In this document: one piece after another, positions 1-22,135 of the stretch
Position numbering within the stretch: position 1 is the stretch's first letter
How the letters are laid out: every line of letters begins with the position of its first letter
IMG/VR virus record: IMGVR_UViG_3300010300_000129
Coordinates: 1 to 22,135 of that record
Source of the DNA: a virus
DNA length: 22,135 nt
Strand: one strand, 5' to 3'
Notes under the pieces: model-generated
Databases searched by the model: none
What the model saw: only the letters and a program-made list of their open reading frames with translations
Told to the model about the DNA's origin: nothing
Made by a program: the position numbers and the translations under genes

Positions 1-627
1 GTTATCAGTCTCATTCAGAGTGAATGGTTGATCAGCTCTACGCTTCCTCAACCTCAAGTATAAGTCATTTTCTCTAGCATATTTCTTTGCTTCATAAAAT
101 CCACCATTAACTCTTAGGACACCGTTTGAAAAAGATGATGTCACATTCATTGGACCAATGTACATGTAGTGAATGGGTCCACCCATCTTCTTATTACCAA
201 CAACAATCTGTTCCTTAAGACTGTCACTAACCTTTCCATACATATCAGGAAGATTTGACATACCTTCAATAAATCCTTTGTCCTGATATTCTTGAAGTGC
301 TGCTTCTAAGAACTTTTTGGTGAGTCCAGGTGCCGCTTCTTCAAGTCCAGAGATACCACCTCCAGCAATACTAGGAGCACTTTCTCCTTTGTTCGAGATA
401 TTAATCTTAGTCGTTCTACCACCTTTCTTAAGGGTGATGATAACATCAGTATAAGGTTCTGTTCCAGCAGAAGATCTACCCTCAAACTTTTCTGCAGATA
501 CAACACCACTTATCCTCGTACCATTCCTTCCTACGATGGTAAAAGGTTGTGCGTTATTCTGACCGAATCCACTGTTGATTGCAGTAATCAGTCCATATTC
601 TTGACGTTCTGCAGCAAGTCCTGCCAT
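1..627 (-). CDS. Conserved phage protein, possibly structural, C-terminus outside window
   Basis: The reading frame is open from an ATG at 627 to the window edge, giving 209 residues with no stop, so the C-terminus is missing. The protein begins MAGLAAERQEYGLITAINSG and is rich in Gly, Ser and Thr, with beta-prone stretches such as PFTIVGRNGTRISGVV and a lysine/arginine-rich segment near the truncated end. I see no catalytic motif, signal peptide or membrane segment. I do not recognise the family with certainty. The composition and the position beyond the replication block would suit a virion structural or assembly protein, but that is inference. No good Shine-Dalgarno sequence precedes the ATG, and a 9-bp inverted repeat lies directly upstream. 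It is the gene after tRNA-Ala in transcription order. Confidence 0.75.
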   Translation of the reverse strand, partial: MAGLAAERQEYGLITAINSGFGQNNAQPFTIVGRNGTRISGVVSAEKFEGRSSAGTEPYTDVIITLKKGGRTTKINISNKGESAPSIAGGGISGLEEAAPGLTKKFLEAALQEYQDKGFIEGMSNLPDMYGKVSDSLKEQIVVGNKKMGGPIHYMYIGPMNVTSSFSNGVLRVNGGFYEAKKYARENDLYLRLRKRRADQPFTLNETDN

Positions 628-628
628 T

Positions 629-651
629 ATACTTAAATTACTTTTAAGTAT
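629..651. repeat. 9-bp perfect inverted repeat between tRNA and gene
   Basis: The arms ATACTTAAA (629-637) and TTTAAGTAT (643-651) are exact inverse complements around a 5-base spacer. The repeat fills the gap between the 3' end of tRNA-Ala and the start codon at 627. It is AT-rich and has no run of T after it, so it is a poor intrinsic terminator. It could be an RNA processing hairpin that separates the tRNA from the mRNA, or a protein binding site. The role is unknown. Confidence 0.6.
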
Positions 652-657
652 TTAGAA

Positions 658-730
658 TGGAGAATAGGAGACTCGAACTCCTGACAGCCTGCTTGCAAAG
701 CAGGTGCTCTACCAACTGAGCTAATTCCCC
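658..730 (-). tRNA. tRNA-Ala (anticodon TGC)
   Basis: The minus strand folds into a complete 73-nt cloverleaf. The acceptor arm is GGGGAAT/ATTCTCC with one G-U pair, the D stem is GCTC/GAGC, the anticodon stem is CCTGC/GCAGG around loop TTTGCAA, and the T arm is AGGAG-TTCGAGT-CTCCT. Loop position gives anticodon TGC, so it reads GCA and related alanine codons. The discriminator base is A. The CCA tail is not encoded, because the next bases are TT, so host CCA addition would be needed. Cyanophage tRNAs are usually thought to match phage codon use. No integrase or duplicated tRNA end is visible, so I do not treat it as an attachment site. Confidence 0.97.
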
Positions 731-732
731 AG

Positions 733-754
733 AAAAACCAACCTATTTAGTTGG
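733..754 (-). terminator. Weak hairpin with T-run ahead of tRNA-Ala
   Basis: On the minus strand CCAAC and GTTGG form a 5-bp stem around a 7-base loop, followed by five T. The stem overlaps the stop codon of the 75-aa gene. It could be a weak intrinsic terminator or a processing hairpin upstream of the tRNA. The short stem makes either reading uncertain. Confidence 0.3.
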
Positions 755-974
755 CGGAAGGAAGTTGACCAAGTTTGTTGAATCCAAACTTTTCTGCCTC
801 TTCTTCCTTTTTAGTTGCACGAAGTTTCATGGCAAGAGTACAAACGCTTTCCATAATCTTAATCGTATCTTCTACGCTGGCGGCGGGAGGCATACGACTT
901 GCAACGATATCGAAGAGAGGAAAGAAGACATCAACTGCCTCTTGAACTTCTTCGGGTTTCAGATGCTTACTCAT
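747..974 (-). CDS. Small conserved phage protein, 75 aa, function unknown
   Basis: The 75-residue product begins MSKHLKPEEVQEAVDVFFPL and looks soluble and mostly helical, with an amphipathic N-terminal half, a PPAAS linker near residue 30 and a charged KKEEEAEKF stretch near residue 60. I recognise no catalytic motif. The gene is supported by the good promoter at 997-1025 and by an AGGA element about 10 bases before the ATG. It is the first gene of that transcript, which may continue into tRNA-Ala. It is probably a cyanophage-specific protein. I cannot name a function. Confidence 0.7.
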   Translation of the reverse strand: MSKHLKPEEVQEAVDVFFPLFDIVASRMPPAASVEDTIKIMESVCTLAMKLRATKKEEEAEKFGFNKLGQLPSAN

Positions 975-996
975 AGTGTTTGTTTCCTATGTTCGT

Positions 997-1025
997 ATTA
1001 TAGTACTAGTTTCTAGTGTTGTAAA
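997..1025 (-). promoter_or_regulatory. Sigma70-type promoter with palindromic spacer
   Basis: On the minus strand TTTACA (1020-1025) and TATAAT (997-1002) are separated by exactly 17 bases, a near-consensus vegetative or T4 early-type promoter. It lies between two genes and directs transcription into the 75-aa gene. The spacer contains an inverted repeat, ACTAG (1005-1009) and CTAGT (1013-1017) around TTT, which could be an operator. Confidence 0.75.
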
Positions 1026-1028
1026 GCC

Positions 1029-1313
1029 TTACAGTTTTCCACCAACAACACCGCTGTTCACAACACGAGTATGCTCATGAAGAGTTCCTTCCTGAAGTTG
1101 CTTTAGGTGCCATCTCGTCATCGTGATTACGCCATCTCTGGTAGCGCCGGTAATGAAGTGGGCACCATAGGGATTCTTCAGGACACTCGTATACAAACCA
1201 AATCGTGTTACCTTAATGTAGAATACATCATCAATCCACTCAACATCATCGGGAACGTTCTTCTCCATCGTTCCGCCGAGGGATGTCTGGAGACTGTCTC
1301 TTTGTTCTGTCAT
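1029..1313 (-). CDS. Conserved phage protein, 94 aa, function unknown
   Basis: The 94-residue product begins MTEQRDSLQTSLGGTMEKNV. A compact beta-rich core runs from about residue 22, containing VEWIDDVFYIKVTRFGLY and FITGATRDGVITMTRWHL. No catalytic motif or membrane segment is apparent. The start is uncertain: neither the ATG at 1313 nor the internal Met16 has a strong ribosome binding site, so the true product may be 79 residues. The stop codon lies immediately before the -35 box of the next promoter, so this gene ends the upstream transcript. It probably belongs to a family of small conserved cyanomyovirus proteins. No function can be assigned. Confidence 0.7.
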   Translation of the reverse strand: MTEQRDSLQTSLGGTMEKNVPDDVEWIDDVFYIKVTRFGLYTSVLKNPYGAHFITGATRDGVITMTRWHLKQLQEGTLHEHTRVVNSGVVGGKL

Positions 1314-1367
1314 TTTTAAGATCTGGGTGTGGTGCGTATAGTGGTCCTTGATAATCTTTCTTTTTTA

Positions 1368-1775
1368 TCACACGTCACCTTCCTTCCGATTCTCGGAATG
1401 GTGAACATCAAACTCTCCGCCAGGATAACGTGCCTTGAGTTTGTCTACGTTCATTTCCATAATCTCATCAAGGGAGATATCAAGACCGATGCAGGCTTGT
1501 GCAACATACCACATGATATCGCCAAGTTCACGTTTCAGGTGAAACAGGTTATCTTCGTTCACAGGTTTACCTTGGAAGGCAATCTTCTTCATGATTTCGG
1601 TAAACTCACCTGCCTCTGCGGACATGCCTACAGCAGCAGTAAACAATCGCTGGGTAGGAAAACCTTGTTCCGCAAGTTCATAGAGACGGGCAGCAAAATG
1701 CGAGTAGTCTTGACTTTCTTTTGAGGTGACCGCATCACAGAATTCAACATACTTTTTAGTGTCAACGTTACTCAT
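1368..1775 (-). CDS. mazG: MazG-like nucleotide pyrophosphohydrolase
   Basis: This is a 135-residue all-helical NTP pyrophosphohydrolase. The metal-binding MazG signature is present as E54-A-G-E57 followed by E83-L-G-D86, the ExxE...ExxD arrangement that coordinates Mg2+. One MazG domain fills the protein, as is usual for phage versions and unlike the two-domain E. coli enzyme. It should cleave nucleoside triphosphates to monophosphate and pyrophosphate in the host cytosol. Early proposals invoked ppGpp control, while later work on cyanophage MazG, as I recall it, favoured deoxynucleotide substrates, which would fit genome recycling into dNTP pools. I chose the ATG at 1775, which overlaps the upstream oxygenase stop by 8 bases. 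A TTG two codons earlier is the alternative. Confidence 0.92.
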   Translation of the reverse strand: MSNVDTKKYVEFCDAVTSKESQDYSHFAARLYELAEQGFPTQRLFTAAVGMSAEAGEFTEIMKKIAFQGKPVNEDNLFHLKRELGDIMWYVAQACIGLDISLDEIMEMNVDKLKARYPGGEFDVHHSENRKEGDV

Positions 1776-2409
1776 GTTCAAAAAATAAAACTTGATTTAA
1801 TCTGAATACGTTACCAAAATACTTTTTGTTGGTAACGTTTTGTCCATGAAGATAGTCACCTCCATTGAACATAACACATCTATTATACCTTGGTTTAATT
1901 GATTTTACAAGTTCGTAGTATCTCTTAGGTCTCCATGGATGGAGATGCTCATGAGTGTTTCCACGATCTTGATTCTCAGATTCTTCTAGGCATCGATAAA
2001 GATTTGTGCCATTCTCTTCATCATCACTTAAGTAAATCAGTGCAGTCCAACCAAAGTCTACATGAGGCCACCAATAATTGTTTTGATAATCATTGAATGG
2101 ATGATCACAAAGACTCATGTAATTGGTAACTACAAATCCATCATCATCTGCTGGTTTTTGATTGCAGAGTTTGCTCAAGAAACCATAGACATGACTGACA
2201 TCTGCTGACGCATAGTGACGCATGTCATGAAAATACTCCGAGTTATGTCCAGGAGAATTTAGTTTATGGTAAGTTGCTTTTGTTGAAAGTATGAAGTCAA
2301 CTACCTCTTGTGGATTTTTATAGAAATCATCGAGATAGTGAATTTCAGTATCTTCTAGAAACTCTACAGATGATTTACAATTTTCATTTAGTTCAAAAGT
2401 TGAAACCAT
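1768..2409 (-). CDS. 2-oxoglutarate/Fe(II) oxygenase-like protein (1 of 5)
   Basis: The 213-residue product has a plausible iron-binding triad: H116-V-D118 in WWPHVDFGW, then H188 in GGDYLHGQN, with R203 placed to bind the 2-oxoglutarate carboxylate. This order and spacing fit the double-stranded beta-helix dioxygenases. A WPH...HGQN pattern of this type is also seen in the DUF6445 group, which I mention from memory. The substrate is unknown; hydroxylation of a protein, nucleotide or small molecule are all possible. I chose the ATG at 2409, which overlaps the end of helicase gene 41 by 17 bases. A longer frame back to 2526 would lie wholly within the helicase and is unlikely. No strong ribosome binding site is visible, so translation is probably coupled. 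Confidence 0.7.
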   Translation of the reverse strand: MVSTFELNENCKSSVEFLEDTEIHYLDDFYKNPQEVVDFILSTKATYHKLNSPGHNSEYFHDMRHYASADVSHVYGFLSKLCNQKPADDDGFVVTNYMSLCDHPFNDYQNNYWWPHVDFGWTALIYLSDDEENGTNLYRCLEESENQDRGNTHEHLHPWRPKRYYELVKSIKPRYNRCVMFNGGDYLHGQNVTNKKYFGNVFRLNQVLFFEHE

Positions 2410-3763
2410 CGAAGGACTTTTTAGGTTTAGGTTCAAAGTCTGCCGAGTCTTGACCAGAATCAAGAATGTCATCCTGTGCTGACTGCTCACAATCATACAG
2501 ACGCATCTTGGCACGATCAATACCAACTACAAAACGCTTGAAGATTGTTGGATCATTGTATCGATTCTTCAATTGCTTCACCATGATTTGCCCAAGTTCC
2601 GCAAGCTCATCAGTTGAAATAAGGGCAAACATAAGATCAGCAGTAGCAGGGAGACCAAAGGACTCAGAAGTGTCAGTAAGGTCAACGTCAGAGCTAGCAT
2701 AACCAGAACGAGTGGTCTGGGTGGCAGATACGATAGGTACGTTCGCTTCGACAGCCAACCCTCTAAGTTCTTCAGCAATTGCCTTGATATATGAATATGA
2801 ATTGACAGTGCTGTTTCCGCGATAGCGGGAGGAAGCACATATATTAAGGTAATCAATGAAAATAATATCAGGTCTAAATGACTTCTTAAGTGCAAGTTCA
2901 TTAAGAAGTGCTTTAAAGTGTCCACTGTGTGCTGATGCAGTAGGGTACTCTTTAATAATTAGGGTGCCTTGAGTTTTCTTTGACAGGTTTGTCACCTTAT
3001 TCTCAAACATCACCTTCGGAAGTTCTGTTATCTCTTGGATTGGAACATTAAGAAGGTTTGCATCAATTCGCTCTGCAATCTTTTCTTCAGCCATTTCAAG
3101 CGTAATATATAGCACGTTCTTTCCACTAAGGAGTGCCGAAGAAGCGACATGGCACATAAACAAAGATTTACCGACGCCAGTGCCAGCGAGAGCAATATTA
3201 AGCGTTTTGTTAGGCAAACCACCTTTCGTAATCTTGTTGAAAAATTCAAGATCAAATGGGATCTTGTCTTCTTTCCGGTGGTATGCTTCGAAGCGTTCTT
3301 CGTAGTCTTGTAGATAGTCATGACCAATATGATTATCAAAGGAGACAGAAAGCGCCTCTGACAGGATAGAAGGGATCGCATCACGACCACGCTTCTCATC
3401 ACCACCATCAGCGATGTTAATGGAGTCCATGAGTGCCAGATAGATAGCACGATCACGACACCACTTCTCAGTAGTATCTAACAACCAATCATGATCTACT
3501 GGATCATTATTGAGTTGATTGATAATATCTACAAGAGAAGAGAATGAGTCACCATTGATGTCAGTTCGTCTCTCAATCTCAATCGAAAGAATCTCTGTGG
3601 TGACCAGTTGATTATATTCTTGAAGAAAACTAGATGTCTCTTCAAAGATAATTTGTTGATGTACATCTTCAAAGTAATCTTTCTTGATGAAAGGGATTAC
3701 TTTGCGAGCATAGTCCTCATTGTGTAGAAGGTTTCTTAGAATTAGAAACTCAACTTTCTCCAT
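2393..3763 (-). CDS. 41: Replicative DNA helicase gp41 (DnaB-like)
   Basis: The 456-residue product matches T4 gp41, the hexameric 5'-3' helicase that unwinds the fork on the lagging strand and pairs with primase gp61. The N-terminal helical domain covers about residues 1-150. The RecA-like motor has Walker A GTGVGKS at 194-200, the motif LYITLEMAEEK at about 218-228, and Walker B IFIDYLN at 301-307. Length is close to T4 gp41 (475 aa). It starts inside the last codons of a 34-aa ORF that follows uvsX, so recombinase and helicase are made from one message. No primase or gp59-like helicase loader is recognisable in this window. Confidence 0.95.
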   Translation of the reverse strand: MEKVEFLILRNLLHNEDYARKVIPFIKKDYFEDVHQQIIFEETSSFLQEYNQLVTTEILSIEIERRTDINGDSFSSLVDIINQLNNDPVDHDWLLDTTEKWCRDRAIYLALMDSINIADGGDEKRGRDAIPSILSEALSVSFDNHIGHDYLQDYEERFEAYHRKEDKIPFDLEFFNKITKGGLPNKTLNIALAGTGVGKSLFMCHVASSALLSGKNVLYITLEMAEEKIAERIDANLLNVPIQEITELPKVMFENKVTNLSKKTQGTLIIKEYPTASAHSGHFKALLNELALKKSFRPDIIFIDYLNICASSRYRGNSTVNSYSYIKAIAEELRGLAVEANVPIVSATQTTRSGYASSDVDLTDTSESFGLPATADLMFALISTDELAELGQIMVKQLKNRYNDPTIFKRFVVGIDRAKMRLYDCEQSAQDDILDSGQDSADFEPKPKKSFDGFNF

Positions 3764-3854
3764 CAGTGTCTTCCTCGTCGTCTTGGTACTCTGGCATCAA
3801 CCACCATCCATCATGTGGATCGTCGTTAATATGTTCGTATTCTTTAGGATCCAT
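3750..3854 (-). CDS. 34-aa acidic microprotein between uvsX and gene 41
   Basis: An ATG at 3854 overlaps the last codons of uvsX, and the TGA at 3750-3752 lies inside the start of the helicase gene, so this ORF fits the gap exactly with overlaps on both sides. The product begins MDPKEYEHINDDPHDGWWLM and ends in a strongly acidic tail containing DDEEDTDGES. Translational coupling on both sides is the main evidence that it is real. The function is unknown. An acidic tail in this location could contact a DNA-binding surface of UvsX or gp41, but that is inference. Chance occurrence of an ORF this short remains possible. Confidence 0.6.
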   Translation of the reverse strand: MDPKEYEHINDDPHDGWWLMPEYQDDEEDTDGES

Positions 3855-4848
3855 AACTGAACTCCTGCTTTGCGATCTCGTCAAGTTTCTCCATGACCTC
3901 TGGAGTGAAGTATTGCTCTGGGTCTTTGTAGATTGCCTTGGCGTAAACTTTCTTGCCGTCTATCTCATATCGACCAGCAACGTTTTTCCATAGACCTCCC
4001 AGTTCACCCAGCTCAAGAAGACCAAAATATCGATCGAGACCACGCTCATCGTAATAAAGACGCACCGTAACATCCTTGTTCTCCTTGCTCAAACGCGACT
4101 TAGCAGTCTTTGCCTTGATAAGATTTCCAACGACTGCTGTTCCATCTTTTTCTTTTTTCTTGCTGAGATGAATGATTGAAGAGGCGGCATACTTGAGACC
4201 ACTTCCTCCTCCCATTTCTTTAGTTGGGACATAAGCGCCGATAACATCGTAGGTGTGATTGGTAACAATCATAGGAATGTTTGCTTGACCCAACTTGAGT
4301 GTGAGCATTCTGAAAGCACCCTTGATTAGTTGGGATTTTGTCATGTCCCGAACTTGTTTGTCGTTGAGAGCGTCAGTAATCTCTTTCTCAGTGGAAAGCA
4401 TCCCCAGAGAGTCTAGCACAAACATACATGGTTTGCGTTCCTCTTCAGGTTTTTTTAAATACATGTCTACTGCTTTGAGTGCCTTACCACGGAACTCTTC
4501 AACAGTAACTACGTTGACAACAACTGTGCGGTCGAGATCAACCCCACGACTTGAGAGTAGAGACTTGTTAACAGCTGCCTCAGTGTCAAAATATAAACAA
4601 TACCCATCAGGATTAGCGTCAAGAAAATTTTTGACAACGGCGAGAGAGAAAAAAGTTTTTCCAGTGCTAGACTCGCCAGCAATGGCAGTAATCTTATTCC
4701 CAGATACACCACCAAATATAGACCCTGAAACAAGTCCGTTAAAAATGTACGAACCTGTGTCCACATATTGTTCTGTGTCATCGATGTCTGCTGCTAGTTT
4801 AGTGAAGTCATCACCAATCTCTTTTACAATGTCTTTCAGAAAGTCCAT
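3844..4848 (-). CDS. uvsX: UvsX RecA-like recombinase
   Basis: The 334-residue product is the phage strand-exchange protein that forms filaments on single-stranded DNA for recombination-dependent replication and repair. The RecA core shows Walker A GESSTGKT at 58-65, a catalytic-region FDTEAAV at about 88-94, and Walker B MFVLDSL at 142-148. VTNHTYD near residue 197 and the glycine-rich MGGGSGLKYAAS segment fit the DNA-binding loop region. T4 UvsX is about 390 residues, so this version is shorter, mainly at the C-terminus. The gene starts one base after the stop of the nucleotidyltransferase. No uvsY-like mediator gene is identifiable here. Confidence 0.95.
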   Translation of the reverse strand: MDFLKDIVKEIGDDFTKLAADIDDTEQYVDTGSYIFNGLVSGSIFGGVSGNKITAIAGESSTGKTFFSLAVVKNFLDANPDGYCLYFDTEAAVNKSLLSSRGVDLDRTVVVNVVTVEEFRGKALKAVDMYLKKPEEERKPCMFVLDSLGMLSTEKEITDALNDKQVRDMTKSQLIKGAFRMLTLKLGQANIPMIVTNHTYDVIGAYVPTKEMGGGSGLKYAASSIIHLSKKKEKDGTAVVGNLIKAKTAKSRLSKENKDVTVRLYYDERGLDRYFGLLELGELGGLWKNVAGRYEIDGKKVYAKAIYKDPEQYFTPEVMEKLDEIAKQEFSYGS

Positions 4849-4849
4849 G

Positions 4850-5311
4850 TCAAATACCTAAGAGTTTACGTTGACGTTCAAAATATCCTCGGAGAATCCA
4901 AGAACTACTATTCATTTTATCATCACCACCGACTCCAAACTCAAACTGAACTCGGGGATTATTTCCATACATATCTAGTTCTGGAGTATTACCTTTCTGG
5001 CGATCTCCACCATTACAGAATACCACAGTTTCTGCAATCTCCAAACACTTACCGATTGCACCACATGCAGATCCAACGTCATCATCAGGAACAGTGATAA
5101 CTGCATCTACCATGTTGAGGTGACGTACAATCTCTGCACGTTCAACCCAAGACAAAAAGTATTGACCCTTTTTAGCAGTCAACCATTCATTAGTATTCAG
5201 ACCTACCACAAGATAATCAGAGAAATCTTTGGCTCGTTTGAAGTATGAGATATGTCCACTGTGGATGGGATCAAACCCACCAGTTACTAAACTTACTTTC
5301 TTGAAAAACAT
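4850..5311 (-). CDS. Cytidylyltransferase-fold nucleotidyltransferase
   Basis: The 153-residue product is a HIGH-superfamily nucleotidyltransferase: GGFDPIHSGH at residues 11-20 holds the H-x-G-H nucleotide-binding motif, and a serine cluster SSSW at 135-138 is in the place of the family's second ISTS-like motif. Known relatives transfer CMP or AMP to phosphorylated small molecules, such as glycerol-3-phosphate or heptose-1-phosphate (the RfaE/HldE C-terminal domain). The substrate cannot be read from this sequence. The start codon shares a base with the preceding 56-aa ORF (TAATG). Genes of this type occur in cyanophages next to replication genes. A role in sugar-nucleotide or cofactor metabolism is the most cautious reading. 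Confidence 0.85.
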   Translation of the reverse strand: MFFKKVSLVTGGFDPIHSGHISYFKRAKDFSDYLVVGLNTNEWLTAKKGQYFLSWVERAEIVRHLNMVDAVITVPDDDVGSACGAIGKCLEIAETVVFCNGGDRQKGNTPELDMYGNNPRVQFEFGVGGDDKMNSSSWILRGYFERQRKLLGI

Positions 5312-5481
5312 TATAGCACAAATCCAAACTGTTCACGGGCAATTTTTTTGTAAGGTCCACCAGGATTGGCATCTCTAATTTCTTTAATTGTATTCATCTT
5401 TTGATATAGAGCAGCATCGCCACCCAGTCGCAGTGCGCTCACGATGGTCGCGAGTTCTTGATCGTTGATTGGCAGGTCCAT
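5311..5481 (-). CDS. 56-aa conserved-looking small protein
   Basis: An ATG at 5481 opens a 56-codon frame that ends in TAA at 5311-5313, sharing one A with the ATG of the nucleotidyltransferase. The product begins MDLPINDQELATIVSALRLG and continues with two short predicted helices and the segment IKEIRDANPGGPYKKIAREQ. It is soluble and slightly basic at the C-terminus. Support comes from the promoter at 5502-5530, the exact coupling to the next gene, and the lack of any other use for this 200-base stretch. A GGA element lies about 9 bases before the ATG. The function is unknown; the short helices could form a DNA-binding or adaptor fold. Confidence 0.65.
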   Translation of the reverse strand: MDLPINDQELATIVSALRLGGDAALYQKMNTIKEIRDANPGGPYKKIAREQFGFVL

Positions 5482-5501
5482 AATAATATCCGTAGGTATA
5501 C

Positions 5502-5530
5502 AGTATAGTCGATCTAGTAAATTTTTTCAA
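5502..5530 (-). promoter_or_regulatory. Sigma70-type promoter ahead of the uvsX-41 block
   Basis: TTGAAA (5525-5530) and TATACT (5502-5507) on the minus strand are separated by exactly 17 bases. The -35 box lies inside the last codons of an oxygenase gene, and transcription would run into the 56-aa ORF, nucleotidyltransferase, uvsX and gene 41. A second TATA-like palindrome, TATACAGTATA, overlaps the -10 region. This could give the recombination genes a transcript independent of the polymerase operon. Confidence 0.65.
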
Positions 5531-6152
5531 GGTTGAAATTAAAACTGATAGTAATTCTTGGACCATCAGTTTTTTGTGTTGTCACTCGATGCTGAGTAAA
5601 TGCAGGAAACAAAAGCATGTAATCCTCTTCTCCATATTCGGCATATGTTTTCATGCAGTCCAGTTGTCCATATATTCGACTGTAGTTGTAAGATGTCTGA
5701 GTACAATATCTAAACCCATTTTCATTTACAAATTGAATCTTAGGATCTTCTGGTCTAAGTTTTAGAAAATAAACACCGGAAAATAAACTCTGAGGATAAT
5801 CAGCTCCGGTCAAGTTTAGGTGATGATGACTTTCTTGATTTGATCCCTTTACATAATAATTATACCAACATTCATGTATTCCATAATCATGACCACGAAT
5901 ACCAATTTCTTTAGAATACTTTGAATATTCTTTATGAAGGTATGGATAAAGTTCCTTAAAATCGACATTATTGATTGAGTCTTTTACACTCCCAACATGA
6001 GTGCTATGGATCATACATGCCCAATCAGGATGAAGATAGTCTTTATTGTCTTGATAATTATTTTCTATTTGCATCAAAAGATCTGCCCGAATCTCTTCAG
6101 GCAGATTTAGTTTAGTATACCAAATAGGAGTTGGAAATAAATTCTTTATCAT
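5514..6152 (-). CDS. Putative 2-oxoglutarate/Fe(II) oxygenase (2 of 5)
   Basis: The 212-residue product fits the 2OG-FeII_Oxy_5 type. It starts MIKNLFPTPIWYTKLNL, and an FPTPIW opening of this kind is common in that family. A histidine cluster H109-H111 is followed by SLFSGVYFLK. The second half of the active site is H188 in FTQHRV, with R199 in GPRITISFN in the place of the 2-oxoglutarate-binding Arg. The substrate is unknown. The start codon overlaps the stop of polymerase gene 43 (ATGA), so expression is tied to gp43. The promoter of the next block starts inside its 3' end. It is clearly different in sequence from the other four oxygenase-like proteins, so it is not a recent duplicate. Confidence 0.8.
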   Translation of the reverse strand: MIKNLFPTPIWYTKLNLPEEIRADLLMQIENNYQDNKDYLHPDWACMIHSTHVGSVKDSINNVDFKELYPYLHKEYSKYSKEIGIRGHDYGIHECWYNYYVKGSNQESHHHLNLTGADYPQSLFSGVYFLKLRPEDPKIQFVNENGFRYCTQTSYNYSRIYGQLDCMKTYAEYGEEDYMLLFPAFTQHRVTTQKTDGPRITISFNFNLEKIY

Positions 6153-8644
6153 CCAAAGAAAGATTCGAGTGTAGCAGTTTTTTCAACCTTCCATCCAATA
6201 GCATCAAGGATAGACTTCAAAGGTTCCAAGAAAGATTTTTCAAACTGAAGATCATAATCAATGTATTGATTGAGACCCAGTTCTTTTGGAAACTCTTGAA
6301 TGAAAGAGATAACATTTTCATGTATCTTGTTTGGTTTCTTCAGATAGAGGAACTTGATCTTCTCTCCATTCTGAATGAGAGAATATTTGTGCGTGAGTTT
6401 TTCCTGCTTGATATAGTGGTTGAAAAGAAGAGAACCACGGCAGTGAATCGGTGTACCCTTTTCGTAGATCGAGTTGACCGACTTATACTTCACAACATCA
6501 GATACAGATCTTGGAAAAGCAATCTCTTCTGGAGGGAGTTGTTTGAACTCTTTACGAGAGTCTTCAATGAAGTTGATTACATCATCTTCAGTTCCAGTCA
6601 TCAGAATCTTGAATGCATCTTTGAGCATCTTTCTACAAGGTGCGGGTGTAGATGACTTAACCGATTCGATACCCATAACTTTTAGTTTGGGTTCAGCATA
6701 TGCAACGCCTTCGCTGTTCCATACGTTGAGAATATATCGCTTCTTAGCGGTCCAGATGCCACGGTCAGCGATGTTCTCGCGCTTCATGAACATCTTCTGC
6801 TCATAGGCGTTTACGTACTCGGCCAACGCTTCATAAGAACCGTCAATATACTTTTCAAGTTCCATCTCACAGACTTTATCAAGGAACGCGACAACGCCTT
6901 CATTAGTTTTCTCTCTGCCGGTGTATACCTTGTCAACCAGAGGACCCATATTAAGGTAGATAGAGTCAGTATCAGAAGCAATAACATAGTCTACCTCATC
7001 AGTCTTAAGAACTTTGTTCAAATACTTGTTCATGCGATTCTCAATCCATCGGATTGATACCTGACCAGACAGAGTAATCGCTTCTGCGTTCGCTAGTTTG
7101 TAATACCGGAAGTATTGATTACCAATAGCACCATAAGCAGAGTTAAGAGAAATCTTCTTCGCCATTTGAATGTTGTTACATCTGGCGATCTCCTTTTCAA
7201 GTGCTTTAGTAGGCGTCTTCTCATAATCCTTCTTCGCTTGAATCATCTTCTTCTTGAAGATGACACGTTCCTTGTACATCTTATCCATCAGTTCTGGAAG
7301 GAATCCACGAACATCTTTGCGATACATTGCACCATTAGCACATACAGCTTTGTCGCTGTACATCTCAAAGGTCAAATCTTGATTTAAGATTTTATCAACA
7401 GTCGTAGTGGGATGTCGTTCTTCAACCAATGTCTCGGGCGAGATATTGTATTGCATAATAAGATGAGGATAAAGGCTGTTAAGGTCAAAACTAACAACCC
7501 AATCATAGACTCCCGGAATCGGTTCCTTGACATAGGCACCTGCGTACTTAGTGTCCTTTTCTGTGCGCTCCTTAGGCGGAATCACAATGTTCCGCTTCTT
7601 CAGATAATTGTATATAATACAATCCCACATTCGAACCTGATAAAACACGTCACCAAAGTTTACCTTAGCATCATATGCCATGGTCAACGCCAACTCAATG
7701 AGTTTCATCTTGTCCTCAAGACGATCGACAAGTTCTACGTCAACGATGTTGTATTCAATAAACTTCTGCCAACCATGCGTATAGAAGTCTTTGAATGTAT
7801 CAAACTCTGAGTGATCGAGTTTCTTCTGACCCAGTTCTACACTTGCAATATAATCCAGTCGATAAGATTCCTGGGCTTTGTAAGTGAACTTCTTGTAGAG
7901 ATCAAGATAGTCCAGAACAGTGATCCCACCAACGTCAAAGATCTCGTGCTTACGTCCTTGAATATATGTCTCTTGCTGAGTAACAAGTCCCCAAGGGGAC
8001 AAACGCTTGGCGAGTTTCTCACCCAGAACGCGATTCAGTCGCTTACAGATATAAGGAACGTCATACAGTTGACAGTTCCAACCAGTGATGACCTCAGGAG
8101 TATTTACTTCCCACCATTCAATAAAGTTAGATAGCAGAGCATACTCTGTACCACACTCAACATACTTGACATTTGACTGAGTGTTGTTAAATGGTTTGAT
8201 ACCCCAAGTAATAATCTGCTTAGTAGCATAATCCTGCAGAGTGATCGCAAGAATCTCTTCAGAAGCAGATTCCACGTCAGGGAAACCTTCTTCAGAAGAA
8301 ACCTCAATATCGATCGTAGTCAGTTTGATCTTTGTCATATCAAACTTAATCTCATCCTCAGGATACTTGTCAGAAATGTACTGACAAACATATCGATCAT
8401 TTCCATAGATCTGGAAATTCTCTACCTCAGAATATTTTTTATAGAAGTCACGACATTCTCGTACAGAACCAGGTTGAATTGGTTCTACACTATCACCTTC
8501 CAGCGTCTTATATTTCGACTCTCGCTTTGAAGGAACAAAAAGAGTAGGAGAATACTCTTCACGGAACATCACATGCTCACCGTTCTCATAACCACGGACC
8601 AGGAACTTGTTCCCAATCATTTGCACGTTGGTGTAAAATCTCAT
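6149..8644 (-). CDS. 43: DNA polymerase gp43 (family B)
   Basis: The 831-residue product is the replicative polymerase with 3'-5' proofreading. Exonuclease motif I is D112-I-E114. Motif II lies around N190-D195, and motif III is YNIVDVELVD at about 298-307. Polymerase motif A is DLNSLYPHL at 387-395, motif B is KKISLNSAYG at about 496-505, and motif C is DTDS at 558-561. The protein ends LESFFG, which suits the clamp-binding tail of T4-type polymerases. It is a little shorter than T4 gp43 (898 aa), as I recall is usual in cyanophages. Both ends overlap neighbours by ATGA, so it is co-translated with the Sm-like gene and the oxygenase. All key residues are present and no intein or split is visible. 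Confidence 0.97.
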   Translation of the reverse strand: MRFYTNVQMIGNKFLVRGYENGEHVMFREEYSPTLFVPSKRESKYKTLEGDSVEPIQPGSVRECRDFYKKYSEVENFQIYGNDRYVCQYISDKYPEDEIKFDMTKIKLTTIDIEVSSEEGFPDVESASEEILAITLQDYATKQIITWGIKPFNNTQSNVKYVECGTEYALLSNFIEWWEVNTPEVITGWNCQLYDVPYICKRLNRVLGEKLAKRLSPWGLVTQQETYIQGRKHEIFDVGGITVLDYLDLYKKFTYKAQESYRLDYIASVELGQKKLDHSEFDTFKDFYTHGWQKFIEYNIVDVELVDRLEDKMKLIELALTMAYDAKVNFGDVFYQVRMWDCIIYNYLKKRNIVIPPKERTEKDTKYAGAYVKEPIPGVYDWVVSFDLNSLYPHLIMQYNISPETLVEERHPTTTVDKILNQDLTFEMYSDKAVCANGAMYRKDVRGFLPELMDKMYKERVIFKKKMIQAKKDYEKTPTKALEKEIARCNNIQMAKKISLNSAYGAIGNQYFRYYKLANAEAITLSGQVSIRWIENRMNKYLNKVLKTDEVDYVIASDTDSIYLNMGPLVDKVYTGREKTNEGVVAFLDKVCEMELEKYIDGSYEALAEYVNAYEQKMFMKRENIADRGIWTAKKRYILNVWNSEGVAYAEPKLKVMGIESVKSSTPAPCRKMLKDAFKILMTGTEDDVINFIEDSRKEFKQLPPEEIAFPRSVSDVVKYKSVNSIYEKGTPIHCRGSLLFNHYIKQEKLTHKYSLIQNGEKIKFLYLKKPNKIHENVISFIQEFPKELGLNQYIDYDLQFEKSFLEPLKSILDAIGWKVEKTATLESFFG

Positions 8645-8889
8645 TTAGTGATGTTCTGGTACTTTTCAAGCAGTGTTGGTTTGGGCTCTGTGATCGTAAG
8701 GATCTTGTCCGAGTGCATCTTGAATACACTCTCCGTTGTGTATTCTACCAACCATGGTGTAAGTGTGTCGTTTTCTCCGACAACATATGGATCATCTAAT
8801 CGACAATCCGGTTCGCCAATGTCCCCACCAACTTCATCAATCTTGGAAACCAAGACCAGACCGGTGTGGAGAACCAAAAGTTTAATCAT
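8641..8889 (-). CDS. Small Sm-like (LSm-fold) protein candidate, 82 aa
   Basis: I chose the ATG at 8889 because GGGAGG lies about 8 bases upstream; a longer frame to 8937 would run into the terminator hairpin. The 82-residue product begins MIKLLVLHTGLVLVSKIDEV. It shows the layout of the second Sm-like candidate at 12784: a first strand of type KL-x-x-x-x-TG, an acidic turn, a PW pair near the middle, a strand of type VFKMHSDKILTI, and a C-terminal helix with LLEKYQNI. Sm-like proteins of likely cyanophage origin have been described structurally, and Sm folds often bind RNA. The fold assignment is inference from pattern, not alignment. The gene precedes polymerase gene 43 with an ATGA overlap. 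Confidence 0.6.
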   Translation of the reverse strand: MIKLLVLHTGLVLVSKIDEVGGDIGEPDCRLDDPYVVGENDTLTPWLVEYTTESVFKMHSDKILTITEPKPTLLEKYQNITK

Positions 8890-8919
8890 CGTAATTACCT
8901 CCCGAAGCATTCTACCAAT

Positions 8920-8961
8920 AAAAAAGAGGGGCGTCAACTGGATTGTGCCAGTTGCCCCTCT
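8920..8961 (-). terminator. Strong intrinsic terminator
   Basis: On the minus strand AGAGGGGC pairs with GCCCCTCT, and AACTGG pairs with CCAGTT, around loop CACAAT with a 3-base bulge on one side. Six T follow. It should stop transcripts coming from the 27-aa gene and the hsp20 region before they enter the Sm-like/gene 43 operon. Confidence 0.85.
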
Positions 8962-8981
8962 GCGGCGACGATATTCAGTTT

Positions 8982-8989
8982 TATTTATA
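8982..8989 (-). promoter_or_regulatory. T4-type late promoter motif TATAAATA
   Basis: The exact octamer TATAAATA, recognised in T4 by the gp55 sigma factor with the gp45 clamp as activator, is present on the minus strand. Initiation would fall near 8976, only about 15 bases before the terminator hairpin. The transcript would therefore be about 50 nt unless the terminator is read through into the Sm-like gene. The match could also be chance in AT-rich DNA. Confidence 0.5.
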
Positions 8990-9024
8990 GAGTTGTAAAA
9001 AAGATTTCTGATGTGGGTGGTCCA

Positions 9025-9108
9025 TTAGGGAAATGCGCTCCCAAGGAGACCGTTGAAAAAAAGAGTCATTACGGTCCCAATTGTAAGAGTGGCGGCTGTG
9101 AAGTTCAT
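9025..9108 (-). CDS. 27-aa hydrophobic microprotein
   Basis: An ATG at 9108 is preceded by AAGGAGG with a 7-base spacing, the best ribosome binding site seen in this window. The frame encodes 27 residues ending GLLGSAFP, with a single hydrophobic segment over about residues 5-25 and no charged residue, long enough for one membrane span. It has its own promoter upstream and a terminator downstream, so it forms a one-gene unit. I compared it mentally with small photosystem and cytochrome b6f subunits and saw no convincing match. A membrane-targeted regulator, a small toxin-like peptide or a leader peptide are possible. No function is assigned. Confidence 0.6.
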   Translation of the reverse strand: MNFTAATLTIGTVMTLFFNGLLGSAFP

Positions 9109-9139
9109 AAGTCGTCCTCCTTAACGCATAATTATCTAT

Positions 9140-9174
9140 ATTATACTGTATCACTATGATACACTTCTGTATCA
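9140..9174 (-). promoter_or_regulatory. Promoter with three TGATAC half-sites
   Basis: A perfect TATAAT (9140-9145) lies upstream of the 27-aa gene. The -35 position at 17-base spacing is AGAAGT, a poor match. It is bracketed exactly by TGATAC (9169-9174 on the minus strand) and GTATCA (9157-9162), with a further TGATAC at 9148-9153. The alternating half-sites form two overlapping inverted repeats. Weak -35 plus strong symmetric sites suggests an activator or repressor binding region. Confidence 0.7.
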
Positions 9175-9198
9175 ATCACATCAGAAATTGGTCAGGAT

Positions 9199-9627
9199 TT
9201 ATAGATAATCTTTTCTGGCATGATGTTCAGGAACAACTTTGCCTAGGGATACAACTAAAAGCCCATCCTCAAAAGTAACTGATCTAATTTGCGTGTCTTC
9301 GCTAACTGTCCACTGACGTGCAAATGACCGTTGAGCCACACCCTTGTGCAGGTAGTTAATTTTTTCTTCCGTCTCTTCTTTTTTTCCTTCAATAAAGAGT
9401 TGACCATATTCGGTGTAGACCTTTAGTTCTTCTGTTTTAAATCCAGCAAGTGCTAATTCAAGTCTCGATTCTACATTACTAATTTGAATTAGATTATATG
9501 GTGGATATGATGTTGATGTTGGCAAGTTCAATCTGTCAAACGTTGCATCCATTCCGATGCTGTGCTTATTAATTTTTTCCACCAGCGCAGCAAGATCTGA
9601 CGCTGTATAGCGTTGAAAAGTTCCCAT
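9199..9627 (-). CDS. hsp20: Hsp20/alpha-crystallin small heat-shock protein
   Basis: The 142-residue product is an ATP-independent holdase chaperone. The alpha-crystallin domain covers about residues 40-135: it has the hydrophobic YNLIQ strand, LELALAGFKTEELKVY, GQLFIEGKK, and a strand pattern ending SVTFEDGLLVVSLG. The short C-terminal tail ends ARKDYL. I chose the ATG at 9627 because AGGAG lies 5-6 bases upstream. The frame extends to 9672, but that ATG has no ribosome binding site and coincides with the expected late transcription start. Hsp20 genes are common in cyanomyoviruses and probably protect folding proteins or photosystem components during infection. A late promoter at 9679 suggests late expression. 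Confidence 0.92.
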   Translation of the reverse strand: MGTFQRYTASDLAALVEKINKHSIGMDATFDRLNLPTSTSYPPYNLIQISNVESRLELALAGFKTEELKVYTEYGQLFIEGKKEETEEKINYLHKGVAQRSFARQWTVSEDTQIRSVTFEDGLLVVSLGKVVPEHHARKDYL

Positions 9628-9678
9628 TGTTCTCCTATTAGGCAGAGGGTATTGTGTGGACCCCGAAGGCATCCGATA

Positions 9679-9686
9679 TATTTATA
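9679..9686 (-). promoter_or_regulatory. T4-type late promoter for hsp20
   Basis: An exact TATAAATA octamer lies on the minus strand between the RegA-side terminator and hsp20. Transcription would start near 9673, leaving a leader of about 45 bases before the ATG at 9627. The position directly after a terminator supports a functional promoter. Confidence 0.7.
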
Positions 9687-9693
9687 TCACAAA

Positions 9694-9728
9694 ACAAAAA
9701 AAGAGGTATGGTGACAACCGTACCTCTT
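9694..9728 (-). terminator. Intrinsic terminator after regA
   Basis: The minus strand has AAGAGGTA-C-GGT and ACC-A-TACCTCTT pairing around loop TGTC, with a single C/A mismatch, followed by seven T. It ends the long operon that runs through the clamp, clamp loader and regA genes. Confidence 0.85.
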
Positions 9729-9778
9729 ATATGGGTTTCCGACTTTTGAAGCGACCGCACGAAAGATCGCAAAATTAT

Positions 9779-10216
9779 TTATGACTCTTTCTCTTCAGCA
9801 GTTTTCTTTTTACCAATGTTGTACTTGGTCTCAAGAATCCAGTCTCCCTTATCTCGGTATGCTAGAACTTTAATCTGATTAAGGGGAGCGATATCAAGAA
9901 TAGAATCACTATCAAGAACAGTAATCAAACCCCAGTCACACAACAGTTGCGTAATACGATTACGTCTCTGAACATCATTCACCGTCAAATTGGCATGTTT
10001 CCCGTCCAGAGCGAACAGCTCCTTGAAATGGACGATAAAATATCTTCCCTGCTTGTGCAAAATATGGCAGGACTGATAAAGTTTCTTTTCTTTGCGAGAC
10101 GCAACTCCGATTCTCGTCAATGTCTCACGTACTTTCAGGAAGTCATCAGGTTCATTTAAGAAAACTTCCACCATGCTATCAGGTGTCCAGTTGACCTGAG
10201 GTTCGCTTTGACTCAT
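9779..10216 (-). CDS. regA: RegA translational repressor
   Basis: The 145-residue product is homologous to T4 RegA, which binds AU-rich translation initiation sites of early mRNAs and blocks ribosome entry. The conserved blocks are nearly identical in wording to T4: FLKVRETLTRIGVA at about 25-38, LYQSCHILHKQGRYFIVHFKEL at about 46-67, and LLCDWGLI at about 92-99. It has about 14 extra residues at the N-terminus compared with T4. I keep the ATG at 10216 because it overlaps the gene 62 stop as ATGA. Position between genes 62 and 43 matches T4 order, with hsp20 and the 27-aa gene inserted. Likely targets would include clamp and clamp-loader messages. Confidence 0.97.
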   Translation of the reverse strand: MSQSEPQVNWTPDSMVEVFLNEPDDFLKVRETLTRIGVASRKEKKLYQSCHILHKQGRYFIVHFKELFALDGKHANLTVNDVQRRNRITQLLCDWGLITVLDSDSILDIAPLNQIKVLAYRDKGDWILETKYNIGKKKTAEEKES

Positions 10217-10599
10217 GATTTACCGCCAGTTTCAAATTTCGATTTAATGTGTTCGATTTGCTCTCTAGTTAAAATCTTCAGTGCTTGAGATGCCTTTTCA
10301 TTACTATAGTTATAGTATTTTTTGACACATTCAAGATCGTCGATCTTATCTTTTCTAAGCCAAGGAGAGAATCTCTTCTTTTTCCTCAAAGTATTTAGAT
10401 AAAATGAATATTGCATATCTTTGTCAAGAAAGTTATACTTGTTCATTTCATTAGCAAACATCACACAGTCCAAGTGTCCGGACAGGCAGCGGTTCACAAT
10501 ATATGGTGGATAACTCTTGATCGCATCAGGATCTTCGATAGTCAAATCTTCTTTGGTGAAGTTGACAGAATTCAACCAGTCTTTCAGTTCCATGTTCAT
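10213..10599 (-). CDS. 62: Clamp loader small subunit gp62
   Basis: The 128-residue product is the small, non-ATPase subunit that joins four gp44 subunits in the T4-type clamp loader and helps open the gp45 ring. Conserved features include LKDWLNSVNFTKEDL at the N-terminus, YPPYIVNRCLSGHLDCVMFANEMN at about 30-53, and LRKKKRFSPWL near residue 72. T4 gp62 is 187 residues, so this form lacks much of the C-terminal part; I recall short gp62 proteins being normal for cyanophages. Both ends overlap neighbouring genes as ATGA. It is separated from gp44 by four other genes, unlike T4, where 44 and 62 are adjacent. Confidence 0.93.
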   Translation of the reverse strand: MNMELKDWLNSVNFTKEDLTIEDPDAIKSYPPYIVNRCLSGHLDCVMFANEMNKYNFLDKDMQYSFYLNTLRKKKRFSPWLRKDKIDDLECVKKYYNYSNEKASQALKILTREQIEHIKSKFETGGKS

Positions 10600-11702
10600 C
10601 GAATAATTTGAATCTCTTCTTCATCTGTCCAGAGTTCTACACGATCTCTGAAACGTCCTTCTTCTTTCAGTCTTTCATATCTCTTGGTTGCTTTCTTCTT
10701 CCACCAAGAAATAATGTTCTCAAGGTAAAACTTGTCCCAGTTCTGACCACGGCGAAGAGTTTCTTCTTCACCAAGAATCACTTCACGAACATTCTCATAA
10801 CCATAGTCTGAGATATAGAAACGCTTCTGCTGAGTAAGATTGTTTGCCATCTTGATAACCTTATTGAAGGTTTCAAGTTTCTCTTGATCTTCCAGACTCT
10901 TTCGAATGATTGAGATCATCTTTGTCTGACGCTTCATCTTCTTCGATGATGCTTTGTTGTCAGTCAGTGGAGTATTGTTATTCAGGAGAGTGAATCGGTC
11001 ATGAAGTCGATGGAACGCTTCATCATGTAGCAGAGGAAGAAACTTGCTGTCTGTCAAACCCTTGTAGCGAATGAAAGGTTTGAGTCCATCGTACTGTGAG
11101 GCAGACGTAGTTGACCCGTACAGGGACGTTGTTTCGAAGAGAGCGATATCCTTCTCAAAGGCGTCACTGACCGCCTCACGGGCGAAGTGAGACACGCACA
11201 GGAGTGCTAGAAGTTTGCCACCCAGATAGTTAAAACCAAAGGGTTGAGAAGGAACAATCGCAAACCCCATACAGGCATGGCGATTGAAGATCGAAAGATT
11301 CGGTTGCTTACCTAACCACACATTCCTTGGACGAGAATTGATAGTAGGGCTCCCGAAGCGAATGAAACCAATAACTTTGTTCGTGTTTTTCTCATATACC
11401 ATCCATTTCAACTCTCGACCAGGAATGTTCTTCTCATTGTTGTGAGAAGAAACCACTGACAAAAGTCTGTCATATACTTTTTGATCTAGACCACCTTTTC
11501 CAACACGAACGATTTTGAAATCCATATCTTGAGGGTGGATATCTTCGTTCAAGAACTCATTGTGGAGAGGATCTAGAATGCTTTTTGCGCCCAACACTTC
11601 TTTCTTTACATACCGAAGATAGTCTTCGATAGAACTCATATGAGAGAAGTATTCAATAAATTCATCTGCTGCCCAAGAGGCATCACTCTGACCAATAATC
11701 AT
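10596..11702 (-). CDS. Conserved phage protein resembling DruA/DUF4338
   Basis: The 368-residue product has a well-ordered central region at about residues 95-240. It contains GRELKWMVYE, VIGFIRFGSP, RNVWLG, GFAIVPSQPFGFNYLGGKLLA, a serine-histidine SHF, ALFETTSLYG, SQYDGLKPF and YKGLTDS. This succession resembles the DUF4338 family, which includes DruA of the Druantia anti-phage system: variation on GxLxY, LG, R-x-WLG, a 'P' plus hydrophobic helix, 'ETT' and a final G-x-T. A basic C-terminal tail, rich in KKKATKRYERL, could bind nucleic acid. The match is from memory and not proven. The gene is co-translated with gene 62 (ATGA). A virion or replisome-associated enzyme is equally possible. 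Its activity is unknown. Confidence 0.5.
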   Translation of the reverse strand: MIIGQSDASWAADEFIEYFSHMSSIEDYLRYVKKEVLGAKSILDPLHNEFLNEDIHPQDMDFKIVRVGKGGLDQKVYDRLLSVVSSHNNEKNIPGRELKWMVYEKNTNKVIGFIRFGSPTINSRPRNVWLGKQPNLSIFNRHACMGFAIVPSQPFGFNYLGGKLLALLCVSHFAREAVSDAFEKDIALFETTSLYGSTTSASQYDGLKPFIRYKGLTDSKFLPLLHDEAFHRLHDRFTLLNNNTPLTDNKASSKKMKRQTKMISIIRKSLEDQEKLETFNKVIKMANNLTQQKRFYISDYGYENVREVILGEEETLRRGQNWDKFYLENIISWWKKKATKRYERLKEEGRFRDRVELWTDEEEIQIIR

Positions 11703-11705
11703 AAT

Positions 11706-12266
11706 TTAGTTTGTCCAAGATACAAATGTATATCTTTCGCCCTTTGTCACAGGGCGGACTTGGTGTGGGTATAGGAAGTTAGATGGGAATATTATAACAT
11801 CTCCCTCCTTCAAATGGTAGCGTGTGTCGTCAAATAAAACGAGTTCACCACCTTCATATTCCGAGTTTAATGATCCAATGATGCTAAGAACTGGAGCACC
11901 TTCTCCATATAAACCATAGATGTGATCATAATGTTTAGACATTATGTTTCCCACTTTATACCTGAGAAATTTTGGACAACTATATCCTTCCCAAGATCTA
12001 AACCATGGGCACTCTACGTCTATAACATAATTCATCAGTGTATCACTAATAGATTCAAGTATAGCTCTATTAGTGGAAGCAACCTCTTCACTTGTAAATG
12101 GTTCCTTATCACCGTTCTTTGGTTTCGCAGAACCATAACTAGTACCTGACCAACCATGTTGTTCCCAAACACCATTCAGTTTAATATCTTCCAATGTCTC
12201 TCTACACAAATCCTGAGACAAAGCATTGGTGTAAACTTTTACATAATCAGAGAGATGATTTTTCAT
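11706..12266 (-). CDS. 2-oxoglutarate/Fe(II) oxygenase, prolyl-hydroxylase type (3 of 5)
   Basis: The 186-residue product has the complete iron and cosubstrate set: H112-Y-D114 in KHYDHIYG, H168 in LYPHQV, and R178 in KGERYTFVSW. The segment EYEGGELVLFDD before the distal histidine is typical of P4Hc-like hydroxylases that act on proteins or amino acids. I chose the ATG at 12266, which overlaps the previous stop as ATGA; a TTG at 12272 is the alternative. It is arranged in tandem with a related but diverged oxygenase just upstream. The substrate is not known. Possible targets include phage or host proteins at the fork or ribosome. Confidence 0.88.
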   Translation of the reverse strand: MKNHLSDYVKVYTNALSQDLCRETLEDIKLNGVWEQHGWSGTSYGSAKPKNGDKEPFTSEEVASTNRAILESISDTLMNYVIDVECPWFRSWEGYSCPKFLRYKVGNIMSKHYDHIYGLYGEGAPVLSIIGSLNSEYEGGELVLFDDTRYHLKEGDVIIFPSNFLYPHQVRPVTKGERYTFVSWTN

Positions 12267-12784
12267 ATCCAAAAATGCATTACCATAATTTTTTTAATGC
12301 CGATTTTAACAGGACACCCTCTGTGAGGATACATGAAAGATGATGGGAAAACTACTGTTTTCCCTGCAACAGGAACAATCTTATCATTTAAGAACTCTGT
12401 CTCCCCTCCTTCATAATCATCATTCAAATATGTAATAGATGAAATGATTCTACGCCAGGTATTATTCTTAGGATGTCTCCACGTTATACTTGCATCACAG
12501 TGCCAATCATATTGCTGATCTTCACTATACCTAGCAAGTTTATTATCAACTGAATATCCTTGCCCAAGAGACTTCATAAACTGATTCGCCACCAACGGAT
12601 GTAAGTGCGACATATACTTGTTTATGATTTTGTCTTGATCGGGATGGTGATCATCCATGACCCAGATTTCACGATCTCCACGATTACGTGGACTAGGTGA
12701 TCCTTTCCATTCATAGAACATCTCACGCCAAGGATTTAATTCCTCTTGCGTCCAGATATAGTCATATAAAATATTGGGATCCAT
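12263..12784 (-). CDS. Oxygenase-like protein with altered 2-oxoglutarate site (4 of 5)
   Basis: The 173-residue product resembles its downstream neighbour: H95-C-D97 in DWHCDAS, DDYEGGETEF at about 122-131, and H154 in FMYPHRGCP. Where the active neighbour has GERYTF, this protein has GIKKIMVMHF, so the expected 2-oxoglutarate-binding Arg is replaced by Lys164. The iron ligands are intact. The protein may use Lys in the same role, take another cosubstrate, or have lost activity. The start ATG at 12784 shares one A with the previous stop (TAATG). A tandem duplication followed by divergence would explain the pair. Confidence 0.8.
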   Translation of the reverse strand: MDPNILYDYIWTQEELNPWREMFYEWKGSPSPRNRGDREIWVMDDHHPDQDKIINKYMSHLHPLVANQFMKSLGQGYSVDNKLARYSEDQQYDWHCDASITWRHPKNNTWRRIISSITYLNDDYEGGETEFLNDKIVPVAGKTVVFPSSFMYPHRGCPVKIGIKKIMVMHFWI

Positions 12785-13077
12785 TACAAGAGCAACTTCT
12801 TCTCATCAGGAGTAATCAAAGGGCTTCCATAGATTTCTTTGTACTTCTTCTCGATCTTCTCATCAACTGACGCGGTATAAACCAAGTGTTCGTTCTTGAT
12901 CGTCAGTTCAGGTTCATCGCGATCAATCACGGTTGCCCAAGGTGCAAATCCAACAGATCCATTTGCACTAGGAAGGACTACAAGTCCGTTTTGAATTTTG
13001 ATATATGATGCGGTTTCTTCTAGAAGTTCTGCAATAACTTCTTCACCGGTCATAATACGAAACAGTTTTACATTCAT
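12784..13077 (-). CDS. Sm-like (LSm-fold) protein candidate, 97 aa
   Basis: The 97-residue product starts MNVKLFRIMTGEEVIAELLE, followed by YIKIQNGLVVLP. A charged first strand, an invariant-looking TGEE turn, an ELLEE strand and an N-G-L-V-V-L-P strand make the Sm1 pattern. After a PW pair at about 46-47 a second set of strands ends with KNEHLVYTA, and a charged C-terminal helix follows. Proteins of this type from cyanophages have been reported to fold as Sm-like rings. RNA binding or a scaffold role at the replisome would both fit. It is coupled by ATGA to gene 44 and by TAATG to the next oxygenase. Fold assignment is inference. Confidence 0.65.
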   Translation of the reverse strand: MNVKLFRIMTGEEVIAELLEETASYIKIQNGLVVLPSANGSVGFAPWATVIDRDEPELTIKNEHLVYTASVDEKIEKKYKEIYGSPLITPDEKKLLL

Positions 13078-14018
13078 TTGAATTCACACTCCACCATAAG
13101 TTCAGTAAGACAAGCAAGCATATTTATTTCCTGATCCGCAACGAACGCAACCTGATATTGATACTTAGCGAGTACAAGCACAGCAGCAGGAATAGAACCC
13201 GGAACCAGGGAATCATAAAGAGCATCGTAAATACGACGCAGCAGGACACCAGAATCATTATCCAGGTTGGAGACAACCCACTTTCGAACTTCCGAGAAAT
13301 TCTTGTTCTTAAGGTCTTTAATAAGTTCATTGACCGGCACATCAGAGAAAGATGCCAAGATGGCAGAGTCAATCTTGCCGCCAGCTGAGTATCGTTGACA
13401 CTCATTCAAGACTCGTCGCCAATCTGGAAAATGTTTGTTAACTAGTTGGGCAATAACTTTCGGATCATATTCCACACGCTCTGCCTCAAGTATAGTCCCG
13501 AGACGCTTGAAGAATGTGGCGGCGACGGTTTGTTTGTCGCGACCTTTGATTCCAAACTCGATGACGGAGCATCGAGAGTGAAGGGGTTCGATGATTCGAT
13601 TCTTGTAGTTGCAGGTGAAGATGAACCGGCAGTTGCCACTAAACTCCTCAATACTTGCCCGTAGGAGGAGTTGTACGTCGTTTGTTGTGTTGTCTGCCTC
13701 ATCAATGATGATGACTTTGTGTTTAGCAGTTGATGCAAGCGAAACGGTCGAAGCGAAGTTCTTCGCAGTGTTTCTGACAGTATCGAGGAATCGACCTTCG
13801 TCGGATCCGTTGATGACATAGAAATCAACCCCCAGTTCATTACAGAGTGCTTTTGCTACGGTAGTCTTACCGCAACCAGCGGGCCCAGCCAGAAGTAGGT
13901 TTGGTACTTCACCGTTATTTAGAAACTCTTGAAAGGTCTTCTTAATACCATCGGGAAGAATACAGTCTTCGATAGTTTGAGGGCGGTATTTTTCTACCCA
14001 AAGGAACTGGTCGCTCAT
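13074..14018 (-). CDS. 44: Clamp loader large subunit gp44 (AAA+ ATPase)
   Basis: The 314-residue product is the ATPase subunit that, with gp62, loads the gp45 clamp at primer-template junctions. It shows LWVEKYRPQTIEDCI at 6-20, Walker A GPAGCGKT at 45-52, Walker B IIIDEAD at 103-109, and the SRC arginine-finger motif HSRC at 147-150. Length matches T4 gp44 (319 aa). All clamp-loader residues that I can check are present. The start overlaps the stop of a small membrane protein gene as ATGA. RegA is a likely regulator of its translation by analogy to T4. Confidence 0.96.
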   Translation of the reverse strand: MSDQFLWVEKYRPQTIEDCILPDGIKKTFQEFLNNGEVPNLLLAGPAGCGKTTVAKALCNELGVDFYVINGSDEGRFLDTVRNTAKNFASTVSLASTAKHKVIIIDEADNTTNDVQLLLRASIEEFSGNCRFIFTCNYKNRIIEPLHSRCSVIEFGIKGRDKQTVAATFFKRLGTILEAERVEYDPKVIAQLVNKHFPDWRRVLNECQRYSAGGKIDSAILASFSDVPVNELIKDLKNKNFSEVRKWVVSNLDNDSGVLLRRIYDALYDSLVPGSIPAAVLVLAKYQYQVAFVADQEINMLACLTELMVECEFK

Positions 14019-14233
14019 AATGAAAGTTGAATAATCTTGGTAAGGTCGATCACAGAAAAGAAAGACTCAAGGGCAACGATGTCCCAGGTCTTGATTCTAA
14101 CAGCAAATGGCATCATTGCCAAGTTTCCGAATAGTCTAAAACAGCATCCCCAATATACTGACACATACAAAATAAGGAAGTATCCGACAATCATACAGAC
14201 ACTTCCCACAATTCTCAAATTTTTATCATTCAT
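14015..14233 (-). CDS. Small predicted membrane protein, 72 aa
   Basis: The 72-residue product begins MNDKNLRIVG and continues into a strongly hydrophobic stretch of about 20 residues (GSVCMIVGYFLILYVSVYWG). A second, weaker hydrophobic segment, FGNLAMMPFAV, follows, and a mixed C-terminus ends the protein. One confident and one possible membrane span are therefore seen. I chose the ATG at 14233, overlapping the previous stop as ATGA; a TTG at 14239 is the alternative. It sits between an unknown protein and gene 44 and is probably translated by coupling. The function is unknown. A membrane anchor beside replication genes could position the replisome, but this is speculation. Confidence 0.65.
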   Translation of the reverse strand: MNDKNLRIVGSVCMIVGYFLILYVSVYWGCCFRLFGNLAMMPFAVRIKTWDIVALESFFSVIDLTKIIQLSL

Positions 14234-14757
14234 ACCCAATCTGGTTTTCTGGATCCGTCACGAAGATAATTAGATGCAACCCAAGGTTTGCTGCTAATGT
14301 ACATTTTGTAAGCAGTAATAGTGTCGATGCTTGTGTCAAATTTAAACTCATTTGGCATTGCGCGAGTGAAGTCTTCGACCATGCAATAACAGGTAATTGC
14401 TTTACCAGTTTTGCGATGGAATAATTTTTTTGCTTCGAACAAAGTTTTCATGCACGAGTGTACTTTACCATATCGATGAAAGTATTCTGTACACAATGCT
14501 AAACCGTGTGCAATCAACCAGGCAGTTTTTTCATGCGACTCTGCTGCCCACTTAGTACATGGATGATTGCGGAATGCACCCTTGTCTGTTTTGTAAGGTT
14601 CACCGTTGACTCGATGAATAGGTCCCCAACCATAATACCACTTTGAATATATGATGCTGAGCATTTGACAACACTCAAGTGGCATCTTTACAATATGCTT
14701 GTCCGGGAGGACTTGTGCAGATAAGCGTGGATCTTGGTCGGTTACAAAAATGTTCAT
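14230..14757 (-). CDS. Conserved phage protein with DKHIVKM motif, unknown
   Basis: The 175-residue product begins MNIFVTDQDPRLSAQVLPDK and then HIVKMPLECCQMLS. I recall this N-terminal pattern (MNIF-x-x-D...DKHxVKM-LE-QML) from phage proteins of unknown function. Further polar motifs are FRNHPCTKWAAESHEKTAWLIAHG and EYFHRYGKVHSC, which supply several His, Cys and Trp residues in a helical context. A possible link to pyrimidine-dimer glycosylases comes to mind, but I cannot support it and the sequence is not like T4 endonuclease V. The length and overlap with both neighbours as ATGA show it is a real gene. It may be a nucleic-acid enzyme. Confidence 0.7.
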   Translation of the reverse strand: MNIFVTDQDPRLSAQVLPDKHIVKMPLECCQMLSIIYSKWYYGWGPIHRVNGEPYKTDKGAFRNHPCTKWAAESHEKTAWLIAHGLALCTEYFHRYGKVHSCMKTLFEAKKLFHRKTGKAITCYCMVEDFTRAMPNEFKFDTSIDTITAYKMYISSKPWVASNYLRDGSRKPDWV

Positions 14758-15320
14758 ACCAAATTGGTGTTGATTAGAACTCTTCGCTTACAGTCTGACG
14801 GAGAATGTCCAGTATGTAAATGGCTTCCGTCAAAAATTAATATTCTATTTGCCTTTGGTCTTACTCGAACCATTTCAGTAAGAGTTGAAAAGTCTGCAGC
14901 ATAGAACTCTTCTTCATTAGTTGCTCTTTCATTATACAACACGGTCTCAGCATCAGAGTCTGTTAGATAAAAAACTGATGAGATGTGTGGATAGTAAAAG
15001 TCAATATGAGGGGGATGCTTATGCTTGTTTGGAGTGTGGGTTACCATATCTAATCTACACCGAATCACTCTTTGAGTATCAGTTTCTAGTAAGAGGTCGG
15101 CGTAGAAAGATGCCAAGAAAGGGTGAAGGTGAGAAGATTTTCCTTCAAATAGAATTGTATGATTGAAACCAAAGTCAAATAAACTTTCTTCTCCAGGATC
15201 TTCACTTTTATATTTGGTGACGTTTCCTTGATATTCCCAGATGTGGTCTCCTTCTAAGACCTCACGCTGAATCATCTCAAAGTATCTTGGAGATAGAAAG
15301 TTGTCAATGACCTTATACAT
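14754..15320 (-). CDS. 2-oxoglutarate/Fe(II) oxygenase-like protein (5 of 5)
   Basis: The 188-residue product begins MYKVIDNFLSPRYFEMIQ. Likely iron ligands are H105-I-D107 in PPHIDFYYPH and one of H167, H169 or H172 in DGSHLHTGHSP, with R179 or R180 near the end as the candidate 2-oxoglutarate ligand. The middle contains SSVFYLTDSDAETVLYNE, the pattern of a barrel strand and turn. I chose the ATG at 15320, which overlaps the gp45 stop by 8 bases, over a longer frame reaching back into gene 45. It is diverged from the other four. The substrate is unknown. Confidence 0.78.
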   Translation of the reverse strand: MYKVIDNFLSPRYFEMIQREVLEGDHIWEYQGNVTKYKSEDPGEESLFDFGFNHTILFEGKSSHLHPFLASFYADLLLETDTQRVIRCRLDMVTHTPNKHKHPPHIDFYYPHISSVFYLTDSDAETVLYNERATNEEEFYAADFSTLTEMVRVRPKANRILIFDGSHLHTGHSPSDCKRRVLINTNLV

Positions 15321-15987
15321 TAGCAGTAAAAGTAGAATCGGGTTCCAGTGCAACGTAATAGCACAAGTTTTGGTTGGTGCTAGTAAAGCGAGACAGCAGT
15401 TTCTCAGAAACTACAACATCATATGTGCCAGGAAGAATCTTGATGTTCTCAACTTTGAAGTTGAAGACAAACTCAGAATTAGTTTCACCAACAACAACAG
15501 AGAAGTCATTAGAGGTGTCGTTCTTCTTATCACGAACAACCAGTTTGACAACACCATTCTCACCCACAGCTGAGAGATCAGGAAGTTGATACACTGCTGC
15601 TGCTTTCAGAAGTTTGTCCAACTGTTTAGTATCTAGAGTGAAGCAAACATCTTCGCTGGGAAGTGCAATAGACTTCTCAGGAGGAGTCACAATGACGTTA
15701 GGATCAGCAAAGAAATACTTTGAACGAGAGCGACCTTCGCGGATCACAACATAAGAGTCGTTCTGAAAGTCCAGTTCAGCAGACTGGTGGAGAGACACGC
15801 CATTCAAGAACTGGTTCAGATCGTAGATACCGAAGTCCTTAGGGAAATCTTCATCAATCGTCGCCTCTGCAAGAATGTTCTTCATCACAGAGATAGTACG
15901 CAGCTGATTGCCCTGCTTCACAAGAATAGACTGGTTGATGTTGCTGAAGTTCTTGAGAAGGTTGAGGGTTTTATCAGACAGTTTCAT
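15313..15987 (-). CDS. 45: Sliding clamp gp45
   Basis: The 224-residue product is the trimeric processivity clamp. It aligns by eye with T4 gp45 (228 aa): MKLSDKTLNLLKNFSNINQS at the N-terminus, DFGIYDLNQFLNGVSL at about 50-65, FNFKVENIKILPGTYDVVVS at about 171-190, and the C-terminal YYVALEPDSTFTANV. I chose the ATG at 15987; the frame extends to 16065 but the T4 match starts here. No good ribosome binding site is visible and the gap to the DUF3310 gene is 17 bases. By analogy to T4 it would also act as mobile activator of late transcription, which fits the TATAAATA motifs found at 8982 and 9679. Confidence 0.95.
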   Translation of the reverse strand: MKLSDKTLNLLKNFSNINQSILVKQGNQLRTISVMKNILAEATIDEDFPKDFGIYDLNQFLNGVSLHQSAELDFQNDSYVVIREGRSRSKYFFADPNVIVTPPEKSIALPSEDVCFTLDTKQLDKLLKAAAVYQLPDLSAVGENGVVKLVVRDKKNDTSNDFSVVVGETNSEFVFNFKVENIKILPGTYDVVVSEKLLSRFTSTNQNLCYYVALEPDSTFTANV

Positions 15988-16004
15988 AGTTTTAGGTCGG
16001 AGTT

Positions 16005-16334
16005 TCACTGAGGATAGTCGCTGGTTTGCTTGTGCAGACCAGAAAAATGATAAAGCAATACACAATAATGGATTGCTTTGAGAATGTCAAGTTTAGACTT
16101 ACCATTCTTCTTTCCAAATCGGGAAAGATATTTGATTGCATTGGATCGACAGAATGGTTCTGCGTCACCGATGCTTTCAATCAAATCAAGAGTCTGCGTC
16201 TTTGATTCTTGGGAAGTATAATGTGCCTTGTAAGTACCAGAAAGATACTCAGAGATCTCTTTCATTGTGAGATCTTCATCATACTTCCAAAAGTGCGGAG
16301 GTTTTTCCATACCGGTCACATAATTATAATCCAT
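16005..16334 (-). CDS. DUF3310-type small protein
   Basis: The 109-residue product has a DUF3310-like core from about residue 36: KAHYTSQESKTQTLDLIESI, then FCRSNAIKYLSRFGKKNGKS, then ILKAIHYCVLL. The pattern HY....E..D.I...F..N.IKYL.R...K.G...D..KA..Y is a hallmark of this widespread phage family, sometimes annotated as a nucleotide kinase without firm proof. An N-terminal extension of about 30 residues (MDYNYVTGMEKPPHFWKYDE) is not part of that core. I chose the ATG at 16334, which lies 4 bases after the stop of the CobS-like gene, over a longer frame inside that gene. Its role is unknown. Confidence 0.8.
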   Translation of the reverse strand: MDYNYVTGMEKPPHFWKYDEDLTMKEISEYLSGTYKAHYTSQESKTQTLDLIESIGDAEPFCRSNAIKYLSRFGKKNGKSKLDILKAIHYCVLLYHFSGLHKQTSDYPQ

Positions 16335-16338
16335 TATA

Positions 16339-17442
16339 TCAGGAGAAAGTTTGAACGTCAACAGAACCTTCGGGCATCTCGAAATCTGCATCAACTTTGT
16401 CATACAGTTCAAGGAATGCTTGCTTGGTTTCATCATCGAAACGATTCACGCAGACTTGAATTGCTTTACCTTTGTCACCAAAGATAGAGTATGCACGAAG
16501 GATGTGAACCAGACGGCGAGTAGAGATGATCTCTTCGATACCACCATCATAGAAGGTCTTACGGATGATATCAGCCCAGTCCACAAGACGCTGACAAAAG
16601 TTCTCATCGTGAGTGCCGACAGAAGCAGCAATGCGGAGGAGAATCTTCAATTCATTAGCAGGAGTCGGATACTCTTGCTCAAAGGTCACAGGGAAACGCT
16701 CAAGGAATGCTTCGTTCAGAACGTTGGTGCCAATGAAGCGACCATCATCAGATCCCTTACCCTTGGTGTTTGCGGTAGCGATGACGTTGAATCCTGCGGA
16801 AGGAGTCACCATCTTACCAATCTTTTTCAGGAAGACACCTTTACCTTCGAGGATCGATTGAAGGCAAAGAATCTTGTTGGAAGCCAGGTCAATCTCGTCA
16901 AGCAGTAGAATCGCACCGCGCTCCAAGGCTTCGACGACCGGACCATTGTGCCAAACGGTCTCACCGTTGACAAGACGGAATCCACCAATGAGGTCATCTT
17001 CATCAGTTTCAATAGTGATGTTGACACGGATCAGTTCTCGTCCGAGTTGGGCACACGCTTGCTCAACAGAGAACGTTTTACCATTGCCCGAGAGACCCGT
17101 GATAAACGTAGGGTAGAAATGACGGGACTGAATAATTTTCTTAACATCGTTGAAATTACCAAACTTGACGAAGGTATCATCTTTTTGAGGAACGAGGGTC
17201 AGTTCAGATGTGGGCAAGACAGCAGGTTGCTTATAAGTTTCTTCGATCTGTTCGCGAGCGGAATCAACATTCCACTTGCCGCGTCCAACTTTGTAGTTCT
17301 CAAGTCGTCGGGTAACAGTTTGGTATGCAATACCATTAGCAGCACAGTAACCACGAACATCACCAGCGGTGAACTCAGTACCGTACATGTTGGTCAGATC
17401 ATCAATGATTTGATCGTCAGTCATTTTGATGGTGCGAGGCAT
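16339..17442 (-). CDS. cobS: CobS/MoxR-like AAA+ ATPase
   Basis: The 367-residue product is a MoxR-clade AAA+ protein. An N-terminal domain of about 60 residues with a helix-turn-helix look precedes the motor: Walker A GLSGNGKT at 116-123, Walker B LLDEID at 180-185, sensor 1 IATANT at 221-226, and the arginine-finger region NEAFLERF near 243-250. It is commonly called CobS in cyanomyoviruses, after the ATPase subunit of aerobic cobaltochelatase. MoxR ATPases normally act with a VWA-domain partner, and a CobT-like VWA gene lies just upstream. No CobN-like catalytic subunit is present. The gene has its own promoter at 17466. It could remodel proteins or assist metal insertion in the host. Confidence 0.88.
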   Translation of the reverse strand: MPRTIKMTDDQIIDDLTNMYGTEFTAGDVRGYCAANGIAYQTVTRRLENYKVGRGKWNVDSAREQIEETYKQPAVLPTSELTLVPQKDDTFVKFGNFNDVKKIIQSRHFYPTFITGLSGNGKTFSVEQACAQLGRELIRVNITIETDEDDLIGGFRLVNGETVWHNGPVVEALERGAILLLDEIDLASNKILCLQSILEGKGVFLKKIGKMVTPSAGFNVIATANTKGKGSDDGRFIGTNVLNEAFLERFPVTFEQEYPTPANELKILLRIAASVGTHDENFCQRLVDWADIIRKTFYDGGIEEIISTRRLVHILRAYSIFGDKGKAIQVCVNRFDDETKQAFLELYDKVDADFEMPEGSVDVQTFS

Positions 17443-17444
17443 TG

Positions 17445-17493
17445 TGCGTTTGTTTCAATGAAGTTATTATAGTGCAAACGCAGTAGGATCAAA
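17445..17493 (-). promoter_or_regulatory. Promoter with 8-bp inverted repeat ahead of cobS-like gene
   Basis: TATAAT (17466-17471) is preceded by a TTTGAT (17488-17493) with a 16-base spacing, directed at the CobS-like gene 24 bases downstream. An inverted repeat, TGCGTTTG (17445-17452) and CAAACGCA (17475-17482), encloses the -10 box and start region. The arms would lie in the promoter spacer and in the leader just before the ATG, a layout compatible with an operator. Confidence 0.65.
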
Positions 17494-17511
17494 GTGGGTA
17501 GTGGACAGTTC

Positions 17512-17661
17512 TCAAGACCGTCCAGTACGGCGTCGATACTCCCAGTACATAGCATTGAGCATCCACGACTCAGCGAGTGACTGGGGTCCTTTTTTCAGGA
17601 CACGAGTCTGCTCTCTAGTCAGTTTCACCATCTTTGCATACTCTTCTTTCCAAGAATCCAT
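17512..17661 (-). CDS. 49-aa basic small protein
   Basis: The ATG at 17661 opens a 49-codon frame lying 4 bases after the stop of the VWA gene. The product begins MDSWKEEYAKMVKLTREQTR and ends with a Trp/Tyr/Arg-rich helix (ESWMLNAMYWEYRRRTGRS). It is basic and probably entirely helical, with no membrane segment. I prefer this Met to an in-frame start at 17694, which overlaps the VWA gene by more. The function is unknown. Its place between the VWA protein and the AAA+ ATPase suggests a link to that pair, but it ends before the promoter of the ATPase. A short tail of this type could dock on either partner. Confidence 0.6.
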   Translation of the reverse strand: MDSWKEEYAKMVKLTREQTRVLKKGPQSLAESWMLNAMYWEYRRRTGRS

Positions 17662-17665
17662 GGTA

Positions 17666-19822
17666 TTACGAGATAAGTTGGACGAATTCGCCAAGAACTT
17701 TTTTATTTAGTTTTTTGTTCTTCAAAGATTTAACAAATGCTGACTTGATCTGGGTCTTGGTTGCATCTTCACCTACTGTAAACTCAGCATTTTGTGACAC
17801 AGAGTTAGCATTGATACCAAAGTAGACATCATATGCAGAAGACTTGATTGAGAAAGACTTGTTCTTCTTCCAAGATGAATAAATTTTATCATACTCTTCA
17901 GAATTATAATCACAATGCATCTTCATAAAGGAAGTAGCATCACGACCAGTGATTAAACGGAATCCTACAAAAGAAGTTTGTGGGAATTTATCCTTAAGAT
18001 TGTTCAATAGACAATCAGTGAAAGAAGTATATCGATATCCAATGGAGTAAGTTGTTCCGAGTTTACGATCACGGATAAAACATCCATCGTGACGGATCTG
18101 CTTCATGCCCATGATGCTGCAGTTGCGTCGATAAACTTCAGCATAGAAAGGAACTGGGCTTGCTTCGCCGTCAGTAAGAATCACACACTGAACTTTCTCC
18201 ACTTTGGTTTTCTTCTGAAAATGTGGAATGATCTGGTGCAGAGTGATCAACGCTTCATTCAAAGGAGTACCAGACAAAGAGAGACAAGGTGGTTCACGAT
18301 AGTCAACACGGTATCGGAAAGAGTATGCAATGCGATAGATATCACGCATCTGTTGCTCAGACTCTGATGCTCGAACATTGCTTGTGAGAATATTCATCAG
18401 GCAATATCGATTGTCAACAACCAGATCAAACTCTTTCTTCTTTTGATGATCTACTGGAGTGAGAGCACGATTGCTGTTGTACTTTCGAGACAACCACTCA
18501 TAAGTGAATGCATATACTTCGAAAGGAATAGATGCTTTCTTGCAGAACCAAATCAGATTATAAAGTTGTTTGATGGTGTCAAGCATCACATCACCCATAG
18601 AACCAGACCAATCAAGAATGAAGATCAGTCCATGATTCTTTCCGTCTGGGAGGGAGGTGACTTTCTTAAAAAGATCTTCGTTGTATTTGTAGGTATGGAG
18701 TTTGCTGCAATCAAGCATTCCAGTGCTAGAGACAGTAGCACGAGAATAAGAAGTAGCAGATTTTCGACACTCAAATTCTTTAACGAGGTAGTTGACTTCT
18801 TTTTGTGCAGACTTCTTGAATTTTTTGTAGTCATCATCGACTGTGGCAAACATATCTGGCCAGTTGCCACCTTCTCCGTACATAGAGTACATCTCTTCAT
18901 GAGCATCCGTCTGCATTTTGAATGAGTCTCGAATGTGCTGATGAACTTCGGAGTTCTTGGCAATAGCAGTATCTAGGTTCACCGTGGGAACTTCAAGGTA
19001 AACATTATCATTCATGCCACGCGCAGCAAGATCAGCGATAGCATCTTCCAGAGCCTCAGTAGTCTTTACTTCAGGTTCTTCTTGCTGTGCAGTTCCGCCG
19101 TAAGACTTGTTCAGTTCTTCCATATCATTCTCTTCACCCTCAATCTGATCTTCACCAGGTCCAAGATCTTCTCCTTCGCCCTGTCCCTCGTTATTGTCTG
19201 CAGAGGGTGATTGATCGGCAGGAGCACCATTCGATCCCTGAGGCATATCCTGAGGCATCTCAGGGCGTTCTTGCATCTGCTTCTTAGAGACAGCATACAT
19301 CTCTTCTGCAGCGCGATATGCTTCCTCTACAGTCTCTGCAGCATCAATCAAATTGATGATACGCATCTCTTCATCAGAGTAGAAGGGAATATCAATATGC
19401 TGACCAAGTTTGAAGTGAAGGTTGACGCGATCAGCAAAGCTCATCTTGCTAACGTCTTCTCCCTCAAGATTGAAGAAGTCTTTCTCATGCATCTCCTTGT
19501 ATCCAATATGGAAAGACTTGCGTAGACCAGGATATTTTCGTTTCATTAGTTTCTCAATACGTGGATCTTCCACGATATTGAAGAAGGTCATGGGAGCAGA
19601 GCAGACTTCACTCAGTTCTTGATCAGGGGTGAAGAGTGCGTGACCAACTTCATGACCCACCAGCATGTCATACATGACATTGGATGCTTTCTCCCACAAA
19701 GGCAGAACCAGGACGCGGGTGTGGACGTTGAAAGATGCAGTCTCACACTGCTTGTGCTCAACCACCAGGTCCTCAGTGGCAAGCAGTTTGGCAAGTTGAG
19801 ACTTGATTTCGTGGCGAGTCAT
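17666..19822 (-). CDS. CobT-like VWA protein with HEXXH metallopeptidase motif
   Basis: The 718-residue product has three parts. Residues 1-180 contain H57-E-V-G-H61, an HEXXH zinc motif, and NIVEDPRIE at 82-90, supplying a further acidic ligand, as in the VWA-metallopeptidase/CobT family. Residues 190-255 are acidic and low-complexity, like the linker of CobT. A VWA domain begins at about 395 with MIDAS motif D404-W-S406-G-S408. VWA partners of MoxR ATPases deliver the client to the motor, and the matching ATPase follows two genes later. The function in cyanophages is unproven; it has been annotated as a peptidase. I chose the ATG at 19822; a TTG at 19852 is possible. Confidence 0.85.
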   Translation of the reverse strand: MTRHEIKSQLAKLLATEDLVVEHKQCETASFNVHTRVLVLPLWEKASNVMYDMLVGHEVGHALFTPDQELSEVCSAPMTFFNIVEDPRIEKLMKRKYPGLRKSFHIGYKEMHEKDFFNLEGEDVSKMSFADRVNLHFKLGQHIDIPFYSDEEMRIINLIDAAETVEEAYRAAEEMYAVSKKQMQERPEMPQDMPQGSNGAPADQSPSADNNEGQGEGEDLGPGEDQIEGEENDMEELNKSYGGTAQQEEPEVKTTEALEDAIADLAARGMNDNVYLEVPTVNLDTAIAKNSEVHQHIRDSFKMQTDAHEEMYSMYGEGGNWPDMFATVDDDYKKFKKSAQKEVNYLVKEFECRKSATSYSRATVSSTGMLDCSKLHTYKYNEDLFKKVTSLPDGKNHGLIFILDWSGSMGDVMLDTIKQLYNLIWFCKKASIPFEVYAFTYEWLSRKYNSNRALTPVDHQKKKEFDLVVDNRYCLMNILTSNVRASESEQQMRDIYRIAYSFRYRVDYREPPCLSLSGTPLNEALITLHQIIPHFQKKTKVEKVQCVILTDGEASPVPFYAEVYRRNCSIMGMKQIRHDGCFIRDRKLGTTYSIGYRYTSFTDCLLNNLKDKFPQTSFVGFRLITGRDATSFMKMHCDYNSEEYDKIYSSWKKNKSFSIKSSAYDVYFGINANSVSQNAEFTVGEDATKTQIKSAFVKSLKNKKLNKKVLGEFVQLIS

Positions 19823-19991
19823 CTGCTTTGTTCGTATGAACGTAGTATACAAAAGAACCTCGCTTGTTAGGCGAGGTCATGTGACGCTTCTTGAACTGGC
19901 GCAGTGCTTCACGCCGTGCTCTCATTGCTTGCGGTTTCAGTTTTCGTTTCTGTTCTTTCTTGCTGTGGTGTTGCCAGTTTGGAGTGGTCAT
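19773..19991 (-). CDS. 72-aa basic ORF overlapping two other frames
   Basis: The frame opens at ATG 19991 and ends at 19773, 50 bases inside the VWA gene. The product is very basic, beginning MTTPNWQHHSKKEQKRKLKP and including MRARREALRQFKKRH, which resembles nucleic-acid-binding tails. It overlaps an acidic 49-aa ORF in another frame by 83 bases. An AGGAAG lies very close to the ATG, so the ribosome binding site is poor. The hairpin at 19857-19877 lies inside this frame. It could be a true overlapping gene, the target of a frameshift from the acidic ORF, or a chance frame. The first two-thirds looks protein-like. Confidence 0.45.
   Translation of the reverse strand: MTTPNWQHHSKKEQKRKLKPQAMRARREALRQFKKRHMTSPNKRGSFVYYVHTNKADDSPRNQVSTCQTACH
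19850..19877 (-). terminator. Hairpin with T-rich tail before VWA gene
   Basis: On the minus strand ACCTCGC and GCGAGGT form a perfect 7-bp stem around loop CTAACAA, followed by TCTTTTG. It lies about 28 bases before the VWA start codon. It may be a weak intrinsic terminator or attenuator, but it also lies inside the basic 72-aa frame. Confidence 0.4.
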
Positions 19992-20058
19992 CTTCCTGAA
20001 CTGCTTTCATGGCGTCGTTAATCACTTTATCATACCATAGAGTGTTTTCGTCTACCAT
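19909..20058 (-). CDS. 49-aa acidic small protein
   Basis: The ATG at 20058 lies 13 bases after the stop of the epimerase gene and opens a 49-codon frame ending in TGA at 19909-19911. The product begins MVDENTLWYDKVINDAMKAV and continues with a hydrophilic tail rich in Glu, Thr and Ser (ERTETKTETASNESTA). The N-terminal half looks like a short amphipathic helix. The second half shares its DNA with the basic 72-aa frame in a +1-shifted register, so only one may be real there. No strong ribosome binding site is visible. The function is unknown. Confidence 0.5.
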   Translation of the reverse strand: MVDENTLWYDKVINDAMKAVQEDDHSKLATPQQERTETKTETASNESTA

Positions 20059-20071
20059 GTTTTTTAATTAT

Positions 20072-20794
20072 TTAGGACGGAACCAACACATCCTTGGTTG
20101 GGAACCAACCCATTTTTCTGAGTTCTGTAGTGTCTGCACAGGTGACCATGCGTTCTCCAGGAGTATCCTCTACAAGAGGAAGATCGTTCATACCAAGAAC
20201 TCTTGCCAGATCTGTCACCTTAGTGGCTTTGCCACTTCCAATTGGAATGATACCTCGGTAATTACTGGCGAGAATGTACGAGATAGCACGACATAGATCC
20301 TTGACGTGAATCCAATCACGCTTGTGATTAGTCACGTACTTAGCAGTCTTGTCTTGGAGCATACGATACATCATATCCTCCCGCCCACCTTCTTCAGCAT
20401 AAACGGTATAGAACCGCATACCAACGCTATTGATTGGTGCCATTTGCTCATTGATCCACTTGGTCATGGCATATGGATTCTCCCAATAGTTTTCTTCTAC
20501 AGAACTAGAAGAAGCATAGAGAAGACGTGTACCTGTGGTGCGACACCAGTCAAAGAGTGGTTTCGCTTTCACTACATTATTCACATAGAAAGACTCAGGG
20601 TCACGGAGACTGTCACGAATATTTGCAAATGCTGCTAAGTGAATAACAACATCATAATCGCCACCTGAGAAATCAGAGATATCATCAGGAAGATCTAGAC
20701 CATGGACATGATACCCATGACCATCTTCTACACGAAGGTGATCGAACACATGCCGACCAATAAATCCACGATGACCAGTAACTAAAATTTTCAT
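20072..20794 (-). CDS. NAD-dependent epimerase/dehydratase (short extended SDR)
   Basis: The 240-residue product has an SDR fold: G7-H-R-G-F-I-G13 binds the dinucleotide, HLAAFANIRDSL at about 52-63 follows the typical HLAA core, serines 95-98 supply the catalytic hydroxyl, and Y108-A-M-T-K112 is the YxxxK catalytic pair. Such enzymes act on nucleotide-sugars, for example UDP-glucose 4-epimerase or GDP-sugar reductases. At 240 residues it is shorter than most (300-340), with a reduced C-terminal substrate domain. It overlaps the gp46 stop by ATGA. Together with the nucleotidyltransferase at 4850 it hints at sugar-nucleotide metabolism, for instance host surface or virion glycosylation. Confidence 0.88.
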   Translation of the reverse strand: MKILVTGHRGFIGRHVFDHLRVEDGHGYHVHGLDLPDDISDFSGGDYDVVIHLAAFANIRDSLRDPESFYVNNVVKAKPLFDWCRTTGTRLLYASSSSVEENYWENPYAMTKWINEQMAPINSVGMRFYTVYAEEGGREDMMYRMLQDKTAKYVTNHKRDWIHVKDLCRAISYILASNYRGIIPIGSGKATKVTDLARVLGMNDLPLVEDTPGERMVTCADTTELRKMGWFPTKDVLVPS

Positions 20795-22135
20795 GTCAGT
20801 GTGCTGTAACCCTTTACCTTTTCAAAAACGAATGTGTTGTCAAACTGCTCTTCAAGACCAGCTTTGTGGCTTATAACAAAAATATTGCTTCCTTTCAAGA
20901 CGTACTTAATAATTTTTAAGAATTCGTCTGTGCCTACGCCATCGAGAGACGAATCGAATACCTCATCCATGATGAGGAGATTTGTATTAGTAGAGTTCTT
21001 CATCCTAGCAACTTCCCGCCAGGTGAAGAGTAGTGCCAGATCGATTCTCATTTTCTCTCCCTCGCTGAAAGAAGAATAAGAAAAGTCTTCGTGGATTGGG
21101 GACTGGACGGTTTCGTTAAATTCCTCATCAAGTTGGAAGTTAATGTAAAAGTCCATCATCTGAAGATAACGATTGACTTGCTCATTTATGAGCGGTAGAT
21201 ACTTCTTAATGATTTTGGATTTTACGCCACCGTCCTTTAGCAGATTATACGAAAAGTCGTAGTAACTTAAAGTGTCCTTCTTAGAAATTAAATCGTTGTA
21301 TGTAGTTGTAAGTGTTTCCTTAAAGGACTCTAGCTTGTCGTGTTCAGAATTTCTGTTTGCAAGGTTCTCGGTAAGTGTTTGAACTTCATTTTCAAGATCT
21401 CGGATTTGTCGATGACATCCAGAGATTCTAGTATTGTTTTGAGAAATGCCATGCGTTAGGGAAGTGATCTCCTTACTTAAGTGTAAAAATTGGCGCTCTC
21501 GCTCTTCCTCCTTTATGATTGCTTGTTCTAGTTCAGAGTAACCAGATTGCAACTCCTTTGCTTTATTTTGAGCGCCCTCAATTCTATTTACCCTAAATGA
21601 CTCTTCAATATCTTGATTACATGTAGGGCATGTTACATTATCGCTGAAGAACTTATGTTCTGCAGTAATCGTTGCAACCTTTTGGGACATTTTGCCCTTC
21701 AGATTGTTCAGTTTTGCTAACGTAGATTTGCCACTACCGAGTTTTTCTGCCTCTTCTTTCTTCCGATCAAAGGTTTCTTGAAGTTCTACATTAGAGTCAC
21801 TGTAAGAATCAATTTCTTTATTGAGATTCCCAATTTTAGTGGTCTTATCCACAATGTTTTTCTTTCCACGACTTTCAATTTCCTCAATGAAATTCTCCTG
21901 CATCGTGACTTTTTCTGAGAGACTCTCTTTCTTCAGTTCCAGAGTCCGTGATTCTTCTCTTACTGAACGAATCTTTTCTTTCAGCACTGTATTCATAGAA
22001 GAGAAGATTTTAATATCAAGAAGATCTTCAATAACTTCTCTACGATTAGCAGCAGACAATTGCATGAATGGTACAAAGGTGCTGCTACCCAGAATAACAA
22101 TCTGAGTGAAAGACTTATAGTTCATCTTAAGAACA
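20791..22135 (-). CDS. 46: Recombination endonuclease subunit gp46 (Rad50-like), N-terminus outside window
   Basis: The frame runs from the window edge to a stop at 20791, giving about 448 residues of the C-terminal part. It opens in-frame with the T4-like segment MNYKSFTQIVILG, then QLSAANRREVIEDLLDI. A long coiled coil carries the zinc-hook motif CPTCNQ. ABC-type signature FSEGEKMRIDLAL and Walker B LLIMDEVFDSSLD follow near the C-terminus. The P-loop would lie outside the window. With gp47 it forms the Mre11-Rad50-type nuclease that makes 3' ends for UvsX and degrades host DNA. Gene 47 is not seen; in T4 it precedes 46, so it may lie beyond the window edge. Confidence 0.95.
   Translation of the reverse strand, partial: VLKMNYKSFTQIVILGSSTFVPFMQLSAANRREVIEDLLDIKIFSSMNTVLKEKIRSVREESRTLELKKESLSEKVTMQENFIEEIESRGKKNIVDKTTKIGNLNKEIDSYSDSNVELQETFDRKKEEAEKLGSGKSTLAKLNNLKGKMSQKVATITAEHKFFSDNVTCPTCNQDIEESFRVNRIEGAQNKAKELQSGYSELEQAIIKEEERERQFLHLSKEITSLTHGISQNNTRISGCHRQIRDLENEVQTLTENLANRNSEHDKLESFKETLTTTYNDLISKKDTLSYYDFSYNLLKDGGVKSKIIKKYLPLINEQVNRYLQMMDFYINFQLDEEFNETVQSPIHEDFSYSSFSEGEKMRIDLALLFTWREVARMKNSTNTNLLIMDEVFDSSLDGVGTDEFLKIIKYVLKGSNIFVISHKAGLEEQFDNTFVFEKVKGYSTLT

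What the first reader, a model, noticed from the sequence alone, without database searches (positions are those of the whole stretch)
10596..11702. Possible DruA/DUF4338-like protein inside the phage replisome operon
The order of motifs GRELKWMVYE, VIGFIRFGSP, RNVWLG, SHF, ALFETTSLYG and LTDS looks like DUF4338, the DruA family of an anti-phage system. Finding it between an oxygenase and gene 62, with ATGA coupling to gene 62, would mean the family has a housekeeping role in phage replication or DNA modification, from which defence use may derive, or that the phage carries it against competitors or host defence.
Basis: inference. Interest (0 to 1): 0.62.

Follow-up and report, generated by a model that had tools for sequence, protein, structure and literature searches.

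The report
DruA-like gene replacing phage DNA methylase
Some ocean viruses of cyanobacteria carry, in their DNA-copying operon, a relative of the bacterial anti-virus protein DruA exactly where their kin carry a DNA methylase, almost never both in one genome, which suggests that DruA-type proteins chemically mark DNA.

Summary
The gene is real: window 10596-11702, minus strand, 368 aa, ATGA-coupled to gene 62. It passes Pfam's DruA (DUF4338) cut-off (35.7 bits, cut-off 27, E 7e-9), as do five relatives that I scanned. A confident AlphaFold model (pLDDT 89) is a GNAT acyltransferase fold plus a helical C-terminus. That cyanophages encode DruA-like proteins is already in print (Phold 2026), and so is DUF4338 as a GNAT (2024). 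It is not universal: 31 of 50,697 phage records hold it.

The new part is where it sits. The gp44-gp62 slot holds either this gene or a D12-type N6-adenine DNA methylase. Of 80 loci picked by gp62 alone, 35 have DruA-like, 34 have the methylase, none has both, 6 are too short. Among 23 whole genomes, 11 of 11 non-carriers have a D12 methylase; 1 of 12 carriers has one, unlike and elsewhere. The swap recurs on the tree (17 changes; 3-4 forced by well-supported branches).

Bacterial DUF4338 is closest, among solved structures ranked by structural Z, to phage Mu Mom, a DNA-modifying GNAT (Z 13.1; next 11.9).

Best reading: a DruA/Mom-type acyltransferase that modifies phage DNA in place of Dam. 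No activity was shown; site-avoidance tests were inconclusive.

The parts
10596..11702 (-). DruA/DUF4338-family gene, 368 aa
   Evidence: ORF and translation; PF14236 E 7.1e-9, 35.7 bits, residues 54-194; AF2 model pLDDT 89.0, pTM 0.85
11037..11534 (-). GNAT-like domain, about residues 57-222 (strands 62-67, 97-104, 109-117, 143-151, 188-192, 212-216)
   Evidence: model secondary structure; matches to GNATs
11196..11270 (-). most conserved stretch, residues 145-169 (MGFxIVPxQPFGxNYLGGKLLALLC): end of strand 4 and start of helix 3, where GNATs bind the CoA pyrophosphate
   Evidence: invariant V150 P151 Q153 P154 G156 G161 G162 K163 L164 L165 in 67 sequences; role inferred from the fold
11052..11141 (-). 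second conserved stretch, residues 188-217 (LFETTSLYG...S.YDGLKP...G.T), counterpart of the DruA ETFvDp..frGTcYrAANW..lG stretch
   Evidence: invariant T191-G196, S202, Y204, D205 in 67 sequences; counterpart by order of motifs, inference
10599..11036 (-). basic helical C-terminal part, residues 223-368, possible nucleic-acid contact
   Evidence: model; pI 9.4; role inferred
10596..10599 (-). ATGA stop/start overlap with gp62
   Evidence: sequence
10213..10599 (-). gp62, clamp loader small subunit
   Evidence: PF16790 E 1.6e-9
9779..10216 (-). RegA translational repressor
   Evidence: PF01818 E 1.2e-42
11706..12272 (-). 2OG-Fe(II) oxygenase just upstream, inside the same slot
   Evidence: PF13640 E 6.6e-14
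12263..12784 (-). second 2OG-Fe(II) oxygenase in the slot
   Evidence: PF13640 E 6.3e-17
13074..14018 (-). gp44, clamp loader large subunit: other border of the slot
   Evidence: PF00004 E 9.5e-20, PF21328 Gp44_lid E 2.5e-15

Best explanation
The gene encodes a DruA-family GNAT acyltransferase that modifies phage DNA and stands in for the D12 (Dam-type) N6-adenine methylase that most related cyanomyoviruses carry at the same place. Proposed steps: it is translated together with gp62 and RegA while the replisome is made (operon and ATGA overlap shown; co-translation inferred); the GNAT domain takes an acyl group from an acyl-CoA-type donor (fold shown by model; donor inferred); the basic helical C-terminus helps to hold DNA (inferred); an exocyclic amine of a base is acylated, much as Mom of phage Mu does (inferred from DruA-Mom resemblance); the mark does the job of the Dam mark, most likely shielding new phage DNA from host restriction (inferred).
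For: Family: PF14236 above cut-off for the window protein and for 5 of 5 relatives scanned, best E 1.8e-22 over profile 60-296; profile comparison with 18 bacterial DUF4338 proteins score 31.3, 0 of 100 column shuffles as high. Fold: GNAT, VIA Z about 10; the bacterial DUF4338 model has the same order of elements, including two helices between strands 3 and 4. DruA-Mom: 8bv8_A ranks first for bacterial DUF4338, Z 13.1, 168 aligned, next 11.9; profile E 2.9e-4, 0 of 100 shuffles as high. Replacement: 80 loci chosen by gp62 similarity: 35 DruA-like, 34 D12 methylase, 0 both, 4 gp44 only, 1 other, 6 too short. Annotated phages without the gene: methylase in the slot in 10 of 11. Whole records: PF02086 in 11 of 11 non-carriers and 1 of 12 carriers, Fisher 9.6e-6. 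13 large IMG/VR carriers: 0 of 13 with the methylase. No D12 methylase in the flanks of 392 DruA-like loci. Repeated swaps: minimum 17 changes on 82 rows, 3-4 forced by starred branches; minimum 6 on 21 isolates, 3 forced. Clean swap: L119 and L556 share 91% DNA identity from 3 nt before gp62 on, and 83% over 153 bp upstream, with different genes between. The slot methylase is PF02086, N6-adenine class, 8e-32. A Kyanoviridae phage in which neither gene was found, Melnitz-3, has a true Mom (PF25680 E 2.6e-50).
Against: No activity was shown. Exclusion could reflect competition for one slot, though it holds genome-wide. Phage profile against Mom profile: nothing, 9 of 100 shuffles as high; Mom is only one of many GNATs near Z 10 for the window protein. 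The canonical GNAT CoA motif and the Mom residue S124 could not be mapped with certainty. S-SSM7 has both this gene and a Mom, so the two are not simple equivalents. S-SCSM2R has this gene and an unlike D12 methylase elsewhere. GATC frequency does not differ between groups. A GGCC signal failed on tree-independent pairs, and the window itself avoids GGCC (4 seen, 17.3 expected). The Fisher values ignore kinship.
Confidence: 0.62

Rival explanations
1. A GNAT that acylates a protein (host RNA polymerase, ribosome or replisome part) or tRNA, to take over the host; sharing the slot with a methylase is just cargo exchange at a recombination hot spot.
For: GNATs mostly act on amines of proteins and small molecules; the slot also holds unrelated genes such as 2OG oxygenases and a glutaredoxin. 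Phage GNATs acting on RNA polymerase are described in PMC7824862 (passages seen).
Against: Does not explain why carriers lack the D12 methylase genome-wide (1 of 12 against 11 of 11; 0 of 13 large contigs), nor why the closest solved structure to bacterial DUF4338 is Mom.
Confidence: 0.2
2. A defence or counter-defence protein: a DruA used against superinfecting phages, or a decoy that blocks a host Druantia-like or restriction system without modifying DNA.
For: Membership in the family of DruA from Druantia. Anti-restriction would also make Dam dispensable.
Against: No DruB-E partner was seen among 10 window proteins scanned; no known Druantia acts through DruA alone (recalled). Operon position and conservation speak for routine use.
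Confidence: 0.12
3. A structural or accessory replisome protein with a dead GNAT fold.
For: ATGA coupling to gp62; position among replisome genes in most loci: gp62 within 200 nt downstream in 230 of 392.
Against: Absent from most cyanomyoviruses; found after the polymerase gene in HTVC008M and near gp46/47 in S-B68; the presumed CoA-loop residues are invariant in 67 sequences.
Confidence: 0.06

Closest known systems
DruA of Druantia type I (PF14236, DUF4338)
   Same: same Pfam family above cut-off; same order of predicted elements as a bacterial DUF4338 protein
   Different: phage gene stands alone in a replisome operon, without seen DruB-E; low identity; longer helical C-terminus; the Pfam match covers profile 42-181 of 297
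DruA-like proteins of six Synechococcus phages (Phold, PMC12774648)
   Same: the pictured protein is from S-PRM1 (NC_055761), whose only PF14236 match lies in the homologue of this gene
   Different: in the passages seen that paper reports only the structural likeness; no word there of the methylase swap or of Mom
Mom of phage Mu (PF25680; structure 8bv8)
   Same: GNAT fold; best solved match by structural Z of bacterial DUF4338; similar ETF.D/QSF.D ... G..Y.A.N(W/F)...G stretch in DruA
   Different: no profile match between the phage family and Mom; no PF25680 hit for the window protein
D12 N6-adenine methylase (Dam, PF02086) of cyanomyoviruses
   Same: same genomic slot, mutually exclusive
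   Different: unrelated fold and chemistry
GNAT domain (DUF4338) fused to DndF (PMC10853773)
   Same: same Pfam family, called a GNAT there
   Different: there read as a co-effector acting on proteins, in a restriction complex

Membership tests
DruA / DUF4338 (PF14236) | profile match above the curated score | tested here: met
   35.7 bits against 27, E 7.1e-9; five of five relatives also above
DruA / DUF4338 (PF14236) | match over the whole domain | tested here: inconclusive
   window protein covers profile 42-181 of 297; Mosig relative covers 60-296
DruA / DUF4338 (PF14236) | same fold as a bacterial member | tested here: met
   same order of strands and helices in two models, both GNAT-like; the two models were not superposed on each other
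Druantia system | partner genes such as DruE helicase beside DruA | tested here: not met
   PADLOC scan of 10 other window proteins: none; the record is a 22 kb fragment
Mom (PF25680) | profile match | tested here: not met
   only PF14236 at E up to 1; profile comparison null
Mom (PF25680) | fold of 8bv8 | tested here: inconclusive
   Z 9.9, 173 aligned, tied with other GNATs
Mom (PF25680) | adenine acyl modification | not testable with these tools
   needs DNA mass spectrometry
GNAT superfamily | GNAT fold | tested here: met
   Foldseek prob 1.00 to 1yvk although E 3.6e-3; Z about 10 over 138-173 residues
GNAT superfamily | Q/RxxGxG/A CoA motif | tested here: inconclusive
   Q153xxG156xN158: Q and G invariant, but the register with the canonical motif (recalled) is uncertain

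The most novel reading that the evidence does not exclude
DUF4338/DruA proteins are a second clade of Mom-type DNA acyltransferases. Cyanomyoviruses need one DNA mark and exchange Dam methylation for a DruA-made acyl mark at a single replisome locus, and DruA is the hitherto unseen DNA-modification part of Druantia, as methylation is in DISARM and deazaguanine in Dpd.
Probability: 0.42. Interest if true: 0.86.

Novelty: new variant of a known kind. Interest (0 to 1): 0.7.

Why it matters
I met no stated function for DruA in the passages and listings that I saw. A DruA relative that trades places with a DNA methylase in lytic phages grown in the laboratory (S-T4 and S-PRM1 on Synechococcus WH7803, S-SM2 on WH8017) gives a direct test: look for a new base in virion DNA. 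If found, it would name the chemistry of a large enzyme family, explain a defence component, and add a new DNA modification to viruses that are common in the sea.

Tried and rejected
Universal replication gene: rejected on distribution. Full Druantia system: no partners among 10 window proteins. Filing it as Mom: rejected, no profile match. Solved relatives by sequence: none up to E 10.

Restriction-site avoidance as a functional footprint: in 12 carrier and 11 methylase isolates, 40 kb each, GGCC was avoided less in carriers (mean observed/expected 0.76 against 0.23, p 2.5e-4), with weaker differences for CCGG, AGCT and TGCA (16 palindromes tested). In the gp62-chosen sample only GGCC repeated (0.89 against 0.47, 0 of 400 permutations; CCGG and AGCT did not; AATT p 0.01 the other way). 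But tree-independent pairs did not support GGCC (3 pairs, on average 0.4 for, 1.1 against) and the window, a carrier, itself avoids GGCC. Left as a weak lead.

Record-name counts sum to 354 of 376 Synechococcus, 61 of 61 Cyanophage and 24 of 24 Prochlorococcus gp62 records; these are sums of names, not matched record by record, and S-SCSM2R may be counted twice.

One search counts 271 DruA-like, 42 methylase, 6 neither, 0 both of 319 loci, but most of its rows were chosen by the DruA-like gene, so I rest on the gp62-chosen 80. One search ran hhalign with an unsuitable option and is superseded. Searches found none of their terms in the paper. Independent-pair tests had too few pairs for significance.

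Full report
1. Observation. The interval holds one minus-strand gene, 368 aa, ATG start, with all the quoted motifs. Its stop overlaps the gp62 start as ATGA. Order on the minus strand: gp44, a 97-aa ORF, two 2OG-Fe(II) oxygenases, this gene, gp62, RegA, Hsp20, then a large ORF at the place of DNA polymerase gp43 (the polymerase is named from the megablast annotation). The nearest named phages are Synechococcus myoviruses; the record is a 22,135-base IMG/VR fragment.

2. Family. PF14236 DruA: E 7.1e-9, 35.7 bits, cut-off 27. PADLOC DruA1: 1.1e-5. PHROG 19197: 1e-158, unknown function. NCBIfam: nothing of note. tblastn finds 31 of 50,697 phage records, from Synechococcus, Pelagibacter and marine single-cell phages; GenBank names vary: 'hypothetical protein', 'putative cytoplasmic protein', 'methylcarbamoylase mom' (S-SCSM2R), 'DUF4338' (Mosig). 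Five relatives scanned all pass PF14236, Mosig best (1.8e-22, profile 60-296). A profile of 67 phage sequences against 18 bacterial DUF4338 proteins scores 31.3; 100 column shuffles reach at most 23.6.

3. Fold. AlphaFold2 on 67 sequences: pLDDT 89.0, pTM 0.85. Foldseek against the PDB lists GNAT acyltransferases first (best E 3.6e-3, prob 1.00; none at E 0.001 or below). VIA-align gives Z about 10 to many GNATs, phage Mu Mom (8bv8_B) among them: Z 9.9, rmsd 3.8, 173 aligned. Among viral models the best are giant-virus proteins (Faunusvirus, E 4e-16) and, at rank 6, a Mom (E 1.6e-3). For a bacterial DUF4338 protein (18 sequences, pLDDT 78.8, pTM 0.62) the top solved structure by Z is Mom: Z 13.1, rmsd 4.4, 168 aligned, 16% identity; next 11.9. 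The bacterial DUF4338 and Mom profiles also match by sequence over a short stretch of 30 columns (E 2.9e-4; 0 of 100 shuffles as high), ETFvDp..frGTcYrAANW..lG against QSFADerxGxxGxiYQAsNFxyxG. Phage family against Mom by sequence: nothing. The link of the phage protein to Mom thus runs through the DruA family.

4. The slot. In Bellamy the place between gp44 and gp62 holds a DNA methylase. I then read that place in ten more annotated cyanomyoviruses without the DruA-like gene, taken from the spread list of gp62 hits: P-SSM2, S-SCSM1, ACG-2014a, ACG-2014d, Syn19, S-CAM3, S-RIM14, S-RIM44 and S-WAM1 have an adenine methylase upstream of gp62; ACG-2014f has a glutaredoxin there. With Bellamy: 10 of 11. 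In P-SSM2 five small genes lie between methylase and gp62. Four slot methylases scanned are all PF02086, D12 N6-adenine class.

5. Sample blind to the slot. A scan with the window's gp62 returned 80 loci. The 1.5 kb upstream of gp62 holds the DruA-like gene in 35, a D12 methylase in 34, both in 0, gp44 only in 4, something else in 1, and too little sequence in 6 (all 34 confirmed as D12-type). The sample is of relatives of the window's gp62, and Fisher's 4.4e-16 ignores kinship.

6. Whole records. PF02086 is in 11 of 11 isolates without the DruA-like gene, and in 1 of 12 with it (S-SCSM2R, 25% identical to the slot type, 48 kb into the record) (Fisher 9.6e-6). PF01555 methylases: 4 of 11 and 0 of 12. 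Of 15 large IMG/VR records, 13 carriers had no slot-type methylase, one non-carrier had it, and one 92 kb record (L549) had neither. In 392 DruA-like loci no D12 methylase lay in the flanks; one locus (L295) has the start of a PF01555-like methylase at its end, outside the slot. Mom: Melnitz-3, a Kyanoviridae phage of Methylophilales, has Mom, and neither of the others was found in it; S-SSM7 has Mom and the DruA-like gene; 22 of 24 records have no Mom.

7. Repeated exchange. On a gp62+RegA tree of 86 rows (82 labelled; one row repeats the window) the slot label needs at least 17 changes; shuffled labels need about 29; well-supported branches alone force 3-4 (quick tree). On gp44+gp62+RegA of 21 isolates: 6 changes, 3 forced. 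Sister pairs with different slot genes: S-SM2 and Bellamy, S-SRM01 and P-SSM2, L119 and L556. L119 and L556 are 91% identical in DNA from 3 nt before gp62 through RegA and 83% over 153 bp upstream, with different genes between; L117 and Bellamy are 93% (gp44 end) and 85% (gp62-RegA).

8. Reading. Two unrelated genes that swap at one locus and exclude each other genome-wide are likely to do related work. One is an adenine DNA methylase; the other is a GNAT whose bacterial relatives are nearest to Mom, a GNAT that acylates adenine in DNA (Mom chemistry: PMC7824862, passages seen). Shown: family, fold (by model), slot, exclusion, swaps, purifying selection. Inferred: acyl donor, DNA as target, base, and use against restriction. 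Site-avoidance tests gave no firm support.

9. Known and new. In print: DUF4338 as a GNAT (PMC10853773, passages seen); DruA-like structure in six Synechococcus phages with S-PRM1 pictured (PMC12774648, passages seen). That S-PRM1's protein is this family follows from its single PF14236 match in the homologue. YprA-helicase systems DISARM, Dpd, BRIGADE and Druantia are tied together in PMC12458937 (passages seen); no DruA chemistry was met in those passages. Searches that found no report of the swap or of a DruA activity, judged by listings: (open-licence PMC papers only). That DISARM methylates DNA and Dpd makes deazaguanine is recalled apart from the names.

10. Verdict. The resemblance is right and already noted by others; 'new variant of a known kind' for the gene; the swap with Dam and the DruA-Mom link are what deserve a second look.

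Noticed in passing
L083:7608-8903; HTVC008M record; L336 record (G006): A second DUF4338 type in Pelagibacter myoviruses (432 aa, stronger PF14236 match), lying among gp46/47-like and oxygenase genes; HTVC008M and L336's record carry two PF14236 genes each. GATC is nearly absent in Mosig (observed/expected 0.04) and HTVC008M (0.18).
   Followed up: partly
12 carrier and 11 methylase isolates; IMG/VR loci: GGCC is avoided less in phages with the DruA-like gene than in those with the methylase in two data sets, but not on independent tree pairs and not in the window itself.
   Followed up: partly
BFVD hits A0A3G4ZXG3 (Faunusvirus), A0A5K0UAJ3 (Yasminevirus), A0A3G4ZRA1 (Dasosvirus): Giant-virus proteins of unknown function are the best structural matches of the phage protein (E down to 4e-16), suggesting DUF4338-like enzymes in giant viruses.
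   Followed up: no
L412-L491: Bacterial DUF4338 genes near the L404 query often lie about 1 kb from the end of short contigs, as repeated mobile elements do.
   Followed up: no
L411 (Melnitz-3); GU071098 216832-217392 (S-SSM7): True Mom genes (PF25680) in Kyanoviridae phages; in Melnitz-3 the gene is annotated as DUF465.
   Followed up: partly
window 1768-2526, 5514-6152, 11706-12784, 14754-15353: Five 2OG-Fe(II) oxygenase or DUF6445 genes in 22 kb, two of them in the same slot as the DruA-like gene.
   Followed up: no

Follow-up and report, generated by a model that had tools for sequence, protein, structure and literature searches.

The MoxR-type ATPase gene and the VWA gene of this marine T4-like phage probably encode an AAA+ remodelling machine and a VWA partner with a peptidase-like head, rather than a cobaltochelatase. 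The window, the whole 22,135-nucleotide stretch of IMG/VR record IMGVR_UViG_3300010300_000129, corresponds to the replication region of a relative of the T4-like cyanophages. The remodelling reading is based on the protein families, the linkage of the two genes, the conservation of both metal sites, a zincin-like structural model, the promoters and the absence of CobN from 21 viral records. Abundant ocean viruses have cyanophage 'cobS' among their core genes, and it frequently appears in tallies of B12 auxiliary metabolic genes. Should the two proteins form a remodelling protease, the B12 reading would be wrong across a very large data set, and the invariance of a protease motif in a linked pair found universally would point to an important step of cyanophage infection. 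The features of the region are listed below.

16339..17442 (-): MoxR/CobS/NorQ-type AAA+ ATPase, 367 aa, PHROG_249 (AAA_5 and PHROG matches)
17445..17482 (-): 8-bp inverted repeat flanking the -10 element (RNA folding energy -8 kcal/mol, z -2.8)
17466..17471 (-): predicted -10 element TATAAT, 29 nt upstream of the ATPase start, conserved in relatives
17512..17661 (-): basic 49-aa ORF, PHROG_869 (E 6e-13), an optional insert
17666..19822 (-): metallopeptidase-like (HEXXH), acidic linker and VWA/MIDAS protein, 718 aa, PHROG_459 (PHROG match, conserved motifs)
17669..18820 (-): its C-terminal VWA region, residues 335-718, with DxSxS, T519 and D551 (AlphaFold2 pLDDT 76.9)
19268..19822 (-): its N-terminal domain, residues 1-185, predicted zincin-like (AlphaFold2 pLDDT 89.5, weak PDB matches)
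19844..19849 (-): predicted -10 element TATACT, 27 nt upstream of the VWA start, conserved in relatives
19856..19878 (-): predicted intrinsic terminator preceding the VWA promoter, also found in relatives

The ATPase and its VWA partner

The MoxR-clade ATPase proposed by an earlier, sequence-only reading of this DNA was borne out. The protein matches PHROG_249 (E 6e-139; labelled 'cobS, porphyrin biosynthesis') and contains a domain of the AAA_5/MoxR type (AAA_5, E 2e-18), with the Walker A, Walker B, sensor and Arg residues of a MoxR AAA+ protein; the P-loop, DE box, TAN and Arg residues are invariant across 13 phages. Its profile matches in the PDB are midasin, CobS, CbbQ and NorQ. The VWA protein begins with ATG and matches PHROG_459 (E 4e-250), a family labelled 'peptidase'. 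Both identities exceed chance, since the phage-family matches are of the order of E 1e-139 and 1e-250.

The H57-E58-H61 and D404-x-S406-x-S408 motifs of the VWA protein sit at the positions claimed for them, and T519 and D551 complete the MIDAS. A check suggested at the time, conservation of HEXXH and MIDAS across homologues, gave a clear answer in an alignment of 114 VWA proteins. HEXXH was intact in all 112 that cover the site, a sample biased by one scan pattern that included HEVGHAL; it was also intact in 17/17 loci reached solely through the ATPase, with two further loci truncated at the site, and in 14/14 isolate loci. The NxxED motif (N82/E85/D86) was kept in 114/114, as were D404, S406, S408 and D551, and T519 in 113/114.

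The AlphaFold2 model of the N-terminal domain shows strands and consecutive helices, with HEXXH on helix 48-64 and NxxED on helix 78-96, a predicted fold with a zincin-like layout. PDB fold matches were weak (E 0.09 to 2.6), the best being the zincins ArdC, selecase, abylysin and PprI, to which the domain has no sequence match. The nearest named viral models were VWA, CobT-like and peptidase proteins of other phages and haloarchaeal viruses. A profile of the VWA protein found no match among PDB sequences. In Pseudoalteromonas phage XG4 (L015:4869-7111), the VWA and metallopeptidase halves lie on separate ORFs in swapped order, running VWA, peptidase and then ATPase; the ATPase frame is broken near the P-loop, and the record is marked UNVERIFIED.

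Linkage and genomic context

Both genes are T4-like cyanophage core genes, placed between gp46 and gp45. The order in the window is gp46 (cut by the edge), epimerase, VWA, 49-aa ORF, ATPase, DUF3310 and gp45, followed by gp44, RegA, Hsp20, DNA polymerase, UvsX and helicase; the common order in relatives is gp55-gp47-gp46-VWA-variable small ORFs-ATPase-gp45-gp44. Co-occurrence of the ATPase and VWA genes in related phages, on which the sequence-only reading had staked its case, was found by two routes. Among 133 IMG/VR loci, some of which share one contig, 109 hold both genes, with VWA upstream of the ATPase on the same strand in 109/109; in the 24 loci with one gene, the contig ends within 1.9 kb of it. 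A single-sequence scan of viral contigs gave 1 locus, and an alignment query was required for the full set. By tblastn, 463 phage records gave a match to the VWA protein and 458 gave one to the ATPase at a coverage of at least 80%, with equal counts for Synechococcus (365), Cyanophage (61) and Prochlorococcus (24) records; these are totals, not record-by-record comparisons, and include many near-identical isolates.

The genes also move together. The pair is relocated as a unit in S-CRM01 and Stenotrophomonas phage DLP6, and phages of heterotrophic hosts have it as well. The pair also turns up, in more distant form, in an Ochrobactrum phage, Pseudomonas phage nickie, where the pair adjoins DNA ligase and polymerase, Vibrio phage ICP2 and Klebsiella phage p4727. 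Phage-like MoxR/HEXXH-VWA loci were also seen within bacterial assemblies (L165, L163, L164 and L166; the assemblies are Phormidium willei, Buttiauxella, Kluyvera and a Piscirickettsiaceae MAG), and integrase, PhoH-like or DNA polymerase genes lie near those that were examined in detail. In the Kayvirus Staphylococcus phage G1 (L010:4837-5679), the MoxR-like ATPase has a DUF7192 protein downstream of it (E 2e-92), not a recognisable VWA protein.

The basic 49-aa ORF noticed between the two genes is indeed there, with 11 K/R against 6 D/E, and begins 4 nt past the VWA stop. Its suggested co-occurrence with the pair did not hold up: it lies between the two genes in only 20/107 loci, its homologues occur at other places in isolates, and P-HM1 and Pelagibacter phage HTVC008M have the pair with no intervening ORF. 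It was therefore rejected as a third component.

Promoters and terminators

Each gene appears to stand under its own predicted promoter of sigma70-type and early type. Upstream of the ATPase, a -10-like hexamer was found in 100/102 relatives (88 exact TATAAT), 27-47 nt before the start, and upstream of VWA in 85/89, 27-32 nt and nearly always 27-29 nt before the start, against 22 and 15 expected; intrinsic terminators lay upstream of the ATPase in 62/102 and of VWA in 46/89, against 0.1 expected, all expectations coming from shuffles that ignore the relatedness of the sequences. The late motif ATAAATA was at chance level, upstream of VWA in 0/89 and of the ATPase in 4/102 relatives; it was present in 4/8 sampled genes of the Syn9 late region, several structural genes among them.

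A promoter and an inverted repeat had been described ahead of the ATPase, and both are present: TATAAT and an 8-bp repeat with arms TGCGTTTG/CAAACGCA at 17445-17452 and 17475-17482. The accompanying idea that the partners can be tuned separately is supported by their own early-type, conserved promoters, but the inverted repeat is not a conserved element. It was not seen in the same form among the relatives inspected, which usually show a terminator further upstream, and it was rejected as a conserved regulator. Terminator-then-promoter modules recur, at 19856-19878 and in the upstream regions of IMG/VR loci; standing before single genes, such modules may be a general punctuation of the replication region.

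Relationship to CobT and the cobalamin question

The VWA protein had no match to the CobT models PF06213, PF11775 and TIGR01651, and the ATPase scored 70.4 bits against the CobS NCBIfam equivalog cut-off of 558.55. In hhalign comparisons, a profile of the N-terminal domain matched the CobT-like N-terminus of p4727-type phage proteins at 96.8% probability, and these in turn matched cellular CobT at 96.0%. The direct comparison with cellular CobT gave 9% and was not significant, and a direct profile link between the two was rejected; they are linked solely through the intermediate phage proteins.

Cellular CobT was collected from a scan of 80 genomes. In the alignment of 20 loci, one of which (L185) was disregarded because of a wrong frame, HEXXH is missing and other residues stand in place of NxxED. 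A separate genome-contig scan for cellular CobT gave four loci that resemble prophage or phage DNA. HEXXH is kept in p4727 and in L163, L165 and L166. Since cellular CobT lacks HEXXH and these four relatives keep it, the CobT N-domain appears, from these alignments, to be a degenerate version. The link to CobT suggests that a cobaltochelatase subunit shares ancestry with a metallopeptidase. With HEXXH lost from cellular CobT, 'peptidase' suits the phage protein better than 'CobT' as a name. Pseudomonas phage nickie (L008:1358-3439) offers a naturally dead-peptidase relative of the p4727 protein: in its CobT-like partner the two HEXXH histidines and the NxxED aspartate have been lost jointly; peptidase activity would thus not be essential in every relative.

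The cyanophage cobST pair has been described as core genes within a viral CobST cluster, and the 'peptidase' annotation of cyanophage cobT has been called mistaken (Liu et al. 2021, PMC8651126). Judged by motif conservation, this last statement does not fit the invariant HEXXH. No CobN-type subunit had been visible with the pair, and a wider search agreed: CobN (PF02514) was found in 0/21 viral records, with controls that responded, and it is absent from 3/4 bacterial genomes carrying such pairs. One further statement in the literature concerns a different CobS. It comes from a review in which cobS, named as the final-step enzyme, was not found in cyanobacterial hosts (PMC2984593).

Proposed function and alternatives

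The mechanism that we infer, from hexamer and docking through proteolysis to timing and target, would run as follows. The two genes would be expressed from their separate sigma70-type promoters, and the ATPase would probably assemble into a hexameric ring. The MIDAS of the VWA protein may serve for docking, either to the ring or to the substrate, and the zincin-like N-terminal domain would act on the pulled or remodelled protein, most likely by cutting it. The pair would operate in the replication phase, on some host or phage protein. A more specific version is doubtful: an early AAA+ protease directed at one particular host protein, such as a defence or RNA polymerase component, which it would unfold and cut, with cellular CobT as a dead-peptidase relative. 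The sequence-only preference for remodelling and proteolysis over cobalamin came through the three tests set for it (linkage, motif conservation and CobN) without refutation; remodelling and proteolysis as such are inferred.

The pair could instead be a true CobST that joins host CobN (or ChlH) and raises cobalamin or pseudocobalamin for ribonucleotide reductase, as has been proposed (PMC8651126). CobS is among the nearest solved structures to the ATPase profile (E 5e-34), and Pfam CobT and CobT_C domains occur in some phage relatives. We consider this very unlikely, given how far the ATPase falls below the CobS cut-off, the lack of a CobT match and the CobN results above. In addition, SAR11, the host of the pair-bearing HTVC008M, is reported to be B12-auxotrophic (PMC9296465), and an intact peptidase site, invariant in the phage family and lost in cellular CobT, is left unexplained. 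An activator of the NorQD/CoxDE/CbbQO type, with a ring that opens up a metalloenzyme and a HEXXH domain whose role is to carry or sense metal, not to cut protein, would account for NorD of the NorQD complex being the best PDB match to the VWA model (E 1.3e-4), for a CbbQ_C domain above its cut-off in the ATPase (23.8 vs 20.6 bits) and for NorQ and CbbQ among the ATPase matches. ViaA-, NorD- and CbbO-type partners function without proteolysis, a point against the main reading. In zincins the glutamate of HEXXH, invariant here, serves as catalytic base and is not required for metal binding alone, and the hosts of pair-carrying phages differ widely in their metalloenzymes, so that such an activator is decidedly unlikely. 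Rubisco activation in the manner of CbbQO was given low weight despite CbbQ_C, because the phages of heterotrophic hosts carry the pair too.

A machine for virion assembly or maturation, remodelling and cleaving structural proteins, has the same domain architecture behind it, together with the precedent of ATV p618/p892 (both in PMC7824862). Unlike several Syn9 structural genes, neither gene has a late ATAAATA promoter, and the pair lies among cyanophage replication genes, or beside DNA ligase and polymerase in nickie. Because of these promoters and this gene context, a late virion role is possible but less favoured, and we regard it as unlikely. An AAA+ remodelling machine with a peptidase-headed VWA partner is the reading that we retain.

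Comparison with known systems

The cyanophage pair is already published (PMC8651126, PMC3037559), and so is the idea of remodelling plus a peptidase, which was put forward for jumbo phages (PMC7824862) and so cannot be claimed as new here. The present analysis adds a survey of the motifs, a comparison with CobT, the cases of relocation and domain splitting, and the terminator-promoter modules. A MoxR ATPase paired with an N-terminal metallopeptidase-vWA protein was described in group 2.2 jumbo phages (Iyer et al. 2021, PMC7824862), and the architecture is matched here, with a MoxR gene beside a vWA domain fused to an N-terminal metallopeptidase. The likeness, drawn from the published description, extends to the kinds of genes, the domain order and the remodelling/proteolysis hypothesis; Atu_ph07, tried as the source of the examples ASV44729/ASV44728, gave no match and is not their source. 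The earlier system was described for jumbo phages, whereas the promoters here oppose a purely late virion role. The viral CobST cluster (PMC8651126) includes the cyanophage pair and is read as cobalamin-related, whereas the peptidase motif found here is invariant. With the bacterial pairs NorQD, CbbQO, RavA-ViaA and CobST, the phage pair has in common the ATPase clade and a MIDAS-bearing VWA partner; the intact HEXXH of a predicted zincin-like domain is what sets the phage partner apart.
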